From Nitrospirales bacterium (GTDB lineage Bacteria > Nitrospirota > Nitrospiria > Nitrospirales > UBA8639): a stretch of DNA of 64,000 nucleotides. The stretch's first letter is position 1. Each line of letters starts with the position of its first letter. The translations under genes and the position numbers were made by a program. The notes under the pieces were generated by a model, which saw only the letters and a program-made list of their open reading frames with translations, had not been told where the DNA came from and searched no databases. Below, piece by piece: positions 1-64,000 of this stretch. The stretch is from positions 620,001 to 684,000 of the forward strand of contig JALDRJ010000002.1 in assembly GCA_031315865.1 (NCBI GenBank). The letters run 5' to 3'.

Positions 1-3000
1 TGGCTGCCCACCCGAGATGAGTTTCGAGAATCTGACCGACGTTCATACGGGAAGGAACACCGAGAGGGTTCAAGACGATTTCAATCGGAGTACCATCCGG
101 CAGATAGGGCATGTCTTCCTCTGGAAGAATTCTCGAGACGACACCTTTATTCCCATGACGTCCAGCCATTTTATCGCCAACGGCAATTTTTCGTTTGATG
201 GCGAGATATACCTTGACCAACTTGATGACCCCGGGCGGGAGCTCATCTCCCCTTCTCAATCTTCCCACTTTCTCATCATACATGGTCTGAAGAATTTCAA
301 TCTGATCTTTTGCCGCACGCTCGATTTCTTCAAGCTTCTTCTGTTCCTCTCCATCTCCCAGAATGACTCGACGCGCGTCATCATTTGAGAGTTTCCTTAA
401 GACTTCTGACGTAATTCGCCCTTTTTTCTTGAGGATAACCTCTCCACTATCAGGATCCATAAGATCCCGGCCAACAAACTGCCCAAGAAGAAGTTTTCGG
501 ATTTTTTTGTTCCGCTCTTCTTCAATAATGCGCAGTTCGTCTTGGTAGTTTCTTTCGATCTTGACCCGATCGTCCGACTCAATGGTCTTAGACCGATCGT
601 CCTTATCGACACCTTTACGCGAGAAGATTTTGACATCCACGACGATCCCCTCGATGCCTGGCGGCACCTGAAGAGATGTGTCCTTGACATCCCCAGCCTT
701 TTCGCCAAAAATCGCGCGTAGCAATTTTTCTTCAGGGGTCAACTGCGTTTCGCCTTTCGGCGTGACCTTTCCTACCAGAATGTCTCCGGCCTTGACCTCA
801 GCCCCAATGCGAACAATCCCGCTCTCATCAAGATTCTTGAGCGCCTCTTCTCCTAAATTGGGAATATCCCTCGTAATCTCTTCTTTGCCCAGCTTTGTAT
901 CGCGAGCTTCCACTTCGAACTCTTCGATATGGATGGACGTAAAGGTGTCATCCTTGACGAGCTTCTCGCTCAATAAAATGGCGTCCTCAAAGTTGTATCC
1001 TCCCCACGGCATAAATGCCACCAAGACATTCTTACCTAGAGCCAATTCCCCTCGATCCATCGCAGGCCCGTCAACAAGCACCTGCCCCTTTTTCACAGGC
1101 TGACCAACGCGAACGATCGGAGTTTGAGTGATACAGGTATTCTGGTTCGTTCTCTGAAATTTAATGAGGTCAAACGTTTCCAACATTCGGCTGTTGGCCT
1201 TTTTCCCGTCCTCCTTCTTTTTCAGATCAGACCTCACGACGATTCGCCTGGCATCAACACTTTCGACAACACCATCGCTACCTGCACGTTCCAGATAGCC
1301 AGAATCCCGAGCCACAATGGCTTCCATCCCGGTCCCAACTAACGGAGCTTCACACTGAATGAGCGGAACGGCTTGTCGTTGCATGTTTGAACCCATGAGG
1401 GCACGATTGGCGTCATCATGCTCCAAAAATGGAACAAGCGCGGTAGCGACACTCACGACCTGCTTAGGGGATACATCAAGGTAGTCAACCTCTTCGGGTG
1501 TCGTAATGACAAATTCTCCACCTGCACGCGCGGTGATCGTATCGGACACAAAATTTCCGGACTCATCGACCTGCGTGTTGGCCTGAGCAATGACGAATTT
1601 TTCGCCCTCGAGCGGGGACAGGAATTCAACTTCCTCGACTAAACGCCCTTTACGCACCTTCCGAAACGGCGCTTCTATGAACCCAAATTGATTAATTCTC
1701 GCATAGGTGGCTAGCGATGTAATCAAGCCGATGTTTGGCCCTTCAGGCGTTTCAATAGGACAAATTCGACTATAATGCGAAGGGTGCACGTCGCGAACCT
1801 CGAATCCAGCGCGTTCACGAGTCAATCCCCCTGGCCCCAATGCCGACAGTCGGCGCTTGTGCGTGATTTCGGCCAGCGGATTTGTCTGATCCATGAATTG
1901 AGAGAGTTGGCTTCCGGCGAAAAACTCTTTAATCGCCGCGACAATGGGCTTGGCATTGATTAAATCGTGAGGCAGCACCGTCTCCATATCCAAAAGGTTC
2001 ATCCGCTCCTTGATGCTCCGCTCCATTCGCGCAAGTCCTAAACGAATCTGGTTCTCCAAGAGCTCCCCAACCGAACGAACCCGCCGATTACCTAAATGGT
2101 CGATGTCATCGACCTCTCCCTTCCCGGACTTTAGCTCGACCAAGCACCGAACGACCTCGACAAGATCCTGAGAAGTTAAGGTCCGTTGATCCAGTGATAA
2201 ATCTAGTCCAAACCGTTTATTCATCTTCAAACGGCCGACCGGAGACAAGTCGTACCGCTTAGGGTTAGAAAAAAGGTTTTCAAAGAGCAATTTTGCCGAC
2301 TCAACAGATGGCATTTCCCCGGGACGAAGCCTCTTATAAATCTCTACCCACGCTTCCTCCCGCGAATTGGTACGCTCTGCTTCCAAGGTGTCCAAAATCA
2401 CAGGGCTGGCGAGACCACCCAAATAAATGACTTTAAAAGACAGAGAGTCGTTTTCAATAATTTTCTCAAGAATTTGGACCGTTAAGCGTTGATTCTTCTC
2501 AAGGATTACTTCTTCGGAAGCAGGATCTACAATTTCAGTCAAGACCGCACGCCCCACAAGATCATCCGGCTTAACGGGGATTTCTTTGACTCCTGCCGTT
2601 CGCATGCGGGCCAGAATGGCCTTCGTCAGCCGCATCCCTTCTTTCACGATCGGTTCTTTTCCGCCTGATTCGAATATATCGATCGGAGCCCGTAGCCCAG
2701 CATGCAATTCAGGATCAAGCTTTCTGACCAATCCCCCTTCACTGACTCGAATCTCCTCGACTGGGTAATACATTTTCAAGAGGTCGTCCGCCGAATAGCC
2801 AAACGCCTTCAACAAAATCGTCGCAGGCATCTTTCGTCGACGGTCAATCCGTACGTATAAAATGTCACGAGCATCAAACTCAAAATCCAACCATGAGCCT
2901 CGATAGGGAATAATTCTTCCAGAGTAGAGCACCTTGCCACTGGCATGCGTTCGCCCCTTGTCATGACTAAAGGAAGCGCCAGGCGATCGATGAAGCTGAC

Positions 3001-3457
3001 TAACGGCAACCCGCTCGGTCCCATTGACGATGAATGTCCCTCGGTCAGTCATCAACGGTAATTCTCCGACATAGACTTCCTGTTCCCTTACATCCAATAC
3101 ACGATTCTTGACGGCTTTATCCTGACTATCAAAGACCACCAAACGCACTCGTAACTTGAGCGGCGCAGCCAAAGTCATGCCCTGTTCGAGACATTCCCGA
3201 ACGTCGTATTTTGGCGTCCCTAAGGCATAATTAGAAAATTCCAAAAGAGCAGAATTATTATAGTCCCCGATAGGGAAAACACTCTTAAGAGCGGCATGCA
3301 GACCTTTATCTTCACGCTTTTCAGGAGGCGTGCCGGCTTGCAAAAATTCATCGTACGACCGCCTTTGAACTTCCACGAGATCTGGAATTTCAATGGTTAA
3401 GGGTATCTTTGAAAAACTTTTCCGCTCAATAATCCCTTGATTAACGGATTGGGCCAT
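1..3457 (-). CDS. rpoB: DNA-directed RNA polymerase subunit beta (partial, C-terminus outside window)
   Basis: Catalytic beta subunit of RNA polymerase. About 1152 N-terminal residues are inside the window and the frame runs off the left edge. The last visible residues ([18 protein letters not shown]) match the conserved region near residue 1100 of E. coli RpoB, so roughly 200 residues are missing. The start is the ATG at 3457, preceded by AAAGGAG and beginning MAQSVNQGI. The rifampicin-resistance region lies around 1770-1930 and reads [20 protein letters not shown] followed by RRLSALG; the usual resistance positions (Asp in FMDQ, His in ITHK, Ser in RLSALG) have wild-type residues, so rifampicin sensitivity is expected. 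It follows rplL by 58 bases in the same operon. The family call is certain. Confidence 0.97.
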
Positions 3458-3515
3458 TCGGTGCTCCTTTAATGAATAAACATGTCAACGCCACCCAAAG
3501 CAAAGCCCCTTGCAC

Positions 3516-3917
3516 CTACTTGACTTCGACAGTCGCACCAACCTCTTGGAGCTTCTTTTGAAATCCTTCCGCTTCTTCCTTTGAAACGCCTTCCTTCACC
3601 GGCTTAGGAGCAGCCTCGACAAGATCCTTAGCTTCTTTCAGCCCAAGTCCCGTGATTTCACGAACCACCTTAATAACTTGAATCTTCTTGTCAGCTGGCG
3701 CACTACCAAGGACAACATCAAAGGAGGTCTTCTCCTCAGCCGGAGCCGCCGCCGCTCCAGCGGCCGCAGGAGCGGCCATAACACCAACCGGCGCTGCCGC
3801 CGTGACGCCAAACTTTTCTTCAAGCGCCTTAACCAACTCTGATAGCTCCAAGACACTCATGCTGGAGACTCCGTTAATGATATCTTCCTTGGACAACTTT
3901 GCTTCTGTAGCAGACAT
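3516..3917 (-). CDS. rplL: Ribosomal protein L7/L12 from internal start
   Basis: Free L7/L12 (133 residues, starts [13 protein letters not shown]) probably begins at the in-frame ATG at 3917. A strong Shine-Dalgarno sequence, AGGGGAGGAT, sits a few bases upstream inside the end of the L10 coding sequence. L7/L12 binds L10 as dimers and recruits EF-Tu and EF-G to the ribosome. The protein has all expected parts: N-terminal helices, Ala-rich hinge and C-terminal domain with [13 protein letters not shown]. Because upstream L10 does not stop, this start is needed to supply L12 in excess. Length is slightly above the usual 120-128 residues. Confidence 0.85.
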
Positions 3918-4457
3918 TTCATCCTCCCCTTTTTGACTTTTGTTTTCTTGTATTGCAGCCACGACGGCAACAAATCCACGAACTATTTGATTAAGCGCGA
4001 CAACAAACCCACGAACAGGGCCCTGAACGGCAGATAAGAACATCGCCAATAAATCATTTCTTGATGGTAAATCCGCAACGGCATTTAGACGACTCGCATC
4101 AAGGGCCTCACCATCTAACACTCCCCCCTTAATCGTAAGTTTGTCTTCACATTTTTCATTCTTAATAAAATCCCTGACAATTTTAGCCGGCAATACGGGG
4201 TCATCGTACCCAATCACTAAGGCTGACTGCCCTGTCAACAAATCACGTATCGGCAATAATGGCGTATCTTCAGCGGCTCGACCGGCCAGAGTATTCTTCA
4301 CCACATGCATGCGAGCTTGAGCGTCGCGCAATTGCCTGCGAAGTTGGACAACCTGATTCACCGGCATTCCTGAGCATTCGGTGACGATCGCCAACCTTGC
4401 CTGAGAGAACAGATCATGCATTTCCGTCACGACTGCAGCTTTCTCTGTTTTTTTCAT
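3516..4457 (-). CDS. rplJ-rplL: Ribosomal proteins L10 and L7/L12 in one continuous reading frame
   Basis: The two proteins of the ribosomal stalk are encoded in one 313-codon frame without an intervening stop. Residues 1-180 are L10 (starts [10 protein letters not shown]; ends in the region that binds L12 dimers). Residues 181-313 are a complete L7/L12: N-terminal dimerisation segment, an Ala/Pro-rich hinge (about 228-242) and the C-terminal factor-binding domain ([21 protein letters not shown]). The junction reads [18 protein letters not shown]. In most bacteria these are two genes, with L12 made in four- to six-fold excess over L10. An A5G4 homopolymer precedes the junction. One extra base there would create a TGA just before the rplL ATG, so a sequencing indel is the main alternative. 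If the frame is real, a fusion protein and a separate L12 from the internal start are both expected. Confidence 0.85.
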
Positions 4458-4495
4458 CGAATTATCTCACTTCCTTCTTCTAGTAGGTCGAGCCG

Positions 4496-5188
4496 TTACC
4501 CGAATTGACGCGCAAGACCTATACTATCTAGCGGCACTCCAGGGCCCATCGTGCTAGACAAGGTGGCCGTCTTCAGGTATCGCCCTTTACTCGAGGCCGG
4601 TTTAGCCTTCATGATCGAATCAAACACGGCTACGACATTATCTTTAATCTGCGAACTTTCGAAAGAAACTTTTCCGACTGGTACATGCACGATTCCAGCT
4701 TTATCAACCTTAAATTCAACACGCCCCCTTCGAATTTCTTCGACAGCTTTGCCGACTTCAAACGTGACCGTTCCAGTTTTGGGGTTTGGCATCAATCCAC
4801 GAGGCCCCAACACTTTTCCCAACTTCCCGACAGCTCCCATTAAATCCGGAGTCGCTATGGCCGAATCAAAATCCAGCCAGCCATCTTTTACCTTTTCCAG
4901 CAAATCCTCGGCGCCAACATAGTCAGCTCCAGCAGCTTTCGCCTCTTGCTCTTTTTCACCCTTCGCGAATACTACGATACGTACCTTTTTCCCCGTTCCA
5001 TGAGGCAATACTGTCGTCCCTCGAACCAATTGATCAGCCCGTTTGGGGTCAACTCCCAACCGTATGGCCAGCTCTACCGTTTCATCAAATTTTGCAAAAG
5101 CAATCTGCTTTACCAGCGCGCTCGCCTCCTGAAGGTCATAAAGTTTTTCTTCAACCTTGGCGATTGCAGCCTTGAATTTTTTACTCAC
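4496..5188 (-). CDS. rplA: 50S ribosomal protein L1
   Basis: L1 stalk protein of the large subunit (230 residues), which binds 23S rRNA near the E site and in many bacteria represses its own L11-L1 mRNA. It contains conserved blocks such as [18 protein letters not shown] and [20 protein letters not shown]. The start is a GTG at 5188, preceded by GGAAGGAT about ten bases upstream. It lies between rplK (51 bases upstream) and rplJ (38 bases downstream) in the usual order. Length and motifs are normal for the family. Confidence 0.97.
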
Positions 5189-5239
5189 TGCTCACCATCC
5201 TTCCTGCCATAAATAATCACAGAAACGAGATACGTCGAC

Positions 5240-5665
5240 CTAACCTTCAACCGTAATCCCCATGCTCCGGGCAGTACCCTCTATAATTTTTGCAGCCCCC
5301 GCGACATCAATCGCATTCAGATCAACAACTTTCTGTTTGGCGATTTCCTCCAGTTGAGACCGTGTGATATTCCCGACCTTTTGCTTATGCGGCACTCCCG
5401 ACCCCTTAATGAGACCGGCAGCCTTTTTCAGCAAATCCGAGGCTGGAGGAGTTTTTGTGATAAAGGAAAAACTTCGATCTTTGTATACTGAAATGACAAC
5501 GGGAATGATAGACCCTTCTTCCTTCTGAGTTTTAGCATTAAACTGCTTACAAAAATCCATAATATTGACCCCATGCTGACCAAGCGAAGGACCAACCGGG
5601 GGAGCTGGATTCGCTTTACCCGCCGGAATCTGCAACTTAATCTGAGTCATTACTTCTTTAGCCAT
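5240..5665 (-). CDS. rplK: 50S ribosomal protein L11
   Basis: L11 (141 residues) forms the GTPase-associated centre with L10/L12 and 23S rRNA and is needed for stringent-response activation by Rsh enzymes. The sequence has the family signatures [20 protein letters not shown] followed by [14 protein letters not shown], and the C-terminal rRNA-binding domain ending [10 protein letters not shown]. It follows nusG and precedes rplA, the canonical order. The normal length and full conservation make the call certain. Confidence 0.98.
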
Positions 5666-5717
5666 GATAAGTTCCTAAGCAAATATTAAAGGATTTAAAC
5701 AGATAGGGCAGAGGTCA

Positions 5718-6254
5718 TCATCCACGCTCTACCTGGGAAAACGCTAACTCAACTGGCGTTGACCGACCAAAAATACTCACAAACACCTTCACCCGCGAAT
5801 GATCGGAATCGACCTCATCGACCAATCCATTAAAGCCCAAGAATGGCCCATCGATTATTCGTATACTGTCGCCCTTTTCAAAATCGACCGTCTCCTTCGG
5901 TGCAGTCATTCCTGATTCCAGCTGGCCTAAAAGAGCTTCAGCCTCCTCGGGATCCAACGGAATGGGTCTGACCCCCCCGCCGACAAACCCCGTGACCTTA
6001 GGGGTTTCCTTGATCATCACAACGGCTTCGTCGCTTAAAACCCCCTCAGACTCCAGCAGCACATAGCCCGGGAAAAACTTACGCTTTGAAGCCCGTCGCT
6101 TACCATCTTTAAACTCTACCACTTCCTCGGTCGGGACCAAGACTTGACCAACAACATCACCCATTCCCATCTGATTCGCCCGCTCAACAATGCTCGTCTT
6201 TACTCGACCTTCATACCCCGCGTACGTATGAATAACATACCAGTTTTTAGGCAT
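5718..6254 (-). CDS. nusG: Transcription termination/antitermination factor NusG
   Basis: NusG (178 residues) binds RNA polymerase through its N-terminal domain and links it to Rho or ribosomal S10 through the C-terminal KOW domain. The start chosen is the ATG at 6254 (MPKNWYVIHTYAGYEGRV), the invariant NusG beginning; an in-frame extension upstream overlaps secE and is not NusG-like. The KOW motif is visible at about 127-150 (FEKGDSIRIIDGPFLGFNGLV). The gene is 16 bases after secE, as in most bacteria. Confidence 0.97.
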   Translation of the reverse strand: MPKNWYVIHTYAGYEGRVKTSIVERANQMGMGDVVGQVLVPTEEVVEFKDGKRRASKRKFFPGYVLLESEGVLSDEAVVMIKETPKVTGFVGGGVRPIPLDPEEAEALLGQLESGMTAPKETVDFEKGDSIRIIDGPFLGFNGLVDEVDSDHSRVKVFVSIFGRSTPVELAFSQVERG

Positions 6255-6270
6255 GATACTTATGACTCCA

Positions 6271-6465
6271 CTAAAGAATTTTACTGATGATCCAAACCAA
6301 TATCGAATCGGCGACGGAAAGGTAAATGGACATGATGACACAAAAGAGCAGGACGACCGTCGTCGAACCGATCGTTTCAGTCTTTGTTGGGTATGAGACC
6401 TTTTTGAGCTCACTCTTCACATCAGAGAGAAACTCGACGATCGTTGTCCAGAACTTTTTAAACAC
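6271..6465 (-). CDS. secE: Preprotein translocase subunit SecE
   Basis: SecE (64 residues) clamps SecY in the inner-membrane protein-export channel. This is the short, single-membrane-span form typical of most bacteria. The amphipathic conserved stretch SDVKSELKKVSYPTKTET (about 14-31) is followed by one hydrophobic span (about 33-60). It sits between tRNA-Trp and nusG, the standard secE-nusG pairing. Small size and weak overall conservation are normal for SecE; the motif and context make it secure. Confidence 0.95.
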   Translation of the reverse strand: MFKKFWTTIVEFLSDVKSELKKVSYPTKTETIGSTTVVLLFCVIMSIYLSVADSILVWIISKIL

Positions 6466-6498
6466 GACTCACACCTTCCCCATGGTTATTTTTCACTG

Positions 6499-6574
6499 TG
6501 GCAGGGGCACCAGGATTCGAACCCGGACTTTCGGTTTTGGAGACCGACGTGCTAGCCATTAACACTATGCCCCT
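6499..6574 (-). tRNA. trnW: tRNA-Trp (CCA anticodon)
   Basis: A 76-base cloverleaf with a 7-bp acceptor stem (AGGGGCA/TGCCCCT), a T-loop GGTTCGAATCC and an encoded 3' CCA. The anticodon loop places CCA at 6540-6538, reading UGG. It lies between rpmG and secE inside the tuf-secE-nusG operon, a position commonly used for tRNA-Trp. Confidence 0.96.
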
Positions 6575-6648
6575 TCAAAAACGACAAATACGGGATATCC
6601 GTCAGAACATTGTTGAAGCACGAATCCATCACCCTGCATCACCACCGG

Positions 6649-6798
6649 TTACTTGACTTCTTTATGAGGCACATGCTTTCGACAAAAGCGACAGAATTTT
6701 TTTCGCTCAAGCCGGTCAGGATCATTTTTTTTATTTTTCATGGTGGAATAATTGCGCCGCTTACACTCCCCACAGGCTAAAGCAATGATGACTCTCAT
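6649..6798 (-). CDS. rpmG: 50S ribosomal protein L33
   Basis: L33 (49 residues) is a small zinc-ribbon protein of the large subunit. The frame begins [19 protein letters not shown] and ends [12 protein letters not shown]. Two CxxC pairs (CGEC and CRFC) mark it as the zinc-binding (C+) form. It lies between tuf and tRNA-Trp, its usual place before secE. The ATG at 6798 is the only reasonable start. Confidence 0.95.
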
Positions 6799-6837
6799 GG
6801 GTTCTTACCTCAACTTAATAATTTTGTATATGCACGA

Positions 6838-8043
6838 TCACGCCAAAATTTCCGTGACTACGCCAGCCCCCACCGTACGGCCCCCTTCTCGCACCGCAAA
6901 CCGTAAGCCCTGCTCCATCGCGATCGGCGCGATCAATTCCCCCGTAAACGAGACATTATCCCCCGGCATCACCATCTCCACCCCGGGCTCCAACTCCACA
7001 ATCCCCGTCACATCCGTCGTCCGGAAATAAAACTGCGGCCGATACCCCTTGAAAAACGGCGTATGCCGCCCCCCTTCTTCCTTCGTCAACACATACACTT
7101 CGGCCTTGAACTTCGTATGCGGTGTGATACTCTTGGGCTTCGCCAACACCATCCCCCGCTCCACCTCTTCCTTCTTCGTCCCCCGCAGCAAGGCCCCGAT
7201 GTTATCCCCCGCCTGCCCTTCGTCCAACACCTTCCGGAACATCTCCACACCCGTCACCACCGTCGTCTGCGTCGGCTTTAACCCCACAATCTCAATCTCA
7301 TCGCCCACCTTCACTTGCCCACGCTCCACGCGCCCCGTCACCACCGTCCCGCGCCCACTGATCGTAAACACATCTTCTATCGGCATCAAAAACGGCTTAT
7401 CAATCGCCCGCTCCGGCGTCGGCACATAACTATCGATCGCCTCCAGCAACTTCATGATCGACGGCACCCCAATCTCACTTTGATCCCCCTCGATTGCCTT
7501 AATCGCCGAGCCCGTCACAATCGGCACGTCATCCCCGGGAAATCCATACTTACTCAACAACTCCCGCACTTCCAGCTCCACCAACTCCAACAACTCTTTA
7601 TCCTCAACCTTATCCGCTTTATTCAAAAACACCACAATATACGGAACCCCTACCTGCCGCGCCAGTAGAATATGCTCCCGCGTTTGCGGCATCGGCCCAT
7701 CCGCCGCCGATACGACCAAGATGGCTCCATCCATCTGCGCCGCCCCCGTGATCATGTTCTTGACATAGTCCGCATGCCCCGGACAGTCCACGTGCGCATA
7801 ATGACGGTTCGGCGACTCATACTCCACATGCGAAATGGCAATCGTCAAAATCTTCGTCGGATCGCGCCGCCCCTGCGACTCACTCGCCTTCGCCACATCG
7901 TCATAGGCGACATACTGCGCCATCCCCTGATCCCCCATCACCTTCGTCAACGCCGAGGTCAGCGTCGTCTTCCCATGGTCCACGTGCCCCACGGTTCCCA
8001 CATTCAAATGCGGCTTCTTCCGCTCAAATTTCGCCTTCCCCAT
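6838..8043 (-). CDS. tuf: Elongation factor Tu with unusual switch I
   Basis: EF-Tu (401 residues) is the GTPase that delivers aminoacyl-tRNA to the ribosome. Present are the P-loop GHVDHGKT (19-26), the switch II start DCPGH (86-90), the guanine motif NKAD (141-144), and domains 2 and 3 ending [15 protein letters not shown]. Switch I departs from the classical form. Where E. coli has APEEKARGITI, this protein has [16 protein letters not shown] (53-68), about five residues longer and without the RG of RGITI, although the Mg-coordinating Thr is retained (Thr67). Codon use is also odd: third positions are strongly G-ending (GGG, CGG, CCG, ACG, GTG, TTG), unlike rplL or rpoB beside it. It follows tRNA-Thr, as tufB follows thrT in E. 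coli. Confidence 0.97.
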
Positions 8044-8143
8044 GCCCCGCCTCCAGAATAACTAAATCATGAACGATAGATAACTGATCAATTGCATAGA
8101 TAACAAATCGCCGCACCGAAACACGACCAGGATAAAAATCGTA

Positions 8144-8219
8144 TGGAGCCCACGACGCGGATTGAACGCGTGACCTCGTCCTTACCAAGGACGTGCTCTA
8201 CCAACTGAGCTACGTGGGC
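8144..8219 (-). tRNA. trnT: tRNA-Thr (GGT anticodon)
   Basis: A 76-base cloverleaf with acceptor stem GCCCACG/CGTGGGC and an encoded CCA. The anticodon stem CGTCC/GGACG closes the loop TTGGTAA, giving GGT (8186-8184), which reads ACC. It is immediately upstream of tuf, equivalent to E. coli thrT. Confidence 0.96.
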
Positions 8220-8303
8220 CCTAGATCGTAAAGACGGCGACGTCAAAACGTAAAAAGTGGTCATTCATACGTTTTACGCTCGCATTCACCCTCTACACAG
8301 ATT

Positions 8304-8378
8304 TGGAGCGGGCGATGGGATTTGAACCCACGACAGCCAGCTTGGAAGGCTGGAACTCTACCACTGAGCTACGCCCGC
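8304..8378 (-). tRNA. trnG: tRNA-Gly (TCC anticodon)
   Basis: A 75-base cloverleaf with acceptor stem GCGGGCG/CGCCCGC and an encoded CCA. The anticodon loop CTTCCAA gives TCC (8346-8344), which reads GGA and probably GGG. It is the second tRNA of the tRNA-tuf operon, equivalent to glyT. Confidence 0.96.
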
Positions 8379-8444
8379 ATAAGTTTCATGAATCTCTAAT
8401 TTCCTACCCTTATGATTATGATATAGATCAGCTCTCATATTCTA

Positions 8445-8529
8445 TGGTGGGCAGGCAAGGATTCGAACCTTGGAAGCCGATGGCAGCAGATTTACAGTCT
8501 GCCCCCGTTGTCCACTTGGGTACCTGCCC
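8445..8529 (-). tRNA. trnY: tRNA-Tyr (GTA anticodon)
   Basis: An 85-base class II tRNA with a long variable arm, acceptor stem GGGCAGG/CCTGCCC and an encoded CCA. The anticodon loop CTGTAAA gives GTA (8495-8493). It is the first gene of the tRNA-tuf operon, equivalent to tyrU in E. coli. Confidence 0.96.
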
Positions 8530-8732
8530 GTTATAATTTCTTAACTACTCAATAACTTGCAACAGGGAAAGACAGAAATGGAGGTGGGATTGTTGGCCAC
8601 TTGCCCACGGAAAAAGATCCTGCCAGTTAAAGTGTTCAGATGAAAAACATTACGACAGGAGTTCCGAGCCTCCGCCAGAATTGGCCCACAATTGCCACAA
8701 GGCAAAGCAATAGCCAAGTTCGTAAAAGATTT
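8530..8732 (-). other. Leader of the tRNA-tuf operon, no gene
   Basis: About 200 bases separate the promoter at 8733-8761 from tRNA-Tyr. I see no coding frame here and no clear tRNA, boxA or riboswitch. It is best read as the 5' leader removed during tRNA maturation. The adjoining stretch up to 8992 holds only the promoter and the upstream region of the plus-strand DUF192 gene. Confidence 0.5.
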
Positions 8733-8761
8733 ATTATACGTAGACGCTTACTATCAGTCAA
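8733..8761 (-). promoter_or_regulatory. Sigma-70 type promoter of the tRNA-tuf-secE-rpl-rpoB operon
   Basis: On the minus strand TTGACT (8761-8756) and a perfect TATAAT (8738-8733) are separated by exactly 17 bases. Transcription should begin near 8726 and enter tRNA-Tyr. It is the only near-consensus promoter seen upstream of this operon, which is expected to be highly expressed. Confidence 0.75.
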
Positions 8762-8992
8762 GAAAAGACTTTATTGATTACCAATGCCAAGAAACCTGGC
8801 TTTTTCATCTACTGCCTGACAATATTTATTTACTAAAAGAAAAAATAAATTGACAACACCTGTAAGAATACCTAGGATCGCCAACCCAAGTCTCTGTGCG
8901 ACAAAAGTACCAAAAAATTTTCGAAATCTCAGAACTATCTTATGCTCCTGCCAGATGATACAAATCGGAGAGTACAAGGAGACAGGTTTGAT

Positions 8993-9508
8993 ATGCCAAA
9001 GATAACCAGAACAGGCACACGGGGAATTGTCCTTCTCCTTATGCTTTTCGTTACAGTTTCTTCTTTATCGGCTTCAGAGATTGAACAACAACCTACTAAT
9101 AATAGAGATTTTGCAGAAATCATCTCCCCCAATCAATCTGTATTAACCGTCGAAATCGCCGACACCCCTGCTAAACGATCACAAGGCCTGATGTTTCGTA
9201 CAAACATGCCACCTGACCATGGAATGCTATTTGTGTTTCGTGAGTTAGATCACTGGACTTTCTGGATGAAAAACACTAAAATTCCTTTAGACATCATATG
9301 GTTGGATCAAAATGGACACGTCGTCCACATTGAATCGAATGTCCCAGTCTGTACCAGGATGGATGAGGGTTGCCCCCGGTATCATACTCTCAAGGAAGCA
9401 CTCTATGTCTTAGAGCTCAATGCAGGCATGGCAAAACACTATGGCATTTCAATTGCCAGTCAATTGACGATCAAGCTGCCCCCGACTATACGCAATACTC
9501 CCTTCTAA
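8993..9508 (+). CDS. DUF192 family exported protein
   Basis: A protein of 171 residues with a signal peptide (hydrophobic span about 11-27, probable cleavage after a SLSA-type site), then a DUF192 domain. Domain hallmarks are AKRSQGLMFRTNMPPDHGMLFVF, WTFWMKNTKIPLDIIWLD and a C-terminal VLELNAGMAKHYGI. The molecular function of DUF192 is not established; many members are exported. The start at 8993 is preferred over one 51 bases upstream because AAGGAGA lies about ten bases before it and it starts the signal peptide correctly. It is a lone plus-strand gene converging on rsh, with only 18 bases between the stops. Confidence 0.85.
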   Translation: MPKITRTGTRGIVLLLMLFVTVSSLSASEIEQQPTNNRDFAEIISPNQSVLTVEIADTPAKRSQGLMFRTNMPPDHGMLFVFRELDHWTFWMKNTKIPLDIIWLDQNGHVVHIESNVPVCTRMDEGCPRYHTLKEALYVLELNAGMAKHYGISIASQLTIKLPPTIRNTPF

Positions 9509-9526
9509 CTTTAATTGCCCCACTCA

Positions 9527-11698
9527 TTACCACCCTCGAACACGTCTGGCATTTATCACCCCTTCAACCTGTTCGATCCCGTTGATCATCCGTTCAAGAT
9601 GCAGGGTATTGGTAATTTCAATGACGAAATCGAGAACAGCTTTTCGATCTTCGCGCGTTGAAATCTCGGCGCGAGTAATATTCGCTTGACAACTGGAAAT
9701 AGCCGCAGAAATATCCGCCAACACTCCCGTACGATCGATCGTGAGAACAGAAACTTTCACAGAATGTGTCCCGTGAATGCCTGCATCCCACTCCGCTTCA
9801 ACCAATCGGTTATGATCCCAATCCAAGGCTCGAAGGTTGGGACAACCGATAGCATGGATACTTAACCCACGCCCCCTGGTGATATACCCCATGATTGAAT
9901 CACCCGGAACAGGGTTACAACATTTTGAAAGCTGCATCAGCACATCCGTCCCTCCTTTGACCTTCACGGACTTTTCCGGATGCTTGAGAAGCTTCGTATC
10001 GGTTCCTTCAATGATTTCGGATGCCCTATCATCAGCATCCTCCTGACCGGACGGCTGCAATTGATTCAAAACTTGGCTAGCCGAGAGTCTTCCATACCCA
10101 ACCAAACGAATCAGTTCGTCCACGGCATCAAGACCACGGTCCTTGGCCACAGCGATCAAACGTTCAGATTTGAACGTCTGAGCTGTCGGCAAACCATAAC
10201 GCCGGAACTCGCGCTCCAATAAACGACGGCCGATTTCCAAGGCACGCTTATGTTCTTCGACCTTAAACCAATGTCGAATCTTGGCTTTCGCTCGTGACGT
10301 TTGGACAAATTTCAACCATCCTTTGTGTGGAACTTGAGAGGGCGATGTCAAAATTTCGAGCATGTCTCCACTGTTCAAACGATGGCGCAATGGAACCAAT
10401 TTGCCGTTTATCTTGGCACCGACACAATGATCCCCAATTTCGGTATGAATGGCATAGGCAAAGTCAACGGGCGTTGACCCAACCGGCATTTCTTTGACCT
10501 CCCCGAGGGGCGTGAAAACGAACACGACATCGTGAAAAAGATCGAGCTTGACAGAATCCATAAATTGACGATTATCAGACAAATCTTTGTGCCATTCGAC
10601 AAACTGCCGCAACCAACTGAAAATCTTTTCATCCTTGCCTGTTACCGCACCCGGCTCTTTGTACCGCCAATGTGAGGCCACCCCGTACTCATTAATACGA
10701 TGCATTTCTTCCGTACGGATTTGAAACTCCACGTACTCTCCTTGCGGGCCAACAACCGTCGTATGAAGCGATTGATATAAATTGGCTCGAGGCGTCGCGA
10801 CATAATCTTTGAATCGTCCAGGCACAGGCGGCCATAAAGAATGGATTAGCCCCAGAATGGCATAACAATTCATCTTTGAATCCGTAATAATCCTGACCGC
10901 GGTCAGATCATACACTTCTTCAAACGTGATCGATTGCCGTTCCATTTTTTGATAAATACTGTAGAGATGCTTGGGACGGCCTTGAATATCGCCCGGTAGC
11001 CGAGCGTCAGCCAAGGCTTCTTTAGCGAGATCAATCAACCCTTGAAGAAATTCCTGCCGATCTTCATCACGCTTGGCCACCCGCAACTTGAGCATGGCAT
11101 AGACATCAGGCTTTAAGTATTGCAGACAGAGATCTTCGAGCGATTGCTTCATGGAGCTCATACCCAATCGATTCGCGAGTGGCGCGTAAATTTCGAGGGT
11201 CTCTTGCGCAATCTGTCGCTGCTTACTTTCGGATAAATGCTCCAAGGTCTCCATATTGTGTAAACGGTCAGCCAGTTTGATAAAGACCACACGAATATCG
11301 TTCGCCATCGAAAGCACCATCTTGCGGAAATTCTCCGCTTGCTTCTCTTCGTGTGACTGAAACGGTATTTGACCGATCTTGGTGACGCCATCGACCAATC
11401 GAGCCACATCTTCTCCGAATTGTTTTTCCAGTTCATCGTGCGTGGCCACCGTATCTTCAACCGTATCATGTAAGAGGCCAGCCACGATCGCCGGAACATC
11501 CAGCTTCAGACAAGCCAAGATGTTTGCCACCGCGAGAGGATGCTGCAAATAGGGCTCACCCGATTGCCTCATTTGTCCGTCATGGGCGTGAGCAGAAAAT
11601 TCATACGCACGACGAATCATCTGTACATCAGCCTCCGGATGATAGGCTTGTACACGGTTAATCAATTCGTCAATTTCTTTAATCGATGTCATCAACAT
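9527..11698 (-). CDS. rsh: Bifunctional (p)ppGpp synthetase/hydrolase Rsh (RelA/SpoT)
   Basis: Makes and degrades the alarmone (p)ppGpp for the stringent response. About 723 residues. The N-terminal HD hydrolase domain carries HDTVED (77-82). The synthetase domain carries RPKHLYSIYQKM (241-252), YDLTAVRI and RFKD (295-298); the RxKD form is typical of bifunctional rather than synthetase-only enzymes. TGS (about 390-450), zinc-finger-like and C-terminal ACT domains follow. Both active sites look intact, so it can probably serve as the sole long Rsh. The start at 11698 has AAGGACGG upstream; the next ATG at 11692 overlaps the recJ stop as TGATG. Translational coupling to recJ is likely. Confidence 0.93.
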   Translation of the reverse strand: MLMTSIKEIDELINRVQAYHPEADVQMIRRAYEFSAHAHDGQMRQSGEPYLQHPLAVANILACLKLDVPAIVAGLLHDTVEDTVATHDELEKQFGEDVARLVDGVTKIGQIPFQSHEEKQAENFRKMVLSMANDIRVVFIKLADRLHNMETLEHLSESKQRQIAQETLEIYAPLANRLGMSSMKQSLEDLCLQYLKPDVYAMLKLRVAKRDEDRQEFLQGLIDLAKEALADARLPGDIQGRPKHLYSIYQKMERQSITFEEVYDLTAVRIITDSKMNCYAILGLIHSLWPPVPGRFKDYVATPRANLYQSLHTTVVGPQGEYVEFQIRTEEMHRINEYGVASHWRYKEPGAVTGKDEKIFSWLRQFVEWHKDLSDNRQFMDSVKLDLFHDVVFVFTPLGEVKEMPVGSTPVDFAYAIHTEIGDHCVGAKINGKLVPLRHRLNSGDMLEILTSPSQVPHKGWLKFVQTSRAKAKIRHWFKVEEHKRALEIGRRLLEREFRRYGLPTAQTFKSERLIAVAKDRGLDAVDELIRLVGYGRLSASQVLNQLQPSGQEDADDRASEIIEGTDTKLLKHPEKSVKVKGGTDVLMQLSKCCNPVPGDSIMGYITRGRGLSIHAIGCPNLRALDWDHNRLVEAEWDAGIHGTHSVKVSVLTIDRTGVLADISAAISSCQANITRAEISTREDRKAVLDFVIEITNTLHLERMINGIEQVEGVINARRVRGW

Positions 11699-13413
11699 GC
11701 GAGATGCCGTCCTTGTCCTCTCACTTTTATATCGCGAATTCGTAGTTGAATACGATCCAGCCCCTTCCAACGATTGATCTCGGGCACAAACACCATATCA
11801 ATCATTCGGCGCTCAAGCCGTCGCAATGGTTCGATGGCTCCCATCCGAAACCCTAAACACTCAAACGGAACAGAACGACCTTGGCGAACGATCAACTTGA
11901 GATGATCCTTACCGAGCACACGTTGCTCCAATACCGTGACCTGTTGGCCTAAAAACACCGGCTCAGGGTTACCCACGCCAAAGGGCTGAAGTTGCTCAAA
12001 CTCCCGAAGAAGTCTGGGTTGTATCTGTTGAAGGGCGACAGGAGCATCAACGTCTAACGAAGGGGTAAAGCCTCCATCTTCCAGGGAAACTTTTGTGATT
12101 TGAGAGAACCGATCCTGAAATGCTTCGAACTGGGTCTCTTGGATTTGGATTCCGGCAGCGGCCGGATGTCCTCCAAATCCTGCCAAGAGATCTGAACATC
12201 GCGTCAAGAGCTGACACACATCCAACCCAGGAACACTGCGGACCGAACCTCGCCCAAATCCCTGTGCGTTAAACGCCACGACAATAGCTGGCCGGGCAAA
12301 TCGTTCCACCAGCCTGGACGCGACGATTCCCACCACTCCCACATGCCATCGACGACTCCCGACGACGAGAGCGCTAGGTGTCACGGATTCATCGATCATC
12401 TCAATGGCTTCTTCGACGCTCTCTTGCTCCAACTCTCGGCGTTGATTATTCAGGTTCGCTAATTGCTGCGCCACGGCAAGAGCCTCTTGTGGCGACTCGC
12501 TCGTGAGCAGATCCACACCTAATCGAGCATGAGCCAAACGGCCAGCCGCATTGATCATTGGCGCTAATCGAAACGCCACCATACCTTCCGACACCGAGCC
12601 GGAAATTCCAGCAGACTTTTTTAACGCGTCTACTCCTGTTCGCGCATTGTCGCCCATTTGATTCAGCCCATGACGAACAAGCACACGATTTTCATCCTGT
12701 AATGGAACCATGTCCGCCAACGTGGCTAACGCTGCCAAATCGGACAACGCGGCGACATCGACGTCAGCGTCAACATACCGTGAACAGTACGACGAAGCCA
12801 CTTTGAACGCGAGCCCGCCAGAACACAAGCCCTTGAATGGATACCGACAGTCGGCACGCTGAGGGTTCAAAAAGGCAAAGGCTTCAGGATGGGGGCCTAA
12901 AATTTGATGATGATCGGTAATAATGACATCCAGCCCAAGCTCCTGAGCCAGGCGCACTTCCTTGTGGCAACTCGTCCCACAATCAACCGTGACCAGGACC
13001 TTAACCCCTTCTTTAGCCAACCGACAGACGGCTTCTTCATTCAGCCCATAGCCTTCACGCTGTCGGTCTGGGATGTAATATCCAACGACGGCCCCCAGTG
13101 GACGCAAAAACGACAAATACAGACTGGTCGCCGATATCCCATCAACATCATAATCACCGTAACAACAAATCTTTTCTTGTCTTTCAATGGCATGGTGGAG
13201 GCGATCCACAGCTCTTCCCATATCAGCCATCAGAAAAGGGTCATGCAGAGAAATACGGTCCTGCGTCAACCATTGACGAGCCAACTCGACTTCTGAAAAC
13301 CCTCGATGAAATAGAACAGTCGCGGTGAGTGTCGAAAGACCCAGATCTTCGGCCAATCGCGTGACGTGCGATGGGCTACTTTTGCGCACATTCCACTTTT
13401 TGGTCACCAACAT
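11692..13413 (-). CDS. recJ: Single-stranded-DNA-specific exonuclease RecJ
   Basis: RecJ degrades single-stranded DNA 5' to 3' in recombination and mismatch repair. About 573 residues, near the E. coli length of 577. DHH-family metal motifs are present: YGDYDVDGISAT (85-96), VDCGTSCHKEV (143-153) and ITDHH (165-169), followed by a DHHA1 domain (GGHPAAAG) and an OB fold near the C-terminus. The start at 13413 (MLVTKKWNVRKSS) has GGAG six bases upstream; an upstream in-frame extension of 21 residues is unlike RecJ. It overlaps rsh by a few bases. Confidence 0.93.
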   Translation of the reverse strand: MLVTKKWNVRKSSPSHVTRLAEDLGLSTLTATVLFHRGFSEVELARQWLTQDRISLHDPFLMADMGRAVDRLHHAIERQEKICCYGDYDVDGISATSLYLSFLRPLGAVVGYYIPDRQREGYGLNEEAVCRLAKEGVKVLVTVDCGTSCHKEVRLAQELGLDVIITDHHQILGPHPEAFAFLNPQRADCRYPFKGLCSGGLAFKVASSYCSRYVDADVDVAALSDLAALATLADMVPLQDENRVLVRHGLNQMGDNARTGVDALKKSAGISGSVSEGMVAFRLAPMINAAGRLAHARLGVDLLTSESPQEALAVAQQLANLNNQRRELEQESVEEAIEMIDESVTPSALVVGSRRWHVGVVGIVASRLVERFARPAIVVAFNAQGFGRGSVRSVPGLDVCQLLTRCSDLLAGFGGHPAAAGIQIQETQFEAFQDRFSQITKVSLEDGGFTPSLDVDAPVALQQIQPRLLREFEQLQPFGVGNPEPVFLGQQVTVLEQRVLGKDHLKLIVRQGRSVPFECLGFRMGAIEPLRRLERRMIDMVFVPEINRWKGLDRIQLRIRDIKVRGQGRHLAC

Positions 13414-13617
13414 CGTGTCTCCAACTTGCCTGGCAGGTCTTGAACATTCATCTCGTGAATCAACACGTTCACCCAAAAACCGGAAGACGATCGACTGATT
13501 GCATTGTACCGTAAAGAAAAGGTCTGGAGAAACGTCGGGGAAGCGAAACGGTAGGAGAATCTGACTGATGAGGTCAAGACATCGTCATTTCAAAACAACG
13601 GTTGCTCTGATAAACGA

Positions 13618-13821
13618 TTACTGACCTCCTTTTTGCACATAATTTTTCACGAATTCTGCGGCATTTTCTTCGAGCACTTGGTCAATCTCGTCAACCAATT
13701 CATCGATTTCTTCTTTGAGCTTTTCCCCAGTCTCAACGACCTTGGGATTCGCCTGAATATCGTCGGCTTCCTTGGCAGAATCTGACTGTCTGTTATCGTG
13801 CTGACGTTCTTGCTTTTCCAT
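13618..13821 (-). CDS. pup: Prokaryotic ubiquitin-like protein Pup
   Basis: A 67-residue acidic, probably disordered protein ending VQKGGQ. The C-terminal half, IDELVDEIDQVLEENAAEFV followed by KNYVQKGGQ, closely resembles mycobacterial Pup. Pup is ligated through its C-terminal Glu to lysines of target proteins by PafA and directs them to the Mpa/ARC-20S proteasome. The encoded C-terminal Gln must first be deamidated by Dop. The start is preceded by GGAGGTGG. Usually pup sits with dop, prcB, prcA and pafA; here none is within reach, so this copy is detached or the system is split. Recognition is from memory of the family, but the GGQ tail and coiled-coil motif are hard to mistake. Confidence 0.93.
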   Translation of the reverse strand: MEKQERQHDNRQSDSAKEADDIQANPKVVETGEKLKEEIDELVDEIDQVLEENAAEFVKNYVQKGGQ

Positions 13822-13887
13822 AACGCCACCTCCAGCCGCAAAGAGTGAAAAGCCTTACTCATGACATGAGCGAAAAACACTATGTCC

Positions 13888-13916
13888 AGACTACTCCTCA
13901 CAGAATCACCCGTCAA
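13888..13916 (-). promoter_or_regulatory. Possible promoter of pup
   Basis: On the minus strand TTGACG (13916-13911) and TAGTCT (13893-13888) are 17 bases apart, about 65 bases before the pup start. The -35 is good and the -10 is poor, so this is tentative. Confidence 0.35.
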
Positions 13917-13955
13917 GTTGTCGATTGAGAGAATTCATTGATCCCCCTCTACCGG

Positions 13956-13961
13956 TATGAT
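13956..13961 (+). promoter_or_regulatory. Possible -10 element of tRNA-Val
   Basis: TATGAT lies 15 bases before the mature 5' end of tRNA-Val, a suitable distance for a -10 box. No convincing -35 is seen 16-18 bases further upstream. Confidence 0.3.
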
Positions 13962-13976
13962 AAGATTTTCCTCCAC

Positions 13977-14051
13977 GGGCGATTAGCTCAGGGGGAGAGC
14001 GCTACCTTCACACGGTAGAGGTCACTGGTTCGATACCAGTATCGCCCACCA
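13977..14051 (+). tRNA. trnV: tRNA-Val (CAC anticodon)
   Basis: A 75-base cloverleaf with acceptor stem GGGCGAT/ATCGCCC, T-loop GGTTCGATACC and an encoded CCA. The anticodon stem CTACC/GGTAG encloses TTCACAC, giving CAC (14009-14011), which reads GUG. The TPR lipoprotein gene starts 33 bases downstream and may be co-transcribed. Confidence 0.96.
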
Positions 14052-14084
14052 TGCCTATTCATAGCTGAGCTTCATCTTTCAGTC

Positions 14085-15194
14085 ATGACTCCCCAACATT
14101 CCTACAGACTGTTATTCCCCTTCCTGCTGATGCTCTTAGTAGGGTGCGGTGGAGGACCTCCTGAAGCACCTTCACCATTACCTCCATCGGCCAGTGACCT
14201 GGATCTCCTCGGTCTTATACGCTTGTGTAATACGGCGGAGATGGTACGAAATTTGGAAGATCAAATAAATTATCAGCAAAGACCATGGGGAAGCGGAGAA
14301 GAATGGTCCACCGAAACTCACATTCGACACAAGAAGAAACAGTGGCTGTTTTTTAACAAGGATAAGGTCTTGGTCGCCCTGGTTACAAGCTATCCTTTAG
14401 GGTTGAACCTCGAACCATACCCCGTTTTGCGAGGCACTCTATCTCAATTAACCCCGGCACGCGAATTCTTCACGAATCTTGATTCCCTCATCAGTGAGAC
14501 ACATTCTGATACGATCAAACTATACCGGACAGGTGATGAAAAAACGACGACCCAATACCTCGTCCGGCAAAACGACGATGGCGAGCAGGACTTGATGGTC
14601 GCTGTCATCGTCCTGGACCCCTATGAAACGCTACTTGACGGAGCACAGCCAGAATTTTTATCTCCTATAAAACCAGTCGACAATGAACCGAAGACTCAAC
14701 ACTTTCTCGCATCTCAACAATTTGCTAGAGGCGAAATCGCCCTCTTTGAATCTTGTCCTGGCAAAAAGCCTGATATCGCGATAGACGCCTACAGTCTAGC
14801 CATCAAATTTGGCCTCGGCGATGCCAAACAAGTCGCTGAAGCCCATCATCGCCTGGGGCTTGCCTTGCGGGATGAAGGAAAACTGACAGAAGCACGGGAA
14901 GCCATCGAAGAATCATTAACGATCCAACCCTATTCGCCTCATGTATTAAATAGTCTGGGCATCGTCCTCATACAATTGAAAAAACCTTCGCAAGCGATTA
15001 CGACGTTCGAAAAAGCCATCACCTTACAACCCAACTACGCGCGAGCACGGTTTAACTTGGCGCAGGCCTATGAACAGACCAATCCTCGTCGGGCCATCGA
15101 TGAGTATGAAACCTATCTCGCTCTCGTCCAACATATCCCCGAAGAATCCACTCGCGCCGCGCTCGCCAAAGACCGTCTTGAGAAATTGAAGTGA
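14085..15194 (+). CDS. TPR-repeat lipoprotein of unknown function
   Basis: A 369-residue protein with a lipoprotein signal: hydrophobic LLFPFLLMLLVGC (about 9-21), lipobox LVGC and then a Gly/Pro-rich linker. The C-terminal third holds tetratricopeptide repeats (ADAKQVAEAHHRLGLALRDE region, HVLNSLGIVLIQLKKPSQAI, YARARFNLAQAYEQ). These normally mediate protein contacts. The middle (about 40-210) is not recognised. It is expected to be anchored in the outer or inner membrane facing the periplasm. It follows tRNA-Val and overlaps the next gene by four bases (GTGA). Confidence 0.8.
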   Translation: MTPQHSYRLLFPFLLMLLVGCGGGPPEAPSPLPPSASDLDLLGLIRLCNTAEMVRNLEDQINYQQRPWGSGEEWSTETHIRHKKKQWLFFNKDKVLVALVTSYPLGLNLEPYPVLRGTLSQLTPAREFFTNLDSLISETHSDTIKLYRTGDEKTTTQYLVRQNDDGEQDLMVAVIVLDPYETLLDGAQPEFLSPIKPVDNEPKTQHFLASQQFARGEIALFESCPGKKPDIAIDAYSLAIKFGLGDAKQVAEAHHRLGLALRDEGKLTEAREAIEESLTIQPYSPHVLNSLGIVLIQLKKPSQAITTFEKAITLQPNYARARFNLAQAYEQTNPRRAIDEYETYLALVQHIPEESTRAALAKDRLEKLK

Positions 15195-15799
15195 AAAAAA
15201 AATATTATGCCGTTCGACGGGGCCGTCAGGTTGGTGTCTTCCTGACATGGCCGGAATGTCAACGACAGATCGCCCAGTTCTCCGGGGCCGAATACCAATC
15301 ATTCCCAACCAGGGAAGAAGCGGAAGCGTATGCTTTTCCCGATTCTTCAAACATTGTTGAAGACTCGGAGGATATTCAAAATACGATTGACATTTGGGTG
15401 GATGGATCGTGCATACCGCGCACTGACGGCTCACTACGTCTCGGATGGGCCTACCTTGCTCGTAAGAATGGACAGGAAATTCATCGTGATCGCGGAAATG
15501 ACATCCCTCAGAGCGCCTGTCACCATCGAAACGTCGCTGGCGAAATCATGGCTGTTCGTAAGGCGATCGAATGGTGCCAAACTCAACCTATCACCAACCT
15601 CCGCGTTCATTATGATTACCAAGGACTAGCCAGCTGGCCAACCTACGCCTGGAAGAGGAATACTCCGTTCACTCAGGAGTATGCAGAAATGGTTCGAACG
15701 TCAGGGATGACCATAGAATGGGTTAAAGTTAAGGCGCACAGCGGAGATCTCAATAATGAACTCGTCGACCAAGAAGCGAAGAAAGCTGCCTTAGAGTGA
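15191..15799 (+). CDS. rnhA: Ribonuclease HI with N-terminal viroplasmin-type domain
   Basis: A 202-residue enzyme that cuts the RNA strand of RNA-DNA hybrids. Residues 1-50 form a short RNA/DNA-hybrid-binding (caulimovirus viroplasmin-like) domain: YYAVRRGRQVGVFLTWPECQ and the FPTREEAEAY tail. Residues 65-202 are the RNase H fold. Likely catalytic residues are Asp71 (VDGS), Glu118 (GEIMA), Asp142 (YDYQG), His183 (AHSGD) and Asp193 (ELVDQEAKK). The start is a GTG overlapping the stop of the upstream TPR gene, followed by nine A residues (GTG AAA AAA AAA), a possible slippage site. Translational coupling is likely. Confidence 0.9.
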   Translation: MKKKYYAVRRGRQVGVFLTWPECQRQIAQFSGAEYQSFPTREEAEAYAFPDSSNIVEDSEDIQNTIDIWVDGSCIPRTDGSLRLGWAYLARKNGQEIHRDRGNDIPQSACHHRNVAGEIMAVRKAIEWCQTQPITNLRVHYDYQGLASWPTYAWKRNTPFTQEYAEMVRTSGMTIEWVKVKAHSGDLNNELVDQEAKKAALE

Positions 15800-15942
15800 C
15801 AGTCATTCCCATGAACTTCACCACATGTGAGGTTGGAACTGCACAAAATGGATTGATGCGTGTCAGCTAAATCTTATGGGAATTCACGAGAATTGAGGGG
15901 AAGGGGTAAGGGGAAATCAAAGGTATGTCAGAGAGGAACGTA

Positions 15943-16929
15943 CTAAAGCTTGCCTTCACCCTTGAGATAACTACGGAAGCGTCCCATGAGTTCTTCACCG
16001 AGAACGCCAACGTCTGGCTTGGTCTTCATGTAATCACGAATTTCTTCTAACCGGTGTTCGGCTTGGTCATTCCCTTTCAAACGTTTGACCTTCACCAACG
16101 CATCATCAAACGCATCAAACGTCAGCTCTTTGTACCCGAACGCGCGAATACGTTTCACTGCTTTCATCATGGCTTCGTTTCGAAACACGGTGAGGTGTTC
16201 CGAGTCGATTTCTTCAAGCCCTAGCTTTCGCGCTCGCCGTTCCGCGGCTTTTCGAATGCCGCTTCGCACAAAGTCCGGCGAGGTCTGAAGCCGTTTCCAG
16301 GCCTCATCTGACCATGCCACTCGAGATTGCGGAGCTTCCCATAGACAAAGCAAAGACTCTGCGTCAATGAGCGTGATGCCTTGCTCTCGGGCCAGATCTT
16401 CGGCATCATGCTTCAACATGTCCGAGACAAACTCCTTAGCCATGGGGGGAGAATCCTCGATTTTTTTACCCAACAGCGCCACCGCATCCTCGGTCCATTC
16501 CAATGGGGGACCAATCTGCTCCTGTATATCGCCTAAAGCCTCTACTTTCTCAAAGAGCTCGACGTTCACTTCCATGTGCCCACGTTCTTTTGCGATATCT
16601 GCCGCAATTCGCTTAATCATATCCCGCATAAACTCGGGGACTGTTTCAAGCCGTTTTTTCGCTTCAGCCGTCCATGGAAGTTGACCCTGTTCTATATCTT
16701 GAGCAGCCTGACTGAGACCCGCTTCGCCACCCATCTGCCCCATCATCTGCTGTTTAAACTGATCGAGAATCTCGACCGTAATTTGAGGATAGCCAAGTTC
16801 TTTGGCTTTTTTGATGGCCAACCGCTTGACCATACCTCTCAAAAAGAATGGAGCACGCTCCAGACGCTTCAGCGCATCATCCGTCCAGACGACTTCCTGG
16901 TCAGTGATGTTTTGATCAGATGAACTCAT
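15943..16929 (-). CDS. Tandem PCP_red-domain protein
   Basis: A 328-residue soluble protein made of repeated units resembling the PCP_red domain (the C-terminal domain of the BchB/ChlB subunit of light-independent protochlorophyllide reductase). Units begin at about 14, 84, 142 and 203. They share a pattern of Trp-Thr/Ser, then A..RL...P.F.R....R.A...A...G...I..E (for example VWTDDALKRLERAPFFLRGM and LPWTAEAKKRLETVPEFMRD). A fifth partial unit is at 255-285. No catalytic NifDK-like part of the reductase is present, and no other bacteriochlorophyll genes are seen. The domain's role outside chlorophyll synthesis is unknown to me. The gene follows the HU/IHF gene by 29 bases and is probably the last gene of this operon. 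Confidence 0.75.
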   Translation of the reverse strand: MSSSDQNITDQEVVWTDDALKRLERAPFFLRGMVKRLAIKKAKELGYPQITVEILDQFKQQMMGQMGGEAGLSQAAQDIEQGQLPWTAEAKKRLETVPEFMRDMIKRIAADIAKERGHMEVNVELFEKVEALGDIQEQIGPPLEWTEDAVALLGKKIEDSPPMAKEFVSDMLKHDAEDLAREQGITLIDAESLLCLWEAPQSRVAWSDEAWKRLQTSPDFVRSGIRKAAERRARKLGLEEIDSEHLTVFRNEAMMKAVKRIRAFGYKELTFDAFDDALVKVKRLKGNDQAEHRLEEIRDYMKTKPDVGVLGEELMGRFRSYLKGEGKL

Positions 16930-16958
16930 GTTTAGACATTCTCAACTTACGATTTATT

Positions 16959-17237
16959 TTATTGGTTTAATAATTCCTTGATTTCTTTCCCGGCTTTAAA
17001 GAATGGCATACGCTTCTCCGGCACTTCTACCGTTTCCCCGGTCTTCGGATTACGACCTTCCTTCGTTTGCCGAACTCTCAGGCGGAAGCTACCGAACCCG
17101 CGTATTTCAGTTTTTTCACCATTTTTCAACGAATCCCGAATGGAATCAAACAGGGTATTGACCACAAGCTCCGCTTGTCGATGGCTAAGCGTGGGAGCCT
17201 GCTCACTTAACCTTTCAATCAGGTGAGCTTTTGTCAT
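16959..17237 (-). CDS. ihfB: Integration host factor / HU family DNA-bending protein
   Basis: A 92-residue DNA-bending protein of the HU/IHF family. Seen are the N-terminal helices (MTKAHLIERLSEQAPTLSHR), GFGSFRLRVRQTKEGRNPKT with the DNA-intercalating NP, and the C-terminal FKAGKEIKELLNQ. The arrangement after rpsA (with sppA between) matches the rpsA-ihfB neighbourhood in many bacteria and favours IHF-beta over HU. It carries GAAGGAGG before the start. The exact paralogue (IhfA, IhfB or HU) cannot be settled from sequence alone. Confidence 0.88.
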   Translation of the reverse strand: MTKAHLIERLSEQAPTLSHRQAELVVNTLFDSIRDSLKNGEKTEIRGFGSFRLRVRQTKEGRNPKTGETVEVPEKRMPFFKAGKEIKELLNQ

Positions 17238-17309
17238 TCATGCCTCCTTCAATAACATTCAGGCACACGCTGATTCAAGAACTTCCGAGAAGCATACCAG
17301 ACCAATCCG

Positions 17310-18209
17310 TCAAAAAACCATTAAGTACATCAATGGATTCCAAGATGTTTGCAAAATGACCGATGACGCGTTTCCAAGAAAAGAGCTTTCCAGGAAATCT
17401 CTGAAAGAAAACTGCCTGGTCGGCTCCACGACCCGAGGTTCACCTTCAATTCCGCTGAGTTTACCTGCGAGCTGGATCGCGTCAGTCAGATCACCCAGTT
17501 CATCAACCAATAAGGAATCTTTGGCTTGACGTCCGGTAAAAACCCGCCCATCCGCCAACAGTTCGACATCCGCGATATCCAAGGACCGCCCCTCCGCCAC
17601 CGCTTCAATAAACTGCTGATGCACATCATCCATGACCGACTGCAAAATTTGGCGATCTTCGGGCTTCATTTCTCGAAAGGGTGAACCAAGATCCTTGTAG
17701 CGTCCACTCTTGATGACAAAATTTTTGACCCCGACTTTCTTGAGCAATTCTTCAAAATTCGCCATTTGCATGATCACGCCAATGCTTCCAGTCAACGTGC
17801 CCGGGTTGGCCAGCACACGATCACTCGCGACAGCGATATAATATCCTCCGGAAGCCGCCACAGTTCCCATGGACGCCACAACGGTTTTGTTGTAGTCAGA
17901 TTTCACGCGTTTGACCGCGTTATAGATCTCCTGGGATGGCGCCACTCCCCCACCAGGACTATCGATTCGAACCACGATAGCCTTCACCATAGGGTCTTGG
18001 CTGAAATCCTGCAGTTCTGTGATCGTTTGCTTGGAGTCAAGGATCGGACCTTCGACCCGAACGACAGCAACCTGCTCTTTCCCATAGGAGGCCATGTCGG
18101 GCAAGAGCGCTTTTCCCAGCCACGTCAAGACGACCGCCGCAAGAAAAATCCACAGCACGCGCCTCCACCAGGAATGGCGTGGTCGTTCATGGGGATGAGA
18201 ATCAGACAT
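17310..18209 (-). CDS. sppA: Signal peptide peptidase SppA (S49 family)
   Basis: A 299-residue membrane-anchored serine protease that cleaves leftover signal peptides. One N-terminal transmembrane segment (WWRRVLWIFLAAVVLTWLG, about 14-32) is followed by a single S49 domain. The catalytic Ser is in LTGSIGVI and the Lys base probably in SGRYKDLGSPFR; VRIDSPGGGVAPSQEIY and ASGGYYIA are also typical. It is the short single-domain type, not the 618-residue E. coli form. It is 56 bases after rpsA in the operon. Confidence 0.92.
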   Translation of the reverse strand: MSDSHPHERPRHSWWRRVLWIFLAAVVLTWLGKALLPDMASYGKEQVAVVRVEGPILDSKQTITELQDFSQDPMVKAIVVRIDSPGGGVAPSQEIYNAVKRVKSDYNKTVVASMGTVAASGGYYIAVASDRVLANPGTLTGSIGVIMQMANFEELLKKVGVKNFVIKSGRYKDLGSPFREMKPEDRQILQSVMDDVHQQFIEAVAEGRSLDIADVELLADGRVFTGRQAKDSLLVDELGDLTDAIQLAGKLSGIEGEPRVVEPTRQFSFRDFLESSFLGNASSVILQTSWNPLMYLMVF

Positions 18210-18265
18210 AAGTGCTGCAGCCCCTTCTTTTGTGTTTTGTGGCCCTGATAATCCAATCGGATCGG

Positions 18266-19951
18266 CTACTCTTTATCCTGCGTCATCCGACCAACACTTT
18301 GGTCTATTTCTCCCTGAGAAGAATGAAACGCATCCAGCTGATCTTGATCAGACTCTCGAAGATGCTCCGACAAACTCAAGGCGATTTTTCTTTCATCACA
18401 GTCAACTTTGACGATTTTGGCCGTGACTTCTTGCCCTATTTCAAACTTGCCCTCAACACGTTCTTGTGGGTCAAGGTTAATCTCACTGACATGAATCAAC
18501 CCCTCAACACCGCCATCCAACTCAATGAACACACCAAAATCAGCAATCTTGGAGACTTTGCCCGTTGCATTGCTCCCTATTTGGAAGCGAGAGGGAATCT
18601 CAGATTCCCACGGATCAGCGACGAGCTGCTTATAGCCCAACGATAAGCGTTCCTTGTCTTTATCGATCCGAAGGATCACCGCTTGGACGGATTGACCTTT
18701 TTTAAATAATTCCGACGGATGTTTAATATGTTTAGTCCAGGACATATCCGAAATGTGGATCAACCCGTCAATGCCTTCGTCCAGACCGATAAAAGCTCCG
18801 AAGTCCGTGACGCTTTTCACTTTTCCTTCAATATGCGTCCCTTCGGGATACTTCGCTTCGATCACATCCCAAGGATTGGGAGCGGTCTGTTTCATACCTA
18901 GCGAGATCTTCCGGCTTTGCTGATCGACATGGAGAACTTGTGACTCAATCTGATCCCCGATAGAGACCACTCGCGAGGGATGCCGCACTTCATGCGTCCA
19001 TGACATTTCCGATACATGCACCAACCCTTCGACCCCGGGTTCGAGTTCCACGAATGCGCCATAATCCGTCAGGCTCACGACTTTGCCTGGCACACGACTT
19101 CCTTCGGGATATTTCTCTTCGACCTTGCTCCAGGGGTCAGCGGTTTTTTGCTTGAGCCCCAGGGAAATGCGTCCCGTCTCTCGATCATACTTTAAGACCA
19201 ACACTTCAATTCGATCGCCGATCGAAAACATATCCGAGGGATGACCAACTCGGCCCCACGAGATGTCCGTAATGTGGAGCAATCCGTCAATCCCGCCAAG
19301 ATCCAGAAACGCGCCATAGTCAGTAATGTTTTTCACTGTCCCCGTAATGAGTTGACCTTCCGTCAATGTTGACAGTGTCGTTTGACGTTTTTTATCACGG
19401 GTTTCTTCAAGAAGTGCGCGGCGGGAAACCACGACATTGCCTCGACGATGGTTCACCTTGATGATTTTAAAGTTAAACGTCTTACCCACCAATCCATCGA
19501 GGTCACGAACCGGGGTTAGATCAATCTGTGAGCCCGGGAGAAAAGCTTTGACTCCAATATCCACCATCATTCCACCCTTGATGCGGGAGAGGACTTTGCC
19601 TTCGACCTCTCTATCATCGCGATGAGCCACCTCAAGGTCTTCCCACACTTTCATCTTATCGGCTTTTTCCTTCGACAACAGCAAATTGCCTTCGGCATCT
19701 TCACACTGTTCAATATACACCTGCACAGGGTCGTTCACGGCAAGGGATCGTAATTCCTCACTGGAAAATTGATCAGCCGGAATCATGCCTTCAGACTTGT
19801 ACCCGATATCCACGACCACGCGCTCACGCTGGATGTTCACCACTCGACCTTCGGTGATGGTTCCTTCTTCAATATTGCGAAAGGTCTCTTCGTACAGCGC
19901 GGCAAGGGCCTCTCGGTCCAGTTGTTCGGGTTCTTCTGAAACGGTATTCAT
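18266..19951 (-). CDS. rpsA: 30S ribosomal protein S1
   Basis: A 561-residue protein with about six S1 RNA-binding domains, which helps bind mRNA to the 30S subunit. Repeats are easily seen as G.V..I.DYGAFVDLG...GL.H.SD.SW units (for example DYGAFLDLGGIDGLLHITDI and DFGAFIGLDEGIDGLIHISD). Length matches E. coli S1 (557). The start at 19951 has GGAGG upstream. Its position after cmk and plsC follows the conserved aroA-cmk-rpsA-ihfB gene string. Confidence 0.95.
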   Translation of the reverse strand: MNTVSEEPEQLDREALAALYEETFRNIEEGTITEGRVVNIQRERVVVDIGYKSEGMIPADQFSSEELRSLAVNDPVQVYIEQCEDAEGNLLLSKEKADKMKVWEDLEVAHRDDREVEGKVLSRIKGGMMVDIGVKAFLPGSQIDLTPVRDLDGLVGKTFNFKIIKVNHRRGNVVVSRRALLEETRDKKRQTTLSTLTEGQLITGTVKNITDYGAFLDLGGIDGLLHITDISWGRVGHPSDMFSIGDRIEVLVLKYDRETGRISLGLKQKTADPWSKVEEKYPEGSRVPGKVVSLTDYGAFVELEPGVEGLVHVSEMSWTHEVRHPSRVVSIGDQIESQVLHVDQQSRKISLGMKQTAPNPWDVIEAKYPEGTHIEGKVKSVTDFGAFIGLDEGIDGLIHISDMSWTKHIKHPSELFKKGQSVQAVILRIDKDKERLSLGYKQLVADPWESEIPSRFQIGSNATGKVSKIADFGVFIELDGGVEGLIHVSEINLDPQERVEGKFEIGQEVTAKIVKVDCDERKIALSLSEHLRESDQDQLDAFHSSQGEIDQSVGRMTQDKE

Positions 19952-20070
19952 GATGTGCTTACGCCTCCACTCTGTTCAAAACACGGCTGAAGTTAACAAT
20001 AATGCCTTGCGCAAACCCTTCAGCTTAGGTTCGCGCAAAGAACGCCTTCTCTTCTCTAATCATCTATTCG

Positions 20071-20709
20071 TTATGAATGACTTTCTTTCGACTGATGTCC
20101 ATTTTCCAATCGAGCAATGTGAGTCATCACGGTTGAACTCACCGTATGATAATACTCTTTGGCCTCTTGCTCCTTTGAATACGGAAACATCATCGGTTCC
20201 CCGAAAAACACTTGAATGGGGTTCAACCGAAGCCAAAACGAACCCATGGGCAACACCTGATACGTTCCATTGATGTACGCCGGTACTACCGGACATTGCG
20301 CCTGGGCCAGGATCAATCCAATTCCAGGCCTGCCCTCTTGCAGCCGTCCATCCGGAGTCCGAGTCCCTTCAGGAAATATCACGACACATTTACCCGCCTT
20401 TAACCGAGTCACCGCTTCATCCAATGCCACCCGATCAATACGATTGGTTTTGAGTGGAATCCACGCTATTTTTTTGAACATCCAGTTAATCACTGGATTC
20501 GCAAACAGGTTCGCCCGCCCTAAAAACGACACGCGTCTGGGGATACCGCATCCCAAGAATGGAATATCGACATAGCTGGCGTGATTGGCTGCGAATAGAA
20601 CCCCTCCAGTTTTCGGAATGTGCCTGACTCCATGGGCACGATATCGAAAAAACAATCGACCAAGAATGTTGAAAACCGCCCAAATACAGGCGTACACAAG
20701 CCCGCTCAC
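20071..20709 (-). CDS. plsC: 1-acyl-sn-glycerol-3-phosphate acyltransferase
   Basis: A 212-residue acyltransferase that adds the second acyl chain to make phosphatidic acid at the inner membrane. The catalytic NHxxxxD motif is NHASYVD (about 40-46), and the substrate-binding motif is FPEGTRTPDG. A hydrophobic N-terminus (about 1-22) anchors it. The start is GTG, overlapping the cmk stop by four bases (GTGA), so it is translationally coupled to cmk. Fusion or pairing of cmk and plsC is seen in other bacteria. Confidence 0.93.
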   Translation of the reverse strand: MSGLVYACIWAVFNILGRLFFRYRAHGVRHIPKTGGVLFAANHASYVDIPFLGCGIPRRVSFLGRANLFANPVINWMFKKIAWIPLKTNRIDRVALDEAVTRLKAGKCVVIFPEGTRTPDGRLQEGRPGIGLILAQAQCPVVPAYINGTYQVLPMGSFWLRLNPIQVFFGEPMMFPYSKEQEAKEYYHTVSSTVMTHIARLENGHQSKESHS

Positions 20710-21428
20710 AGGCGTGTGGCGACAACGGCTGTCATTCGGTCCAACACCTGATCAATCGACAAATTGGAGGTATCAATCATCATCGCATCAGTAGCTGGAA
20801 ACAGTGGAGCAACGGAACGAGAACGGTCGCGTCTATCTCGACTAGCTATCTCCTCTTGAACATCGGCCCAATTCTTATTGCGATCCTGGTCCTGCAATTC
20901 TCGATACCGACGGCTAATTCGGACATCGAGGTCGGCATCAAGAAAAAATTTCACCTCAGCATCAGGAAAGACAGTCGTACCCATATCCCGCCCCTCGACA
21001 ACAATTCCCCTGGCGTGGGCAAATTCACGCTGTATGGGCAACAACCAAGCACGCACTTCGGGGAGTGCAGCAACTTTTGAGGCTAATTGTCCAACTGCCA
21101 AGCTTCGTATTTCATTAGTCACGATTTCCCCGTCCACCAGGACGGATAGACTGCCCTCACAGGTTGAAAGCTTAAGTGAGGTCGCCGCCAATAACTCGCC
21201 AACCTGTTCGTGATCCTTAAGATCAACGGCTTGACTTTGAGCTTTCCATGCGACCGCCCGATAAAGCGCGCCCGTGTCGAGGTAGGTATATCCCAACTGA
21301 GTGGCAAGCTTTTTGGCCAAGGTACTCTTGCCAACCCCAGCAGGACCATCAATGGTGACGACTAATTGGCGTACATCGCCTTTCAGGCTCTCACCATGTT
21401 CCTGACATTTGCGTATTATAGTGCTCAA
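20706..21428 (-). CDS. cmk: Cytidylate kinase
   Basis: About 240 residues; phosphorylates CMP and dCMP for RNA, DNA and phospholipid precursor synthesis. The P-loop is GPAGVGKST, followed by LGYTYLDTGALYRAVAWKA, the CMP-binding GRDMGTTVFPDA and the RRYRELQ segment. The start used is a TTG at 21428 that overlaps the aroA stop (TTGA); no better start with a ribosome site is seen, and the first 15 or so residues are therefore uncertain. It lies between aroA and plsC, both overlapping it by four bases. Confidence 0.92.
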   Translation of the reverse strand: MSTIIRKCQEHGESLKGDVRQLVVTIDGPAGVGKSTLAKKLATQLGYTYLDTGALYRAVAWKAQSQAVDLKDHEQVGELLAATSLKLSTCEGSLSVLVDGEIVTNEIRSLAVGQLASKVAALPEVRAWLLPIQREFAHARGIVVEGRDMGTTVFPDAEVKFFLDADLDVRISRRYRELQDQDRNKNWADVQEEIASRDRRDRSRSVAPLFPATDAMMIDTSNLSIDQVLDRMTAVVATRL

Positions 21429-22732
21429 TGGGAGTTTGTCAATAAATCCAACAACTTGCCCTGGAAACCAGGGAAGGAAGTTTCAATACAGTCCGTTTCA
21501 TCGATGACAATCGGAGATTCAGCGAGCAGCCCGGCTATGGCCAGCGACATGGCGACTCGATGGTCCCCATAGCTTTGGCATTGGGCGCCCGAAAGAATAT
21601 TGGTCCCTTTTATACAGAGACCATCCGGCCTTTCTTCTACAAACACGCCGAGCTTTGATAACTCAACGGTCATAGCACGAATCCTGTCGGTTTCCTTGAC
21701 TCGTAATTCTTGCGCTCCAGCAATCGATGTCTCTCCCTCGGCAACAGCCGCCGCCACGCATAAAATCGGGAATTCATCGATTGTTTTAGGAACCAGGTCA
21801 GGACCGATCGACACTCCCTTCAGCTTAGCAGACTTGACAACAAGGTCCGCAACCGGTTCCCCTGAAATTTCTCTTGGGTCTTGAATCTGGATATCGGCGC
21901 CCATGTTCTTTAACACTTCGAGAATCCCGGTCCGTGCGGGATTCATCCCAATACCTGGCAAACACAGTTCTGACCCGGGGACAATGGAACCCGCGACCAG
22001 AAAAAATGCCGCCGCAGACATGTCCCCCGGGACAAAAAGCGGTTTTCCTTGAAAAGTTTGCTGCCCCGTGATGGAAACCGTACAGTCACGGACCTCTATT
22101 CCTAGGCCCAAATACCGAAACATACGTTCAGTATGATCCCTAGATAACATGGGCTCGGTAACACTGGTTATCCCTTCAGCAAGCAATCCCGCCAACAACA
22201 CGGAGGATTTAACCTGAGCACTCGCCACAGGTGAGGTGTAAGCGCAGCCTTTCAAGCGTTGGCCCGTAATCGCCAAAGGCGCGCATTCTCCCGCCTTACG
22301 GCCTGTGATCGAAGCTCCCATCAATCGAAGGGGATTGGCCACCCGGCCCATCGGTCGATTGCGAAGCGAGGCATCTCCCGTCAACACGGAAAAAAAGTCT
22401 TGACCGGCTAACACACCGGCGAGCAGCCGCAACCCCGTTCCTGAGTTTCCGCAATCAAGGACATCTGTTGGCTCTGTAAGTCCCCTAAGCCCCTTTCCCA
22501 AGATGCGGAGATTCTCATCATCAACTTCTTGGACGGAAATGCCTAAGGCACGGACAACGCCGAGTGTATTCAAACAATCTTCACCACGACAGTATCCTGA
22601 AACCTTCGTTTCTCCTTCAGCCAAGGCACCCAGTATGAGGGCCCGATGCGTGATGGATTTATCACCAGCGACATACACCGTTCCGCGAAGCGGCTTACTG
22701 GCAGGAATCGTGGCCCAAGAGGAAGAATTCAC
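21425..22732 (-). CDS. aroA: 3-phosphoshikimate 1-carboxyvinyltransferase (EPSP synthase)
   Basis: A 435-residue enzyme that joins PEP to shikimate-3-phosphate in chorismate synthesis. Conserved blocks: GDKSITHRALILGALAEG (24-41), LDCGNSGTGLRLLAG, LRNRPMGRVANPLRLMGA, MSRDHTERM (here SRDHTERMF), KETDRIRAM and YGDHRVAMSLAIAG. The loop around Gly96/Pro101 (in E. coli numbering) reads GNSGTGLRL rather than GNAGTAMRP, which is typical of class II, often glyphosate-tolerant enzymes; that is an inference. The start is a GTG overlapping the tyrA stop (GTGA). Confidence 0.95.
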   Translation of the reverse strand: MNSSSWATIPASKPLRGTVYVAGDKSITHRALILGALAEGETKVSGYCRGEDCLNTLGVVRALGISVQEVDDENLRILGKGLRGLTEPTDVLDCGNSGTGLRLLAGVLAGQDFFSVLTGDASLRNRPMGRVANPLRLMGASITGRKAGECAPLAITGQRLKGCAYTSPVASAQVKSSVLLAGLLAEGITSVTEPMLSRDHTERMFRYLGLGIEVRDCTVSITGQQTFQGKPLFVPGDMSAAAFFLVAGSIVPGSELCLPGIGMNPARTGILEVLKNMGADIQIQDPREISGEPVADLVVKSAKLKGVSIGPDLVPKTIDEFPILCVAAAVAEGETSIAGAQELRVKETDRIRAMTVELSKLGVFVEERPDGLCIKGTNILSGAQCQSYGDHRVAMSLAIAGLLAESPIVIDETDCIETSFPGFQGKLLDLLTNSH

Positions 22733-23601
22733 TGTAAGTGCTCTCGTGCTTGTTTAGCCTGTTCAATAATCTTCTCAAGTCCTCCACCATCGCTATTTTC
22801 CACTGAAGCCCTAAACTGTTCGAGATGCCGGATATAGACGGAAATCATATCGAGAAGATTATCTCGATTAGCAAGACAAATATCCCTCCACATTTCAGGC
22901 GAACTGGCAGCAATCCTCGTCGTATCACGAAGGCCTCCACCAGAGTACTCGAGAAGCGTCGCCGTGCTCCCGAGTTTCCCCTGAAGCTCAGAAAGTGCCT
23001 GCATTAAGGCAAAAGCGGCGACGTGAGGTAAGTGACTCACGCCTCCCAACACAAAGTCATGGACATAGGGATCGAGTGAACTGACGACAGATCCCGTCGA
23101 CTCCCAGAGCTTCCAAACAGCCTCCAAGGCTTCGGAATCGGTCCGCTTGGTGGGAGTGACAAGACACCGCGCGCCACGAAATAAATCCAATGCGGCGTAG
23201 GCGACCCCAGACTTCTCTCGACCAGCGATCGGATGCGCTCCGACGAAACGAACATGTTCTGGCAACAGTCTTTCCGCCTCTTCCACTAATGCGCCTTTGA
23301 CACTCCCGACATCACTGACGATGGAACCAGACGGAAGTCGGTCTCCCCACTCACGTATATGCGTCGCATAGGTATCAACCGGCGTGGCTAAGATCACACA
23401 ATCTGCATCGTTCACGGCATTAACTGCCTGCGATTCATAGGCATCGATCGCCCCAAGCCTAACGGCGAGTTCAAGGTTTTCAACACGGCGACCGATGCCG
23501 ATCACGGTTCCGGCCAAACCCTGCTGCTTGATGATTAACCCGAGCGAGCCACCGATGAGCCCAACTCCAATAATCACGACTTTCTGGAAAAGGCGGTTCA
23601 T
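22729..23601 (-). CDS. tyrA: Prephenate (or arogenate) dehydrogenase
   Basis: A 290-residue NAD(P)-dependent enzyme for tyrosine synthesis. The Rossmann motif is VIIGVGLIGGSLGL (8-21). Catalytic and substrate regions include DVGSVKGALVE, GAHPIAGREKSGV and the VSHLPHVAAFAL segment. It has no fused chorismate mutase and no clear ACT domain; mutase activity is supplied by PheA. Whether prephenate or arogenate is the substrate cannot be told. It is 41 bases after aroF and overlaps aroA. Confidence 0.93.
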   Translation of the reverse strand: MNRLFQKVVIIGVGLIGGSLGLIIKQQGLAGTVIGIGRRVENLELAVRLGAIDAYESQAVNAVNDADCVILATPVDTYATHIREWGDRLPSGSIVSDVGSVKGALVEEAERLLPEHVRFVGAHPIAGREKSGVAYAALDLFRGARCLVTPTKRTDSEALEAVWKLWESTGSVVSSLDPYVHDFVLGGVSHLPHVAAFALMQALSELQGKLGSTATLLEYSGGGLRDTTRIAASSPEMWRDICLANRDNLLDMISVYIRHLEQFRASVENSDGGGLEKIIEQAKQAREHLQ

Positions 23602-23642
23602 CCTACGTCATCTCTTCGAATAGGCAAGACTCACTGCGGACG

Positions 23643-24656
23643 CTACAATTCCCGACCGACAGCTTCGGCTATGGCCTTCAAGTCTGACATCAGATCTTTA
23701 AAGCGGGTAGGCTTCAGAGATTCCTCACCATCACAGAGCGCACATTCCGGGTTTGAATGAACCTCTAAGAGCAGTCCATCCGCTCCACAGGCAATGGCGG
23801 CTTTGGCCATTGGCGCGACCAGATTCCACTTCCCGGTCGCATGACTTGGGTCGACAATGACCGGAAGATGTGACATTTCTTTGAGGGTGGGAACCGCGGT
23901 GAGATCGAGGGTATTGCGGTATTGCGTTTCAAAGGTCCGAATGCCTCGTTCGCACAACATCACATTTCGATTTCCACGAGACATCAGATATTCGGCCGAG
24001 AGTAAAAATTCTTTGATCGTAGCTGATAGTCCACGTTTCAGTAGCACAGGTTTATCATAGTCACCGACTTCCTTTAGCAATTCGAAGTTTTGCATGTTTC
24101 TGGCACCAATCTGAATAATGTCGGCTTTTTCCAGAAAATGTCCAAGATCTCGGGCATCCAAGATTTCACTCACCACGGGAAGCCCCGTGTGCTTGCGTGC
24201 TTCGACCAGATAATCCAGGCCCTCCTGCCCCAGCCCCTGAAATGAGTAGGGCGAGGTTCGAGGTTTATAAGCGCCGCCTCGAAGAATCGACGCTCCAGCC
24301 GATGCTACTTCCTTGGCAATGCCAACGGTCAATTCACGTTTTTCGACCGCGCATGGACCGGCCATAATGGCAATTTTCTTGCCGCCGATTTTAACCCCGT
24401 GGACATCGATCACACTGTTGTGTTTCTGAAATTCACGGCTCACAAGTTTCCATGGCGCCAACACCGGAGTCACACTTTCGACGCCCGGGAACACGGTCAA
24501 CGGCTGGTTTTCCAGGATTCGATCATCGCCAATCACGCCAACGACCGTACGCTCTTCTCCTGTCGAAACCTGAGCTTTCAGTCCCAACTCACGAAGCCGT
24601 TCAACAAGATGATCAACATCATGCTCCGTCGCATCTGGTTTCATCACAATGATCAT
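23643..24656 (-). CDS. aroF: 3-deoxy-7-phosphoheptulonate (DAHP) synthase with N-terminal regulatory domain
   Basis: A 337-residue first enzyme of the shikimate pathway, condensing PEP and erythrose-4-phosphate. It is the type I-beta (Thermotoga-like) form. A ferredoxin-like domain (about 1-70, [20 protein letters not shown]) precedes the barrel. Barrel motifs are [62 protein letters not shown] and [10 protein letters not shown]. The N-terminal domain usually gives feedback inhibition by Tyr or Phe. It lies between hisC and tyrA. Confidence 0.95.
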
Positions 24657-24680
24657 ATCGTTACATACCTTGACATTGGC

Positions 24681-25766
24681 TCAGGATTCACGACTCAAGA
24701 CGACTTCCAGCGCCTTCAAAAAACGTTGATTTTCTTCAGGTCGTCCGACGGTGACCCGGATCATGGATCCCTTGATATGGCGAACGATCACACCCTGCCG
24801 AAGGAGATCGTCAAAGACCTGTCGGCCATCTCGTTTCGCGTCAAAGTAGAGAAAATTAGCTTGACTGGGGATAACATCCATACCCAACGCCGCCAACTCT
24901 TTCTCTAAGAACGCCATTTCCGACCCATTCACGGATCGACTCGTCGCGACATGCTCCTCGTCTTCCAACGCCCCCAACGCGGCCAATTGCCCAAGACTAT
25001 TCGCGTTAAACGGAGGACGAATCCGATTAACATACCCCACGATTTCTTCCGTGGTCAGGCCATACCCTACGCGCAGACCCGCTAGCCCATAAATCTTCGA
25101 AAAAGTTCGCAAGACGACAACTGGACGACCTTCTTTCACATATTGGAGACTGTCCGGATAATCGGTGGACCGAACATACTCATAATAGGCTTCATCAAAG
25201 ACCACGATGACATGATCCGGAACTTTGTCCAGGAACGCTTCCACCTCCGTACCCGTCACCATCGTCCCCGTTGGGTTGTTCGGATTACAAAGGAAGAGGA
25301 GACGCGTGTTGTCGGTGATCGCTTCGGCCATCGAAGCAAGATCATGACGCCAATCCTTCAGCGGCACCTCCACCGATACCCCATGCGCCCCCTGAACAGA
25401 GAGTTTGTACATGACGAACGTGTGATCGGCCATCACCGCTTCTTCGCCTGGGGCCAAAAAGGCTTTAATCAAGAGGCTGATCACTTCATCGGAACCATTG
25501 CCGACGATCACTTGATCTGCCGATACTTTCCACCGTTCCGCGAGCGCTCGCCTCAGGTAATGGGCACCGCCATCCGGGTAGCGGTTCAGAATGGCAACCC
25601 CGTCGGCCAGAATTTTCTGCGCCTTTGGGGAAGGCCCTAAAGGATTCTCGTTTGAGGCAAGTTTAATGGCATTGCTAATGCCCAATTCACGTTCCAGTTC
25701 ATCCAGGGGTTTACCGGGAGAGTACGGGACCAGCGAAGCAATATTTGGGTGAACGTGCAGTGCCAT
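24681..25766 (-). CDS. hisC: Histidinol-phosphate / aromatic aminotransferase
   Basis: A 361-residue class I/II PLP aminotransferase of the HisC family. Motifs are LASNENPLGPSPKA (37-50), the VGNGSDEVI turn, CNPNNPTGT, FDEAYYEY, and the PLP lysine in RTFSKIYGLAGLRVGYG. HisC enzymes act on histidinol phosphate and often on aromatic keto acids. Its position between pheA and aroF/tyrA, with no other his genes near, suggests it transaminates phenylpyruvate, 4-hydroxyphenylpyruvate or prephenate; it may also serve histidine synthesis if no second copy exists. Confidence 0.92.
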   Translation of the reverse strand: MALHVHPNIASLVPYSPGKPLDELERELGISNAIKLASNENPLGPSPKAQKILADGVAILNRYPDGGAHYLRRALAERWKVSADQVIVGNGSDEVISLLIKAFLAPGEEAVMADHTFVMYKLSVQGAHGVSVEVPLKDWRHDLASMAEAITDNTRLLFLCNPNNPTGTMVTGTEVEAFLDKVPDHVIVVFDEAYYEYVRSTDYPDSLQYVKEGRPVVVLRTFSKIYGLAGLRVGYGLTTEEIVGYVNRIRPPFNANSLGQLAALGALEDEEHVATSRSVNGSEMAFLEKELAALGMDVIPSQANFLYFDAKRDGRQVFDDLLRQGVIVRHIKGSMIRVTVGRPEENQRFLKALEVVLSRES

Positions 25767-25792
25767 AGGGTTACAATCTCATGTAGGCGTCA

Positions 25793-26875
25793 TTAATTCG
25801 CCGACGGATAGGAGCCAAGAACTTTCAGGAACAAACAGCGGCCTTTGACTTCTTCGAGAGCTTTCTTGACCCGATCGTCATCTTGATGGCCCTCCAGGTC
25901 CATAAAGAAGAGGTACTCCCAAACTTTTCGGCGTGTGGGTCTGGATTCAATTTTCGTCATGTTGATGCCATACGAAGAAAACGGCCGGATCATATCGTAC
26001 AGCGCACCCACCCGGTCTTTGGCAGATACGATGATCGAGGTCTTATCTTTTCCCGTTCGTTCTGACCCACGTTGCGATAAAATCAAAAACCTCGTGGAAT
26101 TGTGGATATTATCTTCAATTCGTGACCGGAGGATCTTCAACCCATACAGCTCAGCCGCCAATTCCGCCGCGATGGCTCCGGCCGTTGGAGCCTCGACGCA
26201 TCGTTCTGCGGCCCGAGCCGTGCTAGGCTCTTCAGAAATCTTTGCATGCGGGAGATTGGCCTCCAGCCATTCTCGGCATTGGGCTATCGCTTGAGGATGT
26301 GAATACACCGTTTTGATCTGATCGAGCGAATCAGCTTTGGAGAGGAAGTGATGGGCGATCTCGAACATGATTTCGCCATAAATCAGTAACGGCGAATCCA
26401 CCAAGAGATCCAGCGTATGATTCACCACCCCTTCGGTCGAGTTTTCGACTGGAACGATGCCAAACCGAATGCGTCCGCGCTCCACTTCATCAAACACTTC
26501 CTTGATACTGCCCATGGGCAGGTATTCCGCTGAACTCCCAAATTTATTGACGGCTGCCAAATGCGTAAAGGTGGCTGGCGGTCCAAGATACGCAACCGTT
26601 TGCGTACCTTCCAGGGAAAGCGAAGCGGACATAATTTCACGATAGACCGGCCGAATGGCAGAACTAGGAAACGGGCCGGGATTCTTGGCGGCCAAACGCT
26701 CGACAATCGCGTTCTCACGCCCTTGGGTATGCAGGTGAGCCGAGGCGTCTTTTTGCTTTTTCAAATGTCCCACTTGGATAACGTACTGAGACCGTTCATT
26801 CAGAATACGGAGAATGTCGTCATCTAAACGATCTATGGCATCTCGACAGGAAGGAATGTCGTTAGGCAGTTCCAC
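25793..26875 (-). CDS. pheA: Bifunctional chorismate mutase / prephenate dehydratase (P-protein)
   Basis: A 360-residue enzyme taking chorismate to phenylpyruvate. Residues 1-90 are an AroQ-type chorismate mutase (IDRLDDDILRILNERSQYV). About 93-270 form the prephenate dehydratase domain (VAYLGPPATFTHLAAV, VPVENSTEGVVNHTLD, and NSTRFLIL with the key Thr). A C-terminal ACT domain (KTSIIVSAKDRVGALYDMIRPFSSYGINMTKIESRP, split here between KTSIIVSAKDRVGAL and GINMTKIESRPTRR) gives feedback control by Phe. The start is GTG at 26875, with GGAGC seven bases upstream. It is the first gene of the aromatic operon. Confidence 0.94.
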   Translation of the reverse strand: MELPNDIPSCRDAIDRLDDDILRILNERSQYVIQVGHLKKQKDASAHLHTQGRENAIVERLAAKNPGPFPSSAIRPVYREIMSASLSLEGTQTVAYLGPPATFTHLAAVNKFGSSAEYLPMGSIKEVFDEVERGRIRFGIVPVENSTEGVVNHTLDLLVDSPLLIYGEIMFEIAHHFLSKADSLDQIKTVYSHPQAIAQCREWLEANLPHAKISEEPSTARAAERCVEAPTAGAIAAELAAELYGLKILRSRIEDNIHNSTRFLILSQRGSERTGKDKTSIIVSAKDRVGALYDMIRPFSSYGINMTKIESRPTRRKVWEYLFFMDLEGHQDDDRVKKALEEVKGRCLFLKVLGSYPSAN

Positions 26876-27229
26876 AAACTTGCTCCATCGTTGGATTTAT
26901 GGGCATCTCTAAAAACTAGGATTTTCTATGAGGGCAAGGAAACCGCGCACGGAACACCGCAGTGTATGCGGGAATACATGAGGATTTGAGCACGCGGTTG
27001 ACGCCACCATCGCGGAAAAGGACAGTTTTCTAGAGGTGCCCTCTATGATGATCTGCCAGCATAGCCGGAAACCAAAGGGTTTTCAAGAAGGCCAAGCCAT
27101 GCAGCTCAAAGGATCGTATGGGCCTGGCTCTTTGACATGTCGTGAAATAATGAAATGTTAAAAGCCCGCCAACGATACCAAACCAAAGCTACCTGGCAAT
27201 AGCCTCGGCTCTCAGTTTGTTATAGGCTT
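26876..27229. other. Intergenic region between pheA and the accessory genes
   Basis: No convincing gene. It holds the 141-bp inverted-repeat element (26901-27041) just upstream of pheA, which therefore lies between the operon and its promoter or contains it. Downstream there is a TTGACA at 27132-27137 on the plus strand, but no good -10 box follows. Confidence 0.5.
26901..27041. repeat. MITE-like element with imperfect terminal inverted repeats
   Basis: The ends are inverted copies: GGGCATCTCTAAAAAC at 26901 against the complement of GTTTTCTAGAGGTGCCC at 27025-27041, matching at 13 of the first 15 positions. A second nested inverted pair, AACCGCG (26941-26947) and CGCGGTT (26993-26999), lies inside. 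There is no open frame. The size and structure fit a non-autonomous transposon or a dispersed foldback repeat. No clear target-site duplication is seen, and only one copy is in this window. Confidence 0.5.
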
Positions 27230-27352
27230 ATGGGTAATCGAATTACAGTGAAAGGGAGATTGTCGGAGGCGATGCGATTGGTTGATCTTGATAATTTGCC
27301 CATGATCGACCACATCACCGAGCAAGAAACTAACGAGCGACCTTCAGGATGA
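27230..27352 (+). CDS. Possible 40-residue ORF coupled to the next gene
   Basis: The frame starts ATGGGTAATCGAATTACAGT and its stop overlaps the next ATG as ATGA (27349-27352). It would encode a 40-residue hydrophilic peptide (MGNRITVKGRLSEAMRLVDL and further) with no recognised family. Translational coupling argues for expression; absence of a strong ribosome site and small size argue against. It may be a degraded remnant of a longer gene. Confidence 0.35.
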   Translation: MGNRITVKGRLSEAMRLVDLDNLPMIDHITEQETNERPSG

Positions 27353-27639
27353 AATCGCCCCTTATCACAGATGAATTAGCGAAAGTGGCTCAGCGAGTCA
27401 TTTGGGTTGAAAGTTCCGAAGAAGCTGTAGCCGATCCAGTACAGCTCGTCGCATACGCGATGACGTACGGAACACATGAAGACATGAAAGTGATACGCCG
27501 ATATTTTTCTGATGATGAATTGCGAGAATACCTCGCCCAAGCCCGATCCGGTATTTTCGATGCGCGCTCTTGGGCCTACTGGCACCTAAAGCTAGACCGG
27601 TATCCTCCCCCACCGCTCCCTACCCGCGTTTTTAGATAG
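27349..27639 (+). CDS. Conserved hypothetical protein, 96 residues
   Basis: A soluble, unrecognised protein. The C-terminus has a striking motif: FDARSWAYWHLKLDRYPPPP followed by LPTR. The N-terminal half is predicted helical (ITDELAKVAQRVIWVESSEE). I have a weak recollection of similar small proteins encoded directly upstream of AbiEii-type nucleotidyltransferase toxins, but no such partner follows here: the next gene is on the other strand. It would then be an orphan of a former toxin-antitoxin-like pair. The start lacks its own ribosome site and depends on the overlapping upstream frame. Confidence 0.6.
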   Translation: MKSPLITDELAKVAQRVIWVESSEEAVADPVQLVAYAMTYGTHEDMKVIRRYFSDDELREYLAQARSGIFDARSWAYWHLKLDRYPPPPLPTRVFR

Positions 27640-27644
27640 TCTCT

Positions 27645-27659
27645 ATGTAACAGAATGGG
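27645..27659 (+). repeat. Short direct repeat, left copy
   Basis: ATGTAACAGAATGGG here and ATGTAACAGAATCGG at 28462-28476 match at 14 of 15 bases in the same orientation. They bracket the DUF6602 gene almost exactly. This might mark an insertion boundary or be remnants of mobile-element ends. Confidence 0.45.
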
Positions 27660-27720
27660 CCGTTCGTTTACATTTTCTTATCGGACTGGAAAGTGCTTAT
27701 CAAGTCGTGTTGCGGTTGTT

Positions 27721-28461
27721 TCATTCCGGAAGTGGCTCAAGGTATGGGCTGTTGTCCCAAGTGCGAATGCGAAATGAAGCACCGTAGGTTACAAGGTAGT
27801 ACCATAGAAAACCTAACGCAGCCGCCTTAGCATTAAATCGAAGAAACTCGTGATTACGGGGATGGGTTAAGAGTCTGTCCTTCGCCACCAATGCCCCTTG
27901 ATCTAATATGCAGACTAGGTCAAAAAGATTGTGCCAACTTCTGGAGCAAATCTCCTCGGCCAATGTGTCGAAGGTTGCGCCTTTGTAACCAAATGCTATA
28001 CGCAATGGCCGATTTAGGGTTGCGTCTTTGCCCATTTTTATACCTGTGCATGGAAGCACTTTAAGATGAGAAACGCGCTCGAGACTTTCACCAGCCTCTA
28101 CGAGCTTTGTACGGGTTAGATTTGATTTGACCTCGATTACGGCGAAGACACCCTCGGCCAAATAAGTTCGACGGTTCCCAGAAAAATCAAGCGGAATGGC
28201 GTCATCACGGACAACGATTAAATCAAGCTGACCAGTTTTTGCCCTTTCTGAGTCCCATATCTCACCAGATGAGATTCTCAGGTGGTTTGGCAGAACACCG
28301 GAAAGAAATTTTGAGCAGAATACTTCACGATTGTGGCCTAAATTGTCTGAGGCGTTTTGTTCGCAGCTTCTAGAATACTCCGTCAGAAGCAGCTCAGCAC
28401 TTTTTCTAAAGTACGGTAACAACAATGGAGATTCGGTGGTAGTCATCGATTTGTTAGACAC
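27721..28461 (-). CDS. DUF6602-like protein, probable PD-(D/E)XK nuclease fold
   Basis: A 246-residue protein. The segment GHNREVFCSKFL (Glu46), GQLDLIVVRDD (Asp80) and EGVFAVIEVKSNL (Glu110, Lys112) has the spacing of a PD-(D/E)XK nuclease core, E...D...ExK. SSGEIWDSE and the C-terminal HNLFDLVCILDQG region fit the DUF6602 family as I remember it. The function is unknown; such folds occur in restriction, DNA repair and defence proteins. It stands alone on the minus strand, convergent with the 96-residue gene, and flanked by short direct repeats, which suggests horizontal acquisition. No helicase, methylase or other partner lies beside it. Confidence 0.65.
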   Translation of the reverse strand: MSNKSMTTTESPLLLPYFRKSAELLLTEYSRSCEQNASDNLGHNREVFCSKFLSGVLPNHLRISSGEIWDSERAKTGQLDLIVVRDDAIPLDFSGNRRTYLAEGVFAVIEVKSNLTRTKLVEAGESLERVSHLKVLPCTGIKMGKDATLNRPLRIAFGYKGATFDTLAEEICSRSWHNLFDLVCILDQGALVAKDRLLTHPRNHEFLRFNAKAAALGFLWYYLVTYGASFRIRTWDNSPYLEPLPE

Positions 28462-28476
28462 ATGTAACAGAATCGG
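28462..28476 (+). repeat. Short direct repeat, right copy
   Basis: ATGTAACAGAATCGG, the partner of the copy at 27645-27659 (14 of 15 identical). It lies immediately upstream of the DUF6602 start codon. Confidence 0.45.
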
Positions 28477-28567
28477 TTATTCGGTTACCTATTTTAAACA
28501 ATTTGCAAATGCTATCCAAATGGCATGTCCCTGTATTCCCAAAGTGTCATAAATCTCCGATGGCAGA

Positions 28568-28597
28568 TGTAACAGTTCTCCTAAGCGAGGTGTAACA
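28568..28597 (+). repeat. Repeated TGTAACA heptamers, possible mobile-element relic
   Basis: TGTAACA occurs at 28568-28574 and 28591-28597, 23 bases apart, in addition to the copies within the direct repeats at 27646 and 28463. The surrounding 28480-28700 is non-coding. It resembles end sequences of insertion elements, but no transposase is present. Confidence 0.3.
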
Positions 28598-28708
28598 TTT
28601 TTAGAATCTGAGATACTTTCTTAACCGCGAAACGCTGCTTTGCCAGACCAACCTATTATTAGCTGGATTCTTTTAAAAATCTAGATCTCGCCTTCGGTGC
28701 AATTGACA

Positions 28709-30049
28709 TCAACGTCCATACAGCACTCGCCAGACTATCTTGGGATGCATCAGACTCGCGGGCGGGGCCATGAGGTTCATGACCTTGAGGAACTGTGCGT
28801 AGACCACGGTATCGCGCTGGGTCGCGCGGTGGACTTTTGCGAGGTACGCATTGGTGAAGTCCGTCAGCGGAGGTTTCTTTCCGACTGCTTCCGGGTACCG
28901 AAAATCCTCACATGCGGCCATTTGCCAAGGAATATCGACGACTTTCCCGATCCGCTCGAAGAACGGTCGCCAGAGATCCACGAGCGTTGACCGCTGCCGT
29001 AAGAGCCTGTCGAGCTCTTGAGCCTGCATCACCGCTGACGTCATCCCCTGCCCGTAAATGGGATTGAAACTCGCAATGGCATCCCCCAAGACCAGATAGC
29101 CTTCAGGGAATCGTTTGAGGGTTTCGTACCGGCGGCGAAGGCTTGATGGGAACTTATACGTGAAAATATCCGAAAGCGGCTCTGCCTGACGAACGACATC
29201 GTAGACATCCGGGACTGGCAGGCGACGAATAAACTCCAGATATTCGTTCTCATCCGTTGGTGGATGATCCCCGAAACACCCACCGGCTGCGACGATCCAA
29301 CGATCGTTTTCGACCGGAAACATGAAGGTCATATGCTTTTGCTGCGGGGGCGTGGGAGAGATCATCACGAGGTTCGCCCCAACCAAATCGTTCGGCCGTC
29401 GTCGATAGAGACGCGTGGCATACCCCACTCCAACCTTAATTTCCTCCTCGTGCGGTCGCTCAAACCCCAAACCTTCAAGCCATTTGCCTGATGACGACCC
29501 GCGGCCTGAGGCATCAATCACAAGATCCGCCTCTACGGTTGAGCGTTGCATTTCATCCTTACCATGAACGATGTCTACTCCCAAGATTCGGGCTCGATCA
29601 TCATCCAGCGATACGCCACGCGCACTGGCTGACGACCGGATAGTCACGTTGGGCAAGGCCGTGACATAGGAGCGAATCTGCCATTCGAAAAATATGCGAC
29701 TAACAGCCACGCCGACGAGGCCGCTGGCGAATTGTTTTTTGTATCCCCCAAAGTGATACCACCGTGCGTCTTCTCCCATATCCGTCATCACGGCTCCGGC
29801 CTTGACGAGATCTTGCTCGATGTCGGGGAAGAGCTCTTTGATAATCCGGAACCCTTGGGCTAATAAACCATGCAGATGACGTGCTTGGGCTTGCCCTCGC
29901 CTGGATTCAGGCTGATCGCTCACCGGATCGCGCTCAAGAACGGTGACATGCTCGAAATGATCGCTGAGAACACGAGCAGCGAATAAACCAGCCAAGCTAC
30001 AACCGATGACCACCGCATGTTTCCGTTGATCTTGGAAGCTATTCATCAT
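28709..30049 (-). CDS. FAD-dependent monooxygenase/oxidoreductase
   Basis: A 446-residue flavoprotein of the class A aromatic hydroxylase/geranylgeranyl-reductase-like superfamily. The FAD-binding Rossmann motif is VVIGCSLAGLFAARVL (13-28) followed by the acidic strand end VLERD; the second FAD motif is DASGRGSSSGKW; and the GD motif is VLGDAIASFNPIYGQGMTSA (about 325-344). The substrate is unknown. The gene stands alone, with no pathway genes next to it, so the call stops at family level. The start is ambiguous between two adjacent ATGs and lacks a clear ribosome site. The last 30 residues are hydrophobic and may contact membrane or lipid. Confidence 0.8.
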   Translation of the reverse strand: MMNSFQDQRKHAVVIGCSLAGLFAARVLSDHFEHVTVLERDPVSDQPESRRGQAQARHLHGLLAQGFRIIKELFPDIEQDLVKAGAVMTDMGEDARWYHFGGYKKQFASGLVGVAVSRIFFEWQIRSYVTALPNVTIRSSASARGVSLDDDRARILGVDIVHGKDEMQRSTVEADLVIDASGRGSSSGKWLEGLGFERPHEEEIKVGVGYATRLYRRRPNDLVGANLVMISPTPPQQKHMTFMFPVENDRWIVAAGGCFGDHPPTDENEYLEFIRRLPVPDVYDVVRQAEPLSDIFTYKFPSSLRRRYETLKRFPEGYLVLGDAIASFNPIYGQGMTSAVMQAQELDRLLRQRSTLVDLWRPFFERIGKVVDIPWQMAACEDFRYPEAVGKKPPLTDFTNAYLAKVHRATQRDTVVYAQFLKVMNLMAPPASLMHPKIVWRVLYGR

Positions 30050-30145
30050 GAACGCATTAAATTTTTAACAGACGTACCGAGGTCACAAAGCCCGTCAATG
30101 CTCAATTAAATGTACGAGTTCAACCCCGCTTCTAAATTCCGAATC

Positions 30146-30160
30146 GTATCCGATCGATAC
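30146..30160. promoter_or_regulatory. Operator-like inverted repeat
   Basis: GTATC-N5-GATAC lies about 100 bases upstream of the FAD monooxygenase start. Such short dyads can be repressor sites (for example TetR type). No regulator gene is adjacent, so this is only a possibility. Confidence 0.2.
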
Positions 30161-30301
30161 AGACGACACACCCCGCGCGGGACGACCTTGAACCATACGG
30201 AAGTTATTTCAAACGGCTATAACTAAACTTTAAACGAGCTATTGTTAGGACAGTTTGCGGATATACGTGAAGTGGTCGATCCTGAACGTCGTCACTCTTC
30301 G

Positions 30302-31090
30302 TTAGTGGTAACTTTCAGAATCGGAGGGAAACTTAGCGCATTCGACTTCTTCTTTAAATCGTTTGAGCGCTTGAAGAGCATCGGCTTTAAGGTGCGCGTA
30401 GGGCTTAACGAACTTGGGAACAAAGTCGTCGAACAACCCGAGAAGATCATGAAGCACGAGCACCTGTCCATCGCAATGTGGACCTGCCCCTATCCCAATC
30501 GTCGGGATCGACAGACATTCGGTGATGGTTTTGGCTAAGGATACGGGCACGGCTTCGAGAACCAACGAAAACGCGCCCGCTTTTTCGATTGCCCTGGCAT
30601 CGGCCAGCATCGCGTCAGCCTGCTCCTTCTCCTTCCCCTGCACCCTGTACCCGCCATATTGGTTGACGGATTGAGGGGTCATTCCTATATGTCCCATGAC
30701 AGGAATCCCGAATCGTGACAACGCTTCGATGCGATCAATCACCGGACTTCCTCCTTCCATCTTGACGGCGGAGGCTCCAGCCTGCAGTAGTAGACCGGCG
30801 TTCCGGATCGCATCTTCGATGCTGGCCTGGTAGGACATAAACGGCATATCGCCTATCACCAAGGCTTTTTCAGCCATGTGTGCTACTAACTTTGTGTGAT
30901 AGAGCATATCGTCCATCGTCACCGAAAGCGTATTGGGTTTCCCTTGAACTACCATCCCGAGTGAATCGCCGACCAGAATGACTTCAATCCCGGCCTGCTC
31001 CACGATTTTCGTAAACAGCGCATCATAGGCCGTGACGACGACAAGCTTTTCTCCACTGGCCTTTCGTCGTTTAAACTCCGGAACATTCAT
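30302..31090 (-). CDS. panB: 3-methyl-2-oxobutanoate hydroxymethyltransferase
   Basis: A 262-residue enzyme that makes ketopantoate for pantothenate and CoA, using 5,10-methylene-tetrahydrofolate. Family motifs: VVVTAYDALFTKIVEQAGIE, VGDSLGMVVQGKPNTLSVTM, AVKMEGG, GHIGMTPQSVNQYGGYRVQG, VLEAVP and IGIGAGPHCDGQVLVLHDLLG. Length is normal. It follows folD by 34 bases, which is sensible because FolD interconverts the methylene-tetrahydrofolate used by PanB. Confidence 0.96.
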   Translation of the reverse strand: MNVPEFKRRKASGEKLVVVTAYDALFTKIVEQAGIEVILVGDSLGMVVQGKPNTLSVTMDDMLYHTKLVAHMAEKALVIGDMPFMSYQASIEDAIRNAGLLLQAGASAVKMEGGSPVIDRIEALSRFGIPVMGHIGMTPQSVNQYGGYRVQGKEKEQADAMLADARAIEKAGAFSLVLEAVPVSLAKTITECLSIPTIGIGAGPHCDGQVLVLHDLLGLFDDFVPKFVKPYAHLKADALQALKRFKEEVECAKFPSDSESYH

Positions 31091-31124
31091 CGTGCGTTCT
31101 CGCTTCTTCCGCCGTATTCGAACA

Positions 31125-31979
31125 TCACCCTGCGAATCGTTTCGCAGACTCCAGCGTGTTTTGCAGAAGCATGGCGATTGTCATGGGCCCTACGCCTCCC
31201 GGCACAGGAGTGATCCATCCGGCTTTTTCCTTTACTGGCTCAAAATCCACATCTCCGACCAAACTCCCATCTTCTCGTCGATTGATCCCGACATCGACGA
31301 CGATCGCCCCATCTTTGATCATGTCAGAGGTGACGTACTGTGCCCGGCCGATCGCGGCCACGACAATATCCGCGTCCCGACACACGGCCGGCAAATCCTG
31401 AGTTCGGGAATGACAGACTGTCACGGTGGCATGTTGATGCATCAACAGCAATGCAACCGGCTTTCCCACGATATTACTTCGCCCGATGACCACCGCTCGC
31501 TTGCCGGCGATAGCCTGGCCGGTCGAGTGGATCATCTGAATGACCCCTTTCGGCGTACAGGCCGTAAATACGGGATCTCCTTCGACCAGCCGGCCGACAT
31601 TGTAGGGATGGAACCCATCGGCATCCTTATCGGGAGACACGGCCTCTAGAATCACTTTGCTGTCAATCTGTTGCGGCAAGGGCAGCTGAACGAGAATGCC
31701 ATGAATGTTGGAATCGTTATTGAGCTTATTGATAATGGCTAACAACTCCTCCTGTGTCGTCGAAGCCGGCAAAATGTACTCTTCCGGGTACAGTCCCGCT
31801 TTTTCACAGGCAATCTTTTTATTTCGCACGTAGATCGCCGAGGCTGGGTCATCGCCCACAAGCACCACTGCCAACCCGGGCCTTATTCCGGTGGCCTCAT
31901 ACAGCTTCGTCACTTCATTCCCAATCTGAGCACGAATCTGTAAAGCAAGACCTTTTCCATCAATAATCTGAGCAGACAC
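31125..31979 (-). CDS. folD: Methylenetetrahydrofolate dehydrogenase / methenyltetrahydrofolate cyclohydrolase
   Basis: A 284-residue bifunctional one-carbon enzyme. Seen are VGDDPASAIYVRNKKIACEK with the catalytic Lys (YVRNK), ILVQLPLPQQID, PDKDADGFHPYNVGRL, the NADP-binding VVIGRSNIVGKPVALLLM, and the C-terminal PVPGGVGPMTIAMLLQNT. All are diagnostic. It is the first gene of the folD-panB pair. Confidence 0.97.
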   Translation of the reverse strand: MSAQIIDGKGLALQIRAQIGNEVTKLYEATGIRPGLAVVLVGDDPASAIYVRNKKIACEKAGLYPEEYILPASTTQEELLAIINKLNNDSNIHGILVQLPLPQQIDSKVILEAVSPDKDADGFHPYNVGRLVEGDPVFTACTPKGVIQMIHSTGQAIAGKRAVVIGRSNIVGKPVALLLMHQHATVTVCHSRTQDLPAVCRDADIVVAAIGRAQYVTSDMIKDGAIVVDVGINRREDGSLVGDVDFEPVKEKAGWITPVPGGVGPMTIAMLLQNTLESAKRFAG

Positions 31980-32162
31980 AGGACCTCCTTACCATGATTG
32001 TATGATTCGCCATATGCGTAGAAATCACGATATCAAGCCATAAAAAACTTCGTCAAACGGAGACGAGGCCAATCATCACCGATTTGGCATTCAGAGAATC
32101 ATCAAAAATCATCGCCATATCGGCACTTAGGACACTAGATACCTGAATAGTCATTTGGATTC

Positions 32163-33263
32163 GTGATCATTCTTGACAGGTTTGGAAATGGTCACTTACC
32201 ATGGCACGTGATTTTACTTGACTCTTCTTCGCCCACTTGTACCGCCTTACGAGTTCAGTATTTCCCGCGCTATAAGAACCCTTCGCTAACCGGCCTTGTC
32301 CTCTCACCCCGCTTCGTTCTATTCCTGATAACGTGGGCTTGCTGCCTCATTGTGCCCACTCTTTCCTTGGCTCAGGCCATCATTAATAATCTATCAGCCC
32401 CCCAGAGCATCATCGCGAATCCAGGGCTTGGGTATCTTGTGGCGAACGCGAATGGAGAGCCTGGCAATCGCGACAATAAAGGATTCATCTCACGAATCGA
32501 TGAGGACGGGAAAATAGTTCAACTGCATTTTATTCAGGGAGGGCATGGCGACACGGTTCTTCACTCCCCAACCGGTATGGTGATCGTTGGGGATATCTTA
32601 TATGTTGCCGATATCGATACCGTTCGAAGTTTTTCCCGAAAATCAGGAGCCCCCATTGCGTCGGTTTCATTGTCGAGACACCACAGCTCTTCACTCACCG
32701 GTCTCACTGCCGACAAGTCCGGGAATCTGTTCGTATCGGATACGAATTCAAATGCCATCTATCGCATCGATCCGGCCAACAATTTTGCCGTGACGTTAGT
32801 CGTGCAAGATGAGGCATTAGCGGGGCCACGCGGCCTGGCCGTGCATCCCCGGACCGGACGCCTGACAGGAGTGAGCTGGGATGGGGGGAAAATTTTTGAG
32901 GTGAGCGAATCTGGCGTCATCACCGAATTGCTCGCCAACTCTTTCTTCTCCCGTCGCTTCAACAATTTGGACGGCATCGCGTTTGACCGGTTTGGAAGCA
33001 TGTACATTTCTGATATGACCGCCGGGAAGGTCTGGCGAATCCTCTCAAATCTCAAGAAACAAGTCATCGCCGAATTCCTCGTCTCCCCGGCCGGCATCGG
33101 CGTTGACCGGGAAAAGCACCTCATCCTCGTTCCCTATTTATACGCCAACGGCGCAGAAATTAATGGTCTCGAACTACCGTCAAATTCCGGAAAAAAGCGC
33201 AAGCCGCGTGATTTGTCCGATTATGGACTTGGATGGACGAAGAAAGACGAACCCAGTGAGTAA
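32163..33263 (+). CDS. Exported NHL/SMP-30-type beta-propeller protein
   Basis: A protein of up to 366 residues. A signal peptide is visible at about 50-71 (FVLFLITWACCLIVPTLSLA), so the GTG start used here is probably too early by some 40 residues, but no clearly better start with a ribosome site is seen. The mature part shows repeated strand motifs (SPTGMVIVGDILYVADID, LTADKSGNLFVSDTNSNAIY, GPRGLAVHPRTGRLTGVS, LDGIAFDRFGSMYISDMTAG) of a six-bladed propeller. The ligand is unknown. It is followed with overlap by the Cys-rich gene. Confidence 0.75.
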   Translation: MIILDRFGNGHLPWHVILLDSSSPTCTALRVQYFPRYKNPSLTGLVLSPRFVLFLITWACCLIVPTLSLAQAIINNLSAPQSIIANPGLGYLVANANGEPGNRDNKGFISRIDEDGKIVQLHFIQGGHGDTVLHSPTGMVIVGDILYVADIDTVRSFSRKSGAPIASVSLSRHHSSSLTGLTADKSGNLFVSDTNSNAIYRIDPANNFAVTLVVQDEALAGPRGLAVHPRTGRLTGVSWDGGKIFEVSESGVITELLANSFFSRRFNNLDGIAFDRFGSMYISDMTAGKVWRILSNLKKQVIAEFLVSPAGIGVDREKHLILVPYLYANGAEINGLELPSNSGKKRKPRDLSDYGLGWTKKDEPSE

Positions 33264-33924
33264 GTGCCTGTCTTGCGAACAACGAAAGGGTAAACGGCCT
33301 TGCCCTGCGTTAAACGGGCTGATCTGCAGTCAATGTTGCGGGACCCATCGGATGAATAAGATTTCCTGCCCCCCGGATTGTGTGTACCTTGACTCCAACG
33401 TGGAATACCAGCAAAAACGTGTCGGCATCCACTTCGAGCACGATCGCCGGACATTCTACCGCGAGTTGATGGAATTAGGGGGAGAACGAGCCGCAGAAGT
33501 CTTCTACGTGCTAGAAGCGATTACCTACCGGTTTTTTCAATCTCGACCCGAAGCCCAGGATGGCGAGGTGATCGATGGGATCAAACATCTTCGACAATCC
33601 TTTAGCCCCATTCATATTCCCGGTAATGCTCCAGCGGCTTTCGGGGAAGAATTAACGAAAGAATACAAAACGTTGGATGACCGCCAACCTCTGGATACAC
33701 ATATGGTTAGCCAAGTTTTGGATCGAGCGACTCAATTTATCGAAGGGTTTTCGGGAGATGGGCTTCGATCCAGCCGTTTCCTCAATGGATTGATTGGATA
33801 CATAAAACTCCGTCATCCTGACGTTGCAGAACAATTAGCTCGACAATCTGGAGCCGGAGGCCGAATCATCATTCCCAGTGGCTCCCCTCTAGATGAGACC
33901 CCATCTCCCATTCAGCAACCATAG
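33223..33924 (+). CDS. Cys-rich putative zinc-binding protein of unknown function
   Basis: About 233 residues. The N-terminus carries a cluster of eight Cys (15, 18, 27, 35, 38, 39, 49, 53) and a His (42) in the pattern CLSCEQRKGKRPCPAL, ICSQCCGTHR and ISCPPDC, as expected of a zinc-ribbon or treble-clef fold. The remaining helical domain (about 60-215) is unrecognised. It overlaps the end of the propeller gene. Two starts are possible: ATG at 33223 or GTG at 33256, the latter overlapping the upstream stop by eight bases; both keep the whole Cys cluster. Confidence 0.7.
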   Translation: MDLDGRRKTNPVSKCLSCEQRKGKRPCPALNGLICSQCCGTHRMNKISCPPDCVYLDSNVEYQQKRVGIHFEHDRRTFYRELMELGGERAAEVFYVLEAITYRFFQSRPEAQDGEVIDGIKHLRQSFSPIHIPGNAPAAFGEELTKEYKTLDDRQPLDTHMVSQVLDRATQFIEGFSGDGLRSSRFLNGLIGYIKLRHPDVAEQLARQSGAGGRIIIPSGSPLDETPSPIQQP

Positions 33925-33977
33925 TCCCGTGGCTTCTCAATTCCCATGGACGTGAACGCCTCCCAACTCGGTTTTCC

Positions 33978-34580
33978 TTATTCTACGATGGTAACGGTCA
34001 TTTCTATTCGCTCGAGAGGATTATCTCTTGGGTCTCGCGGCTGACTGACGATTTTATCGATGATGTCAAGCCCCTTGATGACTTCCCCGAACACGGTATA
34101 TTGCCCATCGAGATGTGGAGCCTTATCAGCCATGATAAAAAACTGAGAGCCGGCGCTATTCGGGTCTGCCGTTCTGGCTGCCGATAAGATGCCTTTTTCA
34201 TGAGCCACCTTACTGAACTCCGCTGGCAAGGTATACCCTGGTCCTCCTGTTCCGTACATCCGAACTTTACTGGGGTCTTTCGTATTGGGATCTCCACCCT
34301 GGATCATGAATCCTGGGATCACACGATGGAAAATCGTCCCATCATAAAATCCTGATTTGGCGAGCTTCACAAAACTTTCGACATGCTTGGGAGCCAGTTC
34401 AGGAAAAAACACGATTTCCATCTCACCAAACTTCGTTTTCAAAATCGCATGAGGCGCCTTGGCATCGTGAGACATGCTTTCATCGATTAATACAGTATGT
34501 TGAGAACCGGCCCACGTAACTGTACTCAGCATCGTCACCAGCAACCATGCAACCAGACTTACCCTCTTTACCCTCTCCAT
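33978..34580 (-). CDS. Periplasmic cyclophilin-type peptidyl-prolyl isomerase
   Basis: A 200-residue PPIase that speeds proline isomerisation during protein folding. An N-terminal signal peptide (VSLVAWLLVTMLSTVTWA, about 7-24) suggests export. The domain has FVKLAKSGFYDGTIFHRVIP, GFMIQGGDPNTKDPS, AGSQFFIM and LDGQYTVFGEVIKGLD, covering the usual active-site Arg (FHRV) and Gln/Phe positions. It lies 39 bases downstream of rnc and may be co-transcribed with it. Confidence 0.93.
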   Translation of the reverse strand: MERVKRVSLVAWLLVTMLSTVTWAGSQHTVLIDESMSHDAKAPHAILKTKFGEMEIVFFPELAPKHVESFVKLAKSGFYDGTIFHRVIPGFMIQGGDPNTKDPSKVRMYGTGGPGYTLPAEFSKVAHEKGILSAARTADPNSAGSQFFIMADKAPHLDGQYTVFGEVIKGLDIIDKIVSQPRDPRDNPLERIEMTVTIVE

Positions 34581-34619
34581 AGACCTTGCTCCTCCCCTTA
34601 CCCTTGAAATGAATGGTTC

Positions 34620-35327
34620 CTAGGAACCATGTTCGGCTAATCCACGTTTTAAGGCTTGGCGAGCCGCGCTTTGCTCGGCTTGCTTCTTCGTTTTTCCGGT
34701 CCCTCTCCCGTACACCTTGCCGTTGATCGATACTTCCATCTCGAAGACTTTTTGATGATCAGGCCCCGATTCATGAACGACACGGTAGTCAGGATTCACA
34801 TCAAACTGCTTATGCACCCGCTCTTGCAGATGAGACTTGTAGTCTCCACGGAATTCATCAGCCCCGAGTGTCCCTAGATCTGCGAGTTCAGGCTGAAAGA
34901 CTCGTAAGATAAACGATTCAGCCGCCTCCCCTCCTCCATCAATATACACCGCAGCAATAACGGCTTCCAGAGCGTTCGCTAATAAGGAACTCTTTTGCCG
35001 ACCATTGGTCGCTTCTTCTCCGCGTCCTAACAGGAGTGAACCGCCTAGGTCCAACCGTCTGGCAACCTGTGCCAATGAGGATCGGCTGACCAAAAAGGCT
35101 TTGACTTTTGAGAGTTCTCCTTCGCTCGCCTCAGGATATTTCGAGACAATATACTTACTGACAACCAAAGCCAAGACCGCGTCACCTAAAAATTCAAGCC
35201 GCTCATTGTCTTGATGTCCGGTTGGCTGACTTCCCTGACAGAATGATTTGTGCGTGAGCGCGGTTTCCAAGTATTCGGGGTTACGAAATTCATACCCTAA
35301 CCTCGCTTGCACCTCCGAAAACACCAC
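34620..35327 (-). CDS. rnc: Ribonuclease III
   Basis: A 235-residue enzyme that cleaves double-stranded RNA in rRNA processing and mRNA decay. The signature NERLEFLGDAVLALVVS (about 41-57) contains the catalytic acidic residues. The second acidic site is in LLANALEAVIAAVYIDGG. The C-terminal dsRNA-binding domain is present (DYKSHLQERVHKQFD to GTGKTKKQAEQSAARQALKR). It follows fabF, a common arrangement (acpP-fabF-rnc). Confidence 0.96.
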   Translation of the reverse strand: MVFSEVQARLGYEFRNPEYLETALTHKSFCQGSQPTGHQDNERLEFLGDAVLALVVSKYIVSKYPEASEGELSKVKAFLVSRSSLAQVARRLDLGGSLLLGRGEEATNGRQKSSLLANALEAVIAAVYIDGGGEAAESFILRVFQPELADLGTLGADEFRGDYKSHLQERVHKQFDVNPDYRVVHESGPDHQKVFEMEVSINGKVYGRGTGKTKKQAEQSAARQALKRGLAEHGS

Positions 35328-35509
35328 ATATCCTCACTCACGCTCAAGGACCATTTCTTGACAGGACGAACTCCAAACTGAGTGATTATATCACATAACA
35401 TTCTGTTGGTTGCCGTTGGTTGGCTTTTGAGTCGCTTCCCCCATTGATTCGAATACAGTGCGACCATCTCCATCTTGCGAATATAAAACAACGCATTCCA
35501 TTTCTGTCC

Positions 35510-36760
35510 TTAATCCGTCCACGCTTTAAAGACGAGACAGGCATTCACTCCGCCAAATCCAAACGCATTGGACACGGCGGCGCTAACGTGTATATCGCGG
35601 GGTTTGTCAGGAATATAATCTAAATCACAGTCGGGATCCGGAGTCTGAATGTTGATCGTTGGCGGCAATCGACCTTCTTTCAAGGCCAGTGTGGTAAATA
35701 CTGACTCGATGCCTCCGGCCGCGCCTAACAGATGACCAGTCATGGACTTCGTCGAACTGACAGGAATGGAATACGCTCGCTCACCGAACACTTGTTTGAT
35801 GACACGCGTCTCAACGGCATCTGCAAAGGTGGATGTTCCATGGGCATTGATATATCCGATATCGGCTTTCGAGACGCCCGAATCCTTGATCGCTTTCTCT
35901 AAACATTTCGTGGCGCCCCCTCCATCGTCAGGCGGGGCGGTGATATGATAGGCATCACTATTCATGGCGTAACCAGCGACTTCCGCATAGATGGTGGCCC
36001 CACGGGACCGGGCCTGCTCGAATTCCTCCAACACCAAAATTCCAGCTCCTTCGCCGATGACGAATCCGTCTCGGTCTTTATCAAACGGGCGACTCGCATG
36101 TTCCGGATCGTCATTTCTTCTGGACAAGGCTTTCGCCGAGGCAAACCCGGCCAGCGCCGTTGAGCAAATCGTACTTTCCGCTCCACCAACGATCATCGCA
36201 TCAGCTTCTCCGTATTGGATTAAACGAAACCCGTCACCGATACAGTTATTGCCCGATGCACAGGCCGTCACCGCGCATGAATTGGGGCCTTTGGCTCCAA
36301 ATCTCATAGCAATTTGCCCAGAGGCCAAATTGATGATGACCATGGGAATATAGAACGGCGTGACCCGTTCCGGCCCTCGCTGGAGTAAGACTTTGTGGTA
36401 ATGCTCAATCGCCGGCAACCCGCCAATTCCCGATCCCACATAGACCCCGACACGATCCTCATTGTCCGACGTGATCTCAAGCTTGGCATCATCCATCGCT
36501 TCCTGACTTGCGGCCAGCGCGTAATGGATGAAGGTATCCATTTTTTTAATTTCTTTTTTTTCGATGAAGTCCGCTGGATCAAAGCCCTTGACTTCACCGG
36601 CGATACGAGAGGGAAAATTCGTCGCGTCGAAACGTGTAATATGTCCAATCCCGGACTTCCCCGCACACAGCGCATTCCAGGTTTGACCCACTCCGATACC
36701 CAGTGGGGTAACGAGTCCTACTCCAGTCACGACCACTCGTCGTTTCGCGTGATACGTCAT
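35510..36760 (-). CDS. fabF: 3-oxoacyl-[acyl-carrier-protein] synthase II
   Basis: About 416 residues; extends fatty acids by condensing acyl-ACP with malonyl-ACP. The catalytic triad is visible: Cys in AVTACASGNNCIGDG, His in NAHGTSTFADAVE and His in SMTGHLLGAAGGIE. The start taken is MTYHAKRRVVVTGVGLVTPL at 36760; six codons upstream is another ATG with similar support. The C-terminal end NAFGFGGVNACLVF is typical. It lies 138 bases after acpP. Confidence 0.96.
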   Translation of the reverse strand: MTYHAKRRVVVTGVGLVTPLGIGVGQTWNALCAGKSGIGHITRFDATNFPSRIAGEVKGFDPADFIEKKEIKKMDTFIHYALAASQEAMDDAKLEITSDNEDRVGVYVGSGIGGLPAIEHYHKVLLQRGPERVTPFYIPMVIINLASGQIAMRFGAKGPNSCAVTACASGNNCIGDGFRLIQYGEADAMIVGGAESTICSTALAGFASAKALSRRNDDPEHASRPFDKDRDGFVIGEGAGILVLEEFEQARSRGATIYAEVAGYAMNSDAYHITAPPDDGGGATKCLEKAIKDSGVSKADIGYINAHGTSTFADAVETRVIKQVFGERAYSIPVSSTKSMTGHLLGAAGGIESVFTTLALKEGRLPPTINIQTPDPDCDLDYIPDKPRDIHVSAAVSNAFGFGGVNACLVFKAWTD

Positions 36761-36898
36761 GACATCATCTAACCTCAATATTTAAAAACGTGAAATATAG
36801 ATACCCGGCAGGCAGGTCGCAACACGACTGGCTCGTATGTGGCACCTCACTCTCGAAAGCCTTCAGTCCAAGCCCAAAGCCCATTCTCCGTTCGATTA

Positions 36899-37129
36899 TT
36901 AGACCTTATCTTTGATGAAATCAATAGCTCCGCCGACTGTCTGAATTTTTTCTGCATCCTCGTCAGGAATCTCAACGTCAAACTCTTCTTCTAACGCCAT
37001 AACCAATTCAACGGTGTCGAGCGAATCCGCGCCGAGATCGTCAACAAACTTAGCTTCAGGAACAACTTCCTCTTCTTCTACGCCCAATTGTTCAGCGATA
37101 ATTTTCTTAATCCGATCTTGCACTTCCAT
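36899..37129 (-). CDS. acpP: Acyl carrier protein
   Basis: A 76-residue acidic carrier that holds growing acyl chains on a phosphopantetheine arm. The attachment serine is Ser36 in [18 protein letters not shown]. The start at 37129 ([16 protein letters not shown]) is preferred over an upstream in-frame ATG because AGGAGGAGG lies just before it and the protein then has the usual length. It lies between fabG and fabF. Confidence 0.97.
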
Positions 37130-37205
37130 AACCCATCCTCCTCCTGTCAGTTTATAACTTGAGTAGCCATTCACCGGAAACGTTGTTATACCACTTTACC
37201 GTGAA

Positions 37206-37952
37206 TCATGCCATGTGCATGCCTCCATTGACATGCAGCACCTGACCTGTAACATAACCCGCCGCATCAGATGCTAAAAAACACACCGCCTCTGCGACAT
37301 CAGACGGCTGCCCCAAACGTTGTAACGGAATTTGCTTCAAGAGCGCATCTTTGACATCTTGAGAAAGCCCCTGCGTCATCGCGGTATCAATGAATCCTGG
37401 GGCGACGGCATTCACCGTGACGGTGCGACTGGCATATTCTCGCGCGACGGTTTTGGTAAATCCAATGACGGCTGCCTTTGATGCCGCATAGTTGGCTTGA
37501 CCGATATTCCCGATCGCTCCCACGATTGAGGCGATATTGATAATTCGGCCCGAGCGTTGTTTACTCATTGATGTGAGGCATGCCTTGGTGCAATGAAAGG
37601 TTCCCGTCAGATTCACTTGCAACACAAGATTCCAATCTTCCTCTTTCATACGCATCAAGAGGCCATCTCTAGTAATACCTGCGTTATTGACCAAAATATC
37701 TACATGACCCCATTCTTTCAGTACTTGGTCTATGTGCGACTTCACTGAATCCCATTCTGCGACATTAACAGGAAGGGCTAGCCCTCGCCGCCCTTTCTCG
37801 TGAATAGCCTCGACCGTTTCTCGACAGCGGTCGACATCCAGGTCCATGACCACGACATCGGCTCCATCCCGAGCCAGGCATATAGCAATCGTTTGGCCAA
37901 TGCCCTGTGCGGCACCTGTCACAACTGCAACTTTTCCTTCCAAAGACATCAT
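37206..37952 (-). CDS. fabG: 3-oxoacyl-[acyl-carrier-protein] reductase
   Basis: A 248-residue short-chain dehydrogenase that reduces beta-ketoacyl-ACP with NADPH. It has the cofactor motif VTGAAQGIGQTIA (11-23), the NNAG motif (VNNAGITRDGLLMRM) and the catalytic YAASKAAVIGFTK with a Y-x3-K spacing. The end DAAGYVTGQVLHVNGGMHMA is typical FabG. It lies between fabD and acpP. Confidence 0.96.
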   Translation of the reverse strand: MMSLEGKVAVVTGAAQGIGQTIAICLARDGADVVVMDLDVDRCRETVEAIHEKGRRGLALPVNVAEWDSVKSHIDQVLKEWGHVDILVNNAGITRDGLLMRMKEEDWNLVLQVNLTGTFHCTKACLTSMSKQRSGRIINIASIVGAIGNIGQANYAASKAAVIGFTKTVAREYASRTVTVNAVAPGFIDTAMTQGLSQDVKDALLKQIPLQRLGQPSDVAEAVCFLASDAAGYVTGQVLHVNGGMHMA

Positions 37953-37991
37953 GATATCTCCGTAAGCCTTACAACATTCCCGTGAAGCCCA

Positions 37992-38942
37992 TCACAGACC
38001 CAGTGATGAGCGAGCGGTCTCGAACGATTGAGGATCCTCCACGTTCATGAGCTTGGCTTGAGGAAGAATCCGCTTCACCAACCCAGACAATACTTTTCCG
38101 GGCCCAACCTCAACAAATGTTTCAACTCCCATTTCGCCCATTCGCTGAATTGACTGCGACCATAAAACCGGAGAGGGCAATTGACGAATCAATGAAGCAC
38201 GCAGCTCTTGAGCGTGCCGCAAAGGTTTCGCCTCTGCATTATTGATGAGCGGCACCCGCAAATCCGTCCAATGAAGAGCGTCTATGTCTGCCCGTAGACG
38301 ATCAGCCGCGATTTGCATGAGCGACGTATGAACCGGAACGCTCACGGGAAGCGGCAGAACCTTGCGTGCGCCTCGATCTTTTAACAGCGTCGCGGCATGC
38401 TCGACAGCGACTTTTTCTCCAGCGATCACTGTCTGCCCAGGACAGTTAAAATTGGCAGGCGAGACAATCCCATGCGATTGCGCATCCTGGCAAGCTCGCT
38501 CAACCTCTTCTGTCGATATTCCTAGCACGGCCATCACAAGACCTCGCCCTGAGGTCACTGCCTCGGCCATATACTGTCCTCGTTTCTGTACCAATCTGAC
38601 GGCATCAGCATATCCAAGGCCTCCTGCCGCAACGATAGCTGAGTATTCACCAAGGCTATGCCCTGCCACGGCTATAGGCTTCAATTGAACCTGATCGAAT
38701 AGCGACAACGCAGCAAGACTCACGACCAACAGAGCTGGTTGCGTATATTCGGTGAGATTGAGTTTTTCCGAAGGCCCTTCAAAGCATAATTTGGCTACGT
38801 CATATCCCAAGACATCGCTGGCCTCTTGATAGCGCCTTCGAACATTCGGTTCAGTTTCATACAACGCGCGGCCCATCCCCACGCTCTGAGACCCCTGTCC
38901 GGGAAACAATAACCCTACGGCTTGCATCAGTGATTCACCCAT
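37992..38942 (-). CDS. fabD: Malonyl-CoA:ACP transacylase
   Basis: About 316 residues; loads malonate onto ACP. The active-site serine is in AVAGHSLGEYSAIVAAGGL, and the N-terminal LLFPGQGSQSVGMG is typical. The catalytic His is in SVPVHTSLM. Two starts five codons apart are possible; the downstream ATG at 38927 has GGGTGA close by. It precedes fabG. Confidence 0.95.
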   Translation of the reverse strand: MGESLMQAVGLLFPGQGSQSVGMGRALYETEPNVRRRYQEASDVLGYDVAKLCFEGPSEKLNLTEYTQPALLVVSLAALSLFDQVQLKPIAVAGHSLGEYSAIVAAGGLGYADAVRLVQKRGQYMAEAVTSGRGLVMAVLGISTEEVERACQDAQSHGIVSPANFNCPGQTVIAGEKVAVEHAATLLKDRGARKVLPLPVSVPVHTSLMQIAADRLRADIDALHWTDLRVPLINNAEAKPLRHAQELRASLIRQLPSPVLWSQSIQRMGEMGVETFVEVGPGKVLSGLVKRILPQAKLMNVEDPQSFETARSSLGL

Positions 38943-39062
38943 CGAGCAATATGCCTCTCATGATTTTTCTCTGCCTTCTCATGAGACGTGTTGCGTTGCT
39001 GCACTCCGCCCGAATACCCTGTATCACCGTACGGACCTTTCCAGGGATAATGAGACAAAAAG

Positions 39063-39878
39063 CTAGTCAACGATAAACTCTCCTCCATCAACACAAATGA
39101 CATTGCCCGTAATCCACTGACTCTTCGGTTGACTCAACAGTCCGATGGCATCCGCAACATCTTGTGGCAGCGTTAAACGCCCTGATGGATTTTTCCGCTT
39201 GGCAAGGGTAAGCATCTCATCAGAACCGGGAATTTTTCGCAAGGCCGGAGTATCCGTCACGCCGGCCATGATTGAATTCACGGTAATGCCCAAAGGCGCA
39301 AGTTCAAGGGCAAGCTGTCGGGTATGCGATTCTAGCGCAGACTTAGCGGCAGAGACGGCCCCGTACGTTCGCCACACCCTGGCCCCGCCTGCACTGGTCA
39401 TGGAAAAAATTCGACCACCTCGCCCCATCAAGTGCTTTTCGAGAAGGTCCTGCGTCCAATACACTAAACTATTCGCCATGACATCCAGGGTCATATCGAC
39501 TTGCGACTTCGAAACAGCTTCGGCTTGCGACTGTGCGATAAAGGGTTTGAGCGTCCCAAAAGCTAATGAATGCATTAACACACGGATCACGATGGGAGAC
39601 CCTAGCTCATCACCCTTAGCTTGAATCGCCGCAAGAATTTCCTGACGTTTCTCAGCATCTGCCGCGTTGGCGTTAAAAAAGATCGCCGATCGGCCGCGGT
39701 TACGAATCTCTTGCGTAATGCGTTCAACGTTGGGAAGCGTTGATTTCCGGTCCAAATGCACACCAAAGATATTGAGTCCTAACGAAGCCAATTCCAAGGC
39801 CACAGATTCACCGAATCCACTCGAGGCTCCTAATATCAGCGCCCATTCCCCCTCTAACGGCTTAATGCTCTCTGTCAT
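39063..39878 (-). CDS. SDR protein, probable enoyl-ACP reductase (FabI/FabL type)
   Basis: A 271-residue short-chain dehydrogenase. The cofactor site is LGASSGFGESVALEL (16-30). The catalytic motif is YGAVSAAK, Tyr172 and Lys179, i.e. Y-x6-K, which distinguishes FabI/FabL enoyl reductases from FabG (Y-x3-K). MHSLAFG (102-108) also resembles the FabI substrate-side motif. The gene sits between fabH and fabD in an otherwise complete fatty-acid cluster with no other enoyl reductase, so it probably performs the last step of each elongation cycle. Being a different SDR remains possible. Confidence 0.75.
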   Translation of the reverse strand: MTESIKPLEGEWALILGASSGFGESVALELASLGLNIFGVHLDRKSTLPNVERITQEIRNRGRSAIFFNANAADAEKRQEILAAIQAKGDELGSPIVIRVLMHSLAFGTLKPFIAQSQAEAVSKSQVDMTLDVMANSLVYWTQDLLEKHLMGRGGRIFSMTSAGGARVWRTYGAVSAAKSALESHTRQLALELAPLGITVNSIMAGVTDTPALRKIPGSDEMLTLAKRKNPSGRLTLPQDVADAIGLLSQPKSQWITGNVICVDGGEFIVD

Positions 39879-39953
39879 GACTCCCCCTCTTCCCAGGCGA
39901 GAAATTCTTCACCATTACTTTTCCAGTTGGATTATTGTTCGTTCGTTGATCCG

Positions 39954-40928
39954 TTACCAGCGGATCAGCGCGGAAGCCCACGTCAGTCCTGCGCCAAAAG
40001 CGGCCAACAAGACCAGACTACCAGTATGAATTTTCCCTGTTCGAACGGCTTCATCCAGCGCTAAAGGAATCGATGCCGCAGACGTGTTTCCGAATCGATC
40101 AAGATTCACGACAGTTTTTTCGATTGGGAACTTCAGTCGTTGGGCCACGGCTTTCAGAATCCGGATGTTGGCTTGATGCGGGACAAAAACGTTAACATCC
40201 GCTATCGTTCGTTGATTGAACGCTAAGACTTCCCTGACGGCTTCTTCCATCGTTTTGACCGCCACCTTAAATGTTTCGTTCCCTTTCATTTTGACAAACT
40301 GCAGCTTTTGCTTCATGGTGTCTTCCGATGCAGGATAACGCGATCCGCCACCGGGAACCTCTATTAATTCCGCATGCTCCCCATTCGCATGCAGATGAAT
40401 GGATTCAACGTGGCTGGTGCCTTCCGATTCCCCGACCACGACCGCGCCTGCGCCATCGCCAAACAAGACACAGGTATTACGGTCTGTCCAATCCGTAATC
40501 GAGGACATGACTTCGGCTCCAATAACAAGCACATATTTCATGCCTGTTCTCACATACGAATCAGCCAGAGCCAGAGCGTAGACAAATCCACAACAGGCTG
40601 CGTTCAGGTCAAATGCCGCGGCTCGAGTCGCTCCGATCTTGTGCTGCACGAAACAAGCCGTTGAGGGAAGGGGAGCATCTCCGGTACAGGTCGCCACGAT
40701 AATCAGATCGACCTGAGACGCCTCTATCCCCGCTTGTTTTAAGGCATGACGTGCCGCATGCGAAGCCAAATCGGAACAGGCTTCCTCTTTTTCAACTAGT
40801 CGGCGTTCACGAATGCCGGTTCGCTCCACAATCCATGAATCAGACGTATCCACCATTTTTTCGAGGTCCGCATTCGTCAGAATACGGGCAGGAACGTATG
40901 AACCCGTCCCAAGAATTTGGCTATTCAT
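39954..40928 (-). CDS. fabH: 3-oxoacyl-[acyl-carrier-protein] synthase III
   Basis: A 324-residue enzyme that starts fatty-acid synthesis from acetyl-CoA and malonyl-ACP. The catalytic residues are visible: Cys in DLNAACCGFVYAL, His in FVPHQANIRI and Asn in DRFGNTSAASIPLAL. The ATG start overlaps the plsX stop by four bases (ATGA), showing translational coupling. Confidence 0.96.
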   Translation of the reverse strand: MNSQILGTGSYVPARILTNADLEKMVDTSDSWIVERTGIRERRLVEKEEACSDLASHAARHALKQAGIEASQVDLIIVATCTGDAPLPSTACFVQHKIGATRAAAFDLNAACCGFVYALALADSYVRTGMKYVLVIGAEVMSSITDWTDRNTCVLFGDGAGAVVVGESEGTSHVESIHLHANGEHAELIEVPGGGSRYPASEDTMKQKLQFVKMKGNETFKVAVKTMEEAVREVLAFNQRTIADVNVFVPHQANIRILKAVAQRLKFPIEKTVVNLDRFGNTSAASIPLALDEAVRTGKIHTGSLVLLAAFGAGLTWASALIRW

Positions 40929-41956
40929 GACTGTGCTATTGGTGAATTTTCCGGTGTGGAAACCTTCAGACCTTCTGCTATATCGGCACGTAGCTGCTCG
41001 ACGAACCCGCCATCAGCTAGTTTGTGAGCTCGGCATATCGCATTTTTAATCGCTTTGGCCGATGAACGTCCATGACAAATCATGCTGATCCCGTTTACTC
41101 CGAGTAACGGCGCTCCGCCAAATTCCGCATAGTCAGTCCTCCGACGCAATCGAAGCAATGGACCGGCGATAAACAGATAGGTCATGCGTCCAAGACGCGA
41201 TTGAGCGATTTCTTTCATCAACATTTTCTTAATGGCGTCAGCAAGACCCTCAGAAATCTTCAAAGCCACGTTTCCCAGAAACCCGTCACACACGATCACA
41301 TCGGCATTGCCGCTATAGACGTCACGCCCTTCAATGTTACCGATGAAATTAATCGGACTGTTTTTCAACAGACGGAATGCTTCTTTTGTGACTTCGTTGC
41401 CCTTGGTATCCTCTTCTCCAATGCTTAAGATTCCGACTCTCGGCTTCTCCAAGTCCAATACATACTTCCCATACTCATTCCCCATTATCCCAAACTGATA
41501 CAACTGTTCAGCCGTGCAGTCTACCGTCGCACCGACATCTAACATCACTGCATTTCCTTGACGTGTTGGAAGACTCGCCGCGATAGCCGGACGTTCCACA
41601 CCTGGAATTTTACTCAGCAAAAACACCGCTGACACCATCGTCGCACCGGTATTACCAGCACTTACGACGGCTTGGGCTTCACCCATTTTCACGAGGTTAG
41701 TCGCGACCCAGATTGAAGAATCTCGTTTTTTCCGTGCAATAGAGGCGGGAAGTTCATGCATGCCGACTGCTTGTGATGCATGACAGACTTCTAACGAAGA
41801 TTTCCTCCCCTTGATGGTATCAAGATGAGCGTGAATCTTCTCCTGGTCTCCAACCAAAATGATTTGGTCACCAAGCTCTTTGGCGGCTTGTATCGCACCA
41901 TCAACGAGTGGGGCTAATCCGTGGTCTCCCCCCATCGCGTCGAGTGCAATTTTCAT
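40925..41956 (-). CDS. plsX: Phosphate acyltransferase PlsX
   Basis: A 343-residue enzyme that makes acyl-phosphate from acyl-ACP for phospholipid synthesis through PlsY. Conserved: MKIALDAMGGDHGLAPLVDG, SAGNTGATMVSAVFLL, MLDVGATVDCTAEQL and GASPLLGVNG (here GGAPLLGVNGISMICHG). It lies between rpmF and fabH, the standard rpmF-plsX-fabH order. Confidence 0.96.
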   Translation of the reverse strand: MKIALDAMGGDHGLAPLVDGAIQAAKELGDQIILVGDQEKIHAHLDTIKGRKSSLEVCHASQAVGMHELPASIARKKRDSSIWVATNLVKMGEAQAVVSAGNTGATMVSAVFLLSKIPGVERPAIAASLPTRQGNAVMLDVGATVDCTAEQLYQFGIMGNEYGKYVLDLEKPRVGILSIGEEDTKGNEVTKEAFRLLKNSPINFIGNIEGRDVYSGNADVIVCDGFLGNVALKISEGLADAIKKMLMKEIAQSRLGRMTYLFIAGPLLRLRRRTDYAEFGGAPLLGVNGISMICHGRSSAKAIKNAICRAHKLADGGFVEQLRADIAEGLKVSTPENSPIAQS

Positions 41957-42002
41957 AGTCCTTGTGAAATTCGGTGGGTCACAAGATGGGAAGATCTACG
42001 TC

Positions 42003-42185
42003 TTATCCCTCTTCCACTGCAATGATGGCCATTCCCTTGTATGTTCCGCAATTCAAGCATGTCGTATGGGGCAGCTTTGGTTCATGGCATTGTGGGCAGA
42101 GAGAAAGATTCGGGGGTGTCAGCTTAATTTGACCTCGCCGCTTATCACGGCGAGCACGTGAGATTTTATGTTTGGGATTCGCCAT
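42003..42185 (-). CDS. rpmF: 50S ribosomal protein L32
   Basis: A 60-residue zinc-ribbon ribosomal protein. It starts MANPKHKISRARRDKRR and has CPQCHEPKLPHTTCLNCGTY with two CxxC pairs. It sits between yceD and plsX, the classical yceD-rpmF-plsX arrangement. Confidence 0.97.
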   Translation of the reverse strand: MANPKHKISRARRDKRRGQIKLTPPNLSLCPQCHEPKLPHTTCLNCGTYKGMAIIAVEEG

Positions 42186-42252
42186 TGGACATGTACCTTC
42201 CTATCTGAGGGAGTGGTCGCTCTGTACTAAACAGCCATTCTACTTGCACGTA

Positions 42253-42846
42253 TTAAAGAGTTTCTTTGAATTGCCGTAAGGCCGTCATCATGGGGGAAAA
42301 CTGTACAACCTCATCGCAGGTACATGATGCATGATTGCGGTTTATACCACAACGTTCGCATAATCCTCGACATTCAGGCTGACAAATTTTTTGAATTGGG
42401 GTATTCAGTATACACTGTTCACGTAACATTTCACATAATGTAATGTGATGGTCACGATACGTATACACATCGTCGAGATGTTCAAGCCCAATATCCACTA
42501 ATTCTTCATCGAGTGCGTTCACGTCCACGTTCGGTTCCGACGCGATGGAGGCGTCCTGGAAAATCCCTACACAAGGGAGAACGATTTGGTCTTCATATTC
42601 ACTTAAACATCGTACGCATTGACGTATCATCGTCCCCGACAATGTACCCTTTACACCGATCCCATCAGTCCCCTTCTGCACGTCGCAATCTACATGCAAG
42701 GCATCGAGTATACGTCCTTCATCCGCGGTTAGTTCGAGATCTTCCTGAGTGACATCACAGGATAAATGAAAACCGTCTTCAGGAACATCCTGAACCCGAA
42801 ATTTTAAGGAATTCGGTGTAGGCGCGAGATGTTTTTTAGCCATCAT
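42253..42846 (-). CDS. yceD: YceD/DUF177 family protein
   Basis: About 197 residues. DUF177 proteins are encoded with rpmF and are linked to 23S rRNA maturation in plants and E. coli. Cys-containing motifs typical of this family are visible: IRQCVRCLSEYEDQ and CQPECRGLCERCGINRNHAS with a following CTCDE. The start is at ATGATGGCTAAAAAACATC, where GGGAG lies five bases upstream; an earlier TTG is less likely. Its placement next to rpmF supports the call. Confidence 0.88.
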   Translation of the reverse strand: MMAKKHLAPTPNSLKFRVQDVPEDGFHLSCDVTQEDLELTADEGRILDALHVDCDVQKGTDGIGVKGTLSGTMIRQCVRCLSEYEDQIVLPCVGIFQDASIASEPNVDVNALDEELVDIGLEHLDDVYTYRDHHITLCEMLREQCILNTPIQKICQPECRGLCERCGINRNHASCTCDEVVQFSPMMTALRQFKETL

Positions 42847-42911
42847 CACGACTCCCAACGTCTAACTCCCCGACAGAGGTATGAGTCTACTATCATCGAG
42901 GAGCGAGGCCT

Positions 42912-43139
42912 CTATCGTTCTTCAGCGAACGAAAGCAACGCAATCTGCCTCGCTCGCTTGATCGCAACCGTTAAACGCCGCTGGTGTCGCAAGCAATTTC
43001 CAGACGTTCGTCGTGGAATAATACGACCACGCTCTGTTAAGAAATTTCTAAGTAACCCTACGTCCTTGTAATCCAGCGGGGTGCTATCGTGGCAAAATCG
43101 ACAGAGGCGTCGTCGTTGAAATAATCGTCCACGTTCCAC
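42912..43139 (-). CDS. rpsR: 30S ribosomal protein S18
   Basis: A 75-residue small-subunit protein that pairs with S6. It shows [20 protein letters not shown] and [20 protein letters not shown] followed by [18 protein letters not shown]. The start is GTG at 43139, with AGGAGA eight bases upstream. It follows ssb in the rpsF-ssb-rpsR unit. Some Cys are retained (C+ form). Confidence 0.97.
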
Positions 43140-43163
43140 TAATAGATTCTCCTCATTTAGTCT

Positions 43164-43565
43164 CTAGGAATAATATTCCGATTCGTACGAATGATGGTCT
43201 TCTCCAGGATCCGTCTCTCCAACCCCTTGCTGTGGACTACGTTTTGGCAAGAATGTGACATTTTGAGCCACGATTTCATGCTTGCTACGCTTTTGCCCAT
43301 CTTCGGTTTCCCAACGACGTTGTTGAAGGCGTCCATCCACGATCGCCCCATCGCCCTTGCTCAAATATTGGCCGCAATGTTCGGCCTGACGTCCAAAAAC
43401 AACGACGTCAATATAACAAACTTCTTCCTTAGGTTCGTCGGCCTGACGATAACGCCGATTGACCGCTAAAGGAAAATTGACGACTGGCGTCCCACTAGGG
43501 GTATATCGCAACTCGGGATTTCTCGTAAGATTCCCAATAAGAATGACCTTATTGAACCCGACCAT
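43164..43565 (-). CDS. ssb: Single-stranded DNA-binding protein
   Basis: A 133-residue OB-fold protein that protects single-stranded DNA during replication and repair. N-terminal MVGFNKVILIGNLTRNPELR and the core VAVFGRQAEHC-like YIDVVVFGRQAEHCGQYLSK are typical. The usual acidic DDDIPF-type tip is not present: the C-terminus reads GEDHHSYESEYYS, acidic/aromatic but different. It overlaps the end of rpsF by 17 bases. Confidence 0.93.
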   Translation of the reverse strand: MVGFNKVILIGNLTRNPELRYTPSGTPVVNFPLAVNRRYRQADEPKEEVCYIDVVVFGRQAEHCGQYLSKGDGAIVDGRLQQRRWETEDGQKRSKHEIVAQNVTFLPKRSPQQGVGETDPGEDHHSYESEYYS

Positions 43566-43911
43566 CTGCTGATCCCGCTCCTACTTCGGCCTTCTCAACT
43601 TTTTCGCCCGCTGATTTCAACAACTCTGGTTGAATTTCCACTGTCAAGAATTTCATAATTCCATCTTCCATACGATGGAAACGCTCTAATTCATTAACGG
43701 CATTACCTTTTCCCTGAAATTGTATGATTAGATAGGTTCCTCGTCGTTCATGCTGAACATCATAAGCCAATTTCTTTTTCCCTTCATTGATCACATGAAG
43801 GACGGAAGCTTCAGCTCGTACAATGGTTTCAGAAATTTTTTCGATTAATTTCGAAACGTCGTCATCAGGCAGTGACGGAGAAAGAATACAGACTGACTCA
43901 TAAATCTTCAT
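43549..43911 (-). CDS. rpsF: 30S ribosomal protein S6
   Basis: A 120-residue small-subunit protein that binds 16S rRNA with S18. It begins MKIYESVCILSPSLPDDDVS and contains KKLAYDVQHERRGTYLIIQF. The C-terminal tail is charged and slightly longer than in E. coli. First gene of the rpsF-ssb-rpsR-yceD-rpmF-plsX-fab string. Confidence 0.96.
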   Translation of the reverse strand: MKIYESVCILSPSLPDDDVSKLIEKISETIVRAEASVLHVINEGKKKLAYDVQHERRGTYLIIQFQGKGNAVNELERFHRMEDGIMKFLTVEIQPELLKSAGEKVEKAEVGAGSADGRVQ

Positions 43912-43990
43912 AAAGTAATCCTCAACCGAATCGCTTAGATAGTTTCGTCAAGTTGGAAGGACAAGAAATGGACGGTATCACAGGTAAAAA

Positions 43991-44038
43991 GAAAGTGTCA
44001 AACCAATAAGTTATGGAGATTTTCTCCCTGACACTTTC
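43991..44038 (-). terminator. Nested hairpin followed by T-run, terminator or leader element
   Basis: GAAAGTGTCA (43991-44000) and TGACACTTTC (44029-44038) form a perfect 10-bp inverted repeat; inside lies GGAGA-TTT-TCTCC (44015-44027). Read on the minus strand, the stem is followed by TTTTTACC. It sits between pth (upstream) and rpsF (downstream), so it could end the prs-rplY-pth transcript or attenuate rpsF. Confidence 0.55.
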
Positions 44039-44063
44039 ACGCCCCTCGAGTCACAGGGTTATC

Positions 44064-44645
44064 TCAGGCAATGTCCCCTGGATTCCGCCGAGTATGAAAC
44101 TGATTCATAGCTTGCTCAACGCCGTCACGAGCGAGCGTCTCCAGAGCATCGGCCGTTCGTTCGAAAATTTTGGGCAACTCCGAGCATTCCGCGGAAGAAA
44201 ATGGAGTAAGCACATAATCCACCACCTCAACGCCAGTAGGAGGGCGGTCGATACCAATTTTCAAACGGCTAAACTCATCGGTTTCTAAGCCTGACAAAAG
44301 AGACCGTATGCCATTATGACCTCCAGCCCCGCCTCGCGTCTTAAAGCGCAATGTCCCAAAAGGTAAATCCAAATCGTCATACACAATAACCAGCTCGCGG
44401 GTCTCGAGAGCGGCATGACGAACCAGTTCCCCAACGACTACGCCCATTTGGTTCATCCATGTTTGAGGCAAGATAAGATGAACGGGTTTGCCACCGATTA
44501 TCCCCATTCCCTGATAGGCCTGAAAGCTAAGACTCAGCGAGATGTGCTGCTTTTCAGCAAGATACTCGACGGCCATTCGTCCAATATTATGACGAGTCGA
44601 CGAATACCCAGGGCCTGGATTGCCAAGACCAATAATTCGGAGCAA
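44064..44645 (-). CDS. pth: Peptidyl-tRNA hydrolase
   Basis: A 193-residue enzyme that frees tRNA from dropped peptidyl-tRNAs. N-terminal GLGNPGPGYSSTRHNIGRMA (6-25) includes the catalytic His and Asn; LPQTWMNQMGVVV, VYDDLDLPFGTLRFKTRGGA and GGHNGIRSLLS complete the family signature. The start at 44645 is three bases beyond the rplY stop. The rplY-pth pairing is widely conserved. Confidence 0.96.
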   Translation of the reverse strand: MLRIIGLGNPGPGYSSTRHNIGRMAVEYLAEKQHISLSLSFQAYQGMGIIGGKPVHLILPQTWMNQMGVVVGELVRHAALETRELVIVYDDLDLPFGTLRFKTRGGAGGHNGIRSLLSGLETDEFSRLKIGIDRPPTGVEVVDYVLTPFSSAECSELPKIFERTADALETLARDGVEQAMNQFHTRRNPGDIA

Positions 44646-44648
44646 CGA

Positions 44649-45350
44649 CTACTTTTTATCCTCCTTGCCCTTGCTCTCGCCCTTACCATCACCAGCCGCA
44701 GTGGCTTCTCCCTTATCAGCAGCTTTTGGATCAGTAGAGGCGGCCTCCGCTGTCTCCCGGGCGAGGAGCGCTTCAAGTTTCGCTTCAGACATCTTGGTGA
44801 CGACATGGGTGACCATAAGCTCTACATCATCCATGACTTTTACACCCTCTGGAACCACAAGATCTTTTACGTATACCGCTTCCCCGATTTGCAAGTTTTC
44901 TGCGTCCACTTCGATATGATCCGGCAGCTGGGCTGGCAGACATTCGATATGAAGCTCCCGAAGCACATTTTGCAGCACACCACCTTCTTTGACGCCAATC
45001 GGCGTCGCCCCGACCGTCGTGACCGGAACTTTTACGCGAAGTGGTTTGTCCATCGACACTTCAAAAAGATCAACATGCAGAAGCGTTCCGGCTACAGGAT
45101 CAATTTGATAATCTTGCATAACAGCTACACGCTGCTCTGGCTTACCATCTCCCGTGAGATGGACGGTTATGAGACCCGTGTGGCCAGCCTGCGAGAGGAT
45201 CACGTGCCTGGCGTCTTTCGGGTCCATCGAAATCAATAAAGACGTGCCTCCTCCATATAACACAGCAGGAATTTTCCCATTACGACGTAACTCACGTGCT
45301 GGCCCTTTACCAAACTTTTCTCGCCTTTCGACGGTCACCTCAAATTTCAT
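44649..45350 (-). CDS. rplY: 50S ribosomal protein L25 (CTC-type)
   Basis: A 233-residue 5S-rRNA-binding protein of the long CTC form. The L25 domain occupies about 1-95 (ERREKFGKGPARELRRNGKI, PAVLYGGG). A TL5 C-terminal beta domain follows (LREIHIECLP-like VLRELHIECLPAQLPDHIEV). The tail (about 190-233) is low-complexity, rich in Ala, Gly, Lys and Glu (AAAGDGKGESKGKEDKK). It lies between prs and pth. Confidence 0.95.
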   Translation of the reverse strand: MKFEVTVERREKFGKGPARELRRNGKIPAVLYGGGTSLLISMDPKDARHVILSQAGHTGLITVHLTGDGKPEQRVAVMQDYQIDPVAGTLLHVDLFEVSMDKPLRVKVPVTTVGATPIGVKEGGVLQNVLRELHIECLPAQLPDHIEVDAENLQIGEAVYVKDLVVPEGVKVMDDVELMVTHVVTKMSEAKLEALLARETAEAASTDPKAADKGEATAAGDGKGESKGKEDKK

Positions 45351-45488
45351 TGGCTGTCCCTCACTTTAGACTCATTCAAAATAATCAATCGTACTTCTAT
45401 CTCGCGCTTTCCCTGCCCAAAGGGATTCATCCCTGCATCTGCGTTCGTATATCTAGACTCATCCTGACAAATATCAAGTTAATGGTGT

Positions 45489-46430
45489 TTAGACAAACAA
45501 CGACGTCACAGATTCTTCATGATGAATGCGTAATATCGCTTCTCCTAAGAGCGGAGCCACCGACAGCGCTCGAAGCTTCGAACATTGCTGATCTCGGCCG
45601 TCGAGTGGAATGGTATTCGTCACGATTATTTCACGAAGACTCGAATTCTGTAACCGTTCGAGTGCCGGCCCCGACAAGACCGCATGTGTACATCCGGCAA
45701 TGGCGCTCAACGCGCCATTATCGATACAGGCCTGGGCCGTTTGAACGATCGTTCCTGCCGTATCGATCATATCGTCCAGAAGAAGGACATGCTTACCTTT
45801 TACTTCACCGATGATATTCATGACTTCAGCTTGATTGGCAGCTTCTCGCCGCTTATCGATAATCGCCAGAGCTGCATCCAGTCGCTTGGCGAATGCTCGG
45901 GCTCGTTCCACACCGCCGGCATCGGGAGAAACCACGACAACATCCTCATAACACTCTTTGCTAAAGTGCTCTAACAATACCGGCGTGGCATAGAGGTGAT
46001 CGACCGGAATATTAAAGAACCCTTGAATGGGCCCGGCATGCAGGTCCATCGTTAGAATCCGCTGAGCACCGGCGACGGTGAGTAAATCGGCCATGAGCTT
46101 TGCACTGATTGGCACCCGCGGCTGATCTTTTCGGTCTTGCCGGCCATACCCATAATAAGGAATCACCGCCGTGATTCTAGAAGCCGAAGAACGTTTCACC
46201 GCATCAAGCATGATCAACAATTCCATGATTGACGTATTGACCGGAGCACAACAGGATTGAATGAGGAAGACATCGGCTCCTCGCACATTCTCTTCAATTC
46301 TGACGCGGATTTCGCCGTCACTGAAGGTGGTCACCGTCGCGTCACTCAACTCCTGGCCAACGTAGGTAGAAATTTCCTTGGCCAAAGCGGTATTCGAATT
46401 GCCGGTGAATAATTTCAGAACCTTAGACAT
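45489..46430 (-). CDS. prs: Ribose-phosphate pyrophosphokinase
   Basis: A 313-residue enzyme that makes PRPP for nucleotide, histidine and tryptophan synthesis. Motifs: FSDGEIRVRIEENVRG, IPYYGYGRQDRKDQPRVPIS, MDLHAGPIQGFF, VVSPDAGGVERARAFAKRL and the PRPP loop VLLLDDMIDTAGTI. It starts the prs-rplY-pth gene string. A TTGACA at 46541-46536 lies upstream, but the -10 17 bases away is poor. Confidence 0.97.
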   Translation of the reverse strand: MSKVLKLFTGNSNTALAKEISTYVGQELSDATVTTFSDGEIRVRIEENVRGADVFLIQSCCAPVNTSIMELLIMLDAVKRSSASRITAVIPYYGYGRQDRKDQPRVPISAKLMADLLTVAGAQRILTMDLHAGPIQGFFNIPVDHLYATPVLLEHFSKECYEDVVVVSPDAGGVERARAFAKRLDAALAIIDKRREAANQAEVMNIIGEVKGKHVLLLDDMIDTAGTIVQTAQACIDNGALSAIAGCTHAVLSGPALERLQNSSLREIIVTNTIPLDGRDQQCSKLRALSVAPLLGEAILRIHHEESVTSLFV

Positions 46431-46606
46431 GCTTTACCTACAGATCGTCGCGAGACTCCGTTTTAACCTTACGTACCCGCAAATTCTCCCAAACACATCG
46501 CAAAACTCTCTAAGCTAATTCCGTGTTCCCCTTGTTGTCAACTTGCCATTCGCAAAATGCTCTAGAGGAGGTCTGCCTGGGAACTTTTGTGTATTTTGAT
46601 CAAAAT

Positions 46607-47509
46607 TCACATTATTGCAAGACCTACCGAACTGGTCTTGACACAATACACGGTTATTTGAGGGTTTTCCTCTAACGTCTTCCCGGCCCGAAGTGCTCCC
46701 GCTTGGTCAGCGAAAAGACCGAAGAGCGTCGATCCGCTTCCAGATAGCAGTGCAACGTCCGCCCCTAAATCGTATAACTGTTGCTTGATCTCCGCTAATC
46801 GTGGAATCGCTGGAAACAAGGCCGTTTCAAAATCGTTTTTCATCAACGGCATGAGCTCACCAAAATCCAGAGTTTGTTCCTGCTGGACTTGTTGCAATTC
46901 AGGAGGCAATGAAGGTACGCGAGTTCTCGATTCTGCCACTCGTTGATATGCCCATCCCGTCTCAATAGGGAACCCCGGATTCACCAACAGAACCCAACGA
47001 TTCCCGGTCATCGTGACGGGCTCGACGATTTCTCCCCAACCACGGATACAAGCCTGTGGTGCATAAAAAAAGAATGGCACGTCACTGCCGATCTCTCCAC
47101 CAACATTAGCCATTTCCTGGCGCGACCACCCTAACCCCAAGAGCTGAACGAGTCCCAAAATCGTGGCGGCCGCATCGCTACTCCCTCCGCCCAATCCGGC
47201 CCCCATAGGGATATGCTTTTCAAGGTGAATATCGACGCCAATAACAAGATGAGCTTTCTCTAAAACCCTCGCTGCGGCTCGATAGACCAGGTTGTCTTCC
47301 CCGACAGATAAACTATCAAGCTGACAGGTTAATCGAATGCTCGTTGAAGATGGATTGCGTTGAATGGTCAGATAGTCAAAAAAGTCGACCGTATGCATGA
47401 TCGACCATAATTCATGATACCCGTTCGGCAAACGTCCGAGAATTTTAAGGATAAGATTCAGTTTTGCTGGAGCGCTTACTCGTACTTCATCAAGTGCTGA
47501 CGCAGTCAT
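46607..47509 (-). CDS. ispE: 4-diphosphocytidyl-2-C-methyl-D-erythritol kinase
   Basis: A 300-residue GHMP-family kinase of the MEP isoprenoid pathway. The N-terminal APAKLNLILKILGRLPNGYH is typical IspE, and the ATP loop is IPMGAGLGGGSSDAAATI. The C-terminal glycine-rich motif is LLSGSGSTLFGLF. It precedes prs in the transcription order, as in many bacteria (ispE-prs). Confidence 0.96.
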   Translation of the reverse strand: MTASALDEVRVSAPAKLNLILKILGRLPNGYHELWSIMHTVDFFDYLTIQRNPSSTSIRLTCQLDSLSVGEDNLVYRAAARVLEKAHLVIGVDIHLEKHIPMGAGLGGGSSDAAATILGLVQLLGLGWSRQEMANVGGEIGSDVPFFFYAPQACIRGWGEIVEPVTMTGNRWVLLVNPGFPIETGWAYQRVAESRTRVPSLPPELQQVQQEQTLDFGELMPLMKNDFETALFPAIPRLAEIKQQLYDLGADVALLSGSGSTLFGLFADQAGALRAGKTLEENPQITVYCVKTSSVGLAIM

Positions 47510-47542
47510 AACCCACTCGCAAGTGTGATCGATTTTCTCGGG

Positions 47543-48760
47543 TTAAATGAGCGAACCCATCGTGAAGAGTGGGAGGTACATCGCAACGACCAAGACACCG
47601 ATTCCCAGACCGATGAACAGAATCACCGCAGGCTCCAACATCGAGGTAAAGATCGCCACCGTTCGATTCAACTCTTGCTCATAAAAATTGGCGATTTGCT
47701 CTAAGAGCGTATCAAGCGCACCGGTTGTCTCTCCTACGTGAATCATCTGTGTGACCATGGGCGGGAACACGTGGCTCCTAGCCAGAGGTTTCGCGATGGT
47801 TTCCCCTTCACGAATCCGTAGACGAACCTCCTTGATGGCCTCCTCGACGATTCTATTGCCTGAAACCTTCCCGGATATTAGCAAGCCATCGAGAATCGAA
47901 ACCCCGCTGTTCAACAGCATTCCGAGTGTACGGGTAAATTGAACCACCGTCGAGGCCCTAACCACTCTCTGGACGAGGGGAAAGTTGAAGAGTAACTGAT
48001 CAATCACATGTTTTCCTTGACTGGTATGTCCCAATCGTACGCCAACAATAATCAACGACAGTACCACCGTGCCGATGATATGAGCATACGACTGCATCCA
48101 AACGCTCACATCCAATACGAATTGAGTCAGCCACGGCAACGCATCTCCTAACTCCGCAAACATCTGATCAAACAACGGGACAACCCAGATAAGCATGAAG
48201 AGAAAGACCAAAATCGCAACTCCTAACAAAGTCGCCGGGTATGCCAAAGCTGACAACACCTTACCCTTCATGGTCGCTTGCCGCTCTATATACGTCCCGA
48301 GTCGATTCAAGATGGAATCCATCAGACCGGTAGCCTCTCCCACTTCGATCATATTGACGTAAAATTCGTTAAATACAGACGGATGTTTTTTGAGGGCTTC
48401 CGCAAACCCAACCCCTCTTTCTATTTCTTGTCGAACCCCGGCAAGGATCGGTCGAAGCGCCGAACTCTCAGAATGATGTTCGAGCATGGAAAGGCATTCA
48501 AGAAGCGGAATACCGGCTTTGAGCATCGTGGCAAGTTGTTGGGTGAACGCTAAGAGCTCTTGGCTTTTGACTCTTGGAGCACGCAACGTTTTCAGCCAAT
48601 TGCCTCCATTCAGCAACCCGTTGCACTTTTCTTCAATGCGTGTAACCAGTATGTGACGCTTTCGTAAGAGAGAAACCGCTAATTTCTCGGTATCCGCGGC
48701 AACTTCACCCTGCAACACTTGTCCTCTCAAGGTTTTTCCGGTGTAGACGAATACAGCCAT
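47543..48760 (-). CDS. pilC: Type IV pilus inner-membrane platform protein PilC
   Basis: A 405-residue GspF/PilC protein, the inner-membrane platform on which PilB and PilT act. Two T2SSF domains are visible (QLATMLKAGIPLLECLSMLE, about 68-87, and FTRTLGMLLNSGVSILDGLL), with three hydrophobic spans (about 170-195, 220-245 and the C-terminal 375-400). The start chosen is MAVFVYTGKTLRGQVLQGEV at 48760, the normal PilC beginning; the upstream in-frame extension overlaps pilT and is hydrophobic and atypical. Confidence 0.93.
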   Translation of the reverse strand: MAVFVYTGKTLRGQVLQGEVAADTEKLAVSLLRKRHILVTRIEEKCNGLLNGGNWLKTLRAPRVKSQELLAFTQQLATMLKAGIPLLECLSMLEHHSESSALRPILAGVRQEIERGVGFAEALKKHPSVFNEFYVNMIEVGEATGLMDSILNRLGTYIERQATMKGKVLSALAYPATLLGVAILVFLFMLIWVVPLFDQMFAELGDALPWLTQFVLDVSVWMQSYAHIIGTVVLSLIIVGVRLGHTSQGKHVIDQLLFNFPLVQRVVRASTVVQFTRTLGMLLNSGVSILDGLLISGKVSGNRIVEEAIKEVRLRIREGETIAKPLARSHVFPPMVTQMIHVGETTGALDTLLEQIANFYEQELNRTVAIFTSMLEPAVILFIGLGIGVLVVAMYLPLFTMGSLI

Positions 48761-48827
48761 TTTATCTACCAACAACAGCGAAAAATACTTGAAGAACACA
48801 CATGAAAATAGTGACCCGTCCCATGCG

Positions 48828-49937
48828 TTAACGTAACCGTACATGCGTCAGGCGAGTCGCCCCCCGCTCTCCACGATTCCGGTCCAGAATACGCATCAAT
48901 TCTTCTGGCTGGGGTGTCGACGCGATGGCGACCTGAGAAGTAATCAACCCCTGCCGACAGAGATCGGCCAGCGCCTGGTTCATGGTCTGCATGCCATGTT
49001 TCGCCTGCCCTGTTTGCATTATTGAATAGATCTGATGAATCTTGTCTTCGCGAATTAAATTACGAATGGCGGGAGTAGGAATCATCACTTCCACGGCCAA
49101 CACACGCCCCTTGCCCCCCGCGTTCGGGACTAATCGTTGAGAAATAATTCCCGCCAATACCATGGAAAGTTGTGCTCGAACTTCGTCATGTTGATGGGGA
49201 GGATGCGCCGCAATCAATCGATTAATGGTCTGGACGGCTGAATTCGTATGAACGGTTGCTAAGGTCAGGTGACCAGTCTCTGCGATAGTCAACGCGGAAT
49301 GAATCGTGTCAAAATCTCGCAGTTCTCCAAGACAGACAACATCCGGATCTTGACGCAAGACACCTTTTAAAGCTGAAGAAAAATCTCGTGCGTCTTCGCC
49401 GATTTCTCGTTGTGTGATAAGAGCTTTCTTGGGGACGTACGAAAATTCAATGGGATCTTCAATCGTAACGATGTGGGCAGCTCGTCTTGAGTTGATCTCA
49501 TCGATCATCGCGGACAGCGTCGTGCTTTTCCCACTCCCTGTCGGGCCGACGACCAGGACAAGGCCCTGGGGCCGATCGATCAACTCGGCGAGTACCGGAG
49601 GAAGCGCTAATTCCTCAAAGGAAGGAGGTTGCCGCGGAATCACCCGTAACGCCAAGGCGATAGCTCCCTGTTGCTGATAGACATGACATCGAAACCGTCC
49701 GATATGCTCCAATGTCATTGAACAATCGAGTTCTTTCACAGCAGAAAGCTCAAGCTGCTGTTGCGGAGTCAACAGTTCCTCAACCATACATTGAATCTCT
49801 TCACGCGAAAGCGGTACGTCTGAGAGGAGCTGTAAACGTCCATCCTGCCGAATACGTGGACAGCTTCCGACGGTAAGATGGAGATCAGACCCGGAGCGTT
49901 CCGTCACCGACTGACAAAATTCTTGCAAGGTCCGCAT
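48828..49937 (-). CDS. pilT: Type IV pilus retraction ATPase PilT
   Basis: A 369-residue hexameric ATPase that powers pilus retraction and twitching. The Walker A site is VVGPTGSGKSTTLSAMI (about 129-145), the Asp box follows (IVTIEDPIEFSY), Walker B is PDVVCLGELRD, and the His box is HLTLATVHTNSA. The PilT-specific AIRNLIRE motif is present, here AIRNLIREDKIHQIYS. It lies between pilB and pilC. Confidence 0.95.
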   Translation of the reverse strand: MRTLQEFCQSVTERSGSDLHLTVGSCPRIRQDGRLQLLSDVPLSREEIQCMVEELLTPQQQLELSAVKELDCSMTLEHIGRFRCHVYQQQGAIALALRVIPRQPPSFEELALPPVLAELIDRPQGLVLVVGPTGSGKSTTLSAMIDEINSRRAAHIVTIEDPIEFSYVPKKALITQREIGEDARDFSSALKGVLRQDPDVVCLGELRDFDTIHSALTIAETGHLTLATVHTNSAVQTINRLIAAHPPHQHDEVRAQLSMVLAGIISQRLVPNAGGKGRVLAVEVMIPTPAIRNLIREDKIHQIYSIMQTGQAKHGMQTMNQALADLCRQGLITSQVAIASTPQPEELMRILDRNRGERGATRLTHVRLR

Positions 49938-49958
49938 ACAATCCCCACTCCTCTGCCG

Positions 49959-51779
49959 CTACTCATCGGCAGACGTCACAGCCAATACTTCATCAACAGT
50001 GGTCACACCGAGCTTGATCTTTTGCAGACCGCTCGCACGCAAAGAGTTGAAACTCGAACGACGTGCGCAGGCCTTGATCTCATAGACCGGCGCTCGTTGG
50101 AGAATTTTGTCGTGCAGTTCATCAGAAAAAGAGAGGATTTCAAATAACGGGATTCTCCCTTTAAATCCCGTGCCCTGACACTGCGGACAGCCGGCCCCTC
50201 TCATCGGCGTCACTTCAACGGCTGCTTCTCTGGAAAACCCTAACGTCGTCAGTTGATGGATGGAAATTGAATCGGGTTCACGACATTCTTCGCAAATTTT
50301 ACGAATCAAGCGTTGGGCGATGACAAGCGATAGAGCCGATGAGACGAGAAATGGCTCGATACCCATGTCCAGTAATCGTGTCACGGCGCGTATGGCATCG
50401 GTCGTATGGAGCGTCGAAAACACGCGGTGACCGGTCAATGCGGCTTGGACCGCAATACTTGCCGTTTCACGATCACGAATTTCTCCAACCATGATCACAT
50501 CGGGATCTTGCCTGAGGAATGAACGAAGACCCGCGGCGAACGATAGACCAATATCGTCCTTGGTCTGCAATTGGTTAATCCCCGGAATTTGATATTCGAC
50601 GGGGTCCTCAACGGTCACGATATTCACGCCGGGAGAATTCAAAAACTGAAGTGCTGAATATAATGTCGTCGTCTTTCCGCTGCCGGTTGGGCCCGTGACC
50701 AGCACCATCCCATGTGGCACTTCCAGCGTCGTCATCACTTTCGAAAGACCAGCTGCATCAAAACCGAGTTGCGTCAGGTCCAGATTGAGGCAAGAACGGT
50801 CCAGAATCCTCAGCACCACCTTCTCTCCGTAAACACAGGGAAGAATGGACACTCGGATATCACAATCGCGAATGCCTTCACTCTTCGCTCTCATGCGACC
50901 ATCCTGAGGAAGTCGCTGTTCTGCAATATTCAAACGGGACATGATTTTGATGCGAGCCACGATCGCCCGTTGCACGCTTTTGGGGAGATGCATTACCGTG
51001 CGCAACACACCATCTAGCCGGAATCGCACTCGAACAAAATCCACGTACGGTTCGATATGCACATCGCTCGCCTCGGATTGACGCGCCTGCTCAATCAGGC
51101 GATTGACCAGATGAACGACAGGTGCTCGATCTTCTCCACCATCCGATCCTCTTTCGGCCTCCTCTCCTACAGGCAAGGATGAGGTGACTTCTTCCAGACA
51201 TGCCTGAAGCTCAGGGAATGAAAAGGAAGGATTCTCACTCACGCGCACATAGCCTTTGCCGGATTGAGTCTGTCGCTCTGAGGTAGAAGCTGAAGCCACT
51301 TGAGACGAACGTTGCTCCCGGACTGCTCTCCTGCGTTCATGTGGACCAGTATCCTGCTGATACAGGCGGTGAATCGCTGACAGAATATCTGACTCCATGG
51401 CCACGACCGGGACGACGTGGACCCCAACAAGAAATTTAATCTCATCGAGGACACTCGTATTGGACGGGTCCACCATCGCCAATATGAGCCGCGACTCCGT
51501 CTTCCGCACAGGAATGACCGTATACTTTTTGGCTATCTCGACAGGAATGAACCTCAAAAGCTCAGCATCGACCTGACAGGTCGATAAATCGATCGTTGAC
51601 ACGCCATATTGCTGACTCAAGAACTGCAATAATGTGGATTCAGACACCGCTCCCATTTCGACGAGAATACTCCCGAGTCGACTTCCACTGACCTCTTGAA
51701 CCTGCAATGCCGCACGGACTTGCTCCTCAGAAATTAATCGAGCCTCTAACAATCGTTGTCCCATGCGCTCTCGTACCAT
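49959..51779 (-). CDS. pilB: Type IV pilus assembly ATPase PilB
   Basis: A 606-residue extension ATPase. An N-terminal MshEN/GspE-N domain (about 1-150, QRLLEARLISEEQVRAALQV) is followed by the ATPase core: Walker A GPTGSGKTTTLYSALQF, the Asp box VTVEDPVEYQIPGINQLQ, Walker B PDVIMVGEIRDRE, and the zinc tetracysteine (CEEC and CPQC). The start could also be the ATG five codons later. It starts the pilBTC unit and follows pgsA by 14 bases. Confidence 0.94.
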   Translation of the reverse strand: MVRERMGQRLLEARLISEEQVRAALQVQEVSGSRLGSILVEMGAVSESTLLQFLSQQYGVSTIDLSTCQVDAELLRFIPVEIAKKYTVIPVRKTESRLILAMVDPSNTSVLDEIKFLVGVHVVPVVAMESDILSAIHRLYQQDTGPHERRRAVREQRSSQVASASTSERQTQSGKGYVRVSENPSFSFPELQACLEEVTSSLPVGEEAERGSDGGEDRAPVVHLVNRLIEQARQSEASDVHIEPYVDFVRVRFRLDGVLRTVMHLPKSVQRAIVARIKIMSRLNIAEQRLPQDGRMRAKSEGIRDCDIRVSILPCVYGEKVVLRILDRSCLNLDLTQLGFDAAGLSKVMTTLEVPHGMVLVTGPTGSGKTTTLYSALQFLNSPGVNIVTVEDPVEYQIPGINQLQTKDDIGLSFAAGLRSFLRQDPDVIMVGEIRDRETASIAVQAALTGHRVFSTLHTTDAIRAVTRLLDMGIEPFLVSSALSLVIAQRLIRKICEECREPDSISIHQLTTLGFSREAAVEVTPMRGAGCPQCQGTGFKGRIPLFEILSFSDELHDKILQRAPVYEIKACARRSSFNSLRASGLQKIKLGVTTVDEVLAVTSADE

Positions 51780-51793
51780 GGTTGTCTCTGTTT

Positions 51794-52360
51794 CTAGTCC
51801 TGATAATTGAGGCTCTTGATGCCTCGATAGAGGTAATGAGTCCCCGACGCGACCGTCAGCGTCGCCATCAGCCCCAAAACAGGTTGAATGGTGTGGTCTT
51901 GGACATACCCCGTCGTCATCAAGACCACCATCGTGATGTACACAAATTGCACGAGCGTCGTTCCTTTTCCGAGCGCCGTCGGCGTGATGTCGATCGAAGA
52001 TTCCGTTAGGCGGGCCAGAAGCGTACCCGACAAAAGAATCACATCACGACTCACAACCATGATCACGGCCCAGACCGGGACTAAATGTAATATGGCTAAT
52101 GTCAGGAATGACGACATTAACAAGAGTTTGTCCGCAAGCGGGTCGAGATAGGCTCCGATCCGGGTCTGCTGGTTGGCCATCCGGGCGATGGCTCCATCTA
52201 ACCCATCGGTAATGGCTGCGATGATGAGAACCAGAAGAGCGTGATCATAATGTTCATAGACCAAGAGGCCCACAAACACGGGAACCAAGAGAATTCTCAG
52301 AACTGTCAGACTGTTGGGAATGTTGATCGGAATTCCATCTGAGATCGATACACGGTCCAT
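51794..52360 (-). CDS. pgsA: CDP-diacylglycerol-glycerol-3-phosphate 3-phosphatidyltransferase
   Basis: A 188-residue membrane enzyme that makes phosphatidylglycerophosphate. The CDP-alcohol phosphotransferase motif D-x2-D-G-x2-A-R-x8-G-x3-D-x3-D is visible in TDGLDGAIARMANQQTRIGA followed by YLDPLADK. NIPNSLTVLRILLVPVFVGL is the usual N-terminus. Four hydrophobic spans are seen. It is the first gene upstream of the pilus motors. Confidence 0.93.
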   Translation of the reverse strand: MDRVSISDGIPINIPNSLTVLRILLVPVFVGLLVYEHYDHALLVLIIAAITDGLDGAIARMANQQTRIGAYLDPLADKLLLMSSFLTLAILHLVPVWAVIMVVSRDVILLSGTLLARLTESSIDITPTALGKGTTLVQFVYITMVVLMTTGYVQDHTIQPVLGLMATLTVASGTHYLYRGIKSLNYQD

Positions 52361-52577
52361 TTGGCATTCCCAACGCTTACATGAATAGCGTGCCAGGCTT
52401 GCTTCTACTGTTGAAAGGGTAAGTGTTGCTTCTTGGGGAAGTCAACCGAAGAAAAGTGTATCATACAGAGAGCCACATACAACTTGCGAGTCTGTCCATT
52501 CATTCATATAATGACGCTCACGATACGATTGCTTGGGACTGAGAACGTTCTGCACCCATATAAGGAGCTTCCCCTGA

Positions 52578-52895
52578 ATGAGCACACTGCCCTTGTCATT
52601 CCGAGTGCGCAATGCCGTCGTTGAAAAACACCAACTAGAGGGAACGGATCCCAGTGAACGCTATTTTAACCGCCTCATGCCGGTCAAACGGGTGGATCGA
52701 GGCTACACAACGAGTGTGATGTACGAAGCCTTAACGGTGGAGAGCGACACACACCAAACGGTTCACGCCGCCATTGCTGATGTTGTCGCGAAATTGCAAG
52801 AATTTGGATTCACCAAAATTCGAACCAGAGTAAACTTTAAAGGTCAACGATACCTGGCGGAAAAAGAATCTTGGATTGATTATCCTGATTCATAA
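52578..52895 (+). CDS. Hypothetical protein, 105 residues
   Basis: Not recognised. A soluble protein without signal or membrane segment. It has a mixed alpha/beta pattern and an amphipathic stretch (HAAIADVVAKLQEFGFTKIR). An AAGGAGC-type ribosome site is present before the start (ATAAGGAGCTTCCCCTGAATG). It is divergent from pgsA and lies 84 bases before another unknown plus-strand gene. Confidence 0.6.
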   Translation: MSTLPLSFRVRNAVVEKHQLEGTDPSERYFNRLMPVKRVDRGYTTSVMYEALTVESDTHQTVHAAIADVVAKLQEFGFTKIRTRVNFKGQRYLAEKESWIDYPDS

Positions 52896-52978
52896 TCGAG
52901 CATCAACTTCGATTGCCTTCCACGATCACCAGCGCCTTCACACTCTTCATCCATTATGTTTCGAATGATTGATTTACG

Positions 52979-53578
52979 ATGATCATCAAACAACTGTTGT
53001 CTCTCACGATATCCGCCATGACACTCATGCTAGTGACCTTGGGACTCACGACCGGAAGTTTTGGCGAAAGTGGGTTCCTCGACTTTAAGAACAATGGACT
53101 CTCGTTTCAATATCCTTCGCACTTAAAGCTGATGAATTCCACCAGTACAAGAAAAATCCAACACATGCTCAACCAACAATTACAAGGTATGGGCAACACG
53201 CAAGTCTCGGTCGTGGCCCTTGATGTGCTGCTCAATCTACCGGCCTTCCGTGTCATGATCGCCAAAGAGCGTTTCCTGACAGCCCCTACTCCAGACTACC
53301 TGATCGAAGAGCGAAAGCACTTTCTCCATGAAGCGCAACAACGAGGCATGGTTCAATCCTACGGAGCAATCAAAAAAACGAGGATTGCCGGACACCCAGC
53401 AATCGAATTTCATGACCTTGATCAAGGTGCGCAGGGATACGGCAGTCGTGTGAGAATCCTCTGCGGCAAAGACACGTGGAATATCAGTTTTACCGGCAGC
53501 AGTTCCCACACGTACAGACAGAATCAGGAAGCGGTGACCCAGATCATTAACTCCATGACTGTCCTAGAAACTTGTTAA
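52979..53578 (+). CDS. Exported hypothetical protein, 199 residues
   Basis: Not recognised. An N-terminal signal peptide (LLSLTISAMTLMLVTLGLTT, about 6-25) suggests export. The mature region resembles small exported proteins of the type that bind or protect envelope components (FLDFKNNGLSFQYPSHLKL, and a HPAIEFHDLDQGAQGYGSRV segment), but no family can be named. It ends 43 bases before the zwf stop on the opposite strand. Confidence 0.6.
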   Translation: MIIKQLLSLTISAMTLMLVTLGLTTGSFGESGFLDFKNNGLSFQYPSHLKLMNSTSTRKIQHMLNQQLQGMGNTQVSVVALDVLLNLPAFRVMIAKERFLTAPTPDYLIEERKHFLHEAQQRGMVQSYGAIKKTRIAGHPAIEFHDLDQGAQGYGSRVRILCGKDTWNISFTGSSSHTYRQNQEAVTQIINSMTVLETC

Positions 53579-53621
53579 TTCTGTTTGGTGGGTATTGAGA
53601 TAACTTGAAGATGGGAGCCAA

Positions 53622-55265
53622 TTATTCGTGATTTCTCCACTTTCGACCATCCTTTGCCAATAAGACATCAGCTTCAGGCGGTCCCCAGGATCCGGCAGGA
53701 TAGGGATGTATAGCATGTGTCCCGAGACTGTCCCAGACTTTCAATACAGGATCCACGACACTCCATCCTAATTCAACGTTGTCGCTTCTCTCAAACAGGG
53801 TCGCATCTCCGGCCATAACATCATGCAGCAGCGTTTCATATCCCGTACTGGGAGCATCTCCAAAGTACTTGGAATATTGAAAATTCATATCCACATTCCC
53901 GACTTGGACTTGGGGCCCAGGAATTTTCGCCCCAAAACTCAAGGCAATGCCCTCGTCTGGCTGAATACGGATCACCAGCATGTTGGGGGTCAAATGATCC
54001 ACCGGCGTCTTGCGAAACAGCATCAATGGCACAGATTTGAACTGAATGACCACCTCCGTCAAACGCTTATTCATTCGCTTGCCTGTGCGCAAGTAAAATG
54101 GCACGCCTTCCCAACGCCAGCTTTCGATGAACAGCGTCATGGCCGCATACGTTTCTCGCAATGAGGTGGGCGAAACATTCTCTTCCGAACGGTAGGGCCG
54201 GCAGTGATTTCCTTGAATGACACCAGACTCGTATTGTCCCGCCACCGTCGATTGCAGGACATCCACCGGATCCATTGGCTGAATAGCGCGAAGAAGCTTC
54301 GCTTTTTCATCGCGAACCGCATTTGGGTCGAATGCGTTGGGTGGTTCCATCGCCACAAAAGCCAAAATCTGCAAGAGATGGTTCGGAACCATGTCCCGCA
54401 ACGCTCCAGCTTTATCGTAATAGAGACCGCGATGCTCAACCCCTAACGTTTCTGCCACCGTGATTTGCACATGATCAACGTACTGGCGATTCCAAACCGG
54501 TTCAAAAATACCATTGGCAAACCGGAACACTAAGATATTCTGGACTGTTTCTTTTCCCAAATAGTGATCGATTCGATAAATCTGATTCTCCTCGAGCACA
54601 CTACGTAGCTCGCGATTTAAGGACCGGGCTGATTCCAGATCATGTCCAAACGGCTTTTCGATGACGATGCGTCGAGAACAATTATTTTCCTGCCTCACAA
54701 GGCCATGGCCTCCCAGATACTGCACGATTTCCCCAAAAAATGCCGGTGAGGTGGCCATGTAGTACAGATAGTTCCCGCGAGTCCCGTACCGTACATTCAA
54801 CTCCTTTAAGACTTTCTTGAGATTCATGTAGGTTTGAGGCTTTTGAAAATCGCCGGTGAGGTAATGCAATCGATCAATAAGCCACTCCCTGATGCTCGCG
54901 TCGATCGGGGTCATGGAAAGCTCTTGGATATCTCGGCAAATTTTTTGGCGGAAATCTTCCGTGTCCATCTCAATCCCATCCACGCCAAGAACCGCGAATT
55001 CCTGAGGCAGGTGGTGGCTTGCCGCCAAGTTGTACAGAGCGGGAATCAGTTTTCGTTTGGTCAAATCCCCCTGTGCGCCAAAAATAACAAAGAGCGTGGG
55101 AGGCCGTGTTTTCCCTGAGCCTCCTTGTGGAGACACCGTATGATCAGTCTGATGCATATTTTCAGTCCCTACGGCAGACAACTGTTCGGCAACCTGAGAT
55201 TCCAACTCCTGCGACTCATGAGACAAGGAAAACTTCGAAGAAAGCGTTGATTTAGAGGAAGACAT
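53622..55265 (-). CDS. zwf: Glucose-6-phosphate 1-dehydrogenase
   Basis: A 547-residue NADP enzyme that starts the oxidative pentose phosphate pathway. The cofactor motif is [20 protein letters not shown], and the active-site motif is [20 protein letters not shown]. Usual length is about 490, so the first 55 residues, rich in Ser and Gln, are an extension. A later ATG at 55157 ([13 protein letters not shown]) has AGGG-A nine bases upstream and may be the true start; the 55265 start has no ribosome site. It stands alone, not with pgl or gnd. Confidence 0.93.
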
Positions 55266-55575
55266 GACGATCAGTTAACATGGAGGGAACCCGATGACGA
55301 AGAACGCACGCCCCCTCGCCATCGACACAATCTGACCCTATTATACTACAAATCCATTAGATTTACAGACAGGACTCCTCCCAGACCATCACATTGGTCC
55401 TCATCACACTGAGATGTTGAGTTCTTCCTGCATGTTCCGGTGACACGAAAGCCTTCTGATGTATCTTCCCCTTCCTATTCGGTTAAGATGAACGGGATTC
55501 ATGAAGACATTCGTAAAACCATGAGCCTCAACAAATAGTTGTTCATGACATAAAAGGCAAAAGAAAGGAGCACCC
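55266..55575. other. Divergent intergenic region between zwf and slyD
   Basis: No gene seen. It holds a possible zwf promoter on the minus strand and the slyD ribosome site (AAAGGAG) at the right end. No riboswitch or RNA is recognised. Confidence 0.5.
55340..55345 (-). promoter_or_regulatory. Possible -10 box of zwf
   Basis: A perfect TATAAT on the minus strand (55345-55340), about 75 bases before the first possible zwf start. The -35 at 17 bases is poor (CTGTAA). Confidence 0.35.
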
Positions 55576-56064
55576 ATGACATTAACAATCGGAGAGCGTT
55601 CAGTGGTCAGCATGCACTACAAATTGACGGACGATAAAGGCACCGTCATCGATACCTCAGAAGGCTCGAAACCACTCGCGTATTTACATGGAGCAGGGAA
55701 TATCATCCCTGGATTAGAAAAAGCCCTGGTTGGCAAGACTGAAGGAGAGTCTTTGCGAGTGCGAATCGAGCCATCAGAAGGCTATGGCGATGTCAATCCT
55801 GACCTGATCAAGATTATTGAACGGAAGGCCTTCGAAGGCATTGAGAAACTTGAAGCCGGAATGACGTTTCAAGCCAAAGCCCCTGACGGCAGTACGCAGA
55901 ATATTATGGTGACGAAAGTCGACGGGGACGACGTGACGATCGACAGCAATCATCCCCTTGCCGGCATCACGTTAAATTTCGACATACAAATCCTCAGCGT
56001 CAGAGAAGCGACAAAAGAAGAACTCGACCATGGGCATACACACGAAGGAGGGCATAGTCACTAG
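55576..56064 (+). CDS. slyD: FKBP-type peptidyl-prolyl isomerase SlyD
   Basis: A 162-residue cytoplasmic PPIase and chaperone, often involved in nickel delivery. FKBP halves flank an insert-in-flap domain: MHYKLTDDKGTVIDTSEGSK, GAGNIIPGLEKALVGKTEGE and the IF region, then NHPLAGITLNFDIQILSVRE. The C-terminus has His residues (HGHTHEGGHSH), fewer than E. coli but suited to metal binding. AAGGAGC precedes the ATG. Confidence 0.95.
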   Translation: MTLTIGERSVVSMHYKLTDDKGTVIDTSEGSKPLAYLHGAGNIIPGLEKALVGKTEGESLRVRIEPSEGYGDVNPDLIKIIERKAFEGIEKLEAGMTFQAKAPDGSTQNIMVTKVDGDDVTIDSNHPLAGITLNFDIQILSVREATKEELDHGHTHEGGHSH

Positions 56065-56157
56065 CGTATAAGACCCTTTAACTACAGCCGATTTTCATGC
56101 AAGTAAAGATTTGATTATCATGACCGATGGCCTGTTTTTTCAATCTTCATACCTACA

Positions 56158-57249
56158 TTAACCATCAATAATTTTTTCATACACCACATCATGAATCATG
56201 GGACGGAATTCACGAATGTTGTTGTTCTCACGAGTCGGATGTACGCGATTGGTGAGCAGAATGACTTCCAACTCAGCTTCGGGATCGATCCAGATGGATG
56301 TCCCGGTGAAACCCAGATGCCCAAAAGACGAAGCTGAAAAATATTTTCCTGACGAGGAGGGAGACGACGGCGTATCCCAGCCCAAAGCCCAACTCGAATC
56401 GCATGGCATTGCTTGCCGCGAGACAAATTGACGGACGAGTTGGGAATCCAGCAGTGACTCACGTCCATGATAGGCGTTTAGCCACGCCTGTGTAATCGAA
56501 CTTACCGCGAGCGCCGTCCCGAACAGCCCCGCGTGACCTGCCACACCTCCCAGCACATAGGCGTTTTCGTCGTGCACTTCTCCCTGCAAGAGACGGCCAC
56601 GCCAAGGATCCTGCTCCGTGGGCGCAATAGGGGATGTGTGATCAGCATCGACAGATAAAACTTCGCGATAGGCTAGCGGATACGCTCGCAATGGGCCAAA
56701 GATACGCTCCTCACAATACCGCTTTAAGGACTGTTCTGTTCGCCGTTCGATCGCAAACCCGAGAAGCATGAACCCCAAGTCGCTGTAGAGGCTTTTTGTT
56801 CTTGGTTCATATTCCAAAGGCTCTTTCCCGATGAACGCCAACATAGGCTGGCGAGACGTTTCTCTTCCTGCTCCAATGACGGATTGATAATAGGGCCGAT
56901 ACCCGGGCAATCCTGATCGATGACACAAGATATCCCGTACAGTCGCTCGAGCAATGAGCGTCCCCCGTAATTCTGTGAGTATGGTTCCGATGGACTCTTC
57001 TAGATCCAGCCGGCCATCCTGCACCAGACACAAGATGCCCGTGCCCGTCGCTAAGGGTTTAGTTAATGACGCTAAATCATAAACGGTTTCACGATTGGCG
57101 GGACGTAAGGGAAGAATGGGGGAATGGGACCCCACAGCCTGATGATATCGAACCTCCCCTGCACACCTGACCAACAACACGGCGCCAGGAAATACCCGGT
57201 CACGAATGCCTTGTTGTAATGCCCCTGTGATTGGATTGGTCGTGTCCAT
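56158..57249 (-). CDS. Serine hydrolase, beta-lactamase / penicillin-binding protein fold
   Basis: A 363-residue class C beta-lactamase-like protein (EstB/PBP4* type). The SxxK motif is SLTK (Ser61, Lys64), followed by a Tyr motif in KSLYSDLGFMLLG and a HLGFTGTS motif replacing KTG. No signal peptide is seen, so it is probably cytoplasmic. The substrate is unknown: peptidoglycan fragment, ester or D-amino acid peptide are all possible. It lies just after divIVA in the division cluster; the association may be casual. Confidence 0.85.
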   Translation of the reverse strand: MDTTNPITGALQQGIRDRVFPGAVLLVRCAGEVRYHQAVGSHSPILPLRPANRETVYDLASLTKPLATGTGILCLVQDGRLDLEESIGTILTELRGTLIARATVRDILCHRSGLPGYRPYYQSVIGAGRETSRQPMLAFIGKEPLEYEPRTKSLYSDLGFMLLGFAIERRTEQSLKRYCEERIFGPLRAYPLAYREVLSVDADHTSPIAPTEQDPWRGRLLQGEVHDENAYVLGGVAGHAGLFGTALAVSSITQAWLNAYHGRESLLDSQLVRQFVSRQAMPCDSSWALGWDTPSSPSSSGKYFSASSFGHLGFTGTSIWIDPEAELEVILLTNRVHPTRENNNIREFRPMIHDVVYEKIIDG

Positions 57250-57284
57250 CGGACATGAGGCGGGACGTAACCCTGAGCTGGCAG

Positions 57285-57800
57285 CTAGACTTCCGGCAAA
57301 CTTTCCTGATCGGCAGTAAACGTCGTTTCTTCGACGACATCGGGGATTGGATCGGCGTTTTCTTCCACTTCAATCAAGCGATGAAACGCGCCAAGCGTCG
57401 AACGTAATCGTTCCAGGACGAGCGCTCGTTGACGACGAAGGTCAGCGATCATTCGCCTGAGTTCCATGAGATCGCTCCGGCTTTGCGCTAAAATCTCTTC
57501 AGCCTTGAGCTCGGCTTCCTTGACGATGAGTTCCGCATCACGTTCAGCCCCACGCTTCAACTGCTCCACGAATGTCTGCGTGGACAGCAACGTACTGGTT
57601 AACGTGTTTTCGGTCTTTTTGAGGTTTCCCAGTTCTTCTTCTTTGGACGCCACTTTTTCTTTCAGCACCGTATTTTCACGAGTGAGATTTTCGACGGTTT
57701 CAGCGACTTCTTCAAGGAACTGATCGACCTGCCGTTTTTCATACCCTCGAAATTGTGCGTCAAAGACTTTATGTTGAATGTCGAGCGGGGTAATTTTCAT
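57285..57800 (-). CDS. divIVA: DivIVA-domain protein
   Basis: A 171-residue coiled-coil protein. The N-terminal motif MKITPLDIQHKVFDAQFRGY followed by EKRQVDQFLEEVAE is the DivIVA lipid-binding domain. A long heptad-rich helix runs about 30-135. DivIVA proteins sense curved membranes and place division or cell-wall machinery. It follows yggT, its usual dcw-cluster position. Confidence 0.92.
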   Translation of the reverse strand: MKITPLDIQHKVFDAQFRGYEKRQVDQFLEEVAETVENLTRENTVLKEKVASKEEELGNLKKTENTLTSTLLSTQTFVEQLKRGAERDAELIVKEAELKAEEILAQSRSDLMELRRMIADLRRQRALVLERLRSTLGAFHRLIEVEENADPIPDVVEETTFTADQESLPEV

Positions 57801-58000
57801 GATAAATTCTCTCAGTGCATTCCCGGAACCGATTCACACAGGTCCAGGACTGCAGTGCAGTATGATGATGATCTGGGTCGCAACGATCAGTATTTTACCA
57901 GCGGCAGAATAGGAAAAGCGAAGGATCATTCCTTATTGCGATCAGACAATGCCATGCAAGAATACTCGCCTCCCATTGCTTGGGAACAGGTCCATTCCCT

Positions 58001-58594
58001 TTAAAGGATTTGAGGCATACTGCTGGATAATCGATACCCTAAGTCTTCAATGGGAGAGACAAGTAAGATCAACGCTAATTGTAAACACACCAAAACGACC
58101 AACACTGACCAGTCAAAACCGCCGGCAGGAGGGACCAGACGTCTGGCCGGCCGCAGGAGCGGTTCCGTGACCTGGTACATCAATCCGGTAATGGGGTTAT
58201 ACGCCCCGGGATTAATCCAACTGATCACCACCTGAATGATCAGCAGAAAAATATAGATGTAGATGGCAAGCTTCAGCAATGAGGCAAGGGTTAAAATCAG
58301 AAGTCCTGGCAACGGCAGCAAATGGCCACTGCCTAACCAGGCGATTAAACTGAGTTCAGCGCCCTGCACGAGGAAGAGCAGGACGATGGTAGCCCAATCA
58401 ATCCCCCCCACAGCAGGAACAAGACGACGGAGCGGTTGAAGCGCGGGATTCGTAAGACTGTATAACAACTGAGAAATCGGATTGTAAAAGTCGGCGCCAG
58501 CCCGTTGCAGGAGAAAACGCAACAGAATCGCCAGGACATAGAGCCCGAATATGAGATCAATGAGAAAGATCGCGGCTTGAGAAAAATACCCCAT
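58001..58594 (-). CDS. yggT: YggT family membrane protein
   Basis: A 197-residue integral membrane protein with two YGGT units. They are seen as PISQLLYSLTNPALQPLRRL and PITGLMYQVTEPLLRPARRL followed by VPPAGGFDWSVLV; each has two hydrophobic spans. The function is not firmly known. It is encoded in the division cluster between yggS and divIVA. Confidence 0.92.
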   Translation of the reverse strand: MGYFSQAAIFLIDLIFGLYVLAILLRFLLQRAGADFYNPISQLLYSLTNPALQPLRRLVPAVGGIDWATIVLLFLVQGAELSLIAWLGSGHLLPLPGLLILTLASLLKLAIYIYIFLLIIQVVISWINPGAYNPITGLMYQVTEPLLRPARRLVPPAGGFDWSVLVVLVCLQLALILLVSPIEDLGYRLSSSMPQIL

Positions 58595-58611
58595 TATCCC
58601 TTCCTTATGTT

Positions 58612-59334
58612 CTAAGACGTACGGCGTGCTCCGAAAAGCGATGTCCCAACCCGCACGAGCGTCGCCCCTTCTTCCACGGCAATCACGTAATCATGCGACA
58701 TGCCCATGGACAAGTGTTCCATCTTCAGCCGATCAAAGCCTTGAGACTTGATACGAACCGCTAACTCCCGTAATTCCCTGAAATAAGGTCTCGCCGTCTC
58801 AGGATCTTCCGACCAGGGCGGAATGGTCATCAACCCTAGCACGTTGAGATGCGGCATGGAAGTGAGTTCAGGCAGAGCCTGCAGTAACGTAGCGACGGAA
58901 TAGCCTCCCTTTGTGGACTCCCCGCTAACATTCACTTCCATGAGAACCGCCTGAACAATCCCCAACACCCCGGCCCGTTTGTCCATCAACCGAGCCTGTT
59001 CAAGGCTTTCAACGGAATGAATCAGGGCAAACGCTCCAACTACCTCCTTAATCTTTCGACGTTGGACTTGCCCGATAAAATGCCAGGAACCGGTCGTGAG
59101 GTCATCCAGCGCACGACGTTTTTCCAGGGCTTCTTGAAGTCGGTTTTCCCCAAACACCCGAATGCCGGCGGCATGCGCCTCTCGCATTCGCTGGGCCGTA
59201 ACGGTCTTCGTGGCCGCGACAAGACCAACGCCCTGAGGGTCTCGTCCAACGCGCCGTGCCGCCGCTTCGATCGATCCTAAAACCTGACGAAGACGATCGG
59301 CAATCGAACAAGGCGGCACACTCGTCTGTTCCAT
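58612..59334 (-). CDS. yggS: PLP homeostasis protein (YggS/PROSC)
   Basis: A 240-residue PLP-binding protein of the alanine racemase barrel fold that keeps vitamin B6 balanced. The PLP lysine is in LVAATKTV. Conserved GENRLQEALEK, WHFIGQVQRRK, VNVSGESTKGGYSV, GLMTIPPW and SMGMSHDYVIAVEEGATLVR with the following VGTSLFG are all visible. It lies between pgeF and yggT. Confidence 0.95.
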   Translation of the reverse strand: MEQTSVPPCSIADRLRQVLGSIEAAARRVGRDPQGVGLVAATKTVTAQRMREAHAAGIRVFGENRLQEALEKRRALDDLTTGSWHFIGQVQRRKIKEVVGAFALIHSVESLEQARLMDKRAGVLGIVQAVLMEVNVSGESTKGGYSVATLLQALPELTSMPHLNVLGLMTIPPWSEDPETARPYFRELRELAVRIKSQGFDRLKMEHLSMGMSHDYVIAVEEGATLVRVGTSLFGARRTS

Positions 59335-59407
59335 GATAGCCAGGGCGTAAACGCCCGTTTTCTCCTATTGTAATCTTGAATCGACATTGCGTCACTTCAC
59401 GAGCGAG

Positions 59408-60133
59408 TCAATGTGCCCGCATCATGATTCCACTGTTCATTGTCCCGTTCACGCGCCCCTCTCTCCTGTACGAGAAGTAGCGAGTCGCATCGCAGTTCGT
59501 ACAATGCGTGCTCTGACTGATGGACGCGGCGGAAACCCCCGCCTCGATCAGTTGATATCCAATAAGTTTTTTCAAGTCTACCATCGCATGGGTCGGAGAT
59601 GTCGGCTTCAAAACCTCGCAGGCGTCGGCCCACTGTTCCTTGATCGGGTCAATGACAGGCCGATCGACTTCGAAGCAACACATCCCAATCGATGGGCCAA
59701 TCGCCACGCGAAGATTGCTTGGCTCTGTCCCATACTGCTCTGTCATGACCCTAATAGTTTGTCGAACGATTCCCGCGACCGTACCACGCCAACCAGCATG
59801 AACCGCAGCGACAGCGTTCCGTTCGACATCGGCCATAAGAACCGGAACACAATCGGCGGTCCGAACGACCAGCAGGACGTCAGAACAGGACGTCACCAAC
59901 GCATCGCCTTCCAGTCCATGAACGGTTTTCAGGTCATCCGGATTCTCACACACCAACACATCAGTCCCATGGACTTGTTTGAGAGAAATCACGCAGGGGT
60001 AGTCCGGAGGGACAGCCGTGACCTGGCCCACACGGACCGTATTGATGAGCGGAGCGGGGCTTTGTCGCGTCCCGAAGAAATGGACAAAGCCGCGCTCGGC
60101 AGGAATGTGCTCAGGGAATGAAAGGGATTCCAC
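59408..60133 (-). CDS. pgeF: Multicopper polyphenol oxidase / purine nucleoside phosphorylase-like protein (PgeF/YfiH)
   Basis: A 241-residue CNF1/YfiH-like protein. E. coli YfiH corrects mis-incorporated Ser in peptidoglycan precursors, and homologues have adenosine-phosphorylase activity. Motifs: LKQVHGTDVL, ADCVPVLMADV and AAVHAGWRGTVAGIV, giving the His/Cys zinc site. It is between ftsZ and yggS, its common place. Confidence 0.93.
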   Translation of the reverse strand: MESLSFPEHIPAERGFVHFFGTRQSPAPLINTVRVGQVTAVPPDYPCVISLKQVHGTDVLVCENPDDLKTVHGLEGDALVTSCSDVLLVVRTADCVPVLMADVERNAVAAVHAGWRGTVAGIVRQTIRVMTEQYGTEPSNLRVAIGPSIGMCCFEVDRPVIDPIKEQWADACEVLKPTSPTHAMVDLKKLIGYQLIEAGVSAASISQSTHCTNCDATRYFSYRREGRVNGTMNSGIMMRAH

Positions 60134-60177
60134 GGCGACCTTGTCCTTCTGCTCTGGATGGTGCCCTGGCCGCCTCT

Positions 60178-61410
60178 CTACGAATCAGACGGCTTTCGAT
60201 AATAAGTAGGGATCTCCCAATCCTCATCGACGAGTAAATTGCCGTTTTCTTGAGTCGAACGCCTAGGCACGTAGCGTCTCATGAATGTCGGTCGATCCAA
60301 TTCCTCATCCCGGTACGACGACTCGGAGGAAACAGACGCCAAGAGGGGCTCACTGGCCGGCTTCACGGCAAGGGACGGCGCTTCGCGAGGTGGAGATTCC
60401 CGAACGGCTTCTCGTGCCTGATCTCGTAACTGATGCCGAGCAAACCCCGAATCCTTTTGTTCAAAGCCTGTCGCGATCACCGTGACCACGATTTCGTCGC
60501 CAGCATTCGGATTGATCACTTGGCCCACGATGATGTTCGCTTGCGGATCGGCCGCTTCCTTGGCGATCGAAGAAGCTTCGTCAACCTCATGAAGCGTTAA
60601 GCTTGGCCCACCACAAATATTGAGGAGAAGGCCTCGTGCTCCCGCAATACTTCCATCTTCAAGCAGCTGGCTAGATATGGCCTGTCTGGCTGCTTCACTA
60701 GCACGATTCGGGCCTCGGCCGACACCTAACCCCATAACGGCTCGACCGGAATAACTCATGACGGTCTTCACATCGGCAAAGTCCACATTGACAAAGCCGG
60801 GCGTGGTGATCACGTCCGAAATGCCCTGAATGGCTTGTCGCAGCACATCATCGGCCACTTTGAACGCTTCCAGGAGCGGCGTACTTTTATCCACCAAATT
60901 CAATAGTTTTTGATTGGGAATGACGAGCAAGGAATCCACGTGCTTTTTTAATTCCCGCAGACCTTCTTCGGCATAGGCTGTTCGCCGATGACCTTCGTAC
61001 TGAAACGGTTTGGTCACCACACCAACCGTGAGAATGCCCAGCTCGCGAGCGATTTTGGCCGCGATTGGGGCTCCGCCAGTTCCCGTCCCGCCTCCCATGC
61101 CTGCTGTCACAAACACCATTTCGGCATTTTCGAGCGCGTCACGAATTTGCTCCTCGCTTTCCAGTGCCGCCTCCTTTCCCACATCCGGTCGCGCACCTGC
61201 GCCAAGCCCTCGAGTCCGCTCGGGACCGAGTTGAATCTTGAACGGGGCCTCAGACTTTTCAAGAGCCTGAACATCCGTGTTGGCGACGACGAACTCAACC
61301 CGATTGAGTCCTGCAGAGATCATCGTATTCACTGCATTACATCCTCCTCCACCTACTCCAATCACTTTTATGCGAATGGTAGAAGATTCTTCCTCTGATA
61401 ACGAAATCAT
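60178..61410 (-). CDS. ftsZ: Cell division protein FtsZ
   Basis: A 410-residue tubulin-like GTPase that forms the division ring. The GTP-binding tubulin signature is [20 protein letters not shown], preceded by [17 protein letters not shown]7 synergy-loop residues are in [12 protein letters not shown] variable linker (about 320-390) leads to the C-terminal tail. The end contains [14 protein letters not shown], in which EIPTYYRK resembles the conserved FtsA/ZipA-binding peptide. Follows ftsA by 125 bases. Confidence 0.97.
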
Positions 61411-61535
61411 GATGGCCTCCTTTCGCCAGGCTTAGCAACCGAACGGTAATGGAATTCTTGGACATGTATGGTTTTCTCAACGGACAAACGCTTCAATGTT
61501 CTCCCTGACTCCTTTCTCCTCTGAAATTTTTGTTC

Positions 61536-62786
61536 TCAGAAAAAGCTCATGACCCGGTCTTTCATCCGATCCAATACTGAAGACCAGATACCTGCTCCGG
61601 AACCGACAGCGGCCACGCCCATTCTCGACATCCCATGTTCATGTCGAATGGCGTGCAAGATCAATCCAACCCCGGTCGCGCAGGTCGGACTACTGACCTT
61701 TTCCTGCAACCCGCTAATGCCTGTCGGACCTCCACACCGAACAGGCAGGTCCAAGATTCGTTCTGCAGCCTCGGCCATCCCCGGGAGAAGCGACGTTCCA
61801 CCGGTTAAGACGCCACCGGCCACGAGCAACCCATCATACCCGGCGCGACGAATTTCCCTTCGAACCAGTTCAAACATCTCCTCAACTCGAGGCTCAAGCA
61901 CCTCGGCGACATAACTACGGGGAACGAGCCGCGGAGGCCTTCCTCCCACGCTCGGGACTTCAATGGACTCCTCCTGATCGACCTGCTCTGATAGCGAAAC
62001 GCCATGCTGCACTTTGATCCGTTCGGCGTCTGCATGAGACGTGCGAAGGACCTGTGTCAGATCTCTGGTGAGATGATTCCCTCCAATGGGAATGACAGCG
62101 GAATGGCGGATGCTCCCATCAACATAAATCGCCACATCCGACGTTCCACCTCCCAGATCAACCATGACCACACCAAGTTCTTGTTCCTCAGCGGACAAGA
62201 CGGCCGCACTGGAGGCCAATGGCTGCAGGATAATGTCGGCAACATCAAGGCCCGCACGATTCACACAACGGACCAAGTTCTGAGCAGACGTGACCGCGCC
62301 GGTGACGATATGCACATCGACTTCCAAGCGTGATCCGGCGATTCCAATCGGGTCGCGGATACCCTCTTGATCGTCGACGATAAACTCACGAGGCAGAACA
62401 TGGAGAACGCGACGGTCAGCGGGAATGACGGCTCCACAACGAGCGGTCTCGATGACACGCGTGATGTCCCCATTCAACACTTCCCGTTTTTTCAGCGCCA
62501 CGACTCCATGGGTGCTTTCACTCGAGATGTGACTCCCCGCAATCCCGGTATACACGGAATTGATTTGCACCGCCGCCATGAGCTCGGCTTTTTCAACCGC
62601 TTCTTTAATCGATTCCACCGTACTCTCGATATCAACCACGACCCCTTTTCGAAGACCCCGAGACAGACTCGAACCGACGCCGATCACGTTGATTGAGGTC
62701 TCGTCATCCGTTGCCTCAGCCACCACAGCACAGATTTTGGTCGTTCCGATATCTAAGCCGACGATGATCCGTTCTTTCTTCGGCAT
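61536..62786 (-). CDS. ftsA: Cell division protein FtsA
   Basis: A 416-residue actin-like ATPase that ties FtsZ to the membrane. Motifs: IVGLDIGTTKICAVVAEA (8-25), VVMVDLGGGTSDVAIYVDGS, and the VVTGGTSLLPGM-type GGVLTGGTSLLPGMAEAAER. The C-terminal DRMKDRVMSFF fits the amphipathic membrane helix. It lies between ftsQ and ftsZ. Confidence 0.97.
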   Translation of the reverse strand: MPKKERIIVGLDIGTTKICAVVAEATDDETSINVIGVGSSLSRGLRKGVVVDIESTVESIKEAVEKAELMAAVQINSVYTGIAGSHISSESTHGVVALKKREVLNGDITRVIETARCGAVIPADRRVLHVLPREFIVDDQEGIRDPIGIAGSRLEVDVHIVTGAVTSAQNLVRCVNRAGLDVADIILQPLASSAAVLSAEEQELGVVMVDLGGGTSDVAIYVDGSIRHSAVIPIGGNHLTRDLTQVLRTSHADAERIKVQHGVSLSEQVDQEESIEVPSVGGRPPRLVPRSYVAEVLEPRVEEMFELVRREIRRAGYDGLLVAGGVLTGGTSLLPGMAEAAERILDLPVRCGGPTGISGLQEKVSSPTCATGVGLILHAIRHEHGMSRMGVAAVGSGAGIWSSVLDRMKDRVMSFF

Positions 62787-62791
62787 GACTC

Positions 62792-63643
62792 TTACTCCCT
62801 TTTTCGAAGAATCACTTTTCCGGGATACCGCATATCCACTTCCAAATTTTCTCGCGCGAACCGCTCTTGAATCGATGGATAGAGGGATTCAAAACGTTCC
62901 CATTGCTCGTTGATATCTTTCTCGAACTGAAATCTGATCTTATTCACCTCCGCCACGATCTCACCAGTAGGTGAGTGCACATCGACAGTGGGATTCACGC
63001 CAAACCAATCCGCCAAGACCATTCCCACTAGTACGCCATGACGCACCCGATCTCGCACCCGCTCATCATGAGTGGTCGGAAAGTCCTCAGGAATGCCGGC
63101 CACGGTTGGCAAATCCGACATGGGCGTATCGTGGACCGGAGGGAAAAGATGGGCCTCACGGTCCAAGAAGTAAGTCTTGCCCGACGATCGCCAAATCGCC
63201 ACAGGTTCACGTTCTTCAACTCGTATCGCCAACGTCTGGGGGAAAACCCGTTCGACAACAGCCCTCCGGATCCAAGGGTGCGACTCCAGACGAGCGGCAA
63301 GAGACTCCGGCTGAATCTGTAAGAGGCTTGTCTCGGAGGAAAGCGCAAGCTCGGGCGCGATATCCTTTCTTTCCAATTCATTCAGGCCGACGACGCTCAC
63401 ATGCTGCACCGTGGTCCAACTCATGGCGATCGACTCGACTCGATCGAATTCCCATGCACCGACAATCAATACGACTGACACGATCACAAACACCGCCCAT
63501 CGAAGCAGTTTCTGCCGGAAAGAAGGTTTCTGACTCCGTCGACGGCTTGCCGATGTTTTCATCACGCGGTTTTTTCGTACTTTATTTTGTCTATAGCGCA
63601 TAACAAAGCCATGTCTTGAGTTTGAAGATTGTATACGGCTCAA
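62792..63643 (-). CDS. ftsQ: Cell division protein FtsQ
   Basis: A protein of up to 283 residues. A positively charged N-terminus is followed by one membrane span (LLRWAVFVIVSVVLIVGAWE, about 47-66) and a POTRA domain (VQHVSVVGLNELERKDIAPE, about 80-99), then a FtsQ beta domain. FtsQ recruits FtsL/FtsB at the septum. The start is uncertain; ATGs at 63601 and 63562 are also possible and keep all domains. Between ddl and ftsA. Confidence 0.93.
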   Translation of the reverse strand: MSRIQSSNSRHGFVMRYRQNKVRKNRVMKTSASRRRSQKPSFRQKLLRWAVFVIVSVVLIVGAWEFDRVESIAMSWTTVQHVSVVGLNELERKDIAPELALSSETSLLQIQPESLAARLESHPWIRRAVVERVFPQTLAIRVEEREPVAIWRSSGKTYFLDREAHLFPPVHDTPMSDLPTVAGIPEDFPTTHDERVRDRVRHGVLVGMVLADWFGVNPTVDVHSPTGEIVAEVNKIRFQFEKDINEQWERFESLYPSIQERFARENLEVDMRYPGKVILRKRE

Positions 63644-63658
63644 TCATGTGTGATGCAG

Positions 63659-64000
63659 TCATTTGTGAAGCGCGCTTTTCAACATGCGTTCAACCAGCTC
63701 ATCATACGTCAGCCCTGCCTGCGCCGCTGCCATCGGCAACAGGCTTCGTTCGGTCATTCCAGGAATGGTGTTGATTTCGAGCACGTATGGACGTCCTTGG
63801 AGACTCAATCGAAAATCGACGCGCGCCGCTCCTTCACAGCCAAGAATGTGATAGGCCTCGACCGCGAGCGTCTGTAATCGATTTAATCTTCCCTGCATCA
63901 ACGGTGCGGGACAGGTATATCGCGTCTCAGATTTTTTGTATTTTGCCTGATAATCATAGAAGCCTCCGGGGGCTTCGATTTCGACGGCGGGCAGCGCTTT
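63659..64000 (-). CDS. ddl: D-alanine-D-alanine ligase, C-terminal part
   Basis: The last 113 residues of a ligase that makes D-Ala-D-Ala for peptidoglycan; the gene enters from the right edge. The visible ATP-grasp end includes GGFYDYQAKYKKSETRYTCP, AARVDFRLSLQGRPYVLEIN and TIPGMTERSLLPMAAAQAG. The metal-binding Glu/Asn of EIN is present. It precedes ftsQ, as in the usual ddl-ftsQ-ftsA-ftsZ order. Confidence 0.95.
   Translation of the reverse strand, partial: KALPAVEIEAPGGFYDYQAKYKKSETRYTCPAPLMQGRLNRLQTLAVEAYHILGCEGAARVDFRLSLQGRPYVLEINTIPGMTERSLLPMAAAQAGLTYDELVERMLKSALHK

Follow-up and report, generated by a model that had tools for sequence, protein, structure and literature searches.

The PCP_red domain (Pfam family PF08369) has so far been regarded as part of a single chlorophyll enzyme, the C-terminal domain of the BchB/ChlB subunit of dark-operative protochlorophyllide reductase. 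The stretch of Nitrospirales DNA analyzed here, 64,000 nucleotides long and called the window below, contains a gene for a protein formed of tandem PCP_red domains. This raises the question of what function such an array has in a bacterium that makes no chlorophyll. The best named relative of the genome is 88% identical. Fusions and neighbors of the array gene in related genomes suggest that the array helps to handle heme-type pigments for an unusual respiratory chain. A literature search on the function of PCP_red, PF08369, or the Nostoc protein Asr4154 found nothing relevant in the papers searched. PF08369 is among the Pfam families employed for screening genomes for phototrophy (PMC12815261).

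Four PCP_red repeats and a C-terminal tail

The original prediction of four to five PCP_red repeats stands for four of them. The complete protein matches PF08369 with 159.6 bits. When the repeats are scored one by one against the cut-off of 32.5 bits, repeats 1, 2, and 4 pass and repeat 3, in which the alignment of the repeats places the expansion, does not (Table 1). The proposed fifth, partial repeat near residue 255 was rejected: the profile of repeats 1–4 scores the real tail no better than shuffled tails, and a Pfam search of the last 79 residues gave zero matches. A profile of the tail itself matches proteins from loci L081–L083, which are fusions with radical SAM enzymes, and L177; it matches L087–L089 weakly. 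The tail thus recurs in the radical SAM fusions and, weakly, in Usp fusions.

Table 1 Features of the array gene and its upstream neighbors in the window
Feature	Position	Strand	Basis
PCP_red-array gene (P0001)	15943..16929	(-)	Open reading frame with ATG start, 328 residues; PF08369, E = 1.8e-47
PCP_red repeat 1, residues 15-59	16753..16887	(-)	57.3 bits, above cut-off; Foldseek match to 2kru
PCP_red repeat 2, residues 86-128, with the nearly invariant His118	16546..16674	(-)	49.6 bits, above cut-off
PCP_red repeat 3, residues 145-192, degenerate, with 8-residue expansion	16354..16497	(-)	25.2 bits, below cut-off
PCP_red repeat 4, residues 206-247, most conserved repeat	16189..16314	(-)	49.8 bits, above cut-off; conservation
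Unnamed C-terminal helical tail, residues 250-328	15946..16182	(-)	No Pfam match; helices predicted with low confidence
ihfB (integration host factor beta-like), directly upstream of the array gene	16959..17237	(-)	NF001222, 117.6 bits, cut-off 115
sppA-like gene, further upstream within the conserved run, context only	17310..18209	(-)	Synteny across named loci

Each repeat retains a tryptophan: W15, W145, and W206 are present in all 12 compared orthologues, which are as little as 43% identical, and W86 in 11 of them. His118 is also kept in 11. No conserved tetrapyrrole ligand is evident in these 12 sequences; they share no conserved cysteine, and only His118 is nearly invariant. As judged from the sequence, a direct iron-sulfur role of the array protein is unlikely, because its single cysteine, C195, is not conserved among the orthologues; the array would thus not itself be an iron-sulfur protein. 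The Pfam search found no nitrogenase-like domain in it, and the full-length BchB/ChlB equivalog model gives 97.8 bits against a cut-off of 509.

The AlphaFold2 model of the array protein has a mean pLDDT of 66.7, and each repeat is modeled as a strand-helix-helix-strand-helix unit. The top PDB match of the model in Foldseek is 2kru, the NMR structure of the PCP_red domain of BchB, with an rmsd of 1.3 Å over 52 columns and a probability of 1.00. The free-standing Nostoc protein 2l09 was also matched with a probability of 1.00. Confidence in the models is moderate to low, and in the tail it stayed low when repeat 4 and the tail were modeled with 71 sequences. In its predicted structure, the array protein has the PCP_red fold. 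A histone-like or AAA-lid fold had been suspected from the helix pattern, but the Foldseek matches beyond PCP_red are weak and have large rmsd values.

According to both profile and predicted fold, the repeats are the same domain as the C-terminal one of BchB/ChlB (PF08369; 2kru). However, the array protein contains four tandem copies and lacks the nitrogenase-like domain, and its genome contains no gene with such a domain. Asr4154 of Nostoc (NMR structure 2l09) is likewise a PCP_red protein without a reductase, but it consists of one 62-residue domain rather than an array with a tail.

Genes adjacent to the array

All Nitrospirales genomes in the phylum sample carry a single-copy orthologue of the array, at about 70% identity. 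The integration host factor gene previously noticed next to the array is genuine (Table 1), and a gap of 29 bases separates the two genes in the window. In 75 named Nitrospirales loci, ihfB is positioned immediately upstream on the same strand and ends at most 31 bases before the array gene. Four of the other five loci start with the array gene or shortly before it; in the fifth, L134, the 10 kb upstream of the array gene hold sppA without an ihfB match. The conserved gene run in Nitrospirales is aroA-cmk-plsC-rpsA-sppA-ihfB-array, and the array gene is probably co-transcribed with ihfB. An Rfam search of the array region gave zero matches, and promoter-like sites in it are not in excess over shuffled sequence. 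Convergent to the array gene, window positions 15191-15799 encode an RNase H whose N-terminal part is a Cauli_VI (RNase H1 N-terminal) domain.

The array orthologue of other families in the class is accompanied by genes for Mrp and Zn-ribbon/PCP_red proteins (L078, L080) or by those for Usp-PCP_red and radical SAM proteins (L079, L080). Because array orthologues elsewhere in the class adjoin these other genes, the ihfB link is local to the order Nitrospirales. As ihfB is conserved as an operon partner only there, it is weak evidence for the function of the array. A gene for a PF14518 protein (heme-oxygenase-like diiron, CADD-like) is located between the Zn-ribbon/PCP_red and array genes in two loci (L078:5731-6501, L080:7567-8253). 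Another PF14518 gene, at L185:7299-8003, adjoins a Zn-ribbon/PCP_red gene.

PCP_red proteins in genomes without the reductase

The genome of the window encodes 12 PCP_red domains spread over five open reading frames, and all 60 of the nearest genomes carry PCP_red, mostly with 10–12 matches. PF00148 (Oxidored_nitro; BchB/BchN/Nif) has zero matches in the genome. This agrees with the earlier description of a free-standing array without a reductase and rules out chlorophyll synthesis by a protochlorophyllide reductase of the dark-operative (DPOR) type. The sampled Nitrospirales, relatives of nitrite oxidizers, make no chlorophyll, and PF08369 alone should not be taken to indicate phototrophy.

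Besides the array, the genome encodes a radical SAM/SPASM protein that ends in a PCP_red domain and a Zn-ribbon-like protein with two PCP_red domains, the gene of which directly follows mrp. A second Zn-ribbon-like/PCP_red protein is encoded next to a bd-like oxidase and DUF420, in a cluster that includes alternative-NxrC-like and cytochrome c genes as well. The gene overlapping the radical SAM gene (L010:7025-9130) encodes a protein of 701 residues with two Usp domains, a PCP_red domain, a rubrerythrin-type rubredoxin, and a further pair of PCP_red domains. Family f9 contains a fusion of Usp-PCP_red to a segment that resembles the array and matches the tail weakly. Some members of the HemQ/ChdC-chlorite dismutase family from family f16, another family of Nitrospirota, carry a single PCP_red domain N-terminal to the chlorite dismutase/HemQ-type domain (L180:6551-7678, L181:6036-7061); they are proteins separate from the array and match HemQ models below cut-off only.

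Two further arrangements were observed. A leucyl aminopeptidase (M17) with two PCP_red domains is present in one genome (L184:5755-7911), where the fusion could be genuine or due to the assembly. At L172:6004-8000 and L174:7874-9884, a B12-binding radical SAM gene is directly followed by the gene of a small free-standing PCP_red protein. In family f23, the B12-radical SAM protein that accompanies the small PCP_red protein was considered as BchE and rejected, with 56 bits against a cut-off of 481.

Proposed radical SAM partner of the array

In family f15, a deeper family of Nitrospirota, the array forms the C-terminus of a single radical SAM/SPASM open reading frame of 706–730 residues (L081, L082, L083; two genera). 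These fusions were read as single open reading frames in three draft genomes, and fragmentation affects several genomes of families f9, f14, and f15. The PCP_red domain of the radical SAM protein itself serves as the first repeat, and is followed by array repeats 2–4 and the tail: the first repeat of the fusion is closer to the PCP_red domain of the radical SAM protein (48%) than to array repeat 1 (42%), and the second is nearest to array repeat 2 (54%). The fusions retain the CxxxCxxC and SPASM cysteines, and their best NCBIfam matches are NirJ2, of the heme d1 type, and the heme synthase AhbD. The gene next to the fusion encodes the protoporphyrinogen oxidase HemY in all three cases (291–305 bits, cut-off 97.9).

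The array of family f15 is thus fused to a member of the superfamily of radical SAM/SPASM proteins that contains heme b synthase AhbD and NirJ2. The partner radical SAM protein in the genome of the window contains the motif C59NLKCDHC (CxxxCxxC) and the SPASM domain PF13186, and is nearest to NirJ2 (327.6 bits) and AhbD (306.8 bits). The equivalog thresholds are above 500 bits, and with scores under both cut-offs the matches do not assign it a substrate. In a FastTree phylogeny of 29 sequences, the PCP_red-bearing radical SAM proteins form one clade with support of 1.0, beside a clade of AhbD-like proteins, most of which are encoded within hemE-hemH-hemY operons. Proteins of both kinds are present in five genomes (G113, G130, G145, G157, G061). 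In contrast to AhbD and NirJ2, the array is no radical SAM protein itself, and its partners with C-terminal PCP_red domains are distinct from the AhbD of hem operons. A Usp gene is positioned directly upstream of the PCP_red radical SAM gene in 15 of the 16 loci where that gene was found.

Association with a bd-like respiratory module

Among 108 genomes from outside the class, 12 contain the array. All 12 encode a PCP_red radical SAM protein (Fisher p = 6.5e-13, phylogeny ignored) and 10 a bd-like oxidase (Fisher p = 4.7e-9, phylogeny ignored); the co-occurrence of the three is partly due to shared ancestry. In the genome of the window and in loci L081, L177, L186, and L187, the surroundings of the array or other PCP_red genes include bd-like, cytochrome c, and NxrC-like genes. 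The bd-like/NxrC cluster of the genome of the window resembles the bd-like_3/bd-like_4/alt_NxrC_2 cluster described in Nitrospira, and the bd-like cluster is also common to Nitrospina and anammox genomes (PMC6606698). The function of bd-like oxidases in nitrite oxidizers has been described as enigmatic (PMC3578206; see also PMC6606698). The PCP_red proteins are unstudied candidate maturation proteins for these oxidases.

Possible function of the array protein

The gene context argues fairly strongly for a link between the PCP_red array and tetrapyrroles, and from it we infer binding and a mechanism. BchB, the radical SAM proteins of AhbD/NirJ2 type, and the HemQ-type proteins place PCP_red on three catalytic folds that are unrelated but all act on tetrapyrroles. 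In the bacteria considered here, the domain has expanded to 12 copies per genome in the absence of the reductase, and is attached to several unrelated enzymes with a tetrapyrrole theme. This theme gives PCP_red a testable general function. The original prediction had left the choice between a tetrapyrrole- and an iron-sulfur-linked role: the fusion beside hemY and the HemQ-type fusions favor the former, whereas the non-conserved cysteine speaks against the latter, although the partners of the array are iron-sulfur proteins.

Our best explanation, held tentatively with a probability of about 0.45, is that the array is a non-catalytic scaffold or carrier of four PCP_red domains and a helical tail, which acts in trans with the PCP_red radical SAM protein of AhbD/NirJ2 type and with Usp-PCP_red in heme supply or modification for the bd-like module. 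Each PCP_red domain would contact a tetrapyrrole or a tetrapyrrole-loaded partner. The array, which in Nitrospirales is encoded apart from the radical SAM enzyme, would gather the heme precursor or hand it over to the radical SAM step, and the product would serve the bd-like respiratory module. The position of the Nitrospirales array gene with ihfB and housekeeping genes, and not with heme genes, speaks against this explanation.

It is possible, although rather unlikely, that PCP_red is a general helical protein-protein module and that the array scaffolds a maturation complex of radical SAM, Usp, and oxidase proteins without contacting a tetrapyrrole. The lack of cofactor-ligand conservation would fit such a module, as would the many architectures, not all of them tetrapyrrole-related, in which PCP_red is combined with Usp, rubredoxin, Zn-ribbon, or aminopeptidase or neighbors Mrp or a B12-radical SAM protein. 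However, BchB, the AhbD-like radical SAM proteins, and the HemQ-like proteins are unrelated, and yet tetrapyrrole chemistry is common to all three. We regard as improbable that PCP_red is instead a docking module for P-loop ATPases carrying iron-sulfur clusters, and not a tetrapyrrole binder. It would then aid the docking of BchL on BchNB in DPOR, and the PCP_red proteins of Nitrospirota would dock Mrp/NBP35, which would deliver clusters to radical SAM and respiratory proteins. Mrp is a distant relative of BchL/NifH, the Zn-ribbon/PCP_red gene adjoins mrp in families f1, f3, f5, f6, f7, and f15, and PCP_red partners are iron-sulfur enzymes; nevertheless, the array is joined to a radical SAM protein and not to Mrp, and no homologue of Mrp or BchL is known as a partner of the HemQ-type fusions.

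A nucleic-acid or nucleoid role, in which DNA or RNA would be bound by basic repeats and the array would share an operon with ihfB because of a common function, is very improbable. Repeats 1 and 4 and the tail are basic, and ihfB directly precedes the array gene on the same strand in the 75 Nitrospirales loci. However, the array protein as a whole is acidic, with a pI of 5.4, Foldseek found no nucleic-acid-binding fold in its model, and outside the order the ihfB linkage gives way to Mrp, Usp-PCP_red, and radical SAM neighbors in other families of the class.

Ferrochelatase in array-bearing genomes

A broader scheme, which we consider improbable, is that the PCP_red proteins constitute a route of late heme synthesis or heme modification around the PCP_red radical SAM protein that has not been described before, supplying the bd-like/alternative-NxrC module and permitting the loss of ferrochelatase in some lineages. 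The idea that the array generally acts as a simple replacement of ferrochelatase (hemH) was rejected, since hemH is retained in most genomes with the array and the sister family carries both. PF00762 ferrochelatase was found in none of the 41 sampled genomes of the taxonomic family of the window, whereas 31 of the 32 sampled genomes of the sister family contain it. Among the high-quality genomes of the phylum sample that lack hemH, the array is present in 11 of 12, a count uncorrected for ancestry.
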